Below, in pieces: positions 1 to 64,000 of a DNA stretch of 64,000 nt; within the stretch, counting starts at the first letter, position 1; each line of letters opens with the position of its first letter. The position numbers and the translations under genes were made by a program. A model generated the notes under the pieces. That model was not told the DNA's origin. It did not search any database and was given only the letters and a program-made list of their open reading frames with translations. Where the stretch lies: assembly GCF_020524355.2 (NCBI RefSeq), contig NZ_CP129019.1, positions 1,240,001 through 1,304,000 on the forward strand, given 5' to 3'. The stretch is from Mesobacillus subterraneus (GTDB taxonomy: Bacteria; Bacillota; Bacilli; Bacillales; Cytobacillaceae).

Positions 1-241
1 CCACTCCTTTTATTGAAAACAAAGTGTTAATTTTCTGATTATTTTACAAAACGAATATTCTTTTGTCAAACTGCGAGATTGTTCATAAATACTATGCAAG
101 CGCTGTCAAAATTATCGGATTTATTCTAAATATATTCTGTTAATCCGAATTTATCAGGAGTTTTTTAGCATTTGTGTGGGTCATTCCATGCCATGTCTCA
201 TTTTACATGGGACAGTCAAAAAATCGTCACAAGCAGACATC

Positions 242-270
242 TTCACAAATGATCTTTTTTTCAGTATAAT
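242..270 (+). promoter_or_regulatory. sigma-A promoter of the ribU riboswitch leader
   Basis: TTCACA (242-247) and TATAAT (265-270) are separated by 17 bp. The pair differs from the sigma-A consensus by one base. Transcription would begin shortly before the FMN aptamer at 296. The preceding 240 bp hold no gene that I can see, only a small CCATGT/ACATGG hairpin at 191-210. Confidence 0.75.
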
Positions 271-295
271 GAACTTGTTAAATTAAATATGGTCT

Positions 296-420
296 ATCTT
301 CGGGGCAGGGTGAAATTCCCGATCGGCGGTAATGAGATTGATTCTCTAAGCCCGCGAGCCTGTATGGGCAGGATTTGGTGCGATTCCAAAGCCGACAGTA
401 TAGTCTGGATGGGAGAAGAT
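296..420 (+). ncRNA. FMN riboswitch (RFN element)
   Basis: The region has the conserved RFN blocks: a closing stem ATCTTC/GAAGAT (296-301 with 415-420), the GGGGCAGGGTGAAATTCCC block, GATCGGCGGTAAT, AGCCCGCGAGC and the GATTCCAAAGCCGACAG block. It binds flavin mononucleotide and lies in the leader of a riboflavin transporter. After it come a strong hairpin (ACGTTCAAAA 434-443 with TTTTGAACGT 452-461) and then a rho-independent terminator, so control is probably by premature termination when FMN is bound. Confidence 0.95.
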
Positions 421-487
421 GGAGGTTCTGCAGACGTTCAAAAAATGCAGGTTTTGAACGTTTATTAAGCATGCCTTTCACAAAACT

Positions 488-516
488 CCCTCAAGCTCAC
501 ATCTTGAGGGTTTTAT
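488..516 (+). terminator. riboswitch-controlled terminator
   Basis: CCCTCAAG (488-495) pairs with CTTGAGGG (503-510) and is followed by TTTTATTT. It sits between the FMN aptamer and ribU, as expected for the expression platform. Confidence 0.85.
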
Positions 517-586
517 TTGTTAATGGTATGTGATTGCTGAACCTTTCTTCTTTATGTGAGATGGATCTCTATAAGGAGAGAGGAAA

Positions 587-1168
587 ATGAAAAAATTTAG
601 TGTCAAAGCCATGGTATCAATTGGTATGCTGAGCAGTATCTCTTATGTATTGATGCTGCTGAACTTTCCGCTGCCACCGTTTCCAAAATTTTTAATGGTC
701 GATTTCAGTGATCTTCCTGCATTGATTGCTGCGTTGATTTTTGGACCGGTAGCAGGTATTTTAGTAGAATTCTTGAAGAATACGCTTGATTATTTCATGA
801 CTGGCAGTGATACTGGTGTTCCAGTAGGCCATGCTGCCAACTTTGTTGCAGGAGTTTTATTTATTCTGCCAACTTACTATATTTATCAACGGATGAAATC
901 CAATAGGGGAATGACGTTTGCCTTAGTAGCTGGGACAGCAAGTATGGCAATCCTGATGAGTGTCCTTAACTACTACGTTTTCCTTCCTGCCTACACATTG
1001 TTCTTAAACATGCCAGCAATGTCTGGACCGGAAGCGCGTGCGATGATTGTTGCCGGGATTCTGCCGTTCAATTTCGTCAAAGGTATACTGATGTCTGTCA
1101 TATTCATGCTGATTTTCACAAGGATGAAAACATGGATCGAGAGACAGCAGACATTTAAAAGTGCATAA
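587..1168 (+). CDS. ribU: riboflavin transporter RibU (ECF S component)
   Basis: This 193-residue membrane protein is the substrate-binding S component of an energy-coupling-factor transporter and takes up riboflavin together with a shared EcfAAT module. It has about six hydrophobic segments. The N-terminal region with KFLMVDFSDLPALIAA and the GPVAGILVEFLKN segment are typical of RibU/FmnP (ypaA, about 190 residues in B. subtilis). An AGGAGAGAGG ribosome-binding site precedes the ATG. The FMN riboswitch upstream gives independent support for the substrate, and the gene is the first in the ypaA-ypbA order of Bacillus. Confidence 0.95.
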   Translation: MKKFSVKAMVSIGMLSSISYVLMLLNFPLPPFPKFLMVDFSDLPALIAALIFGPVAGILVEFLKNTLDYFMTGSDTGVPVGHAANFVAGVLFILPTYYIYQRMKSNRGMTFALVAGTASMAILMSVLNYYVFLPAYTLFLNMPAMSGPEARAMIVAGILPFNFVKGILMSVIFMLIFTRMKTWIERQQTFKSA

Positions 1169-1187
1169 ACTCATGTGAGTCTTAAAA

Positions 1188-1215
1188 AAGCAACGGCCTG
1201 CACCGTTGCTTTTAA
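1188..1215 (+). terminator. ribU terminator
   Basis: AAGCAACGG (1189-1196 region) pairs with CCGTTGCTT (1203-1211), followed by TTAAATTTTT. Confidence 0.75.
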
Positions 1216-1236
1216 ATTTTTAGGAAGCTAAAGATT

Positions 1237-1290
1237 CTGTTCAAATGTGGTGATGCATGACAGCTGTTCAAATGTGGTGATGCATGACAG
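1237..1290. repeat. perfect 27-bp tandem duplication
   Basis: CTGTTCAAATGTGGTGATGC followed by ATGACAG occurs twice without a gap (1237-1263 and 1264-1290). Each copy begins CTGT and ends ACAG, a short inverted repeat. It lies between the convergent ribU and fer genes. No function is evident. Confidence 0.85.
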
Positions 1291-1371
1291 ATAAAACGTT
1301 AAAATCGGCTTTAGGATTTTTACCGCAATCTTTACTAAAAGCAAATATATCGAAAATTTTTAACATAAAAA

Positions 1372-1395
1372 AATTCCCGCTTATAAGCGGGAATT
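1372..1395 (-). terminator. fer terminator
   Basis: The palindrome AATTCCCGC TTATAA GCGGGAATT is followed on the minus strand by a T run. It lies 11 bases past the fer stop codon. Confidence 0.8.
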
Positions 1396-1405
1396 ATGTA
1401 TTTCT

Positions 1406-1675
<270 letters not shown>

Positions 1676-1931
1676 TTAACAATAATATGCTGTTTTCACA
1701 AAGTAGTGAAAACGTATTCCTCATATCTATTGTAAAACTGTATCGCCAACATTTCAATAAAAAAAGCATTGAGAATGCTTATCACACAAGGCATTGAATG
1801 GTTTTTTCATTGAAAATAAAACATTTCACTAGATATTTTCATGTTAAAATAATGGTATATTATTTTTCTGCTATAGTGGGGGCTGAATATTATCGTGCCC
1901 ATTGCTTAATATTTCATTCAAAGGTGATGTT

Positions 1932-2993
1932 ATGGGGATAACGTATTTGGAGACAGTTGTTTTGTCAATATTGAAACGCATCAATGGCGAAAGAACCATC
2001 TATTCGTTATTTCATCTTTTACAGGGAAAGCGTTCCTCTCAGACAATTCAGGACGCTCATTTATATAAAATCACCGCATATTTTCATACATATCCCTCAG
2101 TTACAAGAGAAGGGCTCGAAAAAATGATTAGCCGGTTACTGCATCGAGGGCTGGTGGAGGAGATAGCAGATTCAAAGGTAATTTTAACAGGAAAGGGCGA
2201 AGCAGTCCTGGATCAACAATTATCTGAATACAAACTTCCTGATTATCTTAATGGTTGGAAATACCACCAGGTGACGGGTACCTTTTGGGAAAGGTTGACG
2301 CTTCTCATCCAGGTTAGTTCGAATTTAATTAACCATGAACGCTCCTTTATACCAGTCAGGAACAAGCGAGATACTCTTACCTGGGTAAAACAATACATTA
2401 AGCAACAGAATGAAGATCGATATAAGCTGGCAGAAAGGCTGTATGTTGAACTTATCTCTGCACTGGATAATCCAAATGTGAAACCTGAACTGGTTGTTTT
2501 AAGATTGACAGGTTACAGGAAAATTGGATTGACGACTTTGCAGGCTGCTGAATGGATCGGGCTGGAACCGGCTCACTATCACTTCGAATTCCTCAACTGC
2601 TTGCATGCTATGTTTGATAAGGTCCTGGAGAATTCAAATGCTTACCCATTACTAAATGGGTTGATCAAGAAGCCAGAGCGTAACGTTCCTTTGACGATTT
2701 CGACAGATAAGACATATAAGTTAATGCTAAAGGGTTATGCCCTGGAAGAGATAGCGGCTGTCCGTAACTTAAAACAAAGCACAATCGAAGATCATGTCGT
2801 GGAAATTGCTCTTTCTATCAAGGGATTCAATATAGATGACTATGTTCCTCTTGATAAAAGGGAAAGCATTCTTCAAACGGCACAGCGAAATTCTGCCAAA
2901 AAGTTAAAGCAAATAAAGGAACATGTGGCTGATGCTTCTTATTTTGAAATCAGGCTAGTTCTGGCCAAATATGGTGATGTGGAATGGAGTTAA
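1932..2993 (+). CDS. ypbB: YpbB, helix-turn-helix protein coupled to RecQ
   Basis: A 353-residue protein with no strong catalytic motif. The C-terminal third (about residues 245-300) contains a helix-turn-helix of the RQC/HTH_40 type (KLMLKGYALEEIAAVRNLKQ), a domain found C-terminal to RecQ helicases in other bacteria. The ATG at 1932 is chosen because AAAGGTGAT lies just upstream. A further in-frame start at 1902 lacks such a site. The stop codon region overlaps the recQ start by 10 bases, so the two are translationally coupled and YpbB may supply the helicase with a domain in trans. Confidence 0.85.
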   Translation: MGITYLETVVLSILKRINGERTIYSLFHLLQGKRSSQTIQDAHLYKITAYFHTYPSVTREGLEKMISRLLHRGLVEEIADSKVILTGKGEAVLDQQLSEYKLPDYLNGWKYHQVTGTFWERLTLLIQVSSNLINHERSFIPVRNKRDTLTWVKQYIKQQNEDRYKLAERLYVELISALDNPNVKPELVVLRLTGYRKIGLTTLQAAEWIGLEPAHYHFEFLNCLHAMFDKVLENSNAYPLLNGLIKKPERNVPLTISTDKTYKLMLKGYALEEIAAVRNLKQSTIEDHVVEIALSIKGFNIDDYVPLDKRESILQTAQRNSAKKLKQIKEHVADASYFEIRLVLAKYGDVEWS

Positions 2994-4484
2994 GAAGATT
3001 TTTAAAAAAGTATTTTAAGTTCGAGGATTTCCGTCCAGGGCAGGAAGAAACGGTTGAATCCGTTTTAAAAGGAAGACATACGATCTCTATGTTGCCAACC
3101 GGAACAGGAAAATCGCTCTGCTATCAACTTCCCGGCTATATAGTTGACGGGCCAGTCTTGATTGTTTCACCGCTGCTCTCTCTAATGCAGGATCAGGTGG
3201 AGCAAATGATGGCAATGGGGGAAAAGAGGGTTATTGCCTTGAATTCCTTTTTGTCACCTCAGCAAAAAGCCAAGACCCTGGAAGAACTCGAAAGGTTTCA
3301 GTTTATTTTTATATCTCCAGAAATGCTGGGGATTGAATCTGTGTTGAATCGGATCAGGAAATTGGCTGTATCCCTGTTTGTAGTCGATGAGGCACACTGT
3401 ATCTCTCAGTGGGGATACGATTTTAGTCCCGACTACCTAAAGCTTGGTGAATTCAGAGAGAAGCTTGGACAGCCATGGACGCTTGCGTTAACAGCTACAG
3501 CCTCAGAGGAAGTTCGAAAGGATATTGCTGATAAGCTTCATTTAGGAGATTGGAATGAGGTTGTCTATTCTGTAGACCGCCCTGCTATTTCACTAGCTTT
3601 GGAGTTTGCATCTACCTTTCAGGATAAGCTGGACCGGACAGTTGAGCTGGTGAAATATTTAAAGGGTCCTGGGATCATCTATTTTTCCAGCAAGAAAGTC
3701 GCTGAGCAAACGGCAGTTCATATGAGAGAAAAAGGGATCAAGAAAGCAATGGCCTATCATGGGGGACTGGATTCTGAAAGCCGCGTCCTCATACAGCAGC
3801 AATTCATCAATGGTCAACTTGACGTTGTATGTGCTACCAGCGCTTTTGGGATGGGAATTAATAAAGAAAATGTCCGATATGTGATCCATTTCCACATGCC
3901 TATGCAAATAGAATCCTACCTTCAGGAAATAGGAAGAGCAGCAAGAGATGACCACGATTCTATAGCCATCCTTATTTATTCGCCGGGAGATGAACAACTG
4001 GCCTATCAGCTAGCTGAAGGTGAGCTCCCTGACCAATATCAGATTGAAAGACTGTTTGTGTTTTTAATCGATAACCGTTTCCTTTATAAAGATCTTGCCT
4101 GGCCGCGCCGAAGAGCTGTCAATGATAGGAGGCTTCACCGAAATTCAATGGAGGATTGTCGAAGATTATCTGTCTAATATTGAAGAGCTAGATTATATGA
4201 TGGATAAACAGAGCCTCCTCCGCTTGATCGAAAACCGCTTGGAGGTAAAAAACACAAAAATTAAGAAGATGCTGGGTTGGATTAATACAAAGGAATGTAA
4301 GAGGAAAGTGATTTTGGAAATGTTCGGTGAAGAAGTCCAGGAACGACCACAGAATTGCTGCATCAGTTGTGGAATAGAACTGGATTATTTTAAAGAAACT
4401 GACCCATCCAGTGAACAATCGCTCGCTGCGATGGACTGGAAGCAGGAATTGGCTTCAATCCTATTGATGAGAGAGCGGATATAA
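2984..4484 (+). pseudogene. recQ: ATP-dependent DNA helicase RecQ, frameshifted
   Basis: RecQ unwinds DNA 3' to 5' in recombination and fork repair. The first frame (2984-4177) holds the helicase core: Walker A LPTGTGKSLCYQLP, DEAH box VVDEAHCISQWGYDFSPDY, motif III TATASEEV and motif VI QEIGRAARD. From about 4068-4110 the homology moves to another frame (to 4484) that carries the winged-helix/zinc region, including NCCISCGIELDYF. Removing one base near 4095 gives about 499 residues, close to B. subtilis RecQ (496). As written, the product stops at residue 397 after a nonsense tail. It may be a real mutation or a sequence error. ypbD follows with a one-base overlap. Confidence 0.85.
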
Positions 4485-5086
4485 TGAAAGATGAATATAG
4501 GGATACAGTGGCAGGACTTACAGAAAAAGAACTGCTTTTCCACTTGGTTGCTACGCAAATTTTACTATTAACGATTTCAACTATATTAGGTATGATATTG
4601 TTTGACGGCTTGACCGAATTCAAAGAATTGTTTATTTGGGCCGATTGGAACATTTTATCGATCGGGTTGGTTGCTGGTCTGGCAGTCGTGGCTCTGGACT
4701 TCACCCTTATGAAATATCTGCCAAAGTCGTACTACGACGATGGCGGATTGAACGAAAGAATATTTAGAAATAGAAGTGTATTCCAAATCATGCTTATTGC
4801 GGCGATGGTAGCAATCAGTGAGGAAATCCTTTTTAGGGGAGTCATTCAGACGAACACAGGGTTAATCATCTCAAGCTTGATTTTCGCAGTCGTTCATTAC
4901 CGCTATCTGTTTAATTGGTTTTTATTTACTAACATTATTTTATTGAGTTTCTTGATTGGCTATATTTATATGATGACAAATAATCTAGTGGTTACGATCG
5001 TGATGCATTTTATCATTGATTTCATTTTAGGATTGATCATTAAATTCAGGACTCAAGCAACAACTGGGGGTACAGACAGTGAATAA
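4484..5086 (+). CDS. ypbD: CPBP-family intramembrane metalloprotease YpbD
   Basis: This 200-residue membrane protein has about six hydrophobic helices. It carries the CAAX-protease/bacteriocin-processing (CPBP, ABI) signature: EEILFRGVI at about residues 111-119, an AVVHYRY histidine motif about 30 residues later, and HFIIDFILG near the C terminus. Glutamates and histidines of these motifs form the active site in the family. Substrate unknown. The ATG overlaps the recQ stop (TAATG), and ypbE overlaps its end by 8 bases, so it belongs to the ypbB-recQ-ypbD-ypbE operon. Confidence 0.85.
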   Translation: MKDEYRDTVAGLTEKELLFHLVATQILLLTISTILGMILFDGLTEFKELFIWADWNILSIGLVAGLAVVALDFTLMKYLPKSYYDDGGLNERIFRNRSVFQIMLIAAMVAISEEILFRGVIQTNTGLIISSLIFAVVHYRYLFNWFLFTNIILLSFLIGYIYMMTNNLVVTIVMHFIIDFILGLIIKFRTQATTGGTDSE

Positions 5087-5804
5087 GGAAAAACCTATCA
5101 GGGACCAGGCAGAGCGACTGAGAAAAAGGGTGGAACGTAAATCAGAGCATTCTGCTGAAAAAAAGGAATCCCTTCCACCAAGAAGTGAAATGCACAGACA
5201 AAAACAGAAAAAAACGAAAGTCAAAGTAAAATACCCTGTCATTAGGCTGATGGCTCTGTTTTTCATTCTGCTGCCTATCTCTTTTTTCAGTATTATCTCG
5301 TATTTGGATGGCACAAAGATGCCTTTGAATAAGTCGCTGGAACGTGCAGGAGTCGAAATGATCAATGTGGAAAGTCGGAACGATGGAAATGGTGATGACC
5401 AGGTAGAAGACCAAGAGGCACCGTCTTATGAAGAAATTACTGAAACAGAGGAAATCGATGTTGTGGCAGCAGGGCCTGCTCCATCAAGCAGCGGGGACAA
5501 AAACACTGCTGAATCCTCTGGTGACAGTGATGATAAAGAAGGGGGAAAATTACCAACTTCAGCTTCTGCCGAGCCCGAGGATGAGCCAGCAGATACAGAA
5601 GGCACCAAACCAGCAGGTGAAGCTGAACCCGTAAGCGGTGAAAAAATCGTATATCATACAGTCAAGCCGAATGAAACATTATTCAGAGTAGCTATGACCT
5701 ATTATAAATCCCAGGAAGGCATCCCCATCATCAAAAAAGCAAACAACATCCAGGGAAATGAAATTCAGGCAGGACAAGTATTGAAGATACCTATTAAAAA
5801 TTAG
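5079..5804 (+). CDS. ypbE: YpbE, membrane-anchored LysM protein
   Basis: A 241-residue protein with a GTG start. It has a highly charged cytoplasmic N terminus (about residues 1-48), one membrane helix (about 50-70), a long acidic, serine- and proline-rich linker (about 85-185), and a C-terminal LysM domain (YHTVKPNETLFRVA to GQVLKIPI). LysM binds peptidoglycan, so the domain should lie outside the membrane. The function in the cell is not known. Last gene of the ypbB operon, followed by a strong terminator. Confidence 0.85.
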   Translation: MNKEKPIRDQAERLRKRVERKSEHSAEKKESLPPRSEMHRQKQKKTKVKVKYPVIRLMALFFILLPISFFSIISYLDGTKMPLNKSLERAGVEMINVESRNDGNGDDQVEDQEAPSYEEITETEEIDVVAAGPAPSSSGDKNTAESSGDSDDKEGGKLPTSASAEPEDEPADTEGTKPAGEAEPVSGEKIVYHTVKPNETLFRVAMTYYKSQEGIPIIKKANNIQGNEIQAGQVLKIPIKN

Positions 5805-5856
5805 CCTGAGAGAAATCAAGACTTAATAAAACTATGTCTTCTGAAGAACCCAAACG

Positions 5857-5902
5857 AGAACCGGATTCAGTCCATCTATTGGAATGAATCCGGTTCTTCT
5901 TG
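5857..5902 (+). terminator. ypbE terminator
   Basis: AGAACCGGATTC (5857-5868) pairs perfectly with GAATCCGGTTCT (5886-5897), followed by TCTTGTT. Confidence 0.8.
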
Positions 5903-5945
5903 TTGAATAAAAAAGTATAAATTTTTTTACTTTGAATAGTGTTTA

Positions 5946-6226
5946 TCTCCACCGCCTAGCCATCAAGTCGCTTGTCTAGCTGCGGCTCCTAACTTCTCGA
6001 GACGCTTGTCTAGTGTCGTCTCCTAGAAACTCCGAAACTTCAACTCCGCCGGCAGAAGCAAAAAGCTCTTCTTTGTCTGAGTCTCCAGTTTCTGCGTTTC
6101 TGGACAGTCGGCTATACTTTTCTATTTCGGTCCTGCCAATGAAGTCAAAGAACGACTTCACTGTCAGGCCCTCCAGCGCTTGTCGGAGTTGGGTAGTCGC
6201 CTCCGCTTTTCTAATATTTACGCTTA
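5946..6226 (-). repeat. interspersed repeat, long form, copy 1
   Basis: About 280 bp, read on the minus strand: AAAAGCGGAGGCG, then ACAAGCGCTGGAGGGCCTGA, then a GTGAAGTCGTTCTTTGACTTC block, then a GTATAGCCGACTGTCCAGAAAC block, ending near GCTAGGCGG. The same blocks occur at 41.6-41.8 kb and, shortened, at four more places. Open frames inside it on both strands are artefacts of the repeat. The rest of the ypbE-ypbF gap (6227-6437) holds an A/T-rich stretch and no gene. Confidence 0.85.
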
Positions 6227-6437
6227 TTTTTTGGATCACAATATCATAACTCCATGGACAAGTTCATAAAAATTATAAAAGGCTGTTTTGTAAAGATTGT
6301 TGTTTAAAGTTTTGAGTGTGCAAGCTCTTTTCTCATTCGCTTTAATTTTTTGTGAAAGAACATAGGTCATTCAATCTTTTTTTTTTCAATAGCAACAAAG
6401 TTTGAGTAAAGAGCTTTAAAAAAGGGGAGGGCTTGCC

Positions 6438-6896
6438 ATGGAACAGGAAATCGAGAACCTGGATCAACGTACGGATCCTGCAACAAAAAGGATGCTTCAG
6501 AACGTAATAGACCGAAAGAAAAAGTTTGACCGGTATAAATCCCGCCATCTTATGTCAGTATGGGTGACGATTGGGTTGATCTCTGTCTATTTCTACTATC
6601 TTTATATTACGGTGTTAAAGCCGTATTCTTATTCTTTCGCTGAGATTATTTCGGTGTATGTCCAGAACTCCGCGAATTTATATTTTCTCATCTTAACGGT
6701 TGGTACATACGGATTAATGATCTTGTATAAGGAGAAGCGTGAAAAGGCAGAGAAAGAATACCAGGCGCTTCGGTGTGAAATAGTAGACCGAAGTAAGGAT
6801 TTATGGAAAAAAGAAGAAGAATGGAAGAACCGTCATATAGTGTTTGATATGATGAAGAAAAAGTTTGATATTAACTTGTTTCACGAAAATAAATAG
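6438..6896 (+). CDS. ypbF: YpbF, small two-helix membrane protein
   Basis: A 152-residue protein of the YpbF/DUF2663 family. It has a charged N terminus, two membrane helices (about residues 36-58 and 80-97), and a lysine/glutamate-rich, probably coiled-coil C-terminal tail. AAAGGGGAGGG precedes the ATG. Function unknown in the family. In B. subtilis it lies between ypbE and ypbG; here the cotJ operon and its inserted element lie between ypbF and ypbG. Confidence 0.8.
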   Translation: MEQEIENLDQRTDPATKRMLQNVIDRKKKFDRYKSRHLMSVWVTIGLISVYFYYLYITVLKPYSYSFAEIISVYVQNSANLYFLILTVGTYGLMILYKEKREKAEKEYQALRCEIVDRSKDLWKKEEEWKNRHIVFDMMKKKFDINLFHENK

Positions 6897-6922
6897 AAGC
6901 ATCCAATAGGGATGCTTCAATA
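6896..6922. terminator. bidirectional terminator between ypbF and cotJC
   Basis: GAAGCATCC (6896-6904) pairs with GGATGCTTC (6910-6918) in the 30 bp between two convergent coding ends. T-rich stretches follow only weakly on either side. Confidence 0.6.
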
Positions 6923-6926
6923 TATT

Positions 6927-7283
6927 CTAGAATACTCTCTTTTTTCCTTGTTCGTCCTTAAGAATCTCTACTGCTTCACGAAAGCGCTGAGAGTGGATGA
7001 TTTCGCGTTCTCTGAGGTATCGTAATCCATCGTTCAGATCAGTGTCATCGCTCATATTAATGATCCATTGATAAGTGGCACTTGCTTTTTCTTCGGCAGC
7101 AATATCTTCATATAAGTCTGCTATCGGGTCTCCTTTAGCAGCGATATAGGATGCAGTCCATGGCACACCAGCTGCATTATGGTAGAAGAGAGCGCTATCA
7201 TGGTTAGCGTAGTGCGCGTCAAGCCCAGCCTGCTTCATTTGATCAGGTGTTGCGTCCTTCGTCAATTTATATATTGTAACCAA
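6927..7283 (-). pseudogene. cotJC: cotJC, 3' fragment (codons 78-189)
   Basis: These are the C-terminal 112 codons of the spore-coat protein CotJC, a manganese-catalase relative. In the unrearranged state the open frame begins at a TTG inside the inserted element (7281-7283) and its first six residues come mainly from element DNA. From LTKDATPDQ onward the match to CotJC is continuous. This half holds the second pair of metal-ligand helices: DIAAEEKA and the E-x-x-H motif REIIH. No ribosome-binding site precedes the TTG, so the fragment is probably not translated until the element leaves. Excision joins it in frame to 14627-14857. Confidence 0.92.
7265..7274. other. left attachment-site core of the cotJC element
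   Basis: ATTTATATAT, to be compared with ATTTGTAAAT at 14626-14635; 8 of 10 positions agree. The exact crossover dinucleotide cannot be told, but exchange at any shared position of the core gives the same joined protein. Confidence 0.75.
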
Positions 7284-7341
7284 AATGCAACCATGCTAAA
7301 ATATTGATACATAAGGATTTTTGCGGACAGGAGAGGACAGC

Positions 7342-8886
7342 ATGGAAACAGTGCCAATGAACAAAATTAAAAAGGTTGCTATATACAGCAGGAAATCCAG
7401 ACCTGATGAAACTGAGGAAACACTCAAAAGACAGTTAGCTTTTCTTATTGATAAATGTGTAGAAAATAACTGGGAATTTGAAGTGTTTCAAGAATACGGT
7501 TCTTCACTAGATAGTAACAGACCTGAACTAAATAAAATGCTAGATAAAGTACAGTCATTTCACTATGACGCTGTTGTAGTTACAGATCAGGATAGATTAA
7601 GCAGAAGTACATTGGGATTTCATCAGGTAAAAGAAATTCTAACTAATTATGGAGTGCAGGTAGTAACCTCATCTAAGATATATGACTACACCACACAAGA
7701 AGATGACTTAATGTCTGATATGCAGTCTGTTGTAGCTAAGCAGGAATATTTAAACATTAAGAAAAGGCTTGTGAGGGGAAAAAGGCAGTCAGCTAAAGAC
7801 GGGAATTGGGTAGGTGGAAAAACCCCTATTGGATATAGTTACGATCATAAGACAAAGAAACTAACACCTGACGAGAACGCACCTACCATTAAAAGAATTT
7901 ATGATTTATATATGTCTGGAAATTCATCTACAGCCATTGAAAGAATTTTTGACTTAGAAGGAACGCTAACACCTTCAGGTTCAAAGTGGAACAAAGCAAG
8001 AATATCTGTAGTTTTATCTAATCCTGTTTATAAAGGTACTGTAATCTATGGAAAAACCAAAGTTTCAAAGGTAGATAAAAAGCCGTCAGGTTCTCCAAGA
8101 CAGCTGAAAACTGAGGAAAATGATCAGATTATTATTGAGAATGCACACACACCTATTGTTTCACCTGAGGATTGGGAAGCTGTAAGAACCATTAGAGAAG
8201 GTCGTCTGTCTAAGCCACCGTCAGCTAGGATAGGGAAGGTTATATTCACAGGCTTGATTAAATGTAGCTTGTGTGGAAGAACTCACAGCTTTCAACGAAG
8301 AAAAGGGAAAGAACTTAGGATTACATCATGTCAAACTAGGTATTATGATGATGACGGAGAGAAATATACTGTATGTAAAAATAAGGGTGTAAAGCTGGAA
8401 CTATTTGAATTAGTATTCTTTGCGAAGTTCCAACAGTTTGTAGATAAATTAGAATCCTATCTGGAAGCAGTAAAGCGGAACATGAAAGAGGATAATTCTA
8501 ATAATCCTGTTGACGAGAAAGCTATACAAACAGCTAATTTGAAAAAGGTTGAAGCAAGTATTAAAAGAGTACAGAAGGGCTTTATAGCTGAGATATATAC
8601 AGAGGAAGAAGCACAGAAAGAAATCAAGCGATTAAAGGAACAAAAAGAGTATATACAGGAACAAATAAGCAGGCTAGATACTAAATCTAAAGACGAGAAG
8701 GTTGACGAGTTACAAAGGACTTTAGACAAGCTAAAAAGCCTATTAGAAGGAAAGTCAGATTTAGAAACAAAAGATATAAATCAACTGCTTACCTCTATAA
8801 TTGATCGTATTGAATATAAAAGAGTTGGCGATCATAAAGCAGAGATTGAAATGAAAATCCACTATAAAGGTCAGTCTGAGGATTAA
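7342..8886 (+). CDS. large serine recombinase (SpoIVCA/SprA type)
   Basis: A 514-residue site-specific recombinase that should integrate and excise the element. Domains: N-terminal resolvase catalytic domain (about residues 12-150) with the YSRKS motif, Ser19 being the likely nucleophile, and DRLSR; a recombinase domain (about 165-280, GKTPIGYSYD through SNPVYKGTVIYGK); a zinc ribbon (CSLCGRTH, later cysteines in SCQTRYY and VCKNKG); and a long coiled coil (about 365-475) as in large serine integrases. The ATG at 7342 has GGAGAGG six bases upstream. It starts only 77 bp from the left core and reads away from it. No clear promoter lies between; CATAAGGAT at 7310-7318 is a weak sporulation-sigma match. 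Confidence 0.93.
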   Translation: METVPMNKIKKVAIYSRKSRPDETEETLKRQLAFLIDKCVENNWEFEVFQEYGSSLDSNRPELNKMLDKVQSFHYDAVVVTDQDRLSRSTLGFHQVKEILTNYGVQVVTSSKIYDYTTQEDDLMSDMQSVVAKQEYLNIKKRLVRGKRQSAKDGNWVGGKTPIGYSYDHKTKKLTPDENAPTIKRIYDLYMSGNSSTAIERIFDLEGTLTPSGSKWNKARISVVLSNPVYKGTVIYGKTKVSKVDKKPSGSPRQLKTEENDQIIIENAHTPIVSPEDWEAVRTIREGRLSKPPSARIGKVIFTGLIKCSLCGRTHSFQRRKGKELRITSCQTRYYDDDGEKYTVCKNKGVKLELFELVFFAKFQQFVDKLESYLEAVKRNMKEDNSNNPVDEKAIQTANLKKVEASIKRVQKGFIAEIYTEEEAQKEIKRLKEQKEYIQEQISRLDTKSKDEKVDELQRTLDKLKSLLEGKSDLETKDINQLLTSIIDRIEYKRVGDHKAEIEMKIHYKGQSED

Positions 8887-8900
8887 ATATATAAACGAGA

Positions 8901-8930
8901 ACTGTTAGGTTAACGCCTGACAGTTTTTTA
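8901..8930 (+). terminator. recombinase terminator
   Basis: ACTGTTAGG (8901-8909) pairs with CCTGACAGT (8916-8924), one G-U pair, then TTTTTT. Confidence 0.8.
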
Positions 8931-8939
8931 TTTTGGATA

Positions 8940-9545
8940 AAAGAATAATCCCCCTAATAGCTATTAAGCCATTAGAGGGATAGAATGATATTGAATTGCT
9001 TACGCCACTTCATTCACTACGTTCATTCAGTGTATATCTTATATGTATTATCTATTATTCTATGCTAGTAATTATTAGAGTAGTTATTAGTTATTGTTTT
9101 TAGTATCGGTGAGGAACTTTAGTTCCGAACTGGCGAAGCCATATTCTTTTATCTTTATTATAGTTATTTACAGTTCCTTAAAGGTTCCTTACCCTATAGT
9201 GTGCCAAAGCCCCACCTGATACAGGCAGTTTTTAAAGAAATTTTCTGGGAAGGCTGAAACCCTTGATATGACAGGGTTTTGTCAAAGGTAACATTTTAGG
9301 GATTAACCTTAATAGTCTTTGAGTAATATGAAAGTCAGTAAAACAGGGACTTTGTTAATCACACTATCTGTGACTTTCCTTGTGATTATTAAATCTCATG
9401 AACCCTTGATATTAAAGGCTTTTTAAAAGTTGTTAATCACAAGGTACTTTTAAGGGCTTATTGTACATAACGTGTAATACTCTAAAACACTTAAATCAGT
9501 GTAATAAAAAAATAGACTATACTAGGAAAAACCTTCCTTTTTATC
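8940..9545. other. gene-free A/T-rich stretch inside the element
   Basis: About 600 bp with no convincing gene. It holds an imperfect hairpin (CCCCCTAAT near 8951 with ATTAGAGGG near 8972), two copies of TTGTTAATCACA (9352-9363 and 9430-9441) with an inverted TGTGATTATTAA between them (9381-9392), and two copies of ACCCTTGATAT. It could be a leader, a protein-binding region or an old replication origin. Nothing in the sequence decides this. Confidence 0.5.
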
Positions 9546-9546
9546 G

Positions 9547-9552
9547 TATAAT
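9547..9552 (+). promoter_or_regulatory. -10 element upstream of the 9.6-kb gene pair
   Basis: TATAAT lies 24 bp before the ATG at 9576. I see no good -35 box 16-18 bp upstream. Confidence 0.45.
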
Positions 9553-9575
9553 GTACCTACTGAGGAGGCGGGTAA

Positions 9576-10034
9576 ATGAGTAAGAAAACGCTAAGTGATT
9601 TAATGGGGAAAAATTTTGACTTTGAAATGCCGAAATTAGCCCCTTTACCTACAGTAGAAAGACAGACCTTTGACACTAGTCATCTTGATGAGGCTATGGA
9701 GGAAATTGCTTTAGAGAAAGAAGAAAAAGAAAAGAAAGAACAGGAATACAGAGAATCGGTCATTAGCACATTACAAGGTATAGAAAAGAATACAGCACTG
9801 CTAGCAGAAATGACTTTACTTCTCCAAAAGAACAATGAAAAGCAAGACGATATGTTTGAACTAATGGTTGAGATACTAGCAATTATGAAAAGTTCAAATC
9901 AGGAAGAGGCTGAAAGCAAGTACACCGAAGTTATGAAAAAGATTACTACATTCACTGACAACGCTAGTACCGTCCAGTCACTTGTTAACATGGCACAGAC
10001 TGTGTTTAATGCTTATCAATCAATGCCATTTTAA
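9576..10034 (+). CDS. hypothetical coiled-coil protein in the element
   Basis: A 152-residue protein I do not recognise. Residues about 45-70 are extremely rich in glutamate and lysine (LEKEEKEKKEQEYRES), and a predicted coiled coil continues to about residue 115. There is no signal peptide or membrane segment. GAGGAGGCGG precedes the ATG. A second small gene follows 16 bp downstream, so they are probably co-transcribed. Coiled-coil proteins of this kind are frequent in phage and integrative-element cargo, but no function can be assigned. Confidence 0.75.
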   Translation: MSKKTLSDLMGKNFDFEMPKLAPLPTVERQTFDTSHLDEAMEEIALEKEEKEKKEQEYRESVISTLQGIEKNTALLAEMTLLLQKNNEKQDDMFELMVEILAIMKSSNQEEAESKYTEVMKKITTFTDNASTVQSLVNMAQTVFNAYQSMPF

Positions 10035-10050
10035 AAGGGGTGCTTATAGA

Positions 10051-10308
10051 ATGGAAAAAAAGACTTTTGAAGTTGAGGAACATCATTTAGTAGAAATCAA
10101 AGAAACGAAACCTTTTGGTAGTAATGGTTCACAAACTCGTACTTATCATTGGGAAGTTTTTATAGCTTCTAAAGGTACAGAATACCGTGGTAAGGCTATA
10201 GAACCTAAAGATCAAAAACGTGAAATACCGTGGATGACTATAGAAGAACATGAAATGAATCCTTTAGACTTTATGGTAGAGTGTATTGAAAGGAAATTTC
10301 ATAGATAA
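10051..10308 (+). CDS. hypothetical small acidic protein in the element
   Basis: An 85-residue soluble protein that I do not recognise (FEVEEHHLVEIKE to VECIERKFHR). The alternation of charged and hydrophobic residues and a WEVFIASKGTEYRGKAI stretch suggest a small beta fold. The ATG at 10051 has AAAAGGGGTG upstream; a longer reading from 9982 overlaps the previous gene in another frame and is not supported. A terminator follows directly. Confidence 0.65.
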   Translation: MEKKTFEVEEHHLVEIKETKPFGSNGSQTRTYHWEVFIASKGTEYRGKAIEPKDQKREIPWMTIEEHEMNPLDFMVECIERKFHR

Positions 10309-10313
10309 GATAA

Positions 10314-10338
10314 AGGCACTCGAAAGGGTGCTTTTTTT
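10314..10338 (+). terminator. terminator after the 9.6-10.3 kb gene pair
   Basis: GCACTC (10316-10321) with a GAAA loop and GGGTGC (10326-10331), followed by TTTTTTT. Confidence 0.8.
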
Positions 10339-10468
10339 ATTTGTGAAAAATGGAAATATGGTGGTGTGTTTAATGAATACAGTGACTGTGCATTCTTGTG
10401 CGTTAGAAACGCTTGCTTGCCCTTTGTATGGACAGCCTGCTAAAACTTTTTAATGCACAACGCCTGAG

Positions 10469-10486
10469 TTTACGATATTTCGTAAA
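10469..10486. repeat. inverted repeat in a gene-free gap
   Basis: TTTACGA (10469-10475) and TCGTAAA (10480-10486) are perfect 7-bp arms around TATT. The surrounding gap (10339-10585) has only a 26-codon open frame at 10374 that I do not support. Confidence 0.5.
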
Positions 10487-10599
10487 TAGCCCTAAGCGAT
10501 CTAGAGAAGCACATTAAAATACCACTGCACAATAGGACTAGTAAGTGCTGACTTCCTTTTGGTTCTAATATATAGAAATAAAAAAGAGGCTATCACATT

Positions 10600-11154
10600 T
10601 TACTGTGTAGCCTTCTTCTTTGCCCTTATAAGCGTACTTTTACTTATTCCTGTCATGCTTTCAACTTCTTTATAGGAATGGTCTTGTAACAGCTTTAATG
10701 CGTGTTCTACTTGATCTTTTTTGTACTTGTTAGGGCGACCCTCTCTAAAATCATCACGCTGTTTAGCTATCGCCTTGCCTTCCTGAGTACGTTCTACTAT
10801 CATATCTCTTTCAAACTCAGCAAAAGAACTCATGATATTGAATATAAGCCTTCCTGTGGGCGTGTCCTCAACTATTCCCATGTTCAAGACATGAACCCTT
10901 ACACCCTTTTTAAATAGCCCTTTAATGGTCTCTATAGCGTCACCAGTGGAACGTGCAAAGCGATCTAGTTTAGTTATTACTAATGTGTCACCTTCTTTAA
11001 GGATTGACAGCAACTCTTTAAACTTTGGGCGATCTGCTTTAGTTCCTGTGAATTTCTCAGAATATATTTCTTCACAGCCTTCATTTTTTAAAGTCTTAAT
11101 CTGTGCCTCTAAATCTTGATGTACTGTTGAAACCCTTGCATAACCGTATTTCAT
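10600..11154 (-). CDS. resolvase/invertase-type small serine recombinase
   Basis: A 184-residue protein of the Tn3 resolvase/Pin invertase family. YARVS at the N terminus gives the catalytic Ser9; KLDRFARS and the helix-E region [18 protein letters not shown] are typical; and the C-terminal helix-turn-helix ([22 protein letters not shown]) binds DNA. It lacks the long C-terminal domain of the recombinase at 7342. Its upstream region has a cluster of repeats like a res site, so it probably resolves multimers or inverts a segment. It may be left from an earlier plasmid or transposon stage. A hairpin at 10586-10613 with a T run on the minus strand ends transcription. Confidence 0.92.
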
Positions 11155-11181
11155 GAAAAACAGCCTCTTTTCAGTATGTAT

Positions 11182-11265
11182 TTATGACACTAAGTTATGA
11201 CACCTATTGACACCCTGATAATACAGCACCCTTAAAACGGTGTCAATACTTTTAAGTTATGACAC
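11182..11265. promoter_or_regulatory. res-like repeat cluster upstream of the resolvase
   Basis: TTATGACAC occurs three times in direct orientation (11182-11190, 11195-11203, 11257-11265). A perfect 10-bp inverted repeat TATTGACACC/GGTGTCAATA lies at 11205-11214 and 11239-11248. All share TGACAC. A group of related sites in direct and inverted orientation just upstream of a resolvase gene is the usual form of a resolution site and autorepression operator. Confidence 0.65.
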
Positions 11266-11471
11266 TTTTTTTATACAGCTATCAAAACTCAGCACATTTG
11301 ATAGAACCACTTGAACAACGTAACAATGCAGGTTTAGCTACTATCAAAAATCGCTGTCAAAATTGAAGGGTATCAGGGGATTAAAAGAAAGGGTTAGGGG
11401 TAGTCTATTAACCCCCTTGCTATACGCCTTACATAGTACCGTAGAAAGAAGGTTGGTCTGTTCTGAACAAG

Positions 11472-11666
11472 TTGATTGGTAAAGTAATAGAACGATACAC
11501 AGGGGCTACAGTGGAAGCATATAGGCATAGGGATAGATACAGCATAAGTAAGGCACTAAGGATAGAAGAACATCAGAACAATAGACAAGTGAAGCAAGTC
11601 AATCGAATGGACAAACAAAAGAAACGAATGAAAGAAAGAATGATAAGGCAAAGAGGTCATAGCTAG
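11472..11666 (+). CDS. possible small very basic protein
   Basis: A 64-codon open frame starting at TTG and very rich in arginine and lysine (MDKQKKRMKERMIRQRGHS at the end). There is no convincing ribosome-binding site and no recognisable family. It may be spurious; if real, its charge would suggest nucleic-acid binding. The flanks (11280-11470 and 11667-11860) show no other gene. Confidence 0.25.
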   Translation: MIGKVIERYTGATVEAYRHRDRYSISKALRIEEHQNNRQVKQVNRMDKQKKRMKERMIRQRGHS

Positions 11667-11694
11667 TCTGTAAATATGTGCTGTCTTTATGTGC

Positions 11695-11736
11695 GGGAAG
11701 GGGGGTATGCAGGGGGGACGGGGGGGTCTGTAGGGG
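11695..11736 (+). other. G-quadruplex-forming motif
   Basis: Five guanine runs on the plus strand: G3 (11695), G6 (11700-11705), G6 (11712-11717), G7 (11720-11726) and G4 (11733-11736), with loops AA, TATGCA, AC and TCTGTA. This satisfies the usual G3+N1-7 rule with spare runs. It stands out strongly in DNA that is otherwise A/T-rich. Confidence 0.8.
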
Positions 11737-11861
11737 TCGGTCTGCTGTATGCTAAATATATGCACCATTTTTGAAACTTTCAATGGATGTGTTTAAAAGT
11801 CTATAAAATATTTTTTTGGGGAAAGTTTTAATATTTAACTTCTATATATTTCCACAAGATA

Positions 11862-11870
11862 TGATATAAT
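11862..11870 (+). promoter_or_regulatory. extended -10 promoter of the SEC-C gene
   Basis: TGATATAAT is an extended -10 (TGnTATAAT) located 28 bp before the ATG at 11899. The -35 region is weak. Confidence 0.5.
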
Positions 11871-11898
11871 TTTACTAGAAAATATTAGGAGGGGTTTA

Positions 11899-12492
11899 AT
11901 GGTAAATGTACCTGCTTTTTGTGACAATTGTACCAATATTTTTCCATCAGGTTTTGTATTTGAGAATTGTGTAGGAGTGACAATGTCAGGTTGTACGTCT
12001 CAATGTCCTAGATGTGGATATTCTGCTAGAGTTCCAGACGGTGTATTTAACTTTTACAATAGTGCAATCGAGGTACTTGAAGCTACTCCAGAAACTATTA
12101 GAGACTTAAAAAAACTATTTGTAATTGTCGATAAAGCAAGTAGAGAAAATATTCCTCCAGAAGAAGTACATAAGGAGATTGAAGAGGAAGCACCTAAATT
12201 ATCCTTCTTAGCAAAATACCTTCCCAAGAATGCAAAAGAATTTGGAGTTTATCTAACAGCAGTTGCTTCGTTAATTGGAGGAATGGGTGGGGATATTGAA
12301 ATTAACCCAGAAATAAATATTAACCCTAAGACCGAAATTCAGTATTTTACCCCTGATAATAATATGAATCAGCAGCATATTTCTAATCTGGAAGTTAGCC
12401 CTACATCTGAAATGCCTAATAGAAAAATCGGTAGGAATGAACCTTGTCCGTGTCTAAGTGGGCTGAAATATAAATATTGTCATGGTAAATAA
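11899..12492 (+). CDS. SEC-C motif protein with N-terminal zinc ribbon
   Basis: A 197-residue protein. The C terminus is a SEC-C motif (RNEPCPCLSGLKYKYCHGK), the zinc-binding tail also found in SecA. The N terminus has CDNC and, after a gap, CPRCGY, a likely zinc ribbon. The middle is helical with an acidic stretch and no enzyme motif. SEC-C proteins of this kind are common cargo of mobile elements and are thought to mediate protein or nucleic-acid contacts; the actual role is unknown. TAGGAGGGG precedes the ATG. Confidence 0.8.
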   Translation: MVNVPAFCDNCTNIFPSGFVFENCVGVTMSGCTSQCPRCGYSARVPDGVFNFYNSAIEVLEATPETIRDLKKLFVIVDKASRENIPPEEVHKEIEEEAPKLSFLAKYLPKNAKEFGVYLTAVASLIGGMGGDIEINPEININPKTEIQYFTPDNNMNQQHISNLEVSPTSEMPNRKIGRNEPCPCLSGLKYKYCHGK

Positions 12493-12499
12493 AATGAAG

Positions 12500-12524
12500 C
12501 CCCTAGCATAAAAAACTAGGGGTT
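12500..12524. terminator. terminator between convergent element genes
   Basis: CCCCTAG (12500-12506) pairs with CTAGGGG (12516-12522). The right arm covers the stop codon of the minus-strand gene. Confidence 0.65.
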
Positions 12525-12917
12525 ATTTGTGTTGCTTTCAATAAGACCCTCAGCGATAAAGTGGTCTCTAATGATAACTGAATTAACTTTTATTTCACTG
12601 GCTATTTCTTTGTATGTGTAATCCTCTATGATCATCTGGTAAATTCTTTTGCTAATGTCCCTTGTTTTTCTTGTTCTATTTTGTTTTGATGATCTGACCT
12701 TTAACAGCCTTTCACCGTGGGCAGTACCATAAGGCATAGTACAAATATGTTTCTGATGATCTTTACCTAGCATGTAGCCAGCTTTATTGTAAAACACAGT
12801 GTTACATTTACTACAATGGAACTTCATTGAAGAGTGGTGGTTCAAATAGGGCGAAATAACCTTAACAGCCCCGTTGTAGGTCTTGTTAATCTTAGCTTCG
12901 TATTCTTGTTTATTCAT
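12516..12917 (-). CDS. small zinc-finger/helix-turn-helix protein
   Basis: A 133-residue protein. A CSKC pair at about residues 35-38, followed by HICTMPYG with a further Cys and His, looks like a small zinc-binding domain. The C-terminal part (YQMIIEDYTYKEIASEIKVN then IRDHFIAEGL) reads as a helix-turn-helix. Such proteins occur in integrative elements and phages as homing or regulatory DNA-binding proteins. GAAAGGAT precedes the ATG. Function not known. Confidence 0.65.
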   Translation of the reverse strand: MNKQEYEAKINKTYNGAVKVISPYLNHHSSMKFHCSKCNTVFYNKAGYMLGKDHQKHICTMPYGTAHGERLLKVRSSKQNRTRKTRDISKRIYQMIIEDYTYKEIASEIKVNSVIIRDHFIAEGLIESNTNNP

Positions 12918-12932
12918 GACATTATCCTTTCT

Positions 12933-13035
12933 TAACGACAGTTAGAAACTGTCTGAATAGTAAAGTATGTGACCTCAATTTACAGCCTCTACAGCCCTTG
13001 ATGTGTAAGGGGTCAGTCCATTCTAACTGTCGTTA
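12933..13035. repeat. 15-bp perfect inverted repeat flanking a gene gap
   Basis: TAACGACAGTTAGAA (12933-12947) and TTCTAACTGTCGTTA (13021-13035) are exact complements separated by 73 bp. The right arm contains the stop codon of the next minus-strand gene. The left arm lies 16 bp before the start of the previous one. Confidence 0.8.
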
Positions 13036-13383
13036 TTTAGCCCTCTTTTGATTGTATTTCACGTGTGATTGTTTCCTAGCTGACTTTCTGCAAATATCAC
13101 TGCAATATACAGTCCTGTTAGATACTGCATTAAAGCCTTTTCCACAACCAATACAAAACTTATCTATAACAGCTTCTTTGCCATAATATATAGCCTCAGC
13201 GGTAATATGGGATGGAAGTACAGCTTTTTCAAAATAACTACAGCTACAGTCGCTAGCTGGTATCTCTTTTCCTCGATACTCTCCACCAGAAATTAAAGGA
13301 CATTCTTTATCTAATAAAGCACAATGCCCCGCCACATAATTAGCACAGCTTGTCCTTACTAGTTTTTTTATTGCATTACACAT
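13033..13383 (-). CDS. cysteine-rich protein in the element
   Basis: A 116-residue protein with a dozen cysteines. The N-terminal part has a C-x4-C-x5-C-like pattern (SCANYVAGHCALLDKECPLI) and CSCSYF; the C-terminal part has FCIGCGKGF and VYCSDICRKSARKQ, a treble-clef/zinc-ribbon pattern seen in cysteine-rich proteins of Gram-positive integrative elements. The ATG at 13383 is preferred because AAAGGG lies nine bases upstream; a TTG nine bases earlier is too close to that site. Probable zinc binding; function unknown. Confidence 0.6.
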   Translation of the reverse strand: MCNAIKKLVRTSCANYVAGHCALLDKECPLISGGEYRGKEIPASDCSCSYFEKAVLPSHITAEAIYYGKEAVIDKFCIGCGKGFNAVSNRTVYCSDICRKSARKQSHVKYNQKRAK

Positions 13384-13411
13384 ATCTATCAATCCCTTTC
13401 AAATGTAAATT

Positions 13412-13442
13412 AAAAAGACCGTCAGCAATTTAGCTAACGGTC
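13412..13442 (-). terminator. terminator of the 13.5-kb minus-strand gene
   Basis: GACCGTCAGC (13417-13426) pairs with GCTAACGGTC (13433-13442, one mismatch). On the minus strand it is followed by TTTTTAATTT. Confidence 0.75.
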
Positions 13443-13454
13443 AATTTGTTTATT

Positions 13455-13805
13455 TTATCTGTCGTTCATTGCAAGACCAGCACGTGCCCTCGCTACTTTT
13501 GCTTTAACTTCTTTCTCTAAGTGTTCCTGTCTGATTTTTTCTTTACGTTCCTCAGCCTCTCTTAGCAACCTATTACGTTCTGCTAATGCTTCTCCAACAG
13601 CTTCATCGTTTACGTAAGCACTTTGTTTTTCCTCATAAAGAGAGAAGCCACTATTCATTGGAACAATGCTTTCATCCCGTCTCATCTGATCTACAGCAGT
13701 ACCTAAAGCAATTCGAGTTGGTATTGGTAAATCCTTAATCTGTTCCTGTGCTTGCTTATCTCCATGTGCTAATGCCTTTACTAGTTCCGGATTAAAGTTT
13801 GTCAT
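13455..13805 (-). CDS. hypothetical charged protein in the element
   Basis: A 116-residue soluble protein that I do not recognise. The N-terminal half is mixed (ELVKALAHGDKQAQEQ); the C-terminal half is a long charged helix (AERNRLLREAEERKEKIRQE). GAAAGAGGG precedes the ATG. It lies downstream of a putative regulator (13833-14111) on the same strand with a 27-bp gap, so they may be one unit. Confidence 0.65.
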   Translation of the reverse strand: MTNFNPELVKALAHGDKQAQEQIKDLPIPTRIALGTAVDQMRRDESIVPMNSGFSLYEEKQSAYVNDEAVGEALAERNRLLREAEERKEKIRQEHLEKEVKAKVARARAGLAMNDR

Positions 13806-13832
13806 TGTTAGAACCCTCTTTCTAATGTTTTT

Positions 13833-14111
13833 TTACTTGTAGCCTTTTCTTTCCTTTAATTCAATTATGTTTTTAATTGAAGCTAGTTCAGCATTTGAAA
13901 TTCTCAGACGCTGAATTGCGTACTTTAGTTTCTTTTCATAGTGTGCGGTAAATGCTAGTTTTCGTGTTTCTAGTTTTGCAATAGTGCTTGGGTCAATGCC
14001 CATGTACTCACTAAAATCAACCTGTGTTTTATTTCTGGAAAGTCTAATTAGCTTTATATACCTTTGATCATATTCCATGTTGTAAGGTAAGCGGTTATTA
14101 GCTGGTTTCAC
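13833..14111 (-). CDS. small XRE-like helix-turn-helix protein
   Basis: A 92-residue protein. The region LIRLSRNKTQVDFSEYMG then IDPSTIAKLETRKLAF fits a Cro/CI-type helix-turn-helix, followed by a helical tail. The GTG at 14109-14111 is preferred because AAGGAGG lies seven bases upstream; a longer reading from a TTG at 14174 has no such site. It probably regulates genes at the right end of the element. A perfect palindromic site at 14188-14203 lies upstream. Confidence 0.65.
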   Translation of the reverse strand: MKPANNRLPYNMEYDQRYIKLIRLSRNKTQVDFSEYMGIDPSTIAKLETRKLAFTAHYEKKLKYAIQRLRISNAELASIKNIIELKERKGYK

Positions 14112-14187
14112 TGTCTTCCTCCTTAGTGGTTCTGTTTTTATGGAATAGAAGTTCAAATAAAAAAGGAATGGCAACAGCCATACCTTA

Positions 14188-14203
14188 TTAAGAGAACTCT
14201 TAA
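14188..14203. promoter_or_regulatory. palindromic possible operator
   Basis: TTAAGAG-AA-CTCTTAA has perfect 7-bp arms. It lies between the divergent XRE-like gene and the 48-codon gene, where a repressor site would be expected. A smaller repeat GGGAA/TTCCC lies at about 14216-14231. Confidence 0.4.
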
Positions 14204-14363
14204 GTCTATACCGTAGGGAACTTTAATTCCCCTTAATACTATGTGCAGGAAAGGGGAGGGCGGTACAGGTTCCCCAGAATAAAAATTAAAATATATGTCC
14301 TAATATAGGTAGAGTTTGCAAGTTCTTTACCGAGTGGGAGGTTATTGGACATTCTCTAACACT

Positions 14364-14371
14364 CATACATT
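14364..14371 (+). promoter_or_regulatory. sigma-E-like -10 element upstream of the 48-codon gene
   Basis: CATACATT matches the sigma-E -10 consensus CATACANT at every fixed position, and the identical octamer precedes the sporulation gene ypjB at 61351. The expected -35 region (around 14342-14349, TTATTGGA) is a poor match. So it is a candidate only. Confidence 0.4.
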
Positions 14372-14392
14372 CGGTTAGGGACGGTGAACAGC

Positions 14393-14539
14393 ATGATAAA
14401 ACATCATGAAAATGAAATTGTTATTGTAGATGACAAAACTGTTGAGGTAAAAGGAATAGGAAAAGCTGAGGACGTAGGGGAATTGGATATGGATAAATTT
14501 ATAGAAGTTGCGATGGGATTACCTTCATTTTGGAGGTGA
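14393..14539 (+). CDS. 48-residue protein at the right end, candidate excision factor
   Basis: Translation from the ATG at 14393 gives 48 residues beginning MIKHHENEIVIVDDKTVEV and ending GLPSFWR before TGA. GGTGA lies five bases before the start. The protein is small and acidic with no known domain. In SPbeta the excision factor SprB is a small protein encoded near the att site, made in the mother cell, that turns the serine recombinase toward excision. Position, size and the upstream CATACATT make this the best candidate here. That role is inference; no sequence similarity to SprB was tested. Confidence 0.55.
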   Translation: MIKHHENEIVIVDDKTVEVKGIGKAEDVGELDMDKFIEVAMGLPSFWR

Positions 14540-14623
14540 TCCTTTTTTTTATGTAAATTTATCGGTGCAGTTATATAATAAGGAAGATTAACGTAAAATA
14601 TATTATTGCACTTTAGAAATGAT

Positions 14624-14857
14624 CTATTTGTAAATCATTGTGGCGATCATTTCCAAATGAGCGAATTCTTCAGTACCAATATCAGTCAATAACCCGATTA
14701 CTTTATCCGGAATTGTATATCGCTGGTTTAAGTATCTTAGTGCTGCAGCAAGCTCCCCATCAGCTCCGCCGTATTGCTCTACAAGGAATTTAGCAAGCAT
14801 GGGATTACAGGTGCTTACTTTTACGGGATACTGTAATTTTTTTTCATAAAGCCACAT
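14624..14857 (-). pseudogene. cotJC: cotJC, 5' fragment (codons 1-77)
   Basis: CotJC is a spore-coat/spore-surface protein of the manganese-catalase family. This half runs MWLYEKKLQYPVKV to IATMIYK and then meets TAG, whose last two bases belong to the element. It holds the first metal-ligand helices: Glu35 (GADGELAAAL) and the E-x-x-H motif TEEFAHLE (Glu64, His67). Joined to the 3' part it gives 189 residues, the length of B. subtilis CotJC. The gene follows cotJB with a 40-bp gap; GGAGGGGG precedes the ATG. Without excision a 77-residue product lacking half the metal site would be made. Confidence 0.93.
14626..14635. other. right attachment-site core of the cotJC element
   Basis: ATTTGTAAAT, matching 8 of 10 positions of the left core ATTTATATAT. 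The reverse complement contains the cotJC codons ATT-TAC-AAA (Ile-Tyr-Lys, codons 75-77). On the element side the next in-frame codon is the stop TAG. Confidence 0.75.
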
Positions 14858-14897
14858 GTTCCATACCCCCTCCTATATTAGTTTAGATCTGCCATGG

Positions 14898-15143
14898 CTA
14901 TGGACCTTCTTTCCAGTCCCATGGATATCCAGAATAGCTGTTTCCGTATTGCTGGAGAGGCCCATACATGCTTTCAACGACCTTTTTTAATCTGCGCCTT
15001 TCTTTTGCAAACTGATTGAATTGGTTAATCGCATCATAGTCCTCTGGATGGGTATCTAAGTATAAGGTTAGATCAACGAGAACAAAATCGACTGCCTGGA
15101 GCTCTTCCATGGCAGCATAAAATTCCTTTGGCAACTGTTTCAT
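14898..15143 (-). CDS. cotJB: spore coat protein CotJB
   Basis: An 81-residue protein with the CotJB features: LPKEFYAAMEELQAVDFVLV, LYLDTHPEDYDAINQFNQ and a C-terminal YPWDWKEGPW-like end. B. subtilis CotJB is of similar length. Its ATG overlaps the cotJA stop (4 bp). It acts with CotJA and CotJC in the inner spore coat; the three proteins depend on one another for assembly in B. subtilis. It is intact, so only the third cistron of the operon is interrupted. Confidence 0.92.
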   Translation of the reverse strand: MKQLPKEFYAAMEELQAVDFVLVDLTLYLDTHPEDYDAINQFNQFAKERRRLKKVVESMYGPLQQYGNSYSGYPWDWKEGP

Positions 15144-15370
15144 GAGTGATCATCCTCCCTTGGAGCTTCGTATGGCGAATACCAAGGATCATAGAAAACC
15201 TTCCACAGTGTCCCTGTTCTTAAAGCTTGCATGGGCGTAAACTGCTCTAGATTGGGCGGCTGGAAGCCAAGAAATAAATTTGGCGGCGTAGAGAACGTTT
15301 TTACCTTAATAGGCGGACAAGGATCGAAGGGACTGGCGTACGGATACCATACTCTTCTGTGTGTAGACAA
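15140..15370 (-). CDS. cotJA: spore coat protein CotJA
   Basis: A 76-residue proline-rich protein with the family core SPFDPCPPIKVKTFSTPPN, LGFQPPNLEQF and GTLWKVFYDPWY. It is the first gene of the cotJABC operon. The TTG start is supported by GGAGGG six bases upstream; no ATG or GTG lies nearby. It is probably made in the mother cell, as the upstream CATAAAAT element suggests and as is known for B. subtilis cotJ (sigma-E). Confidence 0.9.
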   Translation of the reverse strand: MSTHRRVWYPYASPFDPCPPIKVKTFSTPPNLFLGFQPPNLEQFTPMQALRTGTLWKVFYDPWYSPYEAPREDDHS

Positions 15371-15401
15371 ACTAAGCCCTCCTCTAAATGAACTTCATTT
15401 C

Positions 15402-15409
15402 ATTTTATG
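15402..15409 (-). promoter_or_regulatory. sigma-E-like -10 element of the cotJ operon
   Basis: On the minus strand CATAAAAT matches the sigma-E -10 CATACANT at all but one fixed position and lies about 30 bp before the cotJA start. The -35 region is not a strong match. Confidence 0.5.
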
Positions 15410-15514
15410 AGCAAAATTTCATTTCATGTTAAATTTGTCTGGGAGGCAGGGATAATTAATAACTTGTAGAATTATATATATATATGGCAGTACTTTAAAT
15501 TTGAGGTGAGTTGA

Positions 15515-16147
15515 ATGTTTGTTAAAAGTATCATGATACCGAAGTACAAATGCATTACTGTTCAACAGGATGAGGCATTGCAAACTGTGCTGGAAAAGTT
15601 GGATGGCAATGAAATTGATGGAGTTCCAGTATTGGATGGTGACAAATATGTTGGCGTCGTCACAAGACATGGGATTTATCAGGAATTCTTCAATACCGGC
15701 GGGCAAAAAGATGAATTTCTGCAAAGTAAATACGCGAAAGACATTTTGACCTTACAGGATCAAATTCTGCATGGCATTGAAGTTTTCGAAACAACATTAG
15801 TGAAATTGAAAGACATTCCGTTAATGGCGGTAATAGATGAGAATGGGAAATTCCAGGGAGCTGTAACCCGCTCAGATGCTCTGGATCAGTTCCAGAGTGC
15901 ATTTGGTGTTCATAGAGAGGGGGTCAGGATTGCGTTTACTTCTGTAGAAACGGAAGGTCGTATCGCAAGGCTGGCAGATATTGCTCACCAGTTCCATGAA
16001 CATATTATATCTTTGGTTACTTTTGATGAGACGGACAAGCTCGTTCGCAGGATCGTCATGAAAATAGAAAAGAAGGACAACATTGACAAGTTTGTCAAGA
16101 AGCTGGAAGAGTCAGGATTCCGCATTCTTGATATTCATGAAGTATGA
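15515..16147 (+). CDS. CBS-pair protein with C-terminal ACT-like domain
   Basis: A 210-residue soluble protein. Two CBS motifs (about residues 1-60 and 75-130; VPVLDGDKYVGVVTRHGIY and MAVIDENGKFQGAVTRSDAL) form a pair that usually binds adenosine nucleotides. The last 75 residues look like an ACT domain. AcuB of B. subtilis has the same layout, but I cannot show orthology. GAGGTGAG precedes the ATG. It is divergent from cotJA. Likely a ligand sensor; target unknown. Confidence 0.75.
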   Translation: MFVKSIMIPKYKCITVQQDEALQTVLEKLDGNEIDGVPVLDGDKYVGVVTRHGIYQEFFNTGGQKDEFLQSKYAKDILTLQDQILHGIEVFETTLVKLKDIPLMAVIDENGKFQGAVTRSDALDQFQSAFGVHREGVRIAFTSVETEGRIARLADIAHQFHEHIISLVTFDETDKLVRRIVMKIEKKDNIDKFVKKLEESGFRILDIHEV

Positions 16148-16189
16148 TTTTTCATAGATAAGAAAGGATAATCATTTACTTCGAGAAAT

Positions 16190-16252
16190 GTCGAGCTCCA
16201 GCGCCTAGCACCTCGAGACGTTTCGGTGCTGACCAAGGCGCTTCCGCTTTTC
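16190..16252 (+). repeat. interspersed repeat, short form, copy 2
   Basis: About 60 bp: GAGCTCCAGCGCCTAGCACC, TCGAGACG, then GCTGACCAAGGCGCTTCCGC and TTTTCTTA. It contains only the outer blocks of the family; the central GAAGTCGTTCTTTGACTTC block is missing. Confidence 0.8.
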
Positions 16253-16308
16253 TTAATACGGAAATAAAGACAAGGGCCTTTCATACATTGTGTATGGGAG
16301 GTTTTTGT

Positions 16309-16695
16309 ATGCTTTGGAAATTTTTCAGGTTGGTCATTGGACTGCTATGCGGTTATCTGTTTGTCCTTTCTCTGGCAGCGATATTTCCGTTCTCCTCTGG
16401 AGGGTTCCTGGGTGAGTTTATTTTAAATCCATTTGAGTACCTTGCTGGTGCAGTGGCACTTGTATTCGGAATGTATGCACTTGGAGGATTGATCAGAGAT
16501 GGAGGAGTTGCTGTCATAAGAGCATATAAAGGCAATGAAAACTCAGTACCTGATATTATTTTAGCCATTGCCTGTCTAGGCTCATTTTATCTGCTTTTAC
16601 CGTTAGGAGCTTGGCAGACAGCAGTATTTTTCGTTTTCTGCTTGCTTTATGGTATGATGTCATTTAGTTCAACAGAGGGCACGAATGAAAGCTAG
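16309..16695 (+). CDS. hypothetical membrane protein upstream of ypbG
   Basis: A 128-residue protein with about four hydrophobic helices separated by short loops (LVIGLLCGYLFVLSLAAI; YLAGAVALVFGMYALGGLI; IILAIACLGSFYLLLPLGA; TAVFFVFCLLYGMMSF). There is no recognisable catalytic motif. The ATG at 16309 is chosen because GGGAGG lies seven bases upstream; an earlier ATG at 16288 has no site. It ends 33 bases before ypbG and is likely in the same transcript. Function unknown. Confidence 0.65.
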   Translation: MLWKFFRLVIGLLCGYLFVLSLAAIFPFSSGGFLGEFILNPFEYLAGAVALVFGMYALGGLIRDGGVAVIRAYKGNENSVPDIILAIACLGSFYLLLPLGAWQTAVFFVFCLLYGMMSFSSTEGTNES

Positions 16696-16728
16696 ATGAA
16701 GCTAGATAAAGATTTGCGGGAGGAAGAA

Positions 16729-17517
16729 ATGGAGTTCATTTATTTTATACTTGGAATGCTGCTGATCGGCAGCTTCCTTCTACTATATATGTACCGCCAG
16801 GCCTTTACAGACAGAGTATTGAATCAAGAAATCCGGTTGAAGGATTTTCCGGAGAGCTTTGGGGCTGTTAAAATCTTTTTTATATCAGATATCCATAAGC
16901 GGACTATTCAAGATTCGATAGTCAACGAGGTGAAAGGAAAGGCCGATCTTGTAGTTATTGGAGGAGATCTTGCGGAAAAAGGCGTTCCTTTAGAGAGGGT
17001 GTCTGCCAATATAGAAAAATTAAAGACGATTGCCCCAGTATTCTTCGTCTGGGGAAACAATGATTATGAATTTAACTCACATGAACTAGACTCACTCCTT
17101 TACCACCTGGGTGTTAAAGTTCTTGACAACACAGCAGTGAAATTTGAATCGGGTACTGGGGATGTATTACATATTTTAGGTATTGATGATTTAAGTCTAG
17201 GTAAAAGCAGACTGGACCTGGCAATCCGTGATGCTGGTGAAGAAGGATTCAAGATTCTAGTTAGTCATAACCCTGCCATCGTCAACAGCCTCAAGCCAGA
17301 GCATAATATCAGTCTCGTCTTAAGCGGGCATACACATGGGGGACAGATCAGGGTATTCGGGTTCGGTCCTTATGAATTAGGCGGTATTAAAACGAAGAAT
17401 AGTGCAACAGTGCTTACCAGCAATGGATACGGCACAACTGCTGTGCCTCTTAGACTTGGAGCCAGAGCGGAGACCCATTTACTTACATTGACTGCGGATT
17501 CTAAAACAGCAGATTGA
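16729..17517 (+). CDS. ypbG: membrane-anchored metallophosphoesterase YpbG
   Basis: A 262-residue calcineurin-like phosphoesterase. An N-terminal hydrophobic helix (about residues 2-24) precedes the catalytic domain with the metal motifs DIHKRT, GGDLAEKG, WGNND(Y), SHNP and SGHTHGGQ. Metal-dependent hydrolysis of a phosphoester is expected; the natural substrate is unknown. The ATG at 16729 has GGGAGG five bases upstream. The order ypbF-ypbG-ypbH of B. subtilis is kept except for the insertion of cotJ and two other genes. Confidence 0.85.
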   Translation: MEFIYFILGMLLIGSFLLLYMYRQAFTDRVLNQEIRLKDFPESFGAVKIFFISDIHKRTIQDSIVNEVKGKADLVVIGGDLAEKGVPLERVSANIEKLKTIAPVFFVWGNNDYEFNSHELDSLLYHLGVKVLDNTAVKFESGTGDVLHILGIDDLSLGKSRLDLAIRDAGEEGFKILVSHNPAIVNSLKPEHNISLVLSGHTHGGQIRVFGFGPYELGGIKTKNSATVLTSNGYGTTAVPLRLGARAETHLLTLTADSKTAD

Positions 17518-17581
17518 AGTTTTACACATGAGCAGCAACACGGCTATAATCGGTAGTACTGGTAATAACGGAGGTTTTAGG

Positions 17582-18493
17582 ATGGGGAACGACACAGGGA
17601 AATTCAATATTAAAGCAGTATCCAAAATGCTTGGTATTCAGCCTGGGACACTCAGGGCTTGGGAAAGAAGATATCAGATGATTGCCCCTGTCAGAAATGA
17701 ATCCGGTCATCGATTGTATACCGAAGAGCATGTAGAAATTTTGCGGTGGCTGATCTCAAAAATAAATCAAGGCTTCACCATCAGCCAGGCTGTGTCTTTG
17801 CTTGAAAACTCAGCTATATCAAATGAAAAGGCTGAAGTGCCTTCACGGGACATGTTAGATGAGATTGGAGACAATCTGTTGACTGCACTTCTGGAGTTCA
17901 ATAGCTCCAAAGCTCATGAATTGATTAACCAGGCCTTCAGTTTGTTTACAATCGATAAAACTGTTATTGATTTATTAGGCCCGATTTTGATTAAGGTAGG
18001 CGATTTATGGGAAGAGGGAAGTATAACGACTGCACATGAGCATTTTGCTTCGTCTTTTATACGTTCGAGAATTGAAGGTTTATCAAATTCATTTCCACAC
18101 AATTCGTTTCTGCCAAAGTCAATTGCTGTCTGCGGGCCTGGAGAAAGACATGAATTAGGCTTATTAATCTTTACATTGTATCTAAGGCGAAAAGGATTTG
18201 AGGTAGTCTTCCTAGGTACAAGCCTTGCCGAGAATGATCTTGAAGTAGTGGTGGAAAAGGTGAAACCCAAATTCCTCTTCTTATCCTGCACTCTTGATGA
18301 AAATATAGAGGCAACTTTGAAGCTCGCCGAGGAGGTTAATAAAGTCTATCCAGATCTTATAGTTGGGCTGGGTGGAATAGCCATTGACTCCATACCGTTA
18401 GAACAGCGGGAAGAATATAAAGAGAACATTGTTGGCATGACAAGAGCGGAATGGGAAAAATGGTTGAAAAAGCGCATTGATCAAATTAAATAA
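17582..18493 (+). CDS. MerR-family regulator with B12-binding domain (CarH/LitR-like)
   Basis: A 303-residue protein. An N-terminal MerR helix-turn-helix (about residues 10-75; FNIKAVSKMLGIQPGTLRAW ending in the ERRY turn) is followed by a four-helix B12-cap region and a C-terminal Rossmann-like B12 domain. WEEGSITTAHEH fits the W-x9-EH motif and ERHELG fits E-x-H-x-x-G, both typical of CarH-type adenosylcobalamin photoreceptors. So it may be a light- or B12-responsive repressor. ATG chosen from GGAGGTTTTAGG upstream. Its targets are unknown; no carotenoid genes are in the window. Confidence 0.82.
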   Translation: MGNDTGKFNIKAVSKMLGIQPGTLRAWERRYQMIAPVRNESGHRLYTEEHVEILRWLISKINQGFTISQAVSLLENSAISNEKAEVPSRDMLDEIGDNLLTALLEFNSSKAHELINQAFSLFTIDKTVIDLLGPILIKVGDLWEEGSITTAHEHFASSFIRSRIEGLSNSFPHNSFLPKSIAVCGPGERHELGLLIFTLYLRRKGFEVVFLGTSLAENDLEVVVEKVKPKFLFLSCTLDENIEATLKLAEEVNKVYPDLIVGLGGIAIDSIPLEQREEYKENIVGMTRAEWEKWLKKRIDQIK

Positions 18494-18558
18494 CTCACCA
18501 ACCTGCGATATTTTCATAAACTAAAATAAGAGCTTTGTCGATGGCAGGGGGCATGAAT

Positions 18559-19143
18559 ATGCGCTTGGAACGATTAACCAACAATAAAATTAAGATATTC
18601 CTTACGATAGATGACTTATCCGACCGGGGATTGACCAAAGAGGATATATGGAAAGATTCGATGAAGTGGCATCAGCTTTTTCACGATATGCTAGAGGAAG
18701 CCAGCGAAGAATTCGATTTGGATATCATCGGTTCAGTTGCAGTGGAAATCTTCTCATTGCATGCCCAGGGGATGGTCATGATCGTCACAATGATCGAACA
18801 GGATGAAGATGAGGAACAGTTTGATGATGGGATTATCGAAATGCAGGTCACGGTCGATGGAAGCGAAGACATTTTGTTTGAATTCAAAAATGTCGAAGAC
18901 GTTATCCAGTTGGCAAAAAGACTTCTGGACTCCGGTATTGAAGGAGGCAGCCTGCATTTCATGAATGATCATTATTACTTGCTTATGAATGGAATAATGC
19001 CTGATGAGACCACTAAGACAGTGTCTTTAATGGCGGAATATGGAGTTCCATCAATATTGAGCATCCACAGACTGCTCGAATATGGGAACGAGATTATGGA
19101 AGAACGTGCAGTCGAAAGCCTTGTCCATTATTTTATAAAATAA
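18559..19143 (+). CDS. mecB: adaptor protein MecB (YpbH, MecA paralogue)
   Basis: A 194-residue protein of the MecA family, which brings substrates to the ClpC unfoldase. It starts MRLERLTNNKIKIFLTIDDL, the N-terminal substrate-binding part, has a long acidic linker (EQDEDEEQFDDG, about residues 85-96) and a C-terminal ClpC-binding domain. The length equals that of B. subtilis YpbH. The ATG at 18559 follows AGGGGG. Position before gudB agrees with ypbH; a longer reading from 18535 would not start with the family N terminus. Confidence 0.88.
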   Translation: MRLERLTNNKIKIFLTIDDLSDRGLTKEDIWKDSMKWHQLFHDMLEEASEEFDLDIIGSVAVEIFSLHAQGMVMIVTMIEQDEDEEQFDDGIIEMQVTVDGSEDILFEFKNVEDVIQLAKRLLDSGIEGGSLHFMNDHYYLLMNGIMPDETTKTVSLMAEYGVPSILSIHRLLEYGNEIMEERAVESLVHYFIK

Positions 19144-19165
19144 TGGATGGCTTCGGCTTTTTTTA
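19117..19165 (+). terminator. mecB terminator with a 22-bp perfect palindrome
   Basis: CCATTATTTTA/TAAAATAATGG (19125-19146) is a perfect palindrome spanning the mecB stop. AGCC and GGCT extend the stem, and GGCTTCGGC followed by seven T lies just after. Confidence 0.7.
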
Positions 19166-19416
19166 TGGAAGATTTTGTGCTGGAAAGGTGCTTGTGGAAT
19201 TTGCCGCTTTAGGCAAAAATAGGGCTGATTGCTAAGGTGGGATTTTTAGAGAATTTTTATGGAGTTATCTTCAAATCTGACTCTTAAAATACAGTCTTGT
19301 CACCAAACAATGTCTTATTATTCTGTTAATTTATTATCAAGTCAATAATAATAAGGACTTGAATGGTAGCGTTTTCATTTAATAATCAAAAAATGCGGAA
19401 AACTGTTTTTTTCTTC

Positions 19417-19444
19417 TTGCATAAAATATCCAAAGGTGTATACT
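19417..19444 (+). promoter_or_regulatory. sigma-A promoter of gudB
   Basis: TTGCAT (19417-19422) and TATACT (19439-19444) with a 16-bp spacer, about 50 bp before the gudB ATG. The gap upstream (19166-19416) is A/T-rich and shows no gene. Confidence 0.6.
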
Positions 19445-19494
19445 AATCCATGAAAGAAGACAACATCCGCAAAAGTGATTTAGGAGGTTTATCA

Positions 19495-20772
19495 ATGGTA
19501 GCCGCAAACGGTAATGAAAATCCAAATAAAGAAGACAAACATGACGTCTTACGATCTACACAAACTGTTATTCACAAGGCTTTGGAAAAACTCGGATACC
19601 CTGATGAGGTTTTTGAGCTTTTAAAGGAGCCGCTCAGGATGATGACAGTAAAAATTCCTGTCAGGATGGATGACGGATCTGTTAAAGTCTTTACTGGCTA
19701 CCGGGCGCAGCACAATGATGCAGTGGGTCCAACAAAGGGAGGAATACGTTTCCATCCAAACGTATCGGAGAAAGAAGTAAAAGCTTTATCAATCTGGATG
19801 AGCTTGAAATGCGGCATCGTCGATTTGCCGTACGGCGGCGGTAAAGGCGGGATCGTATGTGATCCTCGCGATATGTCGTTCAGGGAACTGGAAAGATTGA
19901 GCCGGGGATATGTACGTGCGATCAGCCAGATCGTAGGACCAACAAAAGACATCCCGGCACCTGATGTTTTCACAAACTCTCAGATTATGGCTTGGATGAT
20001 GGACGAATACAGCCGTATCGATGAATTTAACTCTCCAGGATTCATTACAGGCAAGCCGCTGGTACTCGGTGGTTCACATGGTCGTGAATCAGCAACAGCA
20101 AAAGGGGTTACGATTTGTATCCGCGAAGCTGCAAAGAAAAAGGGAATAGAGCTTGAAGGCGCAAGAGTGGTTGTCCAGGGATTTGGAAATGCCGGAAGCT
20201 ACTTGACCAAATTTATGCATGATGCTGGTGCAAAAATCATCGGTATTTCAGATGCATACGGAGCGCTGCATGACCCAGAAGGACTCGATATCGATTACTT
20301 GCTTGACCGTCGTGACAGCTTTGGTACAGTAACCAAATTATTCAATAATACAATTACAAATAAAGAATTGTTGGAACTTGATTGTGATATTCTTGTTCCA
20401 GCTGCAATAGAAAATCAAATTACTGAAGATAATGCCCACAATATCAGGGCTAGTATCGTCGTTGAGGCTGCGAACGGTCCGACGACGCTGGAAGCAACAG
20501 AAATCCTTACAGAGCGCGGCATCCTGCTTGTACCTGACGTCCTTGCCTCTGCTGGTGGAGTAACCGTTTCTTACTTTGAATGGGTACAAAATAACCAGGG
20601 GTATTATTGGACGGAGGATGAAGTAGAAGAGAAGCTCGAAAAAGTCATGGTGAAATCCTTTGACAGTATCTATGATACAGCCCAGACCCGCAGAGTAGAC
20701 ATGCGTCTTGCTGCTTATATGGTCGGTGTCCGCAAAATGGCTGAAGCAAGCCGCTTCAGAGGCTGGATTTAA
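19495..20772 (+). CDS. gudB: NAD-specific glutamate dehydrogenase
   Basis: A 425-residue enzyme converting glutamate to 2-oxoglutarate and ammonia with NAD. The active-site region contains GPTKGGIRFHP and LPYGGGKGGI with the catalytic lysine, and the Rossmann motif is GFGNAGS. The ATG at 19495 follows TAGGAGG; an earlier start at 19450 lacks a site. The 9-bp duplication that inactivates gudB in B. subtilis 168 is not present, so the enzyme should be active. It precedes ypdA as in B. subtilis. Confidence 0.95.
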   Translation: MVAANGNENPNKEDKHDVLRSTQTVIHKALEKLGYPDEVFELLKEPLRMMTVKIPVRMDDGSVKVFTGYRAQHNDAVGPTKGGIRFHPNVSEKEVKALSIWMSLKCGIVDLPYGGGKGGIVCDPRDMSFRELERLSRGYVRAISQIVGPTKDIPAPDVFTNSQIMAWMMDEYSRIDEFNSPGFITGKPLVLGGSHGRESATAKGVTICIREAAKKKGIELEGARVVVQGFGNAGSYLTKFMHDAGAKIIGISDAYGALHDPEGLDIDYLLDRRDSFGTVTKLFNNTITNKELLELDCDILVPAAIENQITEDNAHNIRASIVVEAANGPTTLEATEILTERGILLVPDVLASAGGVTVSYFEWVQNNQGYYWTEDEVEEKLEKVMVKSFDSIYDTAQTRRVDMRLAAYMVGVRKMAEASRFRGWI

Positions 20773-20807
20773 TATTTGAAAAGGGTTCTTCATTGAATAT
20801 TACGATC

Positions 20808-20843
20808 AAATCTCCTATCATTTAATGATGGGAGATTTCTTTA
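20808..20843 (+). terminator. gudB terminator
   Basis: AAATCTCC (20808-20815) pairs with GGAGATTT (20830-20837), with inner ATCA/TGAT pairing, followed by CTTTATAT. Confidence 0.7.
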
Positions 20844-20891
20844 TATATCCTGTTACGGTTTATATAGATCCATAAGGAGTGATTTTGCTAC

Positions 20892-21860
20892 ATGAATAAG
20901 GAAGATGTCATTATTGTTGGAGGAGTCCCATGTGGTCTTTCTGCCGCCATTGCTTTGCAGAAAAAGGGTATGAATCCGCTTATCATCGAAAAAGGTAATA
21001 TTGTCAATGCGATTTATAATTATCCAACCCACCAGACTTTTTTTAGCAGCAGTGAAAAACTTGCTATAGGCGATGTACCCTTCATTACTGAGAACCTTAA
21101 ACCAAAGCGTAATCAGGCGCTGGTTTATTACCGGGAAGTCGTGAAGCTGGAAAAGCTTAGAGTGAATAAATATGAGAGGGTCACAGAAATAGTTAAAAGC
21201 CAGGAATCCCTTTTTGAAGTGACAACAGATAAACAGAAATACATCGCGCAAAATATTGTCATCGCCACTGGTTATTATGATAATCCTAACTTCATGGGTA
21301 TCCCGGGCGAAGAGCTTGAAAAGGTCTCGCACTACTTCAAGGAGGCACATCCTTTCTTTGACATGGATGTTGCAGTCATTGGTGGGAAGAACTCAAGTGT
21401 GGATGCAGGGATCGAGCTAGAGAAGGCCGGGGCGAGAGTAACTGTCCTTTATCGAGGAGCAGAGTATTCGCCAAGCATTAAACCGTGGGTGCTGCCAGAA
21501 TTCGAGGCACTAGTTAAAACAGGTGTTGTTGATATGGTATTTAACGCACAAGTCAAAGAAATCACTAAGGACTCCATTGTTTATGAACAGGATGGGGAAT
21601 TGGTGGAATTGAAAAATGACCATGTATTCGCAATGACTGGTTATCTACGGCCGGATCACACTTTCCTTCAAAAGATGGGCGTGAAAATCGAGGCGGAAAC
21701 AGGACGTCCCCATTTTGATCCAGAAACTATGGAGACAAATGTACCAGGTATCTATATTGCAGGAGTAATTGCGGCTGGTAATAATGCTAATGAAATTTTT
21801 ATAGAGAATGGACGATTCCATGGAGGCCAGATTGCAGAAGCTATCTCAAGCCAATCTTAA
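20892..21860 (+). CDS. ypdA: bacillithiol disulfide reductase YpdA
   Basis: A 322-residue FAD/NADPH flavoprotein of the thioredoxin-reductase-like family that reduces bacillithiol disulfide in Bacillus. N-terminal FAD motif IIVGGVPCGLSAAIALQKKG, where PCG contains the conserved cysteine; second dinucleotide motif VAVIGGKNSSVDAGIELEKAG; and C-terminal ETNVPGIYIAGVIAAGNNAN. Length agrees with B. subtilis (324). AAGGAGTGA lies upstream of the ATG. Monocistronic between two terminators. Confidence 0.93.
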   Translation: MNKEDVIIVGGVPCGLSAAIALQKKGMNPLIIEKGNIVNAIYNYPTHQTFFSSSEKLAIGDVPFITENLKPKRNQALVYYREVVKLEKLRVNKYERVTEIVKSQESLFEVTTDKQKYIAQNIVIATGYYDNPNFMGIPGEELEKVSHYFKEAHPFFDMDVAVIGGKNSSVDAGIELEKAGARVTVLYRGAEYSPSIKPWVLPEFEALVKTGVVDMVFNAQVKEITKDSIVYEQDGELVELKNDHVFAMTGYLRPDHTFLQKMGVKIEAETGRPHFDPETMETNVPGIYIAGVIAAGNNANEIFIENGRFHGGQIAEAISSQS

Positions 21861-21871
21861 AGTAAATGAAA

Positions 21872-21902
21872 GAAAGCGGTGCCTGAATGGCACCGCTTTG
21901 TT
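21872..21902 (+). terminator. ypdA terminator
   Basis: AAAGCGGTGCC (21873-21883) pairs with GGCACCGCTTT (21889-21899), then GTTT. Confidence 0.85.
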
Positions 21903-21965
21903 TACGGAACGGGAACAAAAAATGGAGGCAGGTTAATCTTTATAAAGGCACAACTAAGGTGGATT

Positions 21966-22910
21966 GTACCCTTATGGAGAGCTATCGCATGTTATAAGGA
22001 TAAGATAAGGAGAGAATCGTACCCTTATGGAGAGCTGTCGCGTGTTATAAGGGTACGATAAGGAGAGAATTGTACCCTTATGGAGAGCTATCGCATGTTA
22101 TAAGGATAAGATAAGGGGAGAATCGTACCCTTATGGAGAGCTGTCGCGTGTTATAAGGATACGATAAGTGGAGAATCGTACCCTTATGGAGAGCTATCGC
22201 ATGTTATAAGGATAAGATAAGGAGAGAATCGTACCCTTATGGAGAGCTGTCGCGTGTTATAAGGGTACGATAAGGAGAGAATTGTACCCTTATGGAGAGC
22301 TATCGCATGTTATAAGGATAAGATAAGGGGAGAATCGTACCCTTATGGAGAGCTGTCGCGTGTTATAAGGATACGATGAGTGGAGAATCGTACCCTTATG
22401 GAGAGCTTTTGCATGTTATAAGGATAAGATAAGGAGAGAATTGTACCCTTACGGAGAGCTTTTGCATGTTATAAGGATAAGATAAGGAGAGAATCGTACC
22501 CTTATGGAGAGCTATCGCATGTTATAAGGATAAGATAAGGAGAGAATTGTACCCTTACGGAGAGCTTTTGCATGTTATAAGGATAAGATAAGGAGAGAAT
22601 CGTACCCTTATGGAGAGCTATCGCATGTTATAAGGATAAGATAAGGAGAGAATCGTACCCTTATGGAGAGCTATCGCATGTTATAAGGATAAGATAAGGA
22701 GAGAATTGTACCCTTATGGAGAGCTATCGCATGTTATAAGGATAAGATAAGGAGAGAATTGTACCCTTACGGAGAGCTTTTGCATGTTATAAGGATAAGA
22801 TAAGGAGAGAATCGTACCCTTATGGAGAGCCATCGCGTGTTATAAGGATACGATAAGTGGAGAATCGTACCCTTATGGAGCTTATCCGATGTCCATAAGG
22901 GAATGCTTCC
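21966..22910. repeat. 53-bp tandem repeat array, 17 units
   Basis: The unit starts GTACCCTTATGGAGAGCT, continues ATCGCATGTTATAAGGATAA and ends GATAAGGAGAGAATC. The first GTACCC is at 21966 and the last at 22867, exactly 17 x 53 bp apart. Each unit has an inverted repeat, GTACCCTTAT with ATAAGGGTAC or the weaker ATAAGGATA. Variants (ATCGCATG, GTCGCGTG, TTTGCATG) alternate in blocks, so the array grew by multi-unit duplication. The end is a perfect hairpin CCCTTATGG/CCATAAGGG (22870-22901). It lies between the convergent ypdA and ansA genes and has no credible coding sequence. Confidence 0.95.
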
Positions 22911-22926
22911 TTATGGTCACTGAAAA

Positions 22927-22968
22927 AATAACGCGGTGCCTGCATACATACAGGCACCGCGTTTTTCA
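22927..22968. terminator. ansA terminator (bidirectional)
   Basis: ACGCGGTGCCTG (22931-22942) pairs with CAGGCACCGCGT (22951-22962). T runs follow on both strands. Confidence 0.85.
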
Positions 22969-22991
22969 TATATTGTCTCTGTTATATCATT

Positions 22992-23963
22992 TTAAAACAT
23001 GAACATCTCGGCTATTTCATCCATCTGATCTGTTTTAGCAAGAGCGACTTGCAGTTTGATTCTTGCTTTTTGCCCGTTGAGACCGTTTGAGAAGATGACA
23101 CCCAATTCCTTAAGATGTTTGCCTCCGCCTTCATAGCCATAAACATCCTGTACGATTCCAGCGAAGCTTCTGGATACGATCACTACCGGGATATTGTGTT
23201 TAAGAAAATCTTGAACGCCCTCAAGTGCTGCAGGTGGAAGGTTGCCTTGTCCAAGTGCTTCAATCACGACTCCATCGACGTTTAACCCGAGTACGGCTTG
23301 CAGCAAAGAAGAATCCATTCCTGCATGTGCCTTGATCAAGGAGACTTTTTTGCTAATGTCCGCCACCGAATAGTTTTCGTGTTTCGTTGGAGTGTGATGG
23401 AAAAGTACTCCTCGTTTCGTCACGATGCCGATAGGGCCATATTGGGGGCTTTGAAAGGTTGAGATATTGCTAGTATGTGTTTTGGTGACGTTTACTGCTG
23501 TGTGAATCTCGTCATTTAGGACAACAAGCACACCCTTACCGTTTGCATCTGGGCTGGAAGCAACCCTTAAGGAAGAAATTAAATTATATAGCCCATCAGA
23601 ACCGATTTCATTGCTCGACCTCATGGCGCCAGTAACGACGACTGGGAAGCTGGCCTGGCAGGTGAGGTCCAGGAAATAGGCTGTCTCTTCAAGTGTATCT
23701 GTTCCATGGGTGATAACGGCTCCGTCAATGTTGCCCTTTTTATCATAATCCTCAAGGATGTATTTTAACTGCATCATCTCTTTTGGCGTAATATGTGGAG
23801 AGGGTAAATTGAAGGGCTCTTCGACTACAAGGTCAGCCAAACTGGATAAAAGATCCGTTCCCTGTGTCAATGGGTTATTCCTCCCTGGTTTAACTGCTCC
23901 ACTTGTATCTTCACTCATGGATATGGTACCGCCAGTATGAATCAATAAAATATTCTTCTTCAA
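22992..23963 (-). CDS. ansA: L-asparaginase, type I
   Basis: A 323-residue cytoplasmic enzyme hydrolysing asparagine to aspartate and ammonia. The two catalytic threonine motifs are present: LIHTGGTISM near the N terminus and ITHGTDTLEETA near residue 85, the latter with the Thr-Lys-Asp triad partners downstream (GAMRSSNEIGSDG). There is no signal peptide, so it is the type I form. The gene is read toward the repeat array. No aspartase gene (ansB) is adjacent, unlike the ansAB operon of B. subtilis. Confidence 0.92.
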   Translation of the reverse strand: MKKNILLIHTGGTISMSEDTSGAVKPGRNNPLTQGTDLLSSLADLVVEEPFNLPSPHITPKEMMQLKYILEDYDKKGNIDGAVITHGTDTLEETAYFLDLTCQASFPVVVTGAMRSSNEIGSDGLYNLISSLRVASSPDANGKGVLVVLNDEIHTAVNVTKTHTSNISTFQSPQYGPIGIVTKRGVLFHHTPTKHENYSVADISKKVSLIKAHAGMDSSLLQAVLGLNVDGVVIEALGQGNLPPAALEGVQDFLKHNIPVVIVSRSFAGIVQDVYGYEGGGKHLKELGVIFSNGLNGQKARIKLQVALAKTDQMDEIAEMFMF

Positions 23964-24065
23964 ATCTATTACCTCCGAATGACCAGTGAGAAAGAATAAT
24001 AATCCATTTTCTTTCTTCTAATTACATGATACGATTAAAAAAACAAATTGAAAAGAGGACAGCAT

Positions 24066-24737
24066 ATGCTGGGAATAGTTACAGCCGGGTTAGCTCCGGG
24101 TCTGGCGCTGTTAAGTTATTTTTATTTAAGGGACCAATATGGGTCAGAGCCGTTATCCTTGGTTTTCAAAATGTTTATATTCGGTGCATTGCTTGTATTT
24201 CCGCTTATGTTCATTCAATATGTTCTTTCTGCCGAGGGATTGTTTCAGGATGATTTTATAAAAGCATTCGGGACGGTTGGCCTGTTAGAAGAATTCTTTA
24301 AATGGTTTATTCTATATTACACAATCTTTCAGCATATTTCCTTCGATGAACCTTATGATGGAGTCATATACAGTGTGGCTGTGTCGCTGGGCTTCGCATC
24401 AGCCGAGAATATTTTTTATCTTCTTGCCAACGGTCTTCAGGACGCACTTGGAAGGGCGCTGTTGCCTGTTTCTAGTCATGCGCTCTTTGGGGTCATCATG
24501 GGTTACTATATAGGTAAGGCAAAGTTTTCACCTGTGGTGCAAAAGAAGTTGATCATCCTTTCGTTATCAGTTCCTGTCCTTCTGCACGGTATGTATGATT
24601 TCATTCTGATGACCAGGGAAGACTGGCTCGTGTTGATGGTTCCATTTATGATTTTCCTCTGGTGGTTAGGACTGCGAAAAGTGAAAAAAGCGAGAACATT
24701 GACTCTTCAGCATATTGAGAAGCAATATCCAATCTAA
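24066..24737 (+). CDS. prsW: intramembrane metalloprotease PrsW
   Basis: A 223-residue membrane protein with about seven helices. PrsW makes the first cut in the anti-sigma factor RsiW in B. subtilis and so activates sigma-W in response to antimicrobial peptides. The family motifs are visible: LLEEFFKWF (about residue 78), [20 protein letters not shown] and LHGMYDF. The ATG at 24066 follows AAAGAGGACAGC. It lies between ansA and sleB as in B. subtilis. Confidence 0.92.
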
Positions 24738-24738
24738 A

Positions 24739-24776
24739 AAACTCTTCATTCTTAAAAAATGGAGGGTTTTTTTGTT
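24739..24776 (+). terminator. prsW terminator
   Basis: AACTCTTCATT pairs with AATGGAGGGTT, followed by TTTTTTG. Confidence 0.7.
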
Positions 24777-24851
24777 TTGTGGAATAAAAGTCAACTCTTA
24801 ACAAAAAATAAGGGCAATCTTTTAAGTACACATCTTTGGGGGTTGCATTCA

Positions 24852-25628
24852 ATGAAGAATTATCGGTCTATCTTGAAGGTGATGACCGCGTTGGCTTTGA
24901 TCATGTCTCTAGTACAATTTAGCGAAGTGGATCAGAGGGCCGAGGCCTTTACTAGTCAGGTGCTGCAGCAGGGTTCGACGGGAGAAGATGTAATAGAACT
25001 CCAGTCACGCCTCAAACATATTGGTTTTTATACTGGCAAAATCGACGGGGTATTTGGATGGGGTACCTACTGGGCTCTAAGGAATTTCCAATACGAATTC
25101 GGTTTGGAGATCGATGGGGTTGCTGGCTGGAAAACAAAACTCAAGCTTGCGAAGGCGACGCCAAATGCGAAAATTGCCTGGGGTGGCGAAACACAAGGTG
25201 GTGGCTCAGCTGGAGGTGGCGGTCAAGGTCAGTCAGCAGCTAAACCGGCTGCAACAAATACACCCAATGGATTCTCACAAAATGATATCCAGCTTATGGC
25301 TAATGCGGTGTATGGCGAAGCCAGGGGTGAACCGTATACCGGGCAGGTAGCAGTCGCAGCGGTAATTTTAAATCGCTTGGACAGTGCCACGTTCCCGAAT
25401 ACAATATCCGGGGTTATTTTCGAACCTAGGGCATTTACAGCCGTGGCTGATGGACAAATCTGGCTCACGCCAAATGAGACTGCAAAAAAAGCTGTTCTTG
25501 ATGCTATCAATGGCTGGGACCCTACTGGTAATGCTATGTACTATTTTAATCCCGATACAGCAACCAGCGCCTGGATTTGGTCACGTCCGCAAATCAAAAA
25601 GATTGGAAAACACATTTTTTGTAAATAG
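24852..25628 (+). CDS. sleB: spore cortex-lytic enzyme SleB
   Basis: A 258-residue secreted lytic transglycosylase that degrades spore cortex during germination. It has an N-terminal signal peptide (about residues 1-33), a peptidoglycan-binding domain (about 38-98; GSTGEDVIELQSRLKHIGFY), a glycine/serine linker, and a C-terminal hydrolase-2 domain starting LMANAVYGEARGEPYTGQ, with the catalytic glutamate in YGEARGE. The ATG at 24852 begins a proper signal peptide. It is shorter than B. subtilis SleB (305) mainly in the linker. ypeB follows 12 bases later and is needed for SleB stability. Confidence 0.93.
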   Translation: MKNYRSILKVMTALALIMSLVQFSEVDQRAEAFTSQVLQQGSTGEDVIELQSRLKHIGFYTGKIDGVFGWGTYWALRNFQYEFGLEIDGVAGWKTKLKLAKATPNAKIAWGGETQGGGSAGGGGQGQSAAKPAATNTPNGFSQNDIQLMANAVYGEARGEPYTGQVAVAAVILNRLDSATFPNTISGVIFEPRAFTAVADGQIWLTPNETAKKAVLDAINGWDPTGNAMYYFNPDTATSAWIWSRPQIKKIGKHIFCK

Positions 25629-25640
25629 GGGTGAGTTGAA

Positions 25641-26990
25641 TTGCTAAGAGGAATTGCCATAGCAGTCCTGGTTGTTGGAATTGCAGGAACAGCATTCTGG
25701 GGTTATCAGGAACATAGGGAAAAAACAGCAGTACTTATCAATGCAGAAAACAATTATCAAAGGGCTTTTCATGATTTGACCTATCAAATTGATTTACTCA
25801 ACGATAAAATCGGTACAACACTTGCGATGAATTCAAGAAGTTCATTATCGCCTCAACTAGCGGAAGTATGGAAGATCACTTCCCAGGCCCATAATGATGT
25901 TGGCCAGCTTCCCTTGACACTTTTGCCTTTCAATAAAACGGAAGAGTTTTTAGCGAATATAGGGAATTTTAGTTATAAAGCTGCGATTCGTGATCTGGAT
26001 AAAGAACCGTTGACAGAAAAAGAATATTCGACGTTAAAGACCCTGTATGAGCAATCAGGTGAAATTCAGCAGGATTTAAGAAAAGTCCAGCATATGGTAC
26101 TGGAAAATAATCTTCGCTGGATGGATGTAGAGCTAGCCCTTGCGACTGAAAAAGGACAAACTGACAATACCATCATTGATGGTTTCAAGACAGTTGAAAA
26201 AACAGTCGAAGGCTATACGGAAACAGATTTCGGTCCAGCACAGATCAATCTTCAGAAGAAGGATGAAAACTTTAAAAAGCTGCCTGGTAAAAAGATATCA
26301 AAAGAAAAAGCTATTCAAATTACTAAAGAATACACCCCTGTCAAAAACGGAGGTAAAGTAAAAGTAACCGAAAGCGGCAAAGGATCGGATTATGGTTTTT
26401 TCAGTGTATCGATTCAAAATCCAGAAACAAATCTGGAAGCGAGTATGGATATAACTAAAAAGGGTGGCTATCCAATCTGGTTCTTGCTTAATCGGGATGT
26501 GAAGAATCGAAAGCTTAGTCTTAATGACGCGTCTAACAAGGCGATTGCCTTTTTAAAAGATCATAATTTTGAAAGCCTTGATCTCTTCGAAAGTGCTCAA
26601 TATGATAAAATTGGAGTTTTTACATTTGTAGGTACCCAGGACGGTGTAAGGGTCTATCCAGATGCAATCAACATGAAGGTCGCGTTGGATAACGGCGATG
26701 TGATTGGCTTTTCAGCAGAAGATTATTTAAAATCGCATAAAGCAAGAGAAATCCCGCAAGCAGGAATTGAGATAGAAGAGGCAAAAAAGAAGGTCAATCC
26801 AAACCTCAAAGTGATGGATGAAAAAAAAGTTATAATCCTGAACGACCTGAATGAAGAGGTGCTATGCTATGAATTCACCGGAGTTCTCGGCAATGATACC
26901 TTCAGGATTTATATCAATGCAGAAGACGGTACAGAAGAAAAAGTAGAAAAACTTCAAAACGCTGAACCAGTATATGAAGATGTGGTATAG
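25641..26990 (+). CDS. ypeB: germination protein YpeB
   Basis: A 449-residue protein required for deposition and stability of SleB in the spore. It has an N-terminal membrane helix (about residues 3-21), a helical N-terminal domain, and C-terminal PepSY-type repeats (ISKEKAIQITKEYTP; LSLNDASNKAIAFLKDH; IEIEEAKKKVNP). The TTG start is supported by GGGGTGAG upstream and by length agreement with B. subtilis (450). It forms a bicistronic unit with sleB, expected to be sigma-G dependent; I could not find a convincing sigma-G promoter. Confidence 0.92.
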   Translation: MLRGIAIAVLVVGIAGTAFWGYQEHREKTAVLINAENNYQRAFHDLTYQIDLLNDKIGTTLAMNSRSSLSPQLAEVWKITSQAHNDVGQLPLTLLPFNKTEEFLANIGNFSYKAAIRDLDKEPLTEKEYSTLKTLYEQSGEIQQDLRKVQHMVLENNLRWMDVELALATEKGQTDNTIIDGFKTVEKTVEGYTETDFGPAQINLQKKDENFKKLPGKKISKEKAIQITKEYTPVKNGGKVKVTESGKGSDYGFFSVSIQNPETNLEASMDITKKGGYPIWFLLNRDVKNRKLSLNDASNKAIAFLKDHNFESLDLFESAQYDKIGVFTFVGTQDGVRVYPDAINMKVALDNGDVIGFSAEDYLKSHKAREIPQAGIEIEEAKKKVNPNLKVMDEKKVIILNDLNEEVLCYEFTGVLGNDTFRIYINAEDGTEEKVEKLQNAEPVYEDVV

Positions 26991-27018
26991 GGAAAGCCAA
27001 GCGCTTTCCCTGTTTTAT
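26989..27018 (+). terminator. ypeB terminator
   Basis: AGGGAAAGC and GCTTTCCCT form the stem (26989-27011), followed by GTTTTATTTT. Confidence 0.75.
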
Positions 27019-27245
27019 TTTCAGATTCAGATACAAGGTAAATGGCTCTTTTAGACGATACTTCGGATAGATTGTTTGCAACTCTCCTCTTGACAAAGTT
27101 TCCTGAAAAAACGTTGTAATAATCATCCATTAAAGGGCTATTGCACCAGCTTAGTCCGCCATGTCATAATAGACATAAAGAAAGAAGATACCAATCAACC
27201 AAATATGAAAAACAGCATAGATAGAAGTGGGGAAGTGGATTAGCT

Positions 27246-27905
27246 ATGATAAAAATTGGTGATAACATAATCCTTGAACATAAGTATTCCGATAGTTTTG
27301 AACAATATAAGTGTAAACTGGTGGAGCGTAAAGGGAATGATCTGTATATTGATTATCCTATAAACATGAATACTAACAGGACAGTGTTCTTGCTTGAGGG
27401 GACACCTTTGAAAGCTAACTTTGTAACCGAATCAGGATCTCACTATTGTTTTGACACCGAGGTTAAGGGAAGGATCAAGCTTAACATCCCGATGGTTATT
27501 CTTTCATATCCAGGAAATGAGCGTCTTATCAAGATTCAGAGGAGGCAATTTGTCAGGGTGGAAACCTCTGTAGATGTTGCTGTTTACTCTGGCAAGGGGG
27601 AATTCGCTCCTTTTACAACTGTTACTGATGATGTCAGTGCAGGGGGCGTTGCCTTATTAATTGAGAAAAATAGCAGTTTGAAAGAGGATATGGAGATTGA
27701 AACCTGGTTTGTACTCCCAATGCAAAATGGAGAATACGAATACCGGAAATTCCATGGCAAGGTTGTCCGGATTATCGATGGTCAAGGACCTATGAATAAA
27801 GCTTCTGTTCAATTTTTTGACTCATCGGGCATTGACAGGCAATTGCTTCTAAGATTCTGTTTCGAAAGACAACTTGAAATGAAGAAAAAAGGACTTCCTG
27901 TCTAA
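27246..27905 (+). CDS. ypfA: PilZ-domain cyclic-di-GMP receptor (YpfA/DgrA-like)
   Basis: A 219-residue protein with an N-terminal YcgR-like beta domain (about residues 1-95) and a C-terminal PilZ domain. The c-di-GMP motif is complete: QRRQFVRVE (RxxxR) and DVSAGGVALL (D/NxSxxG). In B. subtilis YpfA (MotI/DgrA) binds the flagellar motor stator and lowers motility when c-di-GMP is high. GGGGAAGTGG precedes the ATG. It lies next to ypfB and cmk, as in B. subtilis. Confidence 0.9.
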   Translation: MIKIGDNIILEHKYSDSFEQYKCKLVERKGNDLYIDYPINMNTNRTVFLLEGTPLKANFVTESGSHYCFDTEVKGRIKLNIPMVILSYPGNERLIKIQRRQFVRVETSVDVAVYSGKGEFAPFTTVTDDVSAGGVALLIEKNSSLKEDMEIETWFVLPMQNGEYEYRKFHGKVVRIIDGQGPMNKASVQFFDSSGIDRQLLLRFCFERQLEMKKKGLPV

Positions 27906-27967
27906 AAGGAATAAATACCTGGAAATGCTCCAATACTAGAATAAAAATTTTCACAGGAGCATTAAAG

Positions 27968-28150
27968 ATGAAAACATTTGAAAGAATCTTAATCAAGATC
28001 GCTATCATTCAATTTATTTTCTTGGTTATTGCCCAAGTATTTTTCCATGAATTCAATGCTTTCCCTGAACTCAAGCAAATTACTCAATACGAGGGTGTTA
28101 CGGACAATAATCATTCAGAAGTCCTGAATTCATTCAGGAGCAAAGAGTAA
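27968..28150 (+). CDS. ypfB: small membrane protein YpfB (DUF5359)
   Basis: A 60-residue protein with one N-terminal membrane helix (about residues 8-27; IKIAIIQFIFLVIAQVF) and a short acidic outside part. AGGAGCATTAAAG precedes the ATG. Its position between the PilZ gene and cmk matches ypfB. Function unknown. Confidence 0.75.
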   Translation: MKTFERILIKIAIIQFIFLVIAQVFFHEFNAFPELKQITQYEGVTDNNHSEVLNSFRSKE

Positions 28151-28365
28151 GCTGGTGATATGCCTGCTTACTTTTTATGTTAAGCTTTTTTTATAAATGA
28201 GGTATTAAAATTCTTAAATCCAGGAACATTTTTCTAATGACAGGGGGAAAGGATAAGTTTTGAAAAGTGCCTTAAAAAAAGTGTTCAATGACGAGGATTA
28301 AATGATTTTTGTGTTAAAATATAAGAGAATATCTAGGAACAACAAGGAGTGTACCAGGAGGAAAT

Positions 28366-29040
28366 ATGACTAGACGAATTTCAATTGCCATAGACGGTCC
28401 TGCAGCAGCAGGAAAAAGTACGGTTGCCAAAATTGTAGCCGAAAAACTGACTTATATTTACATCGATACAGGTGCGATGTACAGATCACTTACATACAAG
28501 GCTTTGAACAAAGGAGCCAGTCTGGACAACGAAGCAGAGTTGATGAAGATCTTGAACAATACATCAATCGAGCTAATGCCTGGAGAGACAGGCCAAAAGG
28601 TTTTGCTTGACGGTACTGAAGTTACCAATGAAATTAGAAGCGCGGAAGTTACCAATCAAGTATCATATGTAGCGGTTCATGAACTAGTGAGAAAAGAGAT
28701 GGTCAAACGCCAGCAGCAGTTTGCAGTCGATGGCGGTGTAGTGATGGATGGAAGAGATATTGGCACTCATGTATTGCCGAATGCCGAGGTGAAGGTCTTC
28801 TTACTTGCAAGTGTTGAGGAAAGGGCAGAGCGCCGGTATGCAGAGAATACCCAGAAAGGCTTCCCATCAGATCTGGAAAAGCTGAAAGTTGAGATTGCTG
28901 CACGTGACAAAATTGATTCGGAGCGGGAAGTGGCTCCTTTGAAAAAAGCAGATGATGCAGTCGAAATTGATACAACCTCAATGTCGATCACAGCTGTGGT
29001 AGGAAAAATCATGGATTTGGCGCTTGAAAGGATCGGGTGA
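28366..29040 (+). CDS. cmk: cytidylate kinase
   Basis: A 224-residue enzyme phosphorylating CMP and dCMP with ATP in nucleotide synthesis. P-loop [26 protein letters not shown] substrate motif and [13 protein letters not shown] are all in place, and length agrees with B. subtilis (224). AGGAGGAAAT precedes the ATG. Its stop overlaps the plsC start by four bases, so the two are coupled. The S1 gene follows as in B. subtilis cmk-ypfD. Confidence 0.96.
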
Positions 29041-29624
29041 AATTGACGTTTTATTCGTTTGCAAGGTCATTAGTAAATTCAATATTAAAACCGATTTATC
29101 GTATTGAGGTGATAGGCAGAGAAAATATGCCTTCCGATGGAGGTGTGCTTTTATGTGCCAATCATATTGATAATCTGGATCCCCCGGTTGTCGGGATTAC
29201 CGCACCCCGTCCTGTCCATTTCATGGCGAAGGAGGAGCTTTTCTCTGTACCTTTACTTGGGAAAATTGTTCCTCACTTAAATGCTTTTCCTGTCAAAAGA
29301 GGTATGAGCGACAGGGAAGCCTTAAGGAAAGGGCTAGGAATTTTAAAGGATGGAAAGGTTTTAGGATTGTTTCCAGAGGGAACAAGAAGCAAGACAGGTG
29401 AAATGGGGAAGGGACTTGCAGGAGCAGGCTTCTTTGCGCTTCGGTCTGATGCTCATGTCGTTCCATGCGCGATCATCGGTCCATACAAAGCATTCAAGAA
29501 ATTGAAGGTGGTATATGGCAAGCCTATCGATATGGGATCAATCAAGGAAAAAAAGTTAAATGCTGAACAGGCAACTGACTTGATCATGAGTGAAATACAA
29601 GTACTTATTAACCAATATAAGTAA
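29037..29624 (+). CDS. plsC: 1-acyl-sn-glycerol-3-phosphate acyltransferase
   Basis: A 195-residue membrane-associated acyltransferase producing phosphatidic acid. The catalytic block [11 protein letters not shown] has the H-x4-D motif, and the substrate motif is [18 protein letters not shown] and VVPCAIIG follow as blocks III and IV. GTG start overlapping the cmk stop (GTGA). The neighbouring cmk suggests growth-linked supply of CTP and phospholipid precursors. Confidence 0.92.
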
Positions 29625-29778
29625 TGTTTCTTGCTTGACAAAAATGTCTGTTTGTAAGAAGTTATTAAGAAGAGATATTTTTAGAATTTTCACTTAGTGG
29701 CTAATTATTGTGTTTTTTAAGTGGCTTTTTGCCACAATGCATATATTTGCAGCAGTCATGGATTAAGGAGGAGTACAT

Positions 29779-30918
29779 ATGTCAGAAGATATGAATCAAG
29801 TTGAGGTAAAAAATTTTGAGGCTGGCGACCGAGTCAAAGGCCAGGTAACGAAAGTGGAAGAAAAGCAAGTTTTAGTAGACATTGAAGGAAGCAAGCTTGA
29901 TGGAATCATTCCGATTAGTGAACTTTCAAGTCTTCATGTTGAAAAAGCTGAGGATGCAGTATCTGTCGGTGATGAACTGGAGCTTGAAGTGCAAAAGGTT
30001 GAGGAAGAAGCTTTAATTCTATCAAAGAGAAAAGTAGATGCTGTAAAGGCTTGGGAAGAACTAAAAGGCAAGTTTGAAAGTGAAGTAGTCTTTGAGGCAG
30101 AAGTAAAGGATGTTGTTAAGGGCGGCCTGGTCGTTGACCTTGGAGTACGCGGGTTTGTTCCGGCATCCCTAGTAGAATCCCACTTTGTGGAAGATTTCTC
30201 TGATTACAAAGGGAAAACACTCAGCTTCAAAATCGTCGAGCTAGATCAGGAGAAGAATCGCCTGATTCTCTCACATCGCGCTGTTGTGGAAGAAGAGCAA
30301 GGCAAGAAGAAACAAGACTTGCTTGCTGCTATCCAAACTGGACAGGTTATTGAAGGTACAGTCCAGAGAATCACGGACTTTGGTGCATTCGTGGACATCG
30401 GCGGAGTTGATGACCTTGTCCATATTTCACAGCTTTCCCATGAACATGTTGAAAAACCATCAGATGTTGTTCAGGAAGGCCAGCAGGTTAAAGTTAAAGT
30501 ATTGAGCGTTGATCGTGACAATGAGCGGATTTCACTATCAATCAAAGAAACACTGCCTGGACCATGGGCAGATATTGATGAGAAGGCTCCTAAGGGCAGC
30601 ACTCTAGAAGGTACTGTAAGACGTTTAGTTTCTTACGGTGCATTTGTCGAAGTATTCCCTGGGGTTGAAGGCCTCGTCCATATCTCACAGATTTCCCATA
30701 AGCATATCGGCACTCCGCATGAAGTCCTTCAAGAAGGGCAGACTGTAAAAGTGAAGGTGCTTGACGTGAACAAGGGTGATCAAAGGCTTTCACTTAGCAT
30801 GAAGGAGTTCGAGGAAAGAGAAAGCAATGAAGCTTTTGATTATGAACTTCCTGAAGAAACAAAAGGTTTCAGTTTAGGTGATATGATCGGAGACAAGCTA
30901 AAGAATCTTAAACAGTAA
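29779..30918 (+). CDS. ypfD: S1 domain protein YpfD (ribosomal protein S1 homologue)
   Basis: A 379-residue RNA-binding protein with four S1 repeats (about residues 15-85, 100-170, 188-256, 273-342); repeats three and four contain GAFVDIGGVDDLVHISQLS and GAFVEVFPGVEGLVHISQIS. Four-repeat S1 proteins of Gram-positive bacteria are shorter than E. coli S1 and their role in translation is less clear. AAGGAGGAG precedes the ATG. The 154 bp upstream includes a small AGTGGC/GCCACA hairpin. Confidence 0.92.
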   Translation: MSEDMNQVEVKNFEAGDRVKGQVTKVEEKQVLVDIEGSKLDGIIPISELSSLHVEKAEDAVSVGDELELEVQKVEEEALILSKRKVDAVKAWEELKGKFESEVVFEAEVKDVVKGGLVVDLGVRGFVPASLVESHFVEDFSDYKGKTLSFKIVELDQEKNRLILSHRAVVEEEQGKKKQDLLAAIQTGQVIEGTVQRITDFGAFVDIGGVDDLVHISQLSHEHVEKPSDVVQEGQQVKVKVLSVDRDNERISLSIKETLPGPWADIDEKAPKGSTLEGTVRRLVSYGAFVEVFPGVEGLVHISQISHKHIGTPHEVLQEGQTVKVKVLDVNKGDQRLSLSMKEFEERESNEAFDYELPEETKGFSLGDMIGDKLKNLKQ

Positions 30919-30930
30919 TGGTGATAAATA

Positions 30931-31989
30931 GTGTCAAGATCAAAACGTAAATGGGACCATATACAATATGCCCTCGAAACAGGCCAGAAGCGACAAACTG
31001 GTTTTGATGATATAAAGTTTGTAAACCAAAGCTTGCCTGGATCAAATCTTGATTCAGTAAAATTAAATACTCAAATTGGCGAACTTTCTTTAAGTTCGCC
31101 AATTTTTATTAATGCCATGACTGGCGGCGGCGGAGAGAGAACGTACCGAATCAACCGTGAATTGGCTGTAGCGGCAAGAGAGACAGGGTCTGCGATTGCT
31201 GTTGGATCGCAAATGGCTGCACTGAAGGATCCGGACGAACGAAGAAGCTATGAAGTAGTCAGGGAAATGCATCCTGACGGTATTATTCTTGCCAATGTGG
31301 GCAGTGAGGCAACTGTTGAGCAGGCAAAAGCCGCAATTCATATGATCCAGGCAGATGCACTGCAAATTCATTTGAATGTAGTCCAGGAATTGACCATGCC
31401 TGAAGGAGATCGAAACTTTGACGGTGCGTTAAAGAGGATGATTGAAATCCAACAATGTGTGGGAGTTCCAGTAATCGTGAAAGAAGTTGGTTTTGGCATA
31501 AGTGCCGAGACTGCAGCTAAGCTTTTCTCCTCAGGTATCCGCTATATTGATATTGGCGGATTTGGAGGTACCAATTTTGCGGAAATAGAAAATAAGCGGA
31601 GGAACCGTTTGTTGACGTTTTTCGAGGCTTGGGGAATACCGACTGCAGCCTCGATAATGGAAACGAAATCTGCATCACCAGAACTTTCCGTTATCGCTTC
31701 AGGAGGAATACAGACTAGCCTGGACATTGTTAAAGCAATAGCATTAGGTGCGGATGGTGCTGCAATGGCTGGTTACTTGCTAAAGATCTTGATGGAGAAT
31801 CGAACAGAAGATCTGATTAACGAAATCCATATATTGAAAGAAGAAATGGCTGTTATTATGACAGCGTTAGGTGTACATACAATTGAGGAGCTAAAAAACG
31901 TGCCTCTGGTCATATCAGGAGACACGCATCATTGGCTTGAACAAAGAGGTATTGATACGAAGATATATGCTAGAAGGGCAAAATTTTAA
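30931..31989 (+). CDS. fni: isopentenyl-diphosphate delta-isomerase, type 2
   Basis: A 352-residue FMN/NADPH-dependent enzyme interconverting isopentenyl and dimethylallyl diphosphate. It has the TIM-barrel features of type 2 [18 protein letters not shown] at the N terminus, [44 protein letters not shown] and [20 protein letters not shown]. subtilis Fni is 349 residues. GTG start. It supplies precursors for the prenyl chain made by HepS/HepT further along. Confidence 0.94.
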
Positions 31990-32003
31990 TCTTAAAGTAT
32001 ATA

Positions 32004-32040
32004 CAGAAGAGTACCCCTGCTTTTGCAGGGGGCCCTTCTG
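32004..32040 (+). terminator. fni terminator
   Basis: CCCCTGC (32014-32020) pairs with GCAGGGG (32025-32031); AGAAG and CTTCT extend the stem. Confidence 0.65.
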
Positions 32041-32105
32041 TCGGTTGTGTGGTTATAACGAAGCAGAATGGTGCAGCCAGTCATAAACACTCAGTCGCTC
32101 TTGTT

Positions 32106-32249
32106 TTAGCTATACTTGCCGTCATTTAAGGAACGAGCTTCTTCAGGACTTTGCATTTTAGCAGCTCCTGGGTAGTGCAGTGCCTGGTCACGGTCAGACT
32201 CCACTCGTCCGCTCTTCTTAAGTTTCTTTTCCTGTCTGTCTTTTCCCAT
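32106..32249 (-). CDS. ypzI: YpzI family small protein
   Basis: 47 residues: starts MGKDRQEKKLKKSGRVESD, has DQALHYPGAAKM in the middle and ends SLNDGKYS. This is the pattern of B. subtilis YpzI, a short very hydrophilic protein. AGGAGGT (complement of 32256-32262) lies just before the ATG. It is the only gene in the 460-bp gap between fni and yphA. Function unknown. Confidence 0.8.
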   Translation of the reverse strand: MGKDRQEKKLKKSGRVESDRDQALHYPGAAKMQSPEEARSLNDGKYS

Positions 32250-32449
32250 TTCATTACCTCCTGGTCATAAAAATAAAAGTCTTACAGAGATTTGTCCGGA
32301 TGATCGAATCCATGTCCCGAATCTGAAACTGTTATTGTGCGGGTTTGAAATGTACTGCTTTTCTTAACATGGAACAGGTAAAAAACTTTATGCAAAAAAG
32401 ATTAAATTACATAAGTGAATACCATAATGGAAATGATAGGAGGGGTTGA

Positions 32450-33061
32450 ATGGAAGGGTTGTACTTTTATTGGCTGGCATGGATAGGTTGGGTTTGGACT
32501 ACCTTCTTTATGAATAAAGATAATCCGCTGCGGTGGAAATCGACTGTTATGTTGCTTGCTGTCATTTTTGCAGCGCCATTTACAATGGATGTTCTTATTT
32601 TTGAGTTCCACCTGTCTGCTTTTACGATTGCCTTTTTTATGTTCATTGAAACTAGGCGAAAGACGACTGGCTCATTTTTTTATTTATTTCTATCTTCATT
32701 TATTATCATGCTTGCCTACACAAGCTTTTTAATGTTCGAATTATTTGACCCGGTGTGGGTATTGTTCGATCGGAAAATCATGCTTGGAGCAGCAGGTTTT
32801 TATCTGGCAGTCCTGTTACATAAAGATAGACATGATCGTATATTGGCTATGATCTCAGGCTTTTTGCAGGGTGATATTTTATTTTCTGCAATCCTGTGGA
32901 AATTTAATTTTCCATATGCAGTTGCATCCATGGGTTTTATGGACATATTGTTCATTTCTATAGGATTGCTTCTTGCCTGGTCAGGTATTGAATCAATGAT
33001 TGCGGTCATGTCGGGAAGCGCAATAAACCAAGTTGAAGGGGAGGAACAAAAGACTTCATGA
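32450..33061 (+). CDS. yphA: YphA family membrane protein
   Basis: A 203-residue protein with about seven hydrophobic helices and no catalytic motif. It matches YphA of B. subtilis in length and place. GGAGGGGTTGA precedes the ATG. Its end overlaps the next gene by four bases (ATGA), so it belongs to a three-gene operon with the YIEGIA protein and its partner. Function unknown. Confidence 0.78.
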   Translation: MEGLYFYWLAWIGWVWTTFFMNKDNPLRWKSTVMLLAVIFAAPFTMDVLIFEFHLSAFTIAFFMFIETRRKTTGSFFYLFLSSFIIMLAYTSFLMFELFDPVWVLFDRKIMLGAAGFYLAVLLHKDRHDRILAMISGFLQGDILFSAILWKFNFPYAVASMGFMDILFISIGLLLAWSGIESMIAVMSGSAINQVEGEEQKTS

Positions 33062-33951
33062 ATGAATACACGTTACCAATCGTATTCGGAATTGCCATAG
33101 GAACGTTATCTAGACTTTTTATGCTGAGGACAGATTACCGTCAGTATCCAACGTATTTGCATGGAAAAATCATTCATGTAGCTCTCGGATTCATTGCAGC
33201 AGGCCTTGGCACGGTTGCAGGCCCTGCAATTATGGAGGAGGAATTCACGGCGATCACCTTCTTGACCCTTGCTGCGTCACAATTCAGGGAAGTCAGGAAT
33301 ATGGAGAGAAATACTCTTACTGAACTTGATAGCTATGAACTTGTTTCCCGTGGAAAGACTTATATCGAGGGTATTGCGATTGCATTTGAGAGCCGCAATT
33401 ACCTGGTAATTTTCACTTCTCTTGTCAGCACGCTCGCATACTTGATTTTTAATATTTGGGCTGGAATTATTGCTGCTATCATCGCAGTGCTTATTTCTCA
33501 TAAGCTGATGTCAGGCGGAAAGCTTAAGGATATTGTAGAAATTGAATACATGGAACCTAGATTTGATGGCGCAGGCCTATATGTTGATAATATTTATATT
33601 ATGAATATAGGCCTTCCTGAAAGGCAGAAAGAGGTACTTCGTTATGGTATGGGCTTTATTTTAAAGCCGAAAAACATGAATGCCCGTTCCACGATTGCGA
33701 ACCTGGGACAGAGACAGGCGGTGCTGCATGATTTGTCAACTGCGCTTGGTGTTTATCGTGATTCAGGAACACCTGCACTTGTTCCTCTAGCTAAAAGAGA
33801 TCTGGACGATGGCAGAGTCGGAGTGTTCGTGCTGCCCCAGGAACGGGATATTGAGTGGGCAATAACAGTGATTGGTGATGTGCCAACACTGGAGAATGCA
33901 ATCAGGATGCCTTCTGAAAAAAAGAGCAATGAAGGGAGTGGGACTCTATGA
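33058..33951 (+). CDS. yphB: YIEGIA-domain membrane protein (YphB)
   Basis: A 297-residue protein. The name-giving motif is visible in GKTYIEGIAIAFESRNY (about residues 98-114). The N-terminal half has several membrane helices (LSRLFMLR; IIHVALGFIAAGLGTVAGP; STLAYLIFNIWAGIIAAIIAVLIS); the C-terminal half is soluble. Members of this family are conserved in spore formers. The overlap with yphA and with the following small gene shows tight coupling. Confidence 0.82.
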   Translation: MNEYTLPIVFGIAIGTLSRLFMLRTDYRQYPTYLHGKIIHVALGFIAAGLGTVAGPAIMEEEFTAITFLTLAASQFREVRNMERNTLTELDSYELVSRGKTYIEGIAIAFESRNYLVIFTSLVSTLAYLIFNIWAGIIAAIIAVLISHKLMSGGKLKDIVEIEYMEPRFDGAGLYVDNIYIMNIGLPERQKEVLRYGMGFILKPKNMNARSTIANLGQRQAVLHDLSTALGVYRDSGTPALVPLAKRDLDDGRVGVFVLPQERDIEWAITVIGDVPTLENAIRMPSEKKSNEGSGTL

Positions 33952-34133
33952 TGCTAGAGAAATTTGTCCTTGCAGCCATCACAACGAATCCTAAAAAAGT
34001 TCCCTCTGGAACTGCTGTTTTTCATTGCGATTCAAAGGAAGAAATGGAGAAGGTCGCTGCGAACCTTGAAGCCATCCTGGATGGGATCGCTCATGCCCTG
34101 ACGGAGGAACTTTATATTATTGTAAAACACTGA
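33948..34133 (+). CDS. capping-complex subunit for YIEGIA
   Basis: A 61-residue soluble protein (LEKFVLAAITTNPKKVPSG through EELYIIVKH). It overlaps the YIEGIA gene by four bases. In databases such short partners are named capping complex subunit for YIEGIA. I recall the family name, but the sequence itself gives no function. The Shine-Dalgarno GGGAGTGG lies within the preceding gene. Confidence 0.72.
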   Translation: MMLEKFVLAAITTNPKKVPSGTAVFHCDSKEEMEKVAANLEAILDGIAHALTEELYIIVKH

Positions 34134-34189
34134 CAAGAAATGTTTTCATTGCCTGTTTAAGGCATCTTTTGATAAACTGATTAAGCCAG

Positions 34190-34222
34190 ACCCTTCTGTA
34201 AATCTAGAAGGGTTTATTTTAT
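34190..34222 (+). terminator. terminator of the yphA operon
   Basis: ACCCTTCT pairs with AGAAGGGT, followed by TTATTTTAT. Confidence 0.8.
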
Positions 34223-34288
34223 AAGTGTCTTCAAGGCATTAAATTAATAATGAGAACTATAGATCTTAAGTTTGAAATTGTTATGGCT

Positions 34289-34303
34289 CAGGTCATTGAC
34301 CTG
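34289..34303. promoter_or_regulatory. 15-bp palindrome upstream of der
   Basis: CAGGTCA-T-TGACCTG is a perfect palindrome about 30 bp before the der start. It could be an operator or a leader hairpin. Confidence 0.4.
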
Positions 34304-34332
34304 CACAATAGAATTTTGAAAGGGTGATGTTC

Positions 34333-35643
34333 ATGACGAAACCAGTGGTAGCTATCGTTGGGCGTCCGAATGTCGGCAAGTCTACGATTTTTAACCGAAT
34401 CGTTGGTGAACGTATTTCGATCGTTGAAGATATTCCTGGAGTAACGAGGGATCGTATATACAGTTCAGCTGAATGGCTGACACATGATTTTAATATTATT
34501 GATACTGGCGGGATAGATTTAGGAGACGAGCCGTTTTTGGATCAAATCCGCCAGCAGGCTGAAATTGCCATTGATGAGGCAGATGTGATCATTTTCCTTG
34601 TGAACGGGAGAGAAGGAGTCACTTCTGCTGATGAAGAAGTGGCGAAAATTCTCTATCGTTCCAACAAGCCAGTGGTTCTTGCGGTCAATAAAATTGACAA
34701 CCCGGAAATGAGAGACCTAATCTACGACTTTTATGCTCTTGGGTTTGGAGAACCGTTCCCGATTTCTGGCTCCCATGGACTTGGTTTGGGTGATTTGCTG
34801 GATGAAGCCGCAAAGCATTTTCCAAAGGACAAAGAAGATGAATATGATAAAGATGCAATCAAATTTTCATTAATTGGCCGGCCGAACGTAGGGAAGTCTT
34901 CTTTGACAAATGCCATTCTAGGAGAAGATCGCGTAATTGTAAGTGACATTGCAGGTACGACAAGGGACGCGATTGACTCGCAAGTGACTTATGATGGGCA
35001 AAAATATGTCATTATTGACACAGCAGGGATGCGCAAAAAGGGTAAGGTTTACGAAACGACCGAAAAGTACAGTGTTCTAAGGGCTTTGAGGGCGATCGAG
35101 CGATCTGACGTTGTCCTTGTGGTCATTGATGCAGAAGAGGGCATTATCGAGCAGGATAAGCACATTGCCGGGTATGCTGAAGAAGCAGGGCGTGCAGTCA
35201 TCATAGTCGTTAACAAATGGGATGCAATTGAGAAAGATGAAAAGACTATGAAGGAATTTGAGGAGAAAATACGTGCCCACTTCAAATTCCTGAGCTATGC
35301 CCCAATCGTCTTCTTATCGGCAAAAACAAAGAAACGAATCCATACATTGATGCCGATGATTAATACGGCAAGTGAGAATCATGCACTGAGGGTGCAGACC
35401 AATATCCTGAATGAAGTCATCATGGACGCTATTGCGATGAATCCAACGCCAACAGACAAAGGGAAGAGGCTAAAGATTTATTACGCGACGCAGGTTTCGG
35501 TAAAGCCGCCTACTTTTGTTGTCTTTGTCAATGAACCTGAATTATTGCATTTTTCTTATGAGCGATTCCTTGAAAACAGAATCAGGGATGCCTTCGATTT
35601 CACAGGCACACCAATCAAGATTTTTGCAAGACAAAGAAAATAA
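34333..35643 (+). CDS. der: ribosome-assembly GTPase Der (EngA)
   Basis: A 436-residue protein with two tandem GTPase domains and a C-terminal KH-like domain, needed for 50S subunit assembly. First domain: [17 protein letters not shown]; second domain: GRPNVGKSS (about residue 183), [13 protein letters not shown]. The length equals B. subtilis Der, which supports the ATG at 34333 over starts at 34324 and 34327. GGGTGAT lies upstream. gpsA follows 19 bp later. Confidence 0.96.
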
Positions 35644-35662
35644 GGTAAAGGTTGTGGTTTAA

Positions 35663-36709
35663 ATGGAAAGGAAGAGTGAGAAAATAGCTGTTCTTGGAGC
35701 TGGAAGCTGGGGAACGGCTTTGGCTATGGTCCTAGCCGACAATGGTCATGAGGTTCGTCTTTGGGGGCACAATCCAGTGCAAATTGATGAAATCAATCAT
35801 CACCATACCAACAAGAAATATCTTCCTGAAATTACTCTGCCTGCAACCATCATTGGTTATTCATCACTTCAGGAGGCACTTGCAGGGATCAAAACAGTAA
35901 TTATGGCTGTCCCTACTAAGGCAATCCGTGAAGTAATCCGAAAAATGACTGAGGTTACTTCAGATCCGTGGGTAATTGTCCATGTCAGTAAAGGGATCGA
36001 ACCTGATTCCTTGCTTCGTATTTCTGAAATGATTGAAGAAGAAATGCCTGAAGGCTTATTAGAAAGCGTTGTAGTCTTATCTGGTCCAAGTCATGCAGAA
36101 GAGGTGAGCCTGCGTCATCCGACGACGGTTACTGTATCCTCGAAAAATATGGGAGCAGCTGAAAAGATCCAGGATATGTTTATCAACAATAACTTTAGAG
36201 TATATACAAATCCCGATTTAATCGGTGTGGAAATCGGCGGGGCGCTTAAAAATATAATTGCTCTTGCTGCCGGGATTTCAGATGGATTAGGTTACGGAGA
36301 TAATGCCAAGGCTGCTTTGATTACAAGGGGGCTTGCTGAAATAGCCCGGCTTGGGGTCAAGATGGGCGCCAGCCCGTTGACTTTTTCTGGATTGACAGGA
36401 ATAGGAGATTTGATTGTCACATGTACGAGCGTCCATTCCAGGAATTGGCGGGCAGGAAATCTGCTCGGCAAAGGCCAAAACCTTGATGAGGTCCTTGAGA
36501 ACATGGGGATGGTCGTAGAAGGTGTAAGGACGACAAAGGCGGCATATCAGCTTGCTCAAAAATTTGGGGTCAATATGCCGATAACCAATGCGTTATATAA
36601 TATCCTTTTCAATGGCGTCAATCCAAAGGACGCTGTTGATGGGTTGATGTCCCGCGAGAAAACTCATGAGATGGAAGACCTGGCTGATGTCCTTGGAGGT
36701 AAAATCTGA
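35663..36709 (+). CDS. gpsA: glycerol-3-phosphate dehydrogenase [NAD(P)+]
   Basis: A 348-residue cytoplasmic enzyme reducing dihydroxyacetone phosphate to sn-glycerol 3-phosphate for phospholipid synthesis. Rossmann motif [19 protein letters not shown]; catalytic region [21 protein letters not shown] with the active-site lysine; and [10 protein letters not shown]. subtilis GpsA has 345 residues. Co-transcribed with der. Confidence 0.95.
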
Positions 36710-36842
36710 GTTAGAAAAATTTTCTAATGAATAATATCGCCAATATAGGCATTCGAGGATGCGTTTTATTCCATGCTTGCATAAGATGCAACGAAGCAAA
36801 CTAGTGGTTTGAACTGGGTGTTAGGGTATTTAGTCATGTAGG

Positions 36843-36886
36843 CTGAGGTAAAGTTGACCGCCCCTTCTTTACTTCAGTTTTTTTTG
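36843..36886 (+). terminator. gpsA terminator
   Basis: CTGAGGTAAAG (36843-36853) pairs with CTTTACTTCAG (36867-36877), one mismatch, then eight T. Confidence 0.8.
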
Positions 36887-36962
36887 CTTTCATAAGGGTT
36901 ATTTTTGCTTGAATATTTGCTGTATATGATATAATACTTCTCGGAAAAGGGAGGGGTTTATT

Positions 36963-37163
36963 TTGTCACCCGCATTATTGAAAATGTACATTTCTTTTGT
37001 TGGCATGGGCAGTATGATTCTGTCTTTGTTTGCCATCTATTTAAGCCGTTATAAGTTAAAAGGGGTTTTCAAAATTGCGACGGCGATCATAGCATATGTG
37101 CTGATGATCTTAGCAGGGCTGATCATCTTTTTTGTTGTTTTCAGCGGTCCGACGAGCGAATAA
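36963..37163 (+). CDS. yphE: DUF2768 small membrane protein (YphE-like)
   Basis: A 66-residue protein with two membrane helices (about residues 8-27 and 41-63). The TTG start is supported by GGGAGGGG eight bases upstream; no ATG lies close by. Its place between gpsA and yphF matches yphE of B. subtilis. Function unknown; a possible sporulation role is inferred from family distribution only. Confidence 0.7.
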   Translation: MSPALLKMYISFVGMGSMILSLFAIYLSRYKLKGVFKIATAIIAYVLMILAGLIIFFVVFSGPTSE

Positions 37164-37191
37164 AATACATAGGATTAAAGGGTTGGGATCA

Positions 37192-37905
37192 ATGAACAAA
37201 ATCCGTATTTTTATCACAGGCATGCTGGTGTTACTTACATTGACTGGCTGTATGTATCCGGAAGAAAAACTTGTGCAAAATCAGGTTCCCTATAAGGACC
37301 AATTAGACAGTGTCCAGTCTGCTGTTGACCAGTATAAGGATGCCAATGGCGGCTTGCTGCCCATTAAAACAAAGGATTTAGAAACACCGATTTATCAAAA
37401 GTATCCAATAGATTTTAAGAAAATCGTTCCAAGATTTATTGCTGAGGCACCGGGAAATGCATATGAAAACGGTGGCCTGTTTCAATATGTCCTTGTAGAT
37501 GCTGAGACAGATCCAACAGTGAAGCTGCTCGATTTGAGAATGGCAGAGACTATTCGTGAGATAAAAATGAGAATTAATGCATCTGGATATCCACCTTTTA
37601 AGGAACGGGTCGCAGAAAATGTATATACTCTTGATTTTAAGAAAATTGGCTATAAAGAAGAGCCTGTCGTAGTAAGCCCATTCACAAACCAGAACTTGCA
37701 TTTTATCATATCGACGGATGGCGAAATTTATGTAGATTACCGGAGCGACCTCTACCAGGCTATTAAATCGTCAAACAAAGAGCTTTCAGAGGGTGAGGAT
37801 ATCCGTGACATTCTCGTAGATAATTCCATGTTCGTACCAGCATATTCTTTGCCTTATACGATTGATAAAGAGACCGATGAACCGGTCTTTTTAGTAAAAG
37901 AATAA
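37192..37905 (+). CDS. yphF: lipoprotein YphF
   Basis: A 237-residue predicted lipoprotein: an N-terminal signal with lipobox LTGC (Cys about residue 19) and a soluble outer domain (DQLDSVQSAVDQYKDANGG to YTIDKETDEPVF). AAAGGGTTGG precedes the ATG at 37192, which gives the correct signal peptide; a longer reading does not. It lies just before spoIVA as in B. subtilis. Function unknown. Confidence 0.82.
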   Translation: MNKIRIFITGMLVLLTLTGCMYPEEKLVQNQVPYKDQLDSVQSAVDQYKDANGGLLPIKTKDLETPIYQKYPIDFKKIVPRFIAEAPGNAYENGGLFQYVLVDAETDPTVKLLDLRMAETIREIKMRINASGYPPFKERVAENVYTLDFKKIGYKEEPVVVSPFTNQNLHFIISTDGEIYVDYRSDLYQAIKSSNKELSEGEDIRDILVDNSMFVPAYSLPYTIDKETDEPVFLVKE

Positions 37906-37962
37906 AATAATTCACAACTTGGCACTTGTATAGATGGACAGTGTGCTTGCGCATTTCTTTGT

Positions 37963-38092
37963 CCAGCTCCAGCGCCTAGCCCCTAGCCCCTCGAGACGCT
38001 TCGGTCCGCTCATTGAAGTCAAAGTACGACTTCACTGATCGGCCCTCCACCGCTTGTCGGGGCTGACCAAGGCACTTCCGCTTTTCTAACAA
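37963..38092 (+). repeat. interspersed repeat, medium form, copy 3
   Basis: About 130 bp: CCAGCTCCAGCGCCTAGCCC, CCTCGAGACGCTTCGGTCC, a GAAGTCAAAGTACGACTTC core, GGCCCTCCACCGCTTGTCGG, and a GACCAAGGCACTTCCGC end. The central inverted core is retained and the GTATAGCCGAC block is absent. Confidence 0.85.
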
Positions 38093-38101
38093 ATTAGTCA
38101 T

Positions 38102-38146
38102 AACCCTGTTTCTGCAAAATATATTGTAGAAGTAGGGTTTTTTTGT
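38102..38146 (+). terminator. hairpin terminator after the repeat
   Basis: AACCCT at 38103 pairs with AGGGTT at about 38134-38139, with inner TCT/AGA and CAA/TTG pairs, then TTTTTTG. It probably ends the yphF transcript. Confidence 0.6.
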
Positions 38147-38236
38147 CTTTAAAAAGATATCGATTGTTCTCATAAATGGGAATTGAAGAAGTCTTTTTTG
38201 AAATTAAAATTAAGGGGGTAAAAAAATAAAAAATTG

Positions 38237-38266
38237 TCATATTGATATAGGACAACATCATAAATA
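38237..38266 (+). promoter_or_regulatory. sigma-E promoter of spoIVA
   Basis: TCATATT (38237-38243) matches the sigma-E -35 KMATATT fully. CATAAATA (38259-38266) matches the -10 CATACANT in most positions, with a 15-bp spacer. spoIVA is a known sigma-E gene. Confidence 0.7.
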
Positions 38267-38334
38267 TATACTGTCCCAGATTACTAATTTGGATGAATTT
38301 ATTCCCACTAACTCTATGATCGGGAGGGGATCAC

Positions 38335-39813
38335 TTGGAAAAGGTAGATATTTTTAAGGATATTGCCGAGAGGACTGGCGGCGATATTTACCTGGGGGTT
38401 GTAGGTGCTGTCCGCACTGGAAAATCCACTTTTATCAAAAAGTTTATGGAGCTGGTGGTTTTACCTAATATCAATAACGAGGCTGAAAGAGCCAGAGCGC
38501 TTGATGAGCTGCCGCAGAGCGCAGCAGGTAAAACAATCATGACCACTGAACCGAAATTCGTGCCTAACCAGGCAGCATCCGTGCATGTTGATGATGGTCT
38601 GGATGTAAATATCAGGCTCGTAGATTGCGTAGGGTATACAGTTCCGGGAGCAAAGGGCTATGAGGATGAGAATGGGCCAAGGATGATCAATACGCCTTGG
38701 TATGAAGAACCAATCCCTTTCCATGAAGCAGCTGAAATTGGAACAAGGAAGGTTATTCAGGAACATTCTACACTCGGTGTCGTCATTACGACAGATGGGA
38801 CAATTGGGGAAATCCCAAGACAAGATTATATTGAGGCAGAGGAAAGAGTAATTGAGGAACTAAAGGAAGTCGGAAAACCGTTCATTATGGTGATCAACAG
38901 CGCACAGCCGTATCACCCAAATACGGAAACACTTCGTGCGCAATTGGCTGATAAATATGATATTCCTGTGCTTGCTATGAGTGTTGAAAGCATGCGGGAA
39001 TCAGATGTTCTAAGTGTGATGAGGGAAGCACTGTACGAATTCCCTGTCCTCGAGGTGAACGTTAATCTGCCAAGCTGGGTAATGGTGCTCCGCGAAAACC
39101 ACTGGTTGCGTGAGAGCTATCAGGAAGCTGTCAAGGAGACTGTCAAGGACATTAAGAGGCTGCGTGATGTAGACAGGGTCGTACATCAATTCAGCGACTT
39201 TGAGTACATCGACAGGGCTGGACTGGCGGGCATCGAAATGGGCCAGGGTATAGCAGAAATCGACCTGTATGCACCGGATGATCTTTATGACGAGATTCTA
39301 AAAGAAATTGTAGGCGTAGAAATCCGCGGCAAGGATCACTTGCTTGAGCTGATGCAGGAATTTGCATACGCCAAAACAGAGTTTGACCAGATTTCTGATG
39401 CGCTAAAAATGGTTAAGCAGACAGGATATGGCATCGCTTCGCCATCACTGACTGACATGAGTCTGGAAGAACCTGAAATTATCCGCCAGGGAGCTCGTTT
39501 CGGTGTTCGACTAAGAGCAGTTGCTCCTTCGATCCATATGATCAAAGTGGACGTCGAATCCGAATTCTCGCCAATTATTGGGACAGAGAAACAAAGTGAA
39601 GAGCTTGTTCGCTACCTGATGCAGGATTTTGAAGACGATCCGCTGTCAATCTGGAATTCGGATATCTTTGGCAGGAGCTTGAGTTCAATTGTCAGGGAAG
39701 GAATTTCGGCGAAATTGAGCTTGATGCCTGAAAATGCAAGGTATAAATTAAAAGAAACACTGGAAAGAATCATCAACGAAGGTTCCGGTGGATTAATCGC
39801 AATCATTTTATAA
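38335..39813 (+). CDS. spoIVA: stage IV sporulation protein A (coat morphogenetic ATPase)
   Basis: A 492-residue protein that polymerises on the forespore surface, using ATP hydrolysis, to form the base of the spore coat. The Walker A motif is GAVRTGKSTFIKKF (about residues 23-36), with switch-like TIMTTEPKFVPN and Walker B VDCVGY. The C terminus (NEGSGGLIAIIL) is the membrane-facing anchor region. The length equals B. subtilis SpoIVA (492). TTG start with GGGAGGGGA upstream. Made in the mother cell from the sigma-E promoter above, so it would be made alongside the cotJ products. Confidence 0.97.
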   Translation: MEKVDIFKDIAERTGGDIYLGVVGAVRTGKSTFIKKFMELVVLPNINNEAERARALDELPQSAAGKTIMTTEPKFVPNQAASVHVDDGLDVNIRLVDCVGYTVPGAKGYEDENGPRMINTPWYEEPIPFHEAAEIGTRKVIQEHSTLGVVITTDGTIGEIPRQDYIEAEERVIEELKEVGKPFIMVINSAQPYHPNTETLRAQLADKYDIPVLAMSVESMRESDVLSVMREALYEFPVLEVNVNLPSWVMVLRENHWLRESYQEAVKETVKDIKRLRDVDRVVHQFSDFEYIDRAGLAGIEMGQGIAEIDLYAPDDLYDEILKEIVGVEIRGKDHLLELMQEFAYAKTEFDQISDALKMVKQTGYGIASPSLTDMSLEEPEIIRQGARFGVRLRAVAPSIHMIKVDVESEFSPIIGTEKQSEELVRYLMQDFEDDPLSIWNSDIFGRSLSSIVREGISAKLSLMPENARYKLKETLERIINEGSGGLIAIIL

Positions 39814-39814
39814 A

Positions 39815-39840
39815 GGGACTCCTTTTGGGAGTCTTTTTGT
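39815..39840 (+). terminator. spoIVA terminator
   Basis: GACTCC (39817-39822) pairs with GGAGTC (39828-39833), followed by TTTTTGTTTT. Confidence 0.8.
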
Positions 39841-40328
39841 TTTGTCTGCCAAAAGAAATTGATTTCCGCAAATTCTAGTTATTTTCAAGTAACTTTGGAC
39901 CAAAATTAATCTTCTAATATAACTTATAATCAGTAAAATAAGAGTAAAGAACATGTCCTTTGCTTGCGTAAACAGAAGAATAGGCATAAAATTCATTATT
40001 GTATGTTTGATACGACCCTATACGGGTAATAAATTAGGGTCATCATATTACAATTATGTTTCAAAGAAGAAAAGATTCCCATTATTTCTTGAAATTATCT
40101 TGATAAGAGGAAAACATTATGATAATCTTTTAACAGAATTAGCGTTGTAGCTTATAAACCCTTATATAACACGGTTTTAAGCGATTTAAGGTTTCTCTAT
40201 CATCGTTTTTTTAAAACTATGATAATAAAATCTTCCAACAACGTATAGAATTCATATGTTTTGTTTAGAAATGTAGTAGGATGCTTAATTTCTGAGCAAT
40301 GGGATCTCTTTGGGAGGAGGTGAATGGC
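39841..40328. other. spoIVA-hbs intergenic region
   Basis: About 490 bp, very A/T-rich. A 65-codon open frame (39953-40150) has no ribosome-binding site and an improbable composition, so I do not call it. There is an inverted repeat GACCCTA (40014) / TAGGGTC (40035). The hbs promoter or promoters should lie in the last 150 bp; I cannot fix them. Confidence 0.5.
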
Positions 40329-40601
40329 ATGAACAAAACAGAACTAATCAATGCAGTTGCGGAAGCTAGTGAGCTTTCTAAGAAAGATGCAACAAAAGCA
40401 GTTGACGCTGTTTTTGATTCAATCTTAAATGCATTAAAAGATGGGGACAAAGTACAATTAATTGGTTTTGGTAACTTCGAAGTTCGTGAGCGCGCTGCCC
40501 GTAAAGGACGCAACCCACAAACTGGTGATGAAATCGAAATCTCTGCAAGCAAGGTGCCTGCTTTCAAACCTGGCAAAGCGCTTAAGGATGCAGTGAAATA
40601 A
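40329..40601 (+). CDS. hbs: DNA-binding protein HU
   Basis: A 90-residue nucleoid protein. It starts [20 protein letters not shown] and contains [20 protein letters not shown], the DNA-binding arm, and the end [26 protein letters not shown] lies upstream of the ATG at 40329, a strong site fitting an abundant protein. Between spoIVA and folE/mtrB as in B. subtilis. Confidence 0.97.
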
Positions 40602-40633
40602 TTACATACGACGCACTGAGCGTATGCTAAACC

Positions 40634-40664
40634 TTAAAGGCCGCGACCTGTTCGCGGCCTTTCT
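40634..40664 (+). terminator. hbs terminator
   Basis: AAAGGCCGCG (40636-40645) pairs with CGCGGCCTTT (40653-40662), then CTCTAT. Confidence 0.85.
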
Positions 40665-40792
40665 CTATGTTCTGGAATATTAAGTTTTGCCTGCTGAGAA
40701 TTGGTTATGCTAAGATGAAAATATTATAGTCGATTAGTTGATTAACTATGCAAGATTATAATGAGATTGTCGGACCATAGGAGGAAACGCAG

Positions 40793-41359
40793 ATGTCAAA
40801 CGTCAATCGTGCCCAAATCGAAGAAGCGGTGCGTTTAATATTAGAAGCAGTCGGGGAAGATCCGAACAGGGAAGGTTTACTTGATACTCCCAAACGAGTC
40901 GCGAAGATGTATGAGGAAGTTTTCTCAGGGTTGAACCAGGATCCTAAAGAATATTTTGAAACGATATTTGGTGAGGACCATGAGGAACTAGTCCTGGTAA
41001 AGGATATCCCTTTCTATTCAATGTGTGAACATCACCTTGTACCTTTCTTTGGAAAGGCACATGTCGCATATATTCCGCGTGGTGGCAAGGTTACAGGACT
41101 CAGCAAGCTTGCAAGAGCTGTGGAAGCAGTCGCGAAAAGACCTCAGTTACAGGAAAGAATCACTTCCACTATTGCTAATTCCATCATGGAAAAGCTGGAT
41201 CCCCATGGTGTCATGGTAGTGGTAGAAGCGGAACATATGTGCATGACAATGAGAGGGGTCAAGAAACCTGGCTCAAAAACAGTAACATCTGCTGTGAGAG
41301 GAACTCTAGCAGAGGATGTAAACGCAAGGGCTGAAATTCTCTCATTGATTAAAGGTTAA
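40793..41359 (+). CDS. folE: GTP cyclohydrolase I
   Basis: A 188-residue enzyme forming dihydroneopterin triphosphate, the first step of folate synthesis (called mtrA in B. subtilis). Zinc and substrate motifs: [30 protein letters not shown] and [30 protein letters not shown] precedes the ATG. In B. subtilis it forms an operon with mtrB; here a 560-bp stretch filled with repeats separates them. Confidence 0.96.
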
Positions 41360-41445
41360 GAGAATATGGCAATGAAGTTTTTCGTAAAGTAGCATTCAAG
41401 TTGTCAAAGGCTGAAAGTAATTCTTTTAGCCTTTTGCTATATCAC

Positions 41446-41811
41446 AAGAAAAGCGCAAGCGCCTTGGTCAGCCCCGACAAGCGCTGGAGGGCCTGCCAGT
41501 GAAGTCGTTCTTTGACTTCACTGGCAGGACCGAAGCGACACGAGGGGCTAGGCGCTGGAGCTGGACAATAAGAAAAGCGCAAGCGCCTTGGTCAGCCCCG
41601 ACAAGCGCTGGAGGGCCTGCCAGTGAAGTCGTTCTTTGACTTCATTGGCAGGACCGAAATCGAAATGTATAGCCGACTGTCCAGAAACGCAGAAACTGGA
41701 GACACCGACAAAGAAGCGTCTTTTGCTTCTGCCGGCGGAGTTGAAGTTTCGGAGTTTCTAGGAGGCGACACTAGACATGCGACACGAGGGGCTAGGCGCT
41801 GGACCTGACAA
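41446..41811 (+). repeat. interspersed repeat, two copies in tandem (copies 4 and 5)
   Basis: Copy 4 (41446-41569) reads AGAAAAGCGCAAGCGCCTTG, GTCAGCCCCGACAAGCGCTG, GAGGGCCTGCCAGTGAAGTC, then the GTTCTTTGACTTC inverted core, to GGGGCTAGGCGCTGGAGCTG. Copy 5 (41571-41811) starts the same way but carries the long insert with GTATAGCCGACTGTCCAGAA and TTCGGAGTTTCTAGGAGGCG. Both sit between folE and mtrB and separate genes that form an operon in B. subtilis. Confidence 0.9.
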
Positions 41812-41918
41812 TTCTCAAAAAGGAATACCATACTTTCCAATCACATAAACAAACATAACTGCGACTCGGGTGGGTACCTCCCGTGTTCGACATATTCTTT
41901 CCTGTAAGGGGGATACTA

Positions 41919-42155
41919 ATGGATAAGAAACAAGGTGTTAACACGGACTATGTTGTCATCAAAGCTATTGAAGATGGTGTGAACGTGATTGGTCTTACTA
42001 GAGGAACAGACACTCGATTCCATCACTCAGAGAAGCTGGATCAGGGAGAAGTTATGATTGCCCAGTTCACAGAACATACATCAGCCATCAAAATCAGGGG
42101 ACATGCGAAAATTGTCACTCCATTTGGTGAAATAGTGAGTGAGAAGAAAGAGTAA
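41919..42155 (+). CDS. mtrB: trp RNA-binding attenuation protein (TRAP)
   Basis: A 78-residue protein that forms an 11-subunit ring, binds tryptophan and then (G/U)AG repeats in leader RNA to stop expression of trp genes. Family features: [40 protein letters not shown] and [12 protein letters not shown], including the KxR RNA-binding pattern. AAGGGGG precedes the ATG. It is kept although the trp operon is missing from the aro cluster 7 kb away. Confidence 0.94.
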
Positions 42156-42409
42156 ATTCAAAAAACAACTATTTTGTTACAAGATCAAGTTCGATTCAAT
42201 GCAAATCGTGTTTAATTTATAATATCTCGTTTATGTTTTCACTATTTGTGATATAATTGTCACTGCCTTGGAATGTTCGGTACAACTGCAAACTAGTAAC
42301 TTAGGCGCTTTTTTTATGTCTATTTAGATACGACCAGCTATCTGCAAATTGCTGGCTTTCCTGATTGAATAATGTCTCCGGCAATCCAGCATAAATAAGG
42401 GGAACAAGG

Positions 42410-43246
42410 GTGATTTATTTGCTAGATTTACAAAACAAATTAGATGGCACCAGAGAGCTTCTACTCAAAAAACTTTCACATCCTTATTTGCGGGAGCATG
42501 TAGAATCTCCTTTTATAGATGATGACCGGCTCTTGTTGCTTACTTCTTTGCTGGAACAGCAGGAAGTAGATCAGGATAGAGCAAAGAATTACACTGTGAC
42601 CACAATGCTCTTGCAAATTGCCCTTGATACCCATGAGCATGTCCACAATTCACAACCAGGTGAAGAGGATGACACCCATAAGCGCCGCCAGCTGACGGTT
42701 CTAGCTGGAATTTATTTCAGCGGACTATATTACAAGCTGCTGGCTGATATGGATGATATAGAAATGATCAAGCGGTTGGCTTCGGGTGTAAAAGAAGTCA
42801 ATGAGCATAAAATTTCGCTGTATCAAAAAGAAACTGAAGCGATCGATAAGTTAATGGAAAGTGTAAAATTAATTGAGTCGTCTCTTTTAGGCAAGGTCGC
42901 TGATCACTTTGATGCGGCTGAATGGTTTGAATTCGCTTCTAATTGGCTTTTTGTAAAGAGGATGCTATCTGAAGAAACGAAGTTCATTAAAAGCGGCAGT
43001 TCATTGGTATTCAATGCTCTAAAAAAAATTGCTTTGCCAAAAATGGACCAGAGTTCAACTGAAATTTCTTCTGAACAGCAAAAATACCTTTTAACAATTT
43101 GCACTCGGTATATTGAATTTTCAATGACGAAAATTAATGCAGCGTTAAAGAAGCTGCCAGGGATGAACAGCTTGCTGATAGAACGGTTAGACCTGATCTC
43201 CGGGCAGCACCAGACCATGTCTAAAAATTTCGTGGAAGAAGGGTAA
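42410..43246 (+). CDS. hepS: heptaprenyl diphosphate synthase component 1
   Basis: A 278-residue protein, the small non-catalytic subunit that pairs with HepT to make the C35 side chain of menaquinone-7. It is helical, with the family motif [15 protein letters not shown] near the middle and no DDxxD motif. GTG start with AAGGGG-type site; B. subtilis HepS has about 251 residues, so the exact start is less sure. menG follows four bases later. Confidence 0.9.
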
Positions 43247-43250
43247 TGCC

Positions 43251-43952
43251 ATGCAGCAATCGAAAGAACAACGTGTTCATGGAGTTTTTGAAAAAATCTA
43301 TGAAAATTACGACCAGATGAATTCTGTCATTAGTTTTCAGCAGCATATTAAATGGCGCAATGACACAATGAAAAAGATGAATGTCCCAAAAGGAGCGAAA
43401 GCACTTGATGTGTGCTGTGGCACCGCTGATTGGACAATTGCGCTTGCAGAAGCAGCTGGCAAAGATGGTGAAGTAGTCGGACTGGATTTCAGCAAAAATA
43501 TGCTGAAGATTGGCGAGGAGAAATTGCAGGACCGCAACTTGGACCAGGCAGCACTAATCCATGGGAATGCAATGGAACTCCCATTTGAAGATAATAGTTT
43601 TGACTATGTCACGATCGGTTTTGGCTTGAGGAATGTCCCTGATTACAATCAGGTGCTTCGTGAAATGTACAGAATTTTAAAGCCCGGCGGAATGGCAGTA
43701 TGCCTGGAAACATCCCAGCCTACAATGCCAGGTTTTAAGCAGGCTTACAGATTGTACTTCAGGTTTGTCATGCCGATATTCGGCAAACTGTTCGCTAAGA
43801 GCTATGATGAGTATTCTTGGCTTCAGGAATCTGCAAAGGACTTCCCAGGCATGAAAGAACTTGCGAAAATGTTCTCTGAAGCAGGATTCGTAAACGTTGA
43901 ATATAAACCATATAGCGGCGGAGTAGCAGCCGTGCATATCGGCCGCAAATAA
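43251..43952 (+). CDS. menG: demethylmenaquinone methyltransferase
   Basis: A 233-residue SAM-dependent methyltransferase for the last step of menaquinone synthesis (UbiE/COQ5 family). SAM motif [46 protein letters not shown]; and C-terminal [11 protein letters not shown]. Operon hepS-menG-hepT joins the side-chain and ring-methylation enzymes. A short repeat remnant (AAGAAAAGCGCAAGC) directly follows its stop. Confidence 0.95.
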
Positions 43953-44332
43953 GAAAAGCGCAAGCCTGCTGCTATAAGACTATGCCAAGAGTGGCTTCTA
44001 TCGATAATTTCAGCCATTTCTTGGTCGAAGGCTCACAATGCGCTAGAGCTTGGACCAATACTTTCAGGTCAATATGGAACCTGATCCTGTCTACAATAGA
44101 CCATGGCTGTCCTTTTCTTTTTCGCTCGGCAGGGAAGGTCAGCCTGTTTTAGTTTAGAGTTGTCACTTCTCTCCGGCTTAACGAAGTGACCCGTATCTGG
44201 ATTGGTGCCAAAAAAAGTATTTTTTTGTTTGGCCGGATGGAAAGCTCCGTGCATATAAGAAATCTCCTGATTGCATTGAGGCGAGAATGTGCATCAATGG
44301 ATATAGAGGATGTAAAAGCTGGGTGGATATAT
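43952..44332. other. menG-hepT gap with repeat remnant
   Basis: 380 bp with no gene I support. It starts with AGAAAAGCGCAAGCC, the first 15 bases of the interspersed repeat, after which the sequence diverges. An open frame that extends hepT upstream to 44186 has no family match. The hepT promoter, if any, is not clear. Confidence 0.5.
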
Positions 44333-45295
44333 ATGAAGATGAAGCTATTATATACATATTTGAATTCTGATTTGACATTGATTGAAAGAGAACTAGAAGA
44401 AGCGATTCAGGCGGATTCCCAGCTGCTCAGACAGGCAAGCTTACACTTGCTGAAAGCTGGTGGGAAACGAATCAGACCCGTATTTGTGCTCCTTGGCGGT
44501 AAATTCGGAAATTATGATATTCAAATCATCAAGGATGTCGCAGTGTCGCTGGAACTCATCCATATGGACTCGCTTGTGCACGATGACGTCATCGACGATG
44601 CTGAATTGCGTAGAGGGCAGGCGACAATAAAAGCGAAATGGGATAACAGGATTGCGATGTATACTGGGGATTATATTTTTGCCAGGGCATTGGAGCTTAT
44701 GACTGACATAGAAAATCCAAAAGCACACCAGATCCTCTCTGATACTATAGTCGAACTTAGTGTTGGGGAAATCGAACAGATAAAAGATAAATACAATTTT
44801 GATCAAAATCTGCGTAATTATTTACTGCGGATCAAGCGGAAAACGGCTCTCCTTATTGCCGCGAGCTGCCAGCTTGGTGCCGTTGTGGCAGGTGTTCCCG
44901 AGAAGGACCATCGTAAATTGTATCAGTTTGGATACTATGTAGGCATGTCCTTTCAAATTACTGATGACGTGCTGGACTTCACAGGTACGGAAAAGGAACT
45001 TGGAAAGCCGGCTGGCGGAGATCTGCTCCAGGGGAATGTCACTCTCCCTGTTCTGTATGCAATGCAGGATGAGTATATTGAAAACCGGATCAGGACTGTC
45101 CATGAAGGGATGCCTAGTGAAGAATTGAATGACATCCTGAAGCTTGTACAAGAGTCAGGAGCGATTGAAAAATCACTGGCAATCAGTGACCGCTATCTGG
45201 ATAAAGCTCTTGAAATCCTAGAAGAGCTCCCATACAATAAGGCAAAGAAGTCATTGCGTGACATCGCAAAATACATTGGAAAACGTAAGTATTAG
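44333..45295 (+). CDS. hepT: heptaprenyl diphosphate synthase component 2
   Basis: A 320-residue trans-prenyltransferase, the catalytic subunit. First aspartate-rich motif [15 protein letters not shown] (about residues 80-94), second [26 protein letters not shown] binds the diphosphate. The ATG at 44333 follows GGGTGG; another ATG lies two codons downstream. It supplies the C35 chain to menaquinone, the electron carrier used by the qcrABC complex in this window. Confidence 0.93.
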
Positions 45296-45386
45296 CAAGT
45301 TGCGAATTTTTCAAAAAAATGATACTATTTCTAAGGGTTGCTTTTGTAAGCGGTTCACATACATATATGAATTAGGAGTGGAACTC

Positions 45387-45833
45387 ATGGAAAAGACTTA
45401 TTTGATGGTCAAGCCTGACGGTGTACAACGCAACCTGATCGGTGAAGTTGTAGCTCGTTTCGAAAAGAAAGGCTTCCAGTTAGTTGGCGCAAAACTTTTG
45501 AACATCCCAAGAGAACTTGCTGAAGAGCATTATGGCGAACATAAAGAGCGTCCATTCTTCGGCGAATTGGTAGACTTCATCACTTCAGGACCAGTATTCG
45601 CTATGGTATGGCAGGGTGAGAATGTTATTGCAACTGCACGCCAGATGATGGGTGCTACTAACCCTAAGGATGCAGCACCTGGAACAATCCGCGGTGACTA
45701 CGGCGTAACTGTAGGCAAGAACGTAATTCACGGATCTGACTCACCAGAAAGCGCTGAGCGTGAAATCGGACTTTTCTTCAAACAGGAAGAACAAGCTGAA
45801 TACAGCAAACTAATCAACGAGTGGGTTTACTAA
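45387..45833 (+). CDS. ndk: nucleoside diphosphate kinase
   Basis: A 148-residue enzyme balancing nucleoside triphosphates. It starts [20 protein letters not shown]; the phosphorylated histidine is in [28 protein letters not shown] precedes the ATG at 45387. The upstream open frame is a readthrough of the hepT end. Same position as in B. subtilis. Confidence 0.97.
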
Positions 45834-45947
45834 AAAAAGCATAAGCGCCTTGGTCAGCCCCGACAAGCGATGGAGGTCCGAGCAGTGAAGTCGTTCTTTG
45901 ACTTCATCTGAGCTGACCGAAACCGAAAAGTATAGCCGACTTAAACT
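45833..45947 (+). repeat. interspersed repeat, copy 6
   Basis: About 115 bp from AAAAAAGCATAAGCGCCTTG through CCCCGACAAGCGATGGAGG and the GAAGTCGTTCTTTGACTTC core to GAAAAGTATAGCCGACTTAA. It begins at the ndk stop codon. The 3' part is truncated. Confidence 0.85.
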
Positions 45948-45949
45948 TC

Positions 45950-45982
45950 GGACACTTGTGAAAAGCAAGTGTCCTTTTTCTT
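45950..45982 (+). terminator. ndk terminator
   Basis: GGACACTTG (45950-45958) pairs with CAAGTGTCC (45966-45974), followed by TTTTTCTTTTT. Confidence 0.85.
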
Positions 45983-46017
45983 TTTCAGGAACGTTTAATA
46001 TCTCTTCAGAAAGATGA

Positions 46018-46872
<855 letters not shown>

Positions 46873-46875
46873 ATG

Positions 46876-46908
46876 GAGGAGCCGGGATTTCCGTGCTCCT
46901 TCTTGTTT
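46876..46908 (+). terminator. cheR terminator
   Basis: GGAGCCGGG, ATTT loop, CCGTGCTCC, then TTCTTGTTTTTT. The stem has one internal mismatch. Confidence 0.65.
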
Positions 46909-47116
46909 TTTCCCGAATCAATGGGATTCAATTTCTGCAGGTGAAGAGTTAAGGCTGGAGTACGGAAGATTGTTTTTTGCGAGTCACCATTCTTCATGAT
47001 AAAATGACTTCATTCTTTAAAAGGCATAATACACATTTCGAAATTTTTAATTTATTTCTGTTCAACTGTATGATATAGTAAAACAAATCCTTTAGCGAGT
47101 TGAAGGGGGAAAGTGT

Positions 47117-48289
47117 ATGAGATACTTAACAGCGGGAGAATCACATGGACCGCAGCTAACAACCATTATAGAGGGTATGCCAGCAGGCGTGCCGCTAGTA
47201 GCGGAAGATATAAACAAAGAGCTTTCGCGCAGGCAAAAAGGCTATGGCCGCGGCAGAAGGATGCAAATTGAAAAGGATCAGGTGCAGATTACCTCTGGAA
47301 TTCGGCACGGACAGACATTAGGTTCACCGATCGCCCTGGTTGTTGAAAATAATGATTGGAAGCATTGGACCGGGATTATGGGACAGGAACCGCTCGATGA
47401 CCAATCCGCTGATGAGGTGAAAAGGAAAATTACCCGTCCCCGTCCCGGTCACGCAGACTTGAACGGAGCCATTAAATATGGACACCGGGATATGAGAAAT
47501 GTTCTTGAACGCTCATCTGCCCGGGAAACGACTGTCAGAGTCGCTGCAGGTGCTGCAGCAAAGAAACTCTTGTCACTGCTGGGCATCGAGTTAGTTGCTC
47601 ATGTTGTTGAAATCGGCGGAGTAAAAGCTGAAAAGAAAGACTTCACATCACTGGAACAGCTTAAAGAAATAACAGAAGCTTCTCCAGTCAGATGCTTCGA
47701 TGCAGATGCAGGAATGAAAATGATGGCAGCAATAGATGATGCAAAGCAAAATGGAGACTCTATTGGCGGTGTTGTCGAGGTGATAGCAGAGGGAATGCCC
47801 GCTGGAGTGGGCAGTTATGTTCACTATGACCGCAAGATTGACGGGAAGCTTGCTTCTGCCATTATGAGCATCAATGCCTTCAAAGGCGTTGAGATTGGGA
47901 TTGGTTTCGAAGCAGCCAGTAGGCCTGGCAGCCAGGTCCATGATGAGATTGCCTGGGAAGCGGGACGTGGTTACTACCGGAAAACGAACAGGCTTGGAGG
48001 TCTTGAAGGCGGGATGACAACAGGTATGCCAATTGTTGTCCGTGGTGTTATGAAACCAATCCCGACTCTTTACAAGCCATTGATGAGTGTCGATATCGAG
48101 TCAAAGGAACCTTTTGCCGCGAGCATTGAACGCTCTGATGCATGTGCCGTTCCTGCGGCAGCGGTGGTTGCAGAAAGTGTTGTTGCCTGGGAGCTTGCTG
48201 CTGCTATCGTTGATCAATTTTATGCCGATCGATTTGACACACTGAAGGCATCAATTGAAGAGCAAAGAAGGACTGCGAGGGATTTTTAA
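47117..48289 (+). CDS. aroF: chorismate synthase
   Basis: A 390-residue FMN-dependent enzyme, last step to chorismate (aroC in E. coli naming). N terminus [40 protein letters not shown] and [16 protein letters not shown] are the FMN and substrate motifs. AAGGGGGAAAG precedes the ATG. It is first in the aroF-aroB-aroH-hisC-tyrA-aroE run; aroB starts two bases after its stop. Confidence 0.96.
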
Positions 48290-48291
48290 AG

Positions 48292-49377
48292 ATGGAGCAA
48301 GTCAATATCCATACAAGCACAAAATCCTATCCAGTACATCTAGGGAAAGGTGCTATTCAGCAACTAACAGAGATTATTCATGGTGCTGAAGACAGTTATA
48401 CATCTATCATGGTCATTACGGATGAAACAGTCGCAACATACCATCTTGAAGCTTTTCATGAACATACAGCTCTGGAACAAATAGTTGTAAAGATCGTCCC
48501 ATCAGGGGAAAAAGCGAAAACGTTCGAGGTATATCAAGATTGCCTTACTTCAGCGCTTGAAAATAAACTCGACAGGAAATCGCTGATCATCTCATTTGGC
48601 GGAGGGGCAGTGGGAGATTTAGCAGGATTTGTCGCCGCTACTTATATGAGAGGGATTCGATTCATACAAGTTCCAACCACTATTCTAGCGCATGACAGTG
48701 CGGTGGGAGGGAAGGTAGCAGTCAATCATCCATTAGGCAAGAACATGATTGGAGCATTCCATCAACCAGAAGCTGTGGTTTATGATCTGAATTTCCTGCA
48801 GACGCTTCCTGAACATGAAGTGCGATCTGGCTTTGCTGAGGTCATCAAGCACGCGCTGATAAGCGATGATGTATTTTATAACTGGCTTAAGAATGATATC
48901 CATTCTTTGGATAATCTGAATGACTCACAGATACTCGAGTTCTTGACAAAGGGAATCCAAGTTAAAGGAGCCATTATCGCAGAGGATGAGAGAGAGACCG
49001 GAATCCGTGCATTTTTGAATTTTGGACACACACTGGACCACGCAATTGAAGCTGAAGCAGGTTACGGTAAAGTGACTCACGGGGAGGCAATAATCATTGG
49101 TATGCTATTTGCCCTTCAGTTGAGCATAGAATTGCTTGGGCTTGATTTTAATTTACAAGCATTTAAAATTTGGCTTAAAAATCTTGGATACGAAACTTCA
49201 ATTCCAGCGGGACTTTTTAATGTGCAGCTGATTGAAAGGATGAAACAGGATAAAAAAGCTGTAAACAATACAATTCGTTTCGTTTTACTAGAGAAGATTG
49301 GAGTCCCTGCGCTCATTGAAATAGAAGAAAAAGTTTTGTTGATGCACCTGAAGGAATTTGTAGAAGAGGGGGAGTAA
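48292..49377 (+). CDS. aroB: 3-dehydroquinate synthase
   Basis: A 361-residue NAD- and metal-dependent enzyme, second step of the shikimate pathway. SLIISFGGGAVGDLAGFVAA binds NAD; VPTTILAHDSAVGGKVAVNH and FGHTLDHAIE hold zinc ligands and the active site. Length near that of B. subtilis (362). It is coupled to aroF (2 bp) and to aroH (1 bp gap). Confidence 0.96.
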   Translation: MEQVNIHTSTKSYPVHLGKGAIQQLTEIIHGAEDSYTSIMVITDETVATYHLEAFHEHTALEQIVVKIVPSGEKAKTFEVYQDCLTSALENKLDRKSLIISFGGGAVGDLAGFVAATYMRGIRFIQVPTTILAHDSAVGGKVAVNHPLGKNMIGAFHQPEAVVYDLNFLQTLPEHEVRSGFAEVIKHALISDDVFYNWLKNDIHSLDNLNDSQILEFLTKGIQVKGAIIAEDERETGIRAFLNFGHTLDHAIEAEAGYGKVTHGEAIIIGMLFALQLSIELLGLDFNLQAFKIWLKNLGYETSIPAGLFNVQLIERMKQDKKAVNNTIRFVLLEKIGVPALIEIEEKVLLMHLKEFVEEGE

Positions 49378-49378
49378 G

Positions 49379-49735
49379 ATGATTAGGGGAGTAAGAGGAG
49401 CTACTACAGTTAACGAGAATGATGAGCAGGAAATCATTTCTGCGACCGAAAGGCTTCTAAAGGAAGCTATCGTTTCTAATAAGATTGCTCCGGATCAAGT
49501 TGCTTCAATTTTCATATCAGCAACGGTTGATGTTGATGCAGCCTTTCCGGCAAGAGCCTTAAGGAATCTGGCTGGCTGGACCTATGTCCCAGTGATGTGC
49601 ATGCAAGAATTATCTGTCCCCGGCTCGCTACAGAAGTGTATCAGAGTCATGATTCATTTCAACACCGAAAAAACACAGGAAGAGGTCAAGCACATTTATC
49701 TTGAGGGAGCTTCTAGTCTTAGACCTGATCTTTAA
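49379..49735 (+). CDS. aroH: chorismate mutase, AroH type
   Basis: A 118-residue trimeric enzyme converting chorismate to prephenate. It starts MIRGVRGATTVNENDEQEI and contains DVDAAFPARALRNLAGW and VPVMCMQEL, the active-site parts. GGGGGAGTAAG precedes the ATG. In B. subtilis trpE follows; here the next gene is hisC, 104 bp later. Confidence 0.95.
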   Translation: MIRGVRGATTVNENDEQEIISATERLLKEAIVSNKIAPDQVASIFISATVDVDAAFPARALRNLAGWTYVPVMCMQELSVPGSLQKCIRVMIHFNTEKTQEEVKHIYLEGASSLRPDL

Positions 49736-49798
49736 TTTTATGCTTTTTCCCGAGCGCCAAACAGTGTATGATATAGACATGTTCTTTATTGCTTTAAT

Positions 49799-49854
49799 TA
49801 GATAGTGTATTAAAGAGTAGAATAGTCGAGGTGGATAAGATGAGATGGAAAGAG
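49799..49854 (+). promoter_or_regulatory. NAG-triplet cluster around the hisC ribosome-binding site
   Basis: GAG or TAG triplets at 49799, 49803, 49815, 49818, 49823, 49828, 49842 and 49852; four of them (49815-49830) are spaced 0-2 bases apart and run into the hisC Shine-Dalgarno GAGGTGG. TRAP binds such triplets with 2-3 base spacers. The spacing here is irregular, so a TRAP site is only a possibility. Confidence 0.25.
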
Positions 49855-50943
49855 CAGCTTTTAAAGCTTAAACCATACCAGCCTGGCAAATCGATTGCTG
49901 AAGTGAAAAGGCAGTATGGTTTATCAGAGATTGTAAAATTGGCTTCAAATGAAAATCCGTTTGGTTCTTCAGAAAAAGTAAAAAACGAAATCGCGGGCTA
50001 TGCTGATAAATTTTCAGTATACCCAGATGGATATGCTACCGAACTTCGTACACATCTGGCAGATCACCTGGGTGTAAAAGAAGGAGAAATCATTCTTGGC
50101 AACGGATCAGATGAAATCATCCAGATGATTGCCCGGGGTCTGCTCACACCTCACACGAAAACTGTGATGGCGGCACCAACATTTCCTCAGTATAAACACA
50201 ATGGTATTATTGAGGGCTGTGAAATAACAGAAATTCCATTGGTAAATGGTGCACATGATTTGAATGGAATGGCTGCCGCTGTTGATGACCGCACCACGGT
50301 GGTCTGGTTATGCTCTCCAAATAATCCAACGGGGGTTTATATAACCGAAGAAGAATTGACAGCTTTTATGGCACGTGTGCCAAGTCATGTTCTTGTCGTG
50401 CTGGATGAAGCCTACTTCGAATATGTAACCGCTGAGGATTATCATGATTCTTTAAGATTGCTTAAGCAATACCAAAACCTAATTATCCTGAGAACTTTTT
50501 CAAAAATTTATGGACTTGCCAGCTTTAGGGTTGGATATGGAATTGCTCATGAGGATACAATTTCAGCACTCGAACCTGTCAGGGAGCCGTTCAATGTAAA
50601 CTCATTGGCACAAGCTGCGGCTATTGCGGCAATTGATGATCAGGATTTTGTAAAAGAATGCAAAAGAGAAAACGAGGCTGGCTTAGAGCAGTTTTACCAG
50701 TTCTGTGATAGTGCGGGGTTGAGCTATTATCCTTCACAAGGGAATTTCATCTTGATTAACTTTAAAAGGGACGGTCAGGAGGTATTTCAATTCCTCCTGG
50801 AAAGAGGGTATATCGTCCGTTCCGGGACAGCACTCGGCTTCCCTACTAGTGTAAGGATTACCATTGGCTCAAAGGAACAAAATCAAGGCGTAATTGATGT
50901 TATCAAACAATATTTGAGTGTAGATACTGTAATATCTAAATAA
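49840..50943 (+). CDS. hisC: histidinol-phosphate aminotransferase
   Basis: A 367-residue PLP enzyme acting in histidine synthesis and, in Bacillus, also in tyrosine and phenylalanine transamination, which explains its place among aro genes. LASNENPFGSS at the N terminus; SPNNPTGVYI; DEAYFEYV; and the PLP lysine in RTFSKIYGLASFRVGYG. The ATG at 49840 follows GAGGTGG by five bases and gives the family N terminus. Confidence 0.94.
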   Translation: MRWKEQLLKLKPYQPGKSIAEVKRQYGLSEIVKLASNENPFGSSEKVKNEIAGYADKFSVYPDGYATELRTHLADHLGVKEGEIILGNGSDEIIQMIARGLLTPHTKTVMAAPTFPQYKHNGIIEGCEITEIPLVNGAHDLNGMAAAVDDRTTVVWLCSPNNPTGVYITEEELTAFMARVPSHVLVVLDEAYFEYVTAEDYHDSLRLLKQYQNLIILRTFSKIYGLASFRVGYGIAHEDTISALEPVREPFNVNSLAQAAAIAAIDDQDFVKECKRENEAGLEQFYQFCDSAGLSYYPSQGNFILINFKRDGQEVFQFLLERGYIVRSGTALGFPTSVRITIGSKEQNQGVIDVIKQYLSVDTVISK

Positions 50944-50956
50944 GGGTGTGGAACTT

Positions 50957-52063
50957 ATGGAAGGCCGCGTATTAATCATTGGTCTCGGTTTAATTGGCGG
51001 CTCTCTGGCGATGTGTATTAAAGCTCAGCATCCGGGGGCAGAACTCATCGGATTTGATGCGGACGAAGATCAAATGGACCTGGCCATGATGCTGGGCGTC
51101 ATTGACCGGGCAGCTGGAAGTATCGAAATAGAAGCTCCTAAGGCGGATCTTATTATTGTAGCCACTCCGGTTTTGACCTCTGAAAGCATTATCGAATCTT
51201 TAGCTTCATTGCAACTGAAAGATGAAGTCATTGTTACCGACACTGGCAGTACGAAGGGATTCATTTCAATGAAGGCAGCCATCTTGAGAAAAAAAGGAAT
51301 AGCATTCATTGGCGGCCATCCAATGGCTGGTTCCCATAAAAGTGGTGTAGCTGCAGCAAAGAAAATCCTGTTTGAAAATGCTTTCTATCTTCTTACACCT
51401 GATTCAATGGTCAGAAGTGAGACGGTAGATCGGTTAAAATCTTGGCTTTCTGGCACGAGGGCCAAATTCCTCGAAGTTTCCCCTGAAGAGCATGACTATC
51501 TTACAGGGGTCGTCAGCCATTTTCCGCATATCATCGCTGCGTCCCTTGTTCACCAGGCGTCAAGGGCGGAGGAAGGAAATCCGCTAGTCAAACGCCTGGC
51601 GGCTGGCGGGTTCAGGGATATCACACGGATTGCTTCAAGCAGCCCGAGGATGTGGAGAGATATTCTTCTTCAGAACCGTGAAGTCCTAATTTCTTTGTTA
51701 AATGACTGGCAGGATGAAATGGGACGTGTAAAAGAATTATTGGTTACTAATGATAGAGATAGCATCTATGATTTCTTTGATTCAGCAAAAAATTACCGGG
51801 ATGGACTTCCTGTCAGCGAAAAAGGAGCTATTCCTAGTTTTTATGACCTGTTCGTAGATGTTCCCGACTATCCAGGGGTGATTTCTGAAATTACGGGATA
51901 CCTGGCAATTGAAAATATCAGTATAACCAATATTAGAATCATAGAAACTCGTGAAGATATCTATGGCATCCTGGTGATCAGCTTCCAGACACCTAAAGAC
52001 CGCGCCAGGGCCAAGGAATGTATCGGAAGAAATACAGTCTATGATATGTCTATTGGAAAGTAA
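50957..52063 (+). CDS. tyrA: prephenate dehydrogenase
   Basis: A 368-residue NAD-dependent enzyme of tyrosine synthesis. N-terminal Rossmann motif IIGLGLIGGSLAMCI; catalytic region GGHPMAGSHKSG with the histidines; C-terminal ACT domain (about residues 295-365; DVPDYPGVISEITGYLAIEN), probably for feedback by tyrosine. Starts at ATG 50957 with AAGGGTG upstream; B. subtilis TyrA has 371 residues. Confidence 0.95.
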   Translation: MEGRVLIIGLGLIGGSLAMCIKAQHPGAELIGFDADEDQMDLAMMLGVIDRAAGSIEIEAPKADLIIVATPVLTSESIIESLASLQLKDEVIVTDTGSTKGFISMKAAILRKKGIAFIGGHPMAGSHKSGVAAAKKILFENAFYLLTPDSMVRSETVDRLKSWLSGTRAKFLEVSPEEHDYLTGVVSHFPHIIAASLVHQASRAEEGNPLVKRLAAGGFRDITRIASSSPRMWRDILLQNREVLISLLNDWQDEMGRVKELLVTNDRDSIYDFFDSAKNYRDGLPVSEKGAIPSFYDLFVDVPDYPGVISEITGYLAIENISITNIRIIETREDIYGILVISFQTPKDRARAKECIGRNTVYDMSIGK

Positions 52064-52080
52064 ACTGAAGGAGCAGAACT

Positions 52081-53373
52081 ATGTCCGTAAAAACACTTTT
52101 GATAAATAGAACCAGTTTGGAAGGTCAGGTCCAAGTACCTGGCGATAAATCAATCTCGCATAGAGCAGTCATGTTCGGCTCCATTGCCAATGGAATCACC
52201 ACTATCGAAAACTTCCTGCCAGGAGAAGACTGTTTAAGTACGATTTCCTGCTTCCGCCAGCTCGGTGTTGACATTGTCCAGAATGGGAGCGATGTAACGG
52301 TTGTCGGAAGTGGCACGGAAGGGTTGCACCAGCCCGAGGACACGCTGTATGTTGGGAATTCAGGAACAACCATCAGATTGATGATGGGGATTCTTTCTGG
52401 ATTGTCTTTCACATCAACCCTTGAAGGTGATGAATCGATTGCCAAAAGGCCGATGACTAGAGTGACTCTTCCTCTCGGTAAAATGGGTGCAAGCATTATT
52501 GGCAGGAATAATGGCGAATTTACGCCACTGACAGTGGAAGACCAGAAATTACACGGGATTACATATGAACTGCCAGTTGCAAGCGCGCAGGTGAAGTCGG
52601 CAATCCTCCTTGCCGGGTTGCAAGCAGAAGGGGAAACAAACGTTATCGAACCAGTGAAAACAAGGGATCATACTGAGCGCATGATCAAGCAGTTTGGCGG
52701 CGAATTTGTCCGTGAAGGGGATACAGTTAGGATAACTGGAGGACAAATACTAAAGGGTACACATATAAATGTTCCTGGTGACATTTCATCAGCCGCCTTT
52801 TTTCTGGTGGCGGCAGCAATCGTTCCTGGAAGTGACATCATACTCCGGAATGTTGGTTTAAACCCGACAAGAACTGGAATAATCGATGTGCTTAAAGCAA
52901 TGGGAGCAGATTTGGTTATCGAACCATATGACAGTGAATCAGCTGAACCAGCTGGGGATATAAGAATTAAGTATTCTAAACTAAAGGGCATAATAGTTGA
53001 AGGTGATCTGATTCCTCGATTAATCGATGAAATCCCGGTCATCGCTTTGCTGGCAACGCAGGCGCAGGGAAACACGGTCATTAAGGATGCATCAGAATTA
53101 AAGGTTAAGGAAACAAATCGAATTGATACTGTTGTTAATGAACTGAAGAAACTTGGAGCAAATATCGAGGCTACTGATGATGGGATGATTATACATGGGC
53201 AACAAAGCCTTGATGGCGGTACTGTGTCAGCACATGGGGATCACCGGATTGGAATGATGCTTTCCATCGCTGCTCTGCTCTGCAAAAAGGATGTCAGACT
53301 GGAACAAAGTGAGGCGGTCGCCGTTTCCTACCCAGGTTTTTTTGATGACTTGTATTCACTTGTAGGAAAATAA
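52081..53373 (+). CDS. aroE: 3-phosphoshikimate 1-carboxyvinyltransferase (EPSP synthase)
   Basis: A 430-residue shikimate-pathway enzyme (aroA in E. coli naming). Substrate motifs [35 protein letters not shown] and [16 protein letters not shown]; active-site [10 protein letters not shown]; and [13 protein letters not shown]. The alanine/glycine motif is of the class II (Gram-positive) type. Last gene of the aro cluster, followed by a terminator. Confidence 0.96.
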
Positions 53374-53383
53374 GAAATTGTCT

Positions 53384-53426
53384 AGAAGGCCAATCATGAT
53401 AAATGAATGGCCTTCTGTCTTTTTGT
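53384..53426 (+). terminator. aro cluster terminator
   Basis: AGAAGGCCA (53384-53392) pairs with TGGCCTTCT (53408-53416), then GTCTTTTTG. Confidence 0.8.
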
Positions 53427-53508
53427 AAAATCTATAAAAAGAACTGCCGTCGTTATATTCTCGGGATTTCTGCATAGTTTGTCATAAGACCGATAAAGGA
53501 GTGGTTTT

Positions 53509-54414
53509 ATGGCATACATGATAGAGAATGTCCATCTATTGAAAGGACAAGCTTTCACAGATACAAATATACTGGTGGAGGACCAGCGAATCATATCGAC
53601 AACATCCAATTGTGAACGATATAACTGCATGAGGATGGATGCTGACAACTATATCATGACCCCAACCCATGTCCTCTTTGATACGAACCTCCCAATGAAG
53701 GAATCTTTTAAAGAAAGAAAAGAATATTACTTGAATAATTTTATTCTAAAGGGAAGCACCGTTGTATTCACAACAGTAAAGATCCAATTTGAACGGCAGC
53801 TCGAAGAAAAGCTTAAGCAGGCGAGAAGTGATTTGCTAGACAGCCCAATCGATTTTGTTCTACGGGTCAGCGTTCCGCCTCGAATATTGAAACCTGGATT
53901 TATCAGGAAGTGTAAGAAGATGAAAGTACCAGCGATTTTTCTGGAGATCGACGAGATGGACACTCTGAATACGATGCCATGGGGATGGATTAAGGAAGCG
54001 CTGTTTCCTTATAACTGTCCAATCATTCCAACATTCCCTGAAAGTAAGCATAAGAAAGGAAGGCAGCTTCAGCTTAATGCCTGGAGCGGTTTGATGAAAA
54101 AGGAGAAGGTTCCTGCGGTGTATGAAGACTTATCGAATCCAGGTCCTGTGTCAAGGTCGATTTTAAAGAAGACCGGAATCTTCCCTGAAAAATCAAATTT
54201 GCATAGTGGCGGAGAACTCAGCTATAATCTCTATTCCAGAAGCCTCGAAACAAAATACCGTGATGAGCACGGGTTGTTTTTTCAATCGAAGCATCTTGCG
54301 GTGACTGTGGACAAGGGAAAAGTCATTCGCGCAGGTGCCGAGGTTTATTATCGGCCAGGAAAGGGAGAGAATGTTATAATTAAGACACCAGGATTTTTTA
54401 CAGACAATTACTAA
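53509..54414 (+). CDS. hypothetical amidohydrolase-like protein
   Basis: A 301-residue protein not present at this place in B. subtilis. The first 70 residues (MIENVHLLKGQAFTDTNILV, then DQRIISTT and NYIMTPTHVLFDTN) resemble the beta-sandwich entrance of amidohydrolases, and residues about 85-200 could be a barrel (GSTVVFTTVKIQF; VPAIFLEIDEMDTL). The usual HxH metal motif is missing: the expected place reads TPTHVLFD with only one His. So it may be a degenerate, non-catalytic relative. GGAGTGG precedes the ATG. No function can be stated. Confidence 0.6.
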   Translation: MAYMIENVHLLKGQAFTDTNILVEDQRIISTTSNCERYNCMRMDADNYIMTPTHVLFDTNLPMKESFKERKEYYLNNFILKGSTVVFTTVKIQFERQLEEKLKQARSDLLDSPIDFVLRVSVPPRILKPGFIRKCKKMKVPAIFLEIDEMDTLNTMPWGWIKEALFPYNCPIIPTFPESKHKKGRQLQLNAWSGLMKKEKVPAVYEDLSNPGPVSRSILKKTGIFPEKSNLHSGGELSYNLYSRSLETKYRDEHGLFFQSKHLAVTVDKGKVIRAGAEVYYRPGKGENVIIKTPGFFTDNY

Positions 54415-54498
54415 AAACTCTTCAGGCATTGCTAGTTAATCAGCTGTAAGTGAACTGGAAAATATAGATCAGCCTGAAGTAAGGATAGGATGATAGAG

Positions 54499-55764
54499 AT
54501 GGTCGCAGTAGAAGAAATTACAAAATATATTGAAAATGGACAGCTTGAAAAAGCAATGGTTGCCTATCAAGAAATTCTTGAAAAGGGCAGCGACGAAGAA
54601 AAATTCCTGCTCTCTGAGGAGCTATTCCGTTTCGGTTTCATGGAAGAAACGGAGACTTTAATTGAGAGTTTATTAAAGAATTATCCCGATGAGGGCGAAC
54701 TCCATGTATTGCTCGCTGAAACCCGGATCGAAATGGGCAAAGAGGAAGAGGCAATGCTTTCGCTTGAAAAAGTTGACGAAGAGGACCCTTCTTTTCCTCA
54801 AGCGCTGCTTCTATTGGCTGACCTGTATCAGATGGAAGGTCTTTTTGAAGTGAGTGAAAAAAAGCTACTTCAAGCTAAAAGGCTTTTACCGGAGGAGCCG
54901 GTCATTGATTTTGCACTTGGTGAGCTGTACGCTTCCCAGGGAAAACTTGTTGAGGCAATCGTGTATTACGAAACGGTTCTTAAGTTGCATGAAGAGATTG
55001 GCGGAGTGAACATTAACCAGCGATTGACCGAAGCGTTAAGTGCCGGCGGATCGTTTGAGGAGGCACTTCATTATTATGAAAAAGCACTTGAGCAAAAACT
55101 GGAAATTAATACATTGTTCGGTTATACTTTTACAGCATTGCAGGCAGGCTATAATAAAACGGCAATCGAAAAGTTTGAGGAACTAAAAGCCCTTGATCCT
55201 GAATACCATTCACTTTACCTTTATCTTGCCAAAGCTTACGAGCGGGAAGAACTGGTTGAAGAGGCATTCGATGCAGTGAAGCAGGGAATCGAGCAGGATG
55301 AGTTCAATAAGGATTTATACTTTTATGGCGGCAAATTAGCATTGAAAATTCCCGATGAAGAAGCTGCCGAAAAATTGCTTCGTGAAGCGATTGCTCTTGA
55401 TCCAGGTTTCATGGAGGGAGTCCTTGTCCTGAACAAACTGCTGCTCAAACAGGAACGATATGAAGATGTACTTGAGCTTGTGAGGGCAGCTGACATCCAC
55501 GAAGAAGAAGAGGAACCGCAAATTCTTTGGGATGAGGCAGTTGCTTACCAGCAAATGGAAGACTTTTCACAGTCATTAAACAAATACCAACTCGCATATA
55601 CTTTCTTTAAAGACAACAAAGAATTTTTGACAGACTACGGATATTTTTTAATTGAAGAAGGAAAAATGGCTGACGCCGCCGAAATTTTTAGTAAGTTAGT
55701 TGAAAAAGAACCTGGCAATGAAGAATTCCGTGAATTATTGGAACGCATGACGGAGAATCAGTAA
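54499..55764 (+). CDS. ypiA: TPR-repeat protein YpiA
   Basis: A 421-residue protein made of about ten tetratricopeptide repeats (e.g. PVIDFALGELYASQGKLVEA; SFEEALHYYEKALEQKLEIN; DLYFYGGKLALKIPDEEAAE), acidic overall. TPR repeats mediate protein contacts; the partner is unknown. The ATG at 54499 or one three codons earlier (54490) may be used; AAGGATAGG lies upstream. ypiB follows, as in B. subtilis. Confidence 0.87.
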   Translation: MVAVEEITKYIENGQLEKAMVAYQEILEKGSDEEKFLLSEELFRFGFMEETETLIESLLKNYPDEGELHVLLAETRIEMGKEEEAMLSLEKVDEEDPSFPQALLLLADLYQMEGLFEVSEKKLLQAKRLLPEEPVIDFALGELYASQGKLVEAIVYYETVLKLHEEIGGVNINQRLTEALSAGGSFEEALHYYEKALEQKLEINTLFGYTFTALQAGYNKTAIEKFEELKALDPEYHSLYLYLAKAYEREELVEEAFDAVKQGIEQDEFNKDLYFYGGKLALKIPDEEAAEKLLREAIALDPGFMEGVLVLNKLLLKQERYEDVLELVRAADIHEEEEEPQILWDEAVAYQQMEDFSQSLNKYQLAYTFFKDNKEFLTDYGYFLIEEGKMADAAEIFSKLVEKEPGNEEFRELLERMTENQ

Positions 55765-55806
55765 GCTTAACAAAAAAAATGAGTTATGCAGAGGAGGGAT
55801 TCAAAA

Positions 55807-56361
55807 ATGACAACCCCTGTATCTGTCAACGAGAAAAAGGATTTTATCCGCTGGTTTTTAAACCATTACCAGCTTAAAAGGCGGGAATGCGTTTGGATCC
55901 TTAACTACTTGATGAGCCATGACCAGCTGATGGAAAAAGTGCACTTTGTGGAAAATGCCCAATATTGCCCAAGGGGATTAGTGATGTCGACCCATTGCGT
56001 GGAGGAAGTGCCATTCCGGTTCTTCAAGGAAAACGTGATGACGACAGATGCTGAAAAGTCTTTCCACGACATTCGTTTGAACAGGGAAGAAGAAATTTAT
56101 ATCCAATTGAATTTCCACGCTTCAAACAAAGCCCATCAGTTTGCGGCCGTGCTGGAAGAAAACCCTTATGTTCCAGGTCAGCTCCAAATCAGCGAAAGTG
56201 ACAAGATGGTAGCAGAGAGATTTCTTGAGGAAAGCATTCAAAAATTCCAAAAAGACAAACTGCTTACCTTGATCGATGAAGCACTGGACAGCCAGGACCA
56301 GGTAGCCTTCGAACATCTTACAGAACAATTAAAAAGATTGGGCGCAGTCAATTCGTTATAG
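55807..56361 (+). CDS. ypiB: YpiB family protein (UPF0302)
   Basis: A 184-residue protein. The conserved N-terminal domain ([40 protein letters not shown]) is UPF0302, followed by an IDEAL-type C-terminal motif ([20 protein letters not shown]). GGAGGGATTC precedes the ATG at 55807. Cytoplasmic, no catalytic motif; function unknown. In B. subtilis it lies near menaquinol-oxidase genes, as here. Confidence 0.85.
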
Positions 56362-56396
56362 CTTGCTTTTTATTAGCAGGCTTTTTATTTTGTCTG
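56361..56396 (+). terminator. ypiB terminator
   Basis: AGCTTGCT and AGCAGGCT form the stem (one G-U pair), followed by TTTTATTTTG. Confidence 0.75.
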
Positions 56397-56469
56397 TTAT
56401 TAGCACTTGTGTCGCTGATTTGGAGCAAAATTATTTTCTTTTGGAAAAGAACTGAACGGGCTGGTGTGA

Positions 56470-57716
56470 AATGTCCGAACCTTATCCAACTTCGGACAAA
56501 ACAAGAGGGAAGATCCGTTGAAATGTCCGAACCTGATCCTACTTCGGACAAAACAAGAGGGAAGAACCTTTGAAATGTCCGAACCTGATCCAACTTCGGA
56601 CAAAACAAGAGGGAAGATCCGTTGAAATGTCCGAACCTGATCCAACTTCGGACAAAACAAGAGGGAAGAACCTTTGAAATGTCCGAACCTGATCCAACTT
56701 CGGACAAAACACAAGGGAAGAACCTTTGAAATGTCCGAACCTGATCCTACTTCGGACAAAACAAGAGGGAAGAACCTTTGAAATGTCCGAACCTGATCCA
56801 ACTTCGGACAAAACACAAGGGAAGAACCTTTGAAATGTCCGAACCTGATCCTACTTCGGACAAAACAAGAGGGAAGAACCTTTGAAATGTCCGAACCTGA
56901 TCCAACTTCGGACAAAACACAAGGGAAGAACCTTTGAAATGTCCGAACCTGATCCAACTTCGGACAAAACACAAGGGAAGAACCTTTGAAATGTCCGAAC
57001 CTGATCCAACTTCGGACAAAACACAAGGGAAGAACCTTTGAAATGTCCGAACCTGATCCTACTTCAGATAAAACACAAGGGAAGGTCCTTTGAAATGTCC
57101 GAACCTGATCCAACTTCGGACAAAACTCAAGGGAGAGGCCGTTGAAATGTTCGAACCTGATCCTACTTCGGACAAAACAAGAGGGAAGGTCCATTGAAAT
57201 GTCCGAACCTGATCCTACTTCGGACAAAACAAGAGGGAAGGTCCATTGAAATGTCCGAACCTGATCCTACTTCGGACAAAACAAGAGGGAAGATCCGTTG
57301 AAATGTCCGAACCTGATCCTACTTCGGACAAAACAAGAGGGGAACCTGATCCAACTTCGGACAAAACAAGAGGGAAGGTCCGTTGAAATGTCCGAACCTG
57401 ATTCTACTTCGGACAAAACAAGAGGGAAGGTCCGTTGAAATTTTCGAACCTGATCCAACTTCAGACAAAACCCAAGGGAAGATCCGTTGAAATGTCCGAA
57501 CCTGATCCAACTTCAGACAAAGTTACAAGGGAGAATCGCGGAAGTGTCTGAACTTGCCCTTACTTCGGACAAAACTCAAGGTGGGAGCGGTTGAAGTGTC
57601 TGAACTTGCCCTCACTTCGGACAAAACCACAAGGGAGTGACCTTCGAAATGTCCGAACCAACTCTCACTTCAGATAAAACGCAATGGAGGAGCCGTGGAA
57701 ATGTCCAAACCTGACA
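56470..57716. repeat. 52-bp tandem repeat array, about 24-25 units
   Basis: The unit starts AAATGTCCGAACCTGATCC, continues AACTTCGGACAAAACAAGA and ends GGGAAGAACCTTTG. Seventeen units follow without length change from 56472 to 57304; one truncated unit (57341) and seven diverging units complete the array. Each unit has the perfect inverted repeat TGTCCGAA/TTCGGACA. Variants AAGAACCTTTG, AAGATCCGTTG and AAGGTCCATTG recur in blocks. The minus strand is open in all three frames for long stretches because the repeat has no stop on that strand. No start site supports translation. Confidence 0.95.
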
Positions 57717-57850
57717 AACCATTCGAAAACGAGTTTTAATCGTGATATTATAGGTATGGATTGATTAGCAGGCTTTTCGTCGTAGAGTATCTTATGTAAC
57801 TCATTTAAATAGAAACGACAGCGGCCTAATAGAATGATGGAGTTGGTTTT

Positions 57851-58306
57851 ATGAAATGGGTGGCTGCAGATGTTGAGATGTACCAGAAAGCTGCAGAATA
57901 TGTAGACACGGCGATTGTGCCGCTATTGCCAGTTTCTTTTGGGGCCGATATGAAACAAAACGCCTCGATGGCAGAGTTCATAGGAATCATTACTACACAG
58001 CTGGAAAAGCAGTTTAAAGGTCGTATCTTCTTATTTCCTGATTTTGTATACATAAAAGGACATGAAGCTAGCATAAAAGCCTTGAAGGAATGGGAAGACA
58101 CTTTATTGGACAAGCAGTTCAAGCATGTGTTTTATATTACCTCTGACAGCAGCTGGAGGCAGCAAGAGAAGGAGTTAACCGGTAACCTGCTGTGGATGCC
58201 GTCATTGTCTTTGGAACATATGCAGGAGCAGCAAAAGGTGGCTATCGTGGAAGACCAGGTGAATCAGCTATTATCTTTGTTCACTGAGAAATGGCAAGAG
58301 GAGTAA
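57851..58306 (+). CDS. ypiF: YpiF family protein (DUF2487)
   Basis: A 151-residue soluble protein, MKWVAADVEMYQKAAEYVDT to LLSLFTEKWQEE. It belongs to the YpiF/DUF2487 family, always next to qcrA in Bacillus. No enzyme motif. GGAGTTGGTTTT precedes the ATG. In B. subtilis ypiA-ypiB-ypiF are contiguous; here the 52-bp array separates ypiB from ypiF. Confidence 0.82.
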   Translation: MKWVAADVEMYQKAAEYVDTAIVPLLPVSFGADMKQNASMAEFIGIITTQLEKQFKGRIFLFPDFVYIKGHEASIKALKEWEDTLLDKQFKHVFYITSDSSWRQQEKELTGNLLWMPSLSLEHMQEQQKVAIVEDQVNQLLSLFTEKWQEE

Positions 58307-58462
58307 TCTTGATGTTATTTTTATCACTGCAAAAAATGTTTTCAACATAGTATTATATTGATTTTGTAATGAGATTGATATATCATGGTTATGTCCTAGT
58401 TTTAAAATGTGTTTAAATTATGTCCGTTGGGGACTTAACTTGGGAATAGAGGGGGGAATAGC

Positions 58463-58969
58463 GTGAGTAAGCATCGTGTTTCAAGACGTCAATTCTTAAA
58501 CTATACTCTAACAGGTGTAGGCGGTTTCATGGCTGCAGGGATGCTGATGCCAATGGTCCGATTTGCCGTTGATCCTGTACTTAAAGGTGAGGATGCGGGA
58601 GATTTTATCGCGACACCATTGAAAATCGCAGATATCACAAATGAACCGCAAAAAGTTAACTTTTCATTCACACAAAAAGATGCATGGTATGAATCGGAAG
58701 AAACTGGAACTGCTTGGGTATTCAAGAACGAAGGCGGGGAAATTATTGCCCTGTCGCCAGTATGTAAACACCTTGGCTGTGTTGTAGACTGGAATACGGA
58801 TAAGAAAAATGAAAACAGATTCTTCTGTCCTTGCCACTACGGCCTTTACGAAAAGGATGGAACAAACGTAAAGGGCACACCGCCATTGGCACCATTGGAT
58901 GTATATCCAACAAAAGAAAAAGACGGGTTCCTTTATGTAGGAAAAGCCGAACCACGAAAGGGGGCGTAA
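58463..58969 (+). CDS. qcrA: menaquinol:cytochrome c reductase, Rieske iron-sulfur subunit
   Basis: A 168-residue subunit carrying a [2Fe-2S] centre. SRRQFLN near the N terminus is a twin-arginine-type signal followed by a membrane helix (about residues 12-33). Cluster motifs CKHLGC and CPCHYGLY each give one Cys and one His; the other cysteines form the structural disulfide. GTG start after GGGGGGAATAGC. First gene of qcrABC. Confidence 0.96.
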   Translation: MSKHRVSRRQFLNYTLTGVGGFMAAGMLMPMVRFAVDPVLKGEDAGDFIATPLKIADITNEPQKVNFSFTQKDAWYESEETGTAWVFKNEGGEIIALSPVCKHLGCVVDWNTDKKNENRFFCPCHYGLYEKDGTNVKGTPPLAPLDVYPTKEKDGFLYVGKAEPRKGA

Positions 58970-58972
58970 TCT

Positions 58973-59647
58973 TTGTTAAACAAAATTTACGATTGGGTAG
59001 ATGAGCGTTTAGATATTACGCCTTTGTGGCGCGATATCGCAGACCATGAGGTTCCTGAGCACGTTAACCCGGCGCACCACTTTTCTGCGTTCGTGTATTG
59101 CTTTGGCGGTCTGACGTTTTTCATCACTGTCATTCAGATTCTATCAGGGATGTTCCTGACAATGTATTATGTGCCGGACATCAAGAATGCTTGGGAATCT
59201 GTTTATTATCTTCAAAACCAGGTAGCGTTTGGACAAATTGTCCGCGGAATGCATCACTGGGGTGCGAGCCTTGTTATCGTTATGATGTTCTTACATACGC
59301 TTCGCGTGTTTTTCCAGGGCGCTTATAAGAAACCTCGTGAATTGAACTGGGTTGTCGGAGTTCTGATTTTCTTCGTCATGCTGGCTCTTGGCTTGACAGG
59401 ATACTTGCTTCCATGGGATATGAAAGCATTATTCGCAACTAAGGTTACATTGCAAATTGCAGAGGCTGTTCCATTGATTGGGCCTTACATTAAAATATTG
59501 CTTTCTGGACATTCAACAATTGTTGGTGCTCAAACCTTGACTCGTTTCTTCGCGATTCACGTATTCTTCCTGCCTGCTGCATTATTAGGCTTAATGGGAG
59601 CGCACTTCTTGATGATTCGTAAGCAAGGTATTTCTGGTCCATTGTAA
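58973..59647 (+). CDS. qcrB: menaquinol:cytochrome c reductase, cytochrome b subunit
   Basis: A 224-residue b6-type cytochrome with four membrane helices. Heme ligands lie in GMHHWGASLVIVMMFLHTLR and in FFAIHVFFLPAALLGLMGAH (His pairs). The short length shows the split b6/subunit IV arrangement, with the rest in qcrC. TTG start overlaps the usual Bacillus N terminus MLNKIYDWVDERLDI. The gap to qcrA is three bases. Confidence 0.96.
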   Translation: MLNKIYDWVDERLDITPLWRDIADHEVPEHVNPAHHFSAFVYCFGGLTFFITVIQILSGMFLTMYYVPDIKNAWESVYYLQNQVAFGQIVRGMHHWGASLVIVMMFLHTLRVFFQGAYKKPRELNWVVGVLIFFVMLALGLTGYLLPWDMKALFATKVTLQIAEAVPLIGPYIKILLSGHSTIVGAQTLTRFFAIHVFFLPAALLGLMGAHFLMIRKQGISGPL

Positions 59648-59715
59648 AATTCGAATGAAAAGATTGTGCGAATTGAGTTTCGCTCAATGATACGGAAAAA
59701 GGAGGGGATTGCTCG

Positions 59716-60474
59716 ATGCATCGTGGTAAAGGTATGAAGTTCGTAGGAGACTCTCGTGTTCCTGCTGAACGCAAGCCTAATATTCCGAAAGACTACTCGG
59801 AATACCCTGGTAAAACGGAAGCGTTTTGGCCAAACTTCCTGTTGAAGGAATGGATGGTTGGTGCGGTCTTCCTCATCGGATACTTGAGCTTGACAATTGC
59901 TCACCCGTCTCCGCTTGAGAGGATTGCCGATCCTACTGATACAGGGTATATTCCATTGCCAGACTGGTATTTCTTATTCTTATATCAATTGCTTAAATAT
60001 TCTTATGCTTCCGGTCCATTTACAGTAATCGGAGCACTGGTTATTCCGGGTCTTGCTTTTGGAGCACTACTGCTGGCTCCATTTATTGACCGCGGTCCGG
60101 AACGCCGCCCATCAAAGCGTCCGCTTGCAACTGGTTTTATGCTGTTGTCGATCGCTTCAGTCTTTTACCTTACATGGGAATCTGTTGCCCACCATGACTG
60201 GGAAGCAGCAAAGAAGCAGGGGGCGATTGTCGATGTTGAGATTGACAAGAACTCTGATGGGTACAAAATTGCACAGGCGCAAACTTGTACTTCATGCCAT
60301 GGCGGTGAGTTTGCCGGCGGTGCTACAGCTCCGAGTCTATTGGATAGTAAAATGAGTGCAGAAGAAATTGCTGATGTTGCCAAAAATGGTAAAGGAAGCA
60401 TGCCTGCGGTCTTCAAAGGATCCGACGAGGAACTTCAGACTCTTGCTGAATTCATCGATGACCTTAGCGAGTAA
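59716..60474 (+). CDS. qcrC: menaquinol:cytochrome c reductase, subunit IV-cytochrome c fusion
   Basis: A 252-residue subunit: an N-terminal subunit-IV-like part with three membrane helices and PDWYFLFLYQLLKY (the quinol-site region), fused to a C-terminal cytochrome c domain with the heme motif CTSCHGG (about residue 192) and Met ligand in GSMPAVF. This fusion is normal for Bacillus. AAGGAGGGG precedes the ATG. A terminator follows. Confidence 0.96.
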   Translation: MHRGKGMKFVGDSRVPAERKPNIPKDYSEYPGKTEAFWPNFLLKEWMVGAVFLIGYLSLTIAHPSPLERIADPTDTGYIPLPDWYFLFLYQLLKYSYASGPFTVIGALVIPGLAFGALLLAPFIDRGPERRPSKRPLATGFMLLSIASVFYLTWESVAHHDWEAAKKQGAIVDVEIDKNSDGYKIAQAQTCTSCHGGEFAGGATAPSLLDSKMSAEEIADVAKNGKGSMPAVFKGSDEELQTLAEFIDDLSE

Positions 60475-60482
60475 TATGTCAA

Positions 60483-60517
60483 AGAATCTGCAAGGTAACT
60501 TGCAGGTTCTTTTTTAT
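60483..60517 (+). terminator. qcrABC terminator
   Basis: AGAATCTGCAAG (60483-60494) pairs with CTTGCAGGTTCT (60499-60510), then TTTTTAT. Confidence 0.85.
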
Positions 60518-60709
60518 GCCCATTGTGTAAAAAGACTGATATGGAAATTATAGCCTACATGAAGCAGCAAACTTTTTAAGGATGAATAATGGACAGGGTT
60601 TAAATTAAATACATAAAAGCACTTAACGAAAAAAGCCAAGGAAAACTTGGTTTATTTTCTATAAGCTGTAATAATAGGAATAGAAAACTTGGGAATGGAG
60701 ATTTTCAAA

Positions 60710-61316
60710 ATGATAAAAAAAAATATACCCTTTACTAGGAAATAGATCCGTATTATGGCTGTTGTTTTGGGTGAATGTTTTCGGGACTGCTTACGGGTAT
60801 TATTGGTATAAGTGGCAGCTTGTCGATACTCCGCCGAAATTTCTTCTTTTCGTTCCGGATAGTCCAACTGCGAGCTTATTCTTTGTGTTCGTTTTAGGGG
60901 CATTCTTGATGGGTAAAAACTGGCCGCTTATGGAAGCGTTGGCTATCGTTAGCCTAGTCAAGTATGGCCTTTGGGCGGTAGTGATGAACTTAATGGTATT
61001 CTTCGTTTCAGGTCAGCTTGATTGGATTGGGCTAATGTTGATGGCTTCCCATTTTGCCATGGCAGTGGAAGGTGTCTTATATGCACCTTTTTATCGAATA
61101 AAACCATGGCATTTGATTGTAGCTGCAGTTGTTCTTCTACATAATGAAATCATTGATTATGTTTTTGAAATGATGCCAAGGTACCATACGCTAGATTTGT
61201 ATATGGACCAGATCGGTTACTTTACATTTTGGTTAAGTATTTTCTCAATAGCCGTTGGATATTACTTCGCCCTGCGGCCGGGCCGTTTCTCACTTTCACT
61301 AAAAAACTCAAGATAA
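60710..61316 (+). pseudogene. ypjA: YpjA, DUF1405 membrane protein, frameshifted in a poly-A run
   Basis: The start ATG at 60710 has GGAG nine bases upstream and is followed by nine A (60715-60723). As written, the frame ends after 11 codons (TAG at 60743). With eight A the reading continues as IYPLLGNRSVLWLLFWVNVF into a 201-codon frame that ends FSLSLKNSR. The rest has about six membrane helices and matches YpjA, which precedes ypjB in B. subtilis. It could be a sequence error, a slippage-controlled gene or a pseudogene. Confidence 0.78.
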
Positions 61317-61350
61317 CCCTTGAATTTTGGTCTAACCTTGTCCACCTTCT

Positions 61351-61358
61351 CATACATT
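61351..61358 (+). promoter_or_regulatory. sigma-E -10 element of ypjB
   Basis: CATACATT matches the sigma-E -10 consensus CATACANT; it lies 30 bp before the ypjB start. The -35 region (about 61329-61336) is weak. Confidence 0.5.
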
Positions 61359-61387
61359 TTAATAGTATTTAGAGGGGGGGGACAGGA

Positions 61388-62185
61388 ATGAGAGCAAAAT
61401 ATCTATTAATCATTTCGGTGCTTTTATTATTGTTTGCGCCGTTTGCAGCATATGCAGAACCACAGTCGCCTGTTGAAGAATTGGACAATATATCAGACCA
61501 AGCATTGCAAATGGTGAAACTCCACCGATACGAAGACGCTAACAGACTGTTGAATCATTTTTCGGAAGAATTCCTGCTAGTCACAGGAGATGGAAGGCCA
61601 TTCACTATGGATGAACTGCGGATTATTACTGTGGCGCATGATGAAGCTGTTGAGGCGGTAGCAAACGCTGATCTGGGACATGCTGAAAGGATGAACAGAG
61701 TTACAAAGTTCAGGCTTGTGATTGATGCGATTGCCTCCACTCATCAGCCATTATGGACAGAGATGGAAGGACCTATCATGACGGTTTTTAATGATATGAA
61801 GACTGCTGCCTATGAGGGTGACAATGATCAATTTCATTCAAACCTTAATTCTTTCCTTTCCTTATACAATGTTATATATCCTAGCCTGAAGATTGACATC
61901 AACCCGGAAAGAATCCAAAAAGTAGATGCCAAGGTCAGCTTTATCGATCAGTACCGGTCTCAGGTGTTGCAGGAAGCTTCCAGTCAAGAAGAACTAGAAG
62001 GGTTAGAATCGGATTTGCAGAACATTTTTGATGATATGACTGAGGATGAAGCAGACCCATCATTGTGGTGGGTAATGATTTCTACTGGAAGCATCATAAT
62101 TCTTACATTGTCCTATGTAGGGTGGAGAAAATATAAAGGTGATTATGATAAAAAGAAAAATGTCCAAAAAGAACATAAGAATTGA
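61388..62185 (+). CDS. ypjB: sporulation protein YpjB
   Basis: A 265-residue protein with a signal peptide (about residues 1-22, ending AYA), a helical outer domain, and a C-terminal membrane helix (about 227-246) with a basic tail. The family is annotated as sporulation protein YpjB and is under sigma-E in B. subtilis. A G-run (AGAGGGGGGGGACAGG) serves as ribosome-binding site. Role in the spore is not well defined. Confidence 0.88.
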   Translation: MRAKYLLIISVLLLLFAPFAAYAEPQSPVEELDNISDQALQMVKLHRYEDANRLLNHFSEEFLLVTGDGRPFTMDELRIITVAHDEAVEAVANADLGHAERMNRVTKFRLVIDAIASTHQPLWTEMEGPIMTVFNDMKTAAYEGDNDQFHSNLNSFLSLYNVIYPSLKIDINPERIQKVDAKVSFIDQYRSQVLQEASSQEELEGLESDLQNIFDDMTEDEADPSLWWVMISTGSIIILTLSYVGWRKYKGDYDKKKNVQKEHKN

Positions 62186-62246
62186 CACCTTATTCTAGTA
62201 TTTATAAAATAGTGATAACATCAAGAGATGTAATGGGAGGTACTAG

Positions 62247-62927
62247 ATGTCGATAATAATCTATTTTGCGCTAATTATTTTGATCCCGTTATGGGCTCAA
62301 TTTAAGGTAAAAGGGGCATACAAAAAATATTCACAGGTTGCTTCTTCGTCCCAAATGACGGGTGCAGAGGTGGCGCGTAAAATCCTGGATGATAACGGTC
62401 TATACAATGTTGGCGTCGAGGAAACCAGAGGTTACTTGAGTGATCACTATGATCCACGTTCAAAGGTTGTCCGTTTATCTTCAGATAACTTTTTCGGTCA
62501 TTCAGTAGCAGCAGCTGCAATTGCTTCTCACGAAGTAGGCCATGCGATGCAGGATGCTGAAGACTATGCGTTCCTCAGGTTCCGCCATGCGCTTGTTCCA
62601 GTGGCAAGCCTGGGCTCAAACTTCTCCTGGATCCTGGTCCTGATTGGTATTTTCGCTGAATTAAGCGGATTGCTGTTGCTTGGTATCCTTTTCATGACCT
62701 CAGCTGTTGTGTTCCAACTGGTAACTTTGCCGGTCGAATTCAATGCTTCGAACCGTGCAATGGAGCAAGTAGTATCAGCAGGAATCATCAGGAATGATGA
62801 AGAAAGAGAAACGAAGAAAGTATTGAATGCAGCAGCTTTGACTTATGTAGCTGCCGCAGCTGTAGCGGTACTTGAACTTGCTCGTTTAGTAATGATTTAC
62901 ACAGGCATGACTAGTAGTGAAGATTAA
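62247..62927 (+). CDS. zinc metallopeptidase, YugP type
   Basis: A 226-residue membrane protein of the DUF/peptidase_MA-like YugP family. The zinc motif HEVGH lies in AIASHEVGHAMQDAEDY (about residues 93-97). There is an N-terminal helix and three further helices after the active site. Substrate unknown. GGGAGGTACTAG precedes the ATG. It is not in the B. subtilis ypjB-ypjC interval as far as I recall. Confidence 0.85.
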   Translation: MSIIIYFALIILIPLWAQFKVKGAYKKYSQVASSSQMTGAEVARKILDDNGLYNVGVEETRGYLSDHYDPRSKVVRLSSDNFFGHSVAAAAIASHEVGHAMQDAEDYAFLRFRHALVPVASLGSNFSWILVLIGIFAELSGLLLLGILFMTSAVVFQLVTLPVEFNASNRAMEQVVSAGIIRNDEERETKKVLNAAALTYVAAAAVAVLELARLVMIYTGMTSSED

Positions 62928-62928
62928 A

Positions 62929-62958
62929 AAAAATCCGGATAATCATCCGGATTTTTTT
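62929..62958. terminator. bidirectional terminator
   Basis: AAATCCGGAT (62931-62940) and ATCCGGATTT (62945-62954) with A and T runs on either side, serving both convergent genes. Confidence 0.85.
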
Positions 62959-63831
62959 TATCTTTCTAGAGGCAGTTTATTTTCATCAAGCGTAAATCCT
63001 TCACCCAGGACATCGTGAACAACGGTCACAGATACAAATGCGTGGGGATCCACTGAATTAATGACACTCTTCAAGCGGACAATTTCATTTTTGGCAACCA
63101 CGCAGTATAAAACATCTCTTTCTGCTCTTGTATAAGAGCCTACAGCTTTCAGGCTGGTGACGCCCCTGTCCATTTCTTTCATGATTTTGGCTGCGATATC
63201 CTCATTTTTGTCCGAGATGATCATGGCTCCCCTGGCGGCGTATGCACCTTCCTGCATGAAGTCAATTACCCTCGCTCCTACAAAAACGACTACTAGTGTA
63301 TACATGGCTTCCCTGTAGTTCAAGTATGTAATTAGTGAAAGTGTTATGACACCAAAGTCAAACATGAACATTGTCCTGCCCATAGTCCATCCAAAATATT
63401 TCTGAGCCAGCCTTGCGATAATGTCGACTCCGCCTGTAGTTCCTCCGTACCGGAAAATGATTCCGAGCCCAATACCGATGAACACACCCGCAAACAAAGC
63501 CGCTAAAAATAAGTCCTCATACAATGGCATTTCAATTTGATATTTTTGGAAAATCGCCAGAAATATGGATACGCCTACAGTGCCGATAATTGTATAAATA
63601 AACACATTCCGCCCAAGCAGCTTCCATCCAATGAAAAAAAGCGGCAAGTTTAATAATAGGTTAGTAATGGAGGGGAGACCATCCAAATACGAAATAAAGC
63701 AATAGCGTAATACCGGTGAAACCACCTTCTGCAAGGTTATTCTGCATATTGAAATGAACGAGGCCGAATGAAAAAATAGCCGCACCAAACAATATGAAAA
63801 AGATATTTTTAATTTTTAGGCCGGTAAGCAC
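62958..63831 (-). pseudogene. ypjC: YitT-family membrane protein (YpjC), frameshifted
   Basis: The gene should start at GTG 63829-63831 with AGGAGG upstream and encodes LKIKNIFFILFGAAIFSFGL and GGFTGITLLLYFVFGWSP. There the frame breaks at a GGGG run (63672-63675, plus strand). Dropping one base restores SPSITNLLLNLPLFFIGWKL and the rest of the YitT domain, then the C-terminal DUF2179 domain. As written only the part from about 63690 on reads correctly. About 290 residues when corrected. YitT proteins are multi-pass membrane proteins of unknown function. Nothing is seen in the last 160 bp of the window. Confidence 0.82.
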
Positions 63832-64000
63832 GATGAATTCCTCCTAATTAGTACGACTAAAAATTACCTGATAAAGCGTCTATATTATATAAAATATAAC
63901 CAACAAGGGCAATCTTTTACAGGAGGGGCATAAAGAGTCGAAATATTCTATGTTCTAAGGCCTGTTTTGTAATGAGAGTAATAGGTTGAAATAAGCTTTA

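What the first reader, a model, noticed from the sequence alone, without database searches (positions are those of the whole stretch)
6927..14857. cotJC is split by a 7.36-kb element that should be removed precisely to rebuild the coat gene
The two halves of cotJC lie on the same strand, in the correct order, 7.36 kb apart. Removing the DNA between the matching cores at 7265 and 14626 joins codon 77 (Lys) to codon 78 (Leu) and gives exactly 189 residues with ATMIYKLTKDATP across the junction, the family pattern. A large serine recombinase lies 77 bp from one end. This is the layout of sporulation-specific gene-intervening elements known in sigK, spsM, spoVFB and gerE. I do not know of one described in cotJC. 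The element has no recognisable phage structural genes, so it would be a minimal excision system.
Basis: partly seen in the sequence, partly recalled or inferred. Interest (0 to 1): 0.95.

Follow-up and report, generated by a model that had tools for sequence, protein, structure and literature searches.

The report
Self-excising element inside coat gene cotJC
The spore-coat gene cotJC of this bacterium is split by a 7.4-kb mobile element that carries its own recombinase and a likely excision helper, and the element is predicted to cut itself out while a spore forms and so rejoin the gene; related elements split the same gene at the same codon in 14 other genomes, one of them with only those two recognisable genes.

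Summary
cotJC is split between codons 77 and 78 by a 7,361-bp element; removing it gives an open 189-residue CotJC. The genome has no second CotJC, and 18 of 21 genus genomes have it intact.

Relatives strengthen the interpretation. Of 17 distinct loci with this large serine recombinase or a piece of it, 15 split cotJC at this codon, and none of those 15 genomes showed an intact copy. Junctions point to an AA crossover flanked by inverted TGCAA arms.

Opposite the recombinase, 14 of 15 elements encode a 48-59-residue protein, my candidate directionality factor. One 2,076-bp element holds only these two recognisable genes. Upstream of the small gene, 12 of 13 elements examined carry GACA-N11/12-CATA, against 6 of 631 control ORFs. 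It resembles a SpoIIID box plus a sigma-E -10 site, predicting mother-cell excision as in C. difficile skin. Two elements are inverted; one crossed between species recently.

No excision was observed. Promoter and directionality-factor roles are inferred. No cotJC element was found in the held literature.

The parts
14627..14857 (-). cotJC 5' piece, codons 1-77; in-frame TAG at 14626-14624
6927..7265 (-). cotJC 3' piece, codons 78-189 and stop
7266..14626 (.). intervening element, 7,361 bp
   Evidence: removal restores 189 aa; GC 35.7% against 41.2% for the window
7266..7290 (-). junction beside the recombinase: core AA (7268-7267) and arm with TTGCA box (7290-7286, minus-strand reading)
14606..14629 (-). 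junction beside the small gene: core AA (14629-14628) and arm with TGCAA box (14610-14606, minus-strand reading)
7274..7302 (+). sigma-A-like promoter of the recombinase: TTGTAA, 17 bp, TGC-TAAAAT, overlapping the arm
   Evidence: same form in 10 of 13 recombinase upstream regions examined; prediction
7342..8886 (+). large serine recombinase, 514 aa
   Evidence: Pfam and PHROG matches; nearest solved structure is SPbeta YokA/SprA
14347..14371 (+). GGACATTC..CATACATT: SpoIIID-like box and sigma-E-like -10 before the small gene
   Evidence: prediction
14393..14539 (+). 48-aa protein, candidate recombination directionality factor
   Evidence: homologue opposite the recombinase in 14 of 15 elements; 64 homologues by profile
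10600..11154 (-). small serine resolvase/invertase-like protein, 184 aa (cargo)
   Evidence: 82% identical in L048
13833..14174 (-). helix-turn-helix regulator (cargo)
   Evidence: relatives in L024, L028, L048
9576..13805 (.). other cargo: 9576-10034 +, 10051-10308 +, SEC-C protein 11899-12492 +, 12516-12917 -, 13033-13392 -, 13455-13805 -
   Evidence: no phage structural or packaging match among the 10 element proteins scanned
14898..15370 (-). cotJB (14898-15143) and cotJA (15140-15370), upstream genes of the cotJ operon
   Evidence: names by position and recalled family; relatives lie beside cotJC in most of the split loci

Best explanation
The 7,361-bp element splits cotJC between codons 77 and 78 and is predicted to be cut out in the mother cell during sporulation by its own large serine recombinase working with a likely 48-residue directionality factor, which would rebuild the 189-residue CotJC. 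Shown: the split, the frame-perfect join, an intact recombinase, the same split without a spare copy in 14 other genomes, the junction arms, the conserved small protein at the far end and the motif in front of it. Inferred: the recombinase is made all the time from a sigma-A-like promoter in its att arm; SpoIIID and sigma-E switch on the small protein only in the mother cell; that protein turns the recombinase from integration to excision across the AA core; the forespore keeps the element and passes it on through the spore, while the dying mother cell makes whole CotJC.
For: Join restores 189 aa; 18 of 21 congeners intact. 15 of 17 recombinase loci are in cotJC, and all 15 of those genomes showed only the two pieces. 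Joined CotJC is open in 13 of 13 elements with both ends held (189 aa in 12, 188 in L048). Arm boxes at fixed distance: 12 of 13 N sides, 13 of 15 C sides. Small protein in 14 of 15 elements and in the two-gene element L034. Motif GACA-N11/12-CATA before it in 12 of 13, against 6 of 631 control ORFs. Sigma-A-like promoter on the recombinase in 10 of 13. C. difficile skin works by the same predicted division: constitutive recombinase, small factor under sigma-E and SpoIIID (passages of PMC5025042). The halves changed almost only synonymously against the nearest intact relative: 15 to 0 and 25 to 3.
Against: No excision product, expression data or reads were available. The sigma-E -35 match is weak. 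The motif with 9-14-nt spacing is not upstream of the own sigK. L058 has AATA for CATA. G290 has only a 29-residue homologue of the small protein at that end. The SpoIIID consensus is recalled, not found in print, and 9-of-10 matches to it are common (510 of 63,991 window positions). The small protein resembles no known directionality factor. The synonymous pattern may partly predate insertion. L029 shows that a 45% relative can sit elsewhere.
Confidence: 0.85

Rival explanations
1. The element is a plain insertion that inactivated cotJC. The coat gene is dispensable, so split strains persist and the halves are slowly decaying remnants.
For: CotJC-type proteins appear dispensable in C. difficile (PMC11222575 passage citing others). 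No excision has been seen here. A cotJC with overlapping frames exists in G001.
Against: Halves are open and rejoin in frame in 13 of 13 elements tested. 15 synonymous to 0 and 25 to 3 non-synonymous changes. Recombinase without internal stop in all 15 coding stretches read. Small gene kept in 14 of 15.
Confidence: 0.08
2. The element is an integrative mobile element that excises to move, at random or on stress. Rebuilding cotJC is a by-product and not tied to sporulation.
For: Recent horizontal transfer between two genomes of one genus. The larger elements carry cargo. The recombinase has a vegetative-looking promoter.
Against: Before the small gene lies a SpoIIID/sigma-E-like motif in 12 of 13 elements. 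Two-gene L034 has no visible transfer functions. The target is a sporulation gene in 15 of 17 loci.
Confidence: 0.12
3. Excision is real and sporulation-regulated, but the 48-aa protein is not the directionality factor; another cargo product, such as the helix-turn-helix protein, does that job.
For: No similarity of the small protein to any PDB chain at E <= 1 that is meaningful, nor to any Pfam, PHROG or NCBIfam family. G290 has only a 29-residue version.
Against: It is the only other recognisable gene in L034. Its two subfamilies follow the recombinase subfamilies. The helix-turn-helix protein is found in few relatives.
Confidence: 0.1

Closest known systems
skin element of Clostridioides difficile (in sigK; recombinase CD1231, factor CD1234)
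   Same: Large serine recombinase with a sigma-A promoter; a small directionality factor under sigma-E and SpoIIID; excision rebuilds a mother-cell gene (passages of PMC5025042)
   Different: Different gene (cotJC); much smaller elements (from 2.1 kb); no direct sequence comparison with CD1231 or CD1234 was made here
gin element in gerE of Bacillus cereus ATCC10987 (GirC/GirX)
   Same: Non-phage intervening element with serine recombinases; predicted AA cleavage dinucleotide; extra small factor needed (abstract, part of Results and Discussion of PMC5595907)
   Different: 28.6 kb with 31 genes in gerE; 9-bp shared sequence; here the junctions share only a few bases
SPbeta prophage in spsM (SprA/YokA with SprB/YotN)
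   Same: Nearest recombinase with solved structure and best listed phage match, 29.8% identity over 95%; rebuilds a sporulation gene
   Different: Active >120-kb phage; its factor shows no sequence match to the 48-aa protein
vfbin (spoVFB), the spoVR element, yin (yabG) and B. subtilis skin (sigK)
   Same: Mother-cell sporulation genes split by elements with their own recombination unit (passages)
   Different: Other genes; sequences not compared here

Membership tests
Sporulation gene-intervening element | Interrupts a gene used in sporulation | tested here: met
   cotJC split after codon 77; that cotJC is a mother-cell coat gene is recalled
Sporulation gene-intervening element | Precise removal restores the reading frame | tested here: met
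   189 aa in the window; open in 13 of 13 elements tested
Sporulation gene-intervening element | Carries its own site-specific recombinase near an end | tested here: met
   514-aa large serine recombinase, 77 bp from codon 78
Sporulation gene-intervening element | Recombination sites at both junctions | tested here: met
   Fixed-distance arm boxes and AA core bracketed by synonymous bases
Sporulation gene-intervening element | Encodes a directionality factor | tested here: inconclusive
   Conserved 48-59-aa protein in 14 of 15 elements; activity not tested
Sporulation gene-intervening element | Sporulation-specific control | tested here: inconclusive
   Motif in 12 of 13 against 6 of 631; same-spacing motif absent at own sigK
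Sporulation gene-intervening element | Excision seen in sporulating mother cells | not testable with these tools
   Needs PCR, blots or reads
Prophage | Phage structural or packaging genes | tested here: not met
   No structural or packaging PHROG or Pfam match among 10 element proteins of the window; the larger relatives were not scanned
Integrative and conjugative element | Conjugation genes | tested here: not met
   None among the 10 element proteins scanned

The most novel reading that the evidence does not exclude
cotJC is home to a widespread, horizontally moving lineage of DNA-level introns. Its stripped-down form is two genes and two half-sites in about 2.1 kb: a constitutive recombinase and a mother-cell-switched directionality factor. 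Phage functions are not needed, and either orientation works because a two-base core alone sets polarity. It is the smallest self-contained developmental gene-splicing unit in bacteria that I know of.
Probability: 0.55. Interest if true: 0.85.

Novelty: new variant of a known kind. Interest (0 to 1): 0.78.

Why it matters
It would add cotJC, a coat protein related to manganese catalases, to the short list of genes rebuilt by programmed DNA excision during sporulation. It would also supply at least 15 natural replicates with mapped recombination sites, a new candidate directionality-factor family, and a 2-kb form small enough to rebuild in B. subtilis. The conserved motif makes the question of how mobile elements tap into mother-cell control directly testable. 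The two inverted members offer a natural test of whether the core dinucleotide alone sets orientation.

Tried and rejected
Long shared core: rejected; in register the two junctions share only AAAT plus scattered bases. Palindromic TA or AT core, to explain the inverted elements: rejected because synonymous bases bracket the AA region and the arm distances fit that centre. Sigma-K promoter for the small gene: the spacing does not fit the gap stated in PMC517825. Homology of the 48-aa protein to SprB/YotN: no match. Phage, plasmid or viral-contig relatives: best listed phage identity 29.8%, best listed plasmid 26.8%, no viral contig by recombinase patterns or by one exact degenerate att pattern. 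Own sigK as positive control for the motif: not found at 9-14-nt spacing. Defence cargo: only weak SEC-C and helix-turn-helix matches. My early note that the host is probably Rossellomorea is not borne out: the R. aquimaris record lies in another family; I do not name the host. My note of the small gene in 9 of 9 was superseded by the larger set.
Full report
WHAT IS THERE. On the minus strand, cotJA, cotJB and the first 77 codons of cotJC (15370-14627) are followed by 7,361 bp of other DNA and then by codons 78-189 (7265-6927). Joining the flanks gives one open frame of 189 residues. In the unjoined DNA a TAG follows codon 77. A search of the own genome with the Mn-catalase family finds the two pieces and one paralogue in a 304-aa frame, and no spare CotJC. 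Among 21 genus genomes (own included) CotJC is full length in 18, at 87-98% identity. It is split in the own genome, read in two overlapping frames in G001, and in the 66%-complete G010 only weak paralogues match.

THE ELEMENT RECURS AT ONE CODON. The recombinase was sought in genome contigs and in 193 family, 397 order and 398 class genomes; these sets overlap. At E <= 1e-90 it occurs in 3 of 193, 10 of 397 and 3 of 398, the own genome counted each time. Together with the seven loci, four of which are the same records as order hits, this makes 17 distinct loci. Fifteen lie in cotJC: window, L024, L025, G516 (L026+L052), G325 (L027+L053), L028, L034, G081 (L035+L036), L047, L048, L049+L067, L050+L066, L051, L057 and L058. 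The two others are a Turicibacter MAG (L029, 45% identity) and a recombinase piece without an open frame of 90 aa in Halobacillus (L030). Both of these genomes have a CotJC relative in one piece. In each of the 15 genomes, at the thresholds used, CotJC appears only as an N piece (residues 1 to about 78) and a C piece; C-piece starts scatter because the match runs a little into the element. In G290 and G455 the two pieces lie on different contigs. The 13 genomes fall in 12 genera, and the own genus makes 13.

HOSTS. Records name Rossellomorea aquimaris (two strains), Pseudalkalibacillus spartinae, Pontibacillus yanchengensis and Schinkia azotoformans.

SIZES. L034 2,076 bp; L057 2,658; L058 3,911; L025 6,849; window 7,361; L024 7,398; L048 9,443; L028 10,588; L047 13,408; G516 13,750; G325 13,821; L051 14,271; G081 15,268. 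Most are; L028, L057 and L058 follow from the coordinates (one search had L028 off by three). L034 holds the recombinase and the small gene and nothing else recognisable.

THE ATT SITES. On the N side a TGC[AT]A box starts 16 nt after codon 77 in 12 of 13 elements, and also in L066 and L067. On the C side a T[AT]GCA box ends 20 nt before the end of codon 77 in 13 of 15 (L057 and L058 deviate). The arms are symmetric about a hexamer whose centre is AA, the first two bases of Lys77. Where host and element differ at flanking synonymous positions, the switch falls there. The Tyr codon has C on the N side and T on the C side in the window, G516 and L051; the Lys codon has A on the N side and G on the C side in L024, L028 and L050/L066. 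This assumes no later synonymous change. The published gin element also has a predicted AA cleavage dinucleotide.

TWO INVERTED MEMBERS. In 13 elements the recombinase lies beside the C piece; in L024 and L057 it lies beside the N piece, and in L024 the arms are swapped with it. Removal still leaves a 189-residue CotJC. Since AA is not a palindrome, an attP with the opposite core, or an inversion resolved at the core, would be needed; this is inference.

THE SMALL PROTEIN. At the end opposite the recombinase lies a protein of 48-59 aa in 14 of 15 elements. It has two subfamilies (alignment) that follow the recombinase subfamilies (identity table). The fifteenth, G290, shows only a 29-residue homologue at that end. 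A profile search found 64 homologues; where a source gives a name it is nearly always 'hypothetical protein'. It matches no Pfam, PHROG or NCBIfam family and no PDB chain convincingly. I take it as the directionality factor because of its place, its persistence in the two-gene element and the coupling of subfamilies.

CONTROL. GACA-N11/12-CATA lies in the 100 nt before this gene in 12 of 13 elements examined, the CATA ending 23-41 nt before the start. The same test hits 6 of 631 upstream regions of mechanical ORFs of at least 60 aa in 16 of the loci. The exception, L058, reads AATA. These 13 are related, so they are not 13 independent trials. The GACA half fits the recalled SpoIIID consensus WWRRACARNY in 8 to 10 of 10 positions (8 of 13 perfect). 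Such matches are not rare by themselves: at least 9 of 10 at 510, and 10 of 10 at 30, of 63,991 window positions. I did not find that consensus in print in the held library. CATACATT in the window, L024, L034 and L057 fits the recalled sigma-E -10. The recombinase instead has TTGnnn-17-TGnTAnnnT in 10 of 13 upstream regions examined (not G081, L050, L051), in or beside the att arm, a sigma-A-like promoter. So the recombinase would be constant and the directionality factor mother-cell specific, as shown for C. difficile skin (passages of PMC5025042). Against this, -35 matches are weak, and no such motif with 9-14-nt spacing lies upstream of the own sigK.

MOBILITY AND SELECTION. L048 and L049/L067 are two genomes of one genus. 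On the recombinase side, 1,499 of the last 1,500 element bases are identical up to the core, then only 76 of 100 and 172 of 233 in cotJC. On the other side, 3,253 aligned bases starting right after codon 77 are 99.6% identical, while the N pieces match at 182 of 231. Part of the interior does not align. So an element crossed recently between two species, with both breakpoints at codon 77. G516 and G325, in different families, have 95% identical recombinases and 88% identical CotJC. The window's pieces against L008 show 15 synonymous and 0 non-synonymous changes (N) and 25 and 3 (C); part of this may predate insertion.

FUNCTIONAL SENSE OF THE SPLIT. CotJC aligns to Mn catalases 6j42, 4r42 and 1jku. 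Glu35, Glu64 and His67 fall in the N piece and the remaining candidate Glu and His in the C piece (ligand roles recalled), so neither piece should hold the metal pair alone.

WHAT IS KNOWN. Elements are published in sigK, spsM, spoVFB, spoVR, gerE and yabG (PMC5595907: abstract, first part of Results, Discussion; PMC10747680 and PMC6957869: passages). Searches for cotJC with intervening element, prophage, recombinase or serine integrase returned listings in which I saw no such element; broader listings show none by title. Most listed papers were not opened, and subscription papers are not held. PMC11222575 mentions a C. difficile CotJC-like gene adjacent to prophage phi027 (passages); I did not test whether that prophage splits it.

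VERDICT. A gene-intervening element of the known sporulation kind, in a gene not reported before in what I could search, with its own recombinase and small-protein families and a two-gene minimal form. The anatomy is shown; excision timing and the role of the small protein are predictions.

Noticed in passing
window 10600-11154: A second, small serine recombinase (184 aa, resolvase/invertase-like) inside the element, 82% identical in L048; possibly resolves circles, like the extra recombinases of gin.
   Followed up: partly
L029:3181-4994: Turicibacter MAG: a 45% identical recombinase followed at once by a homologue of the small protein, outside cotJC; the nearest relative of the unit at another site.
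   Followed up: partly
L050, frame starting near 2001: A second piece resembling the small protein lies outside the element, beyond the cotJC C piece, in G290; an old insertion scar or a chance match.
   Followed up: no
G001:C239:51424-51989: cotJC of one congener is read in two overlapping frames (1-109 and 104-189): a frameshift or assembly error, not this element.
   Followed up: no
window 7342-8886: Below cut-off, the recombinase and the small resolvase both match NCBIfam XisF, the fdxN-element excision recombinase of cyanobacteria, another developmental excision system.
   Followed up: no
window 11899-12492: Element cargo with a C-terminal SEC-C motif; weak PADLOC matches only.
   Followed up: no
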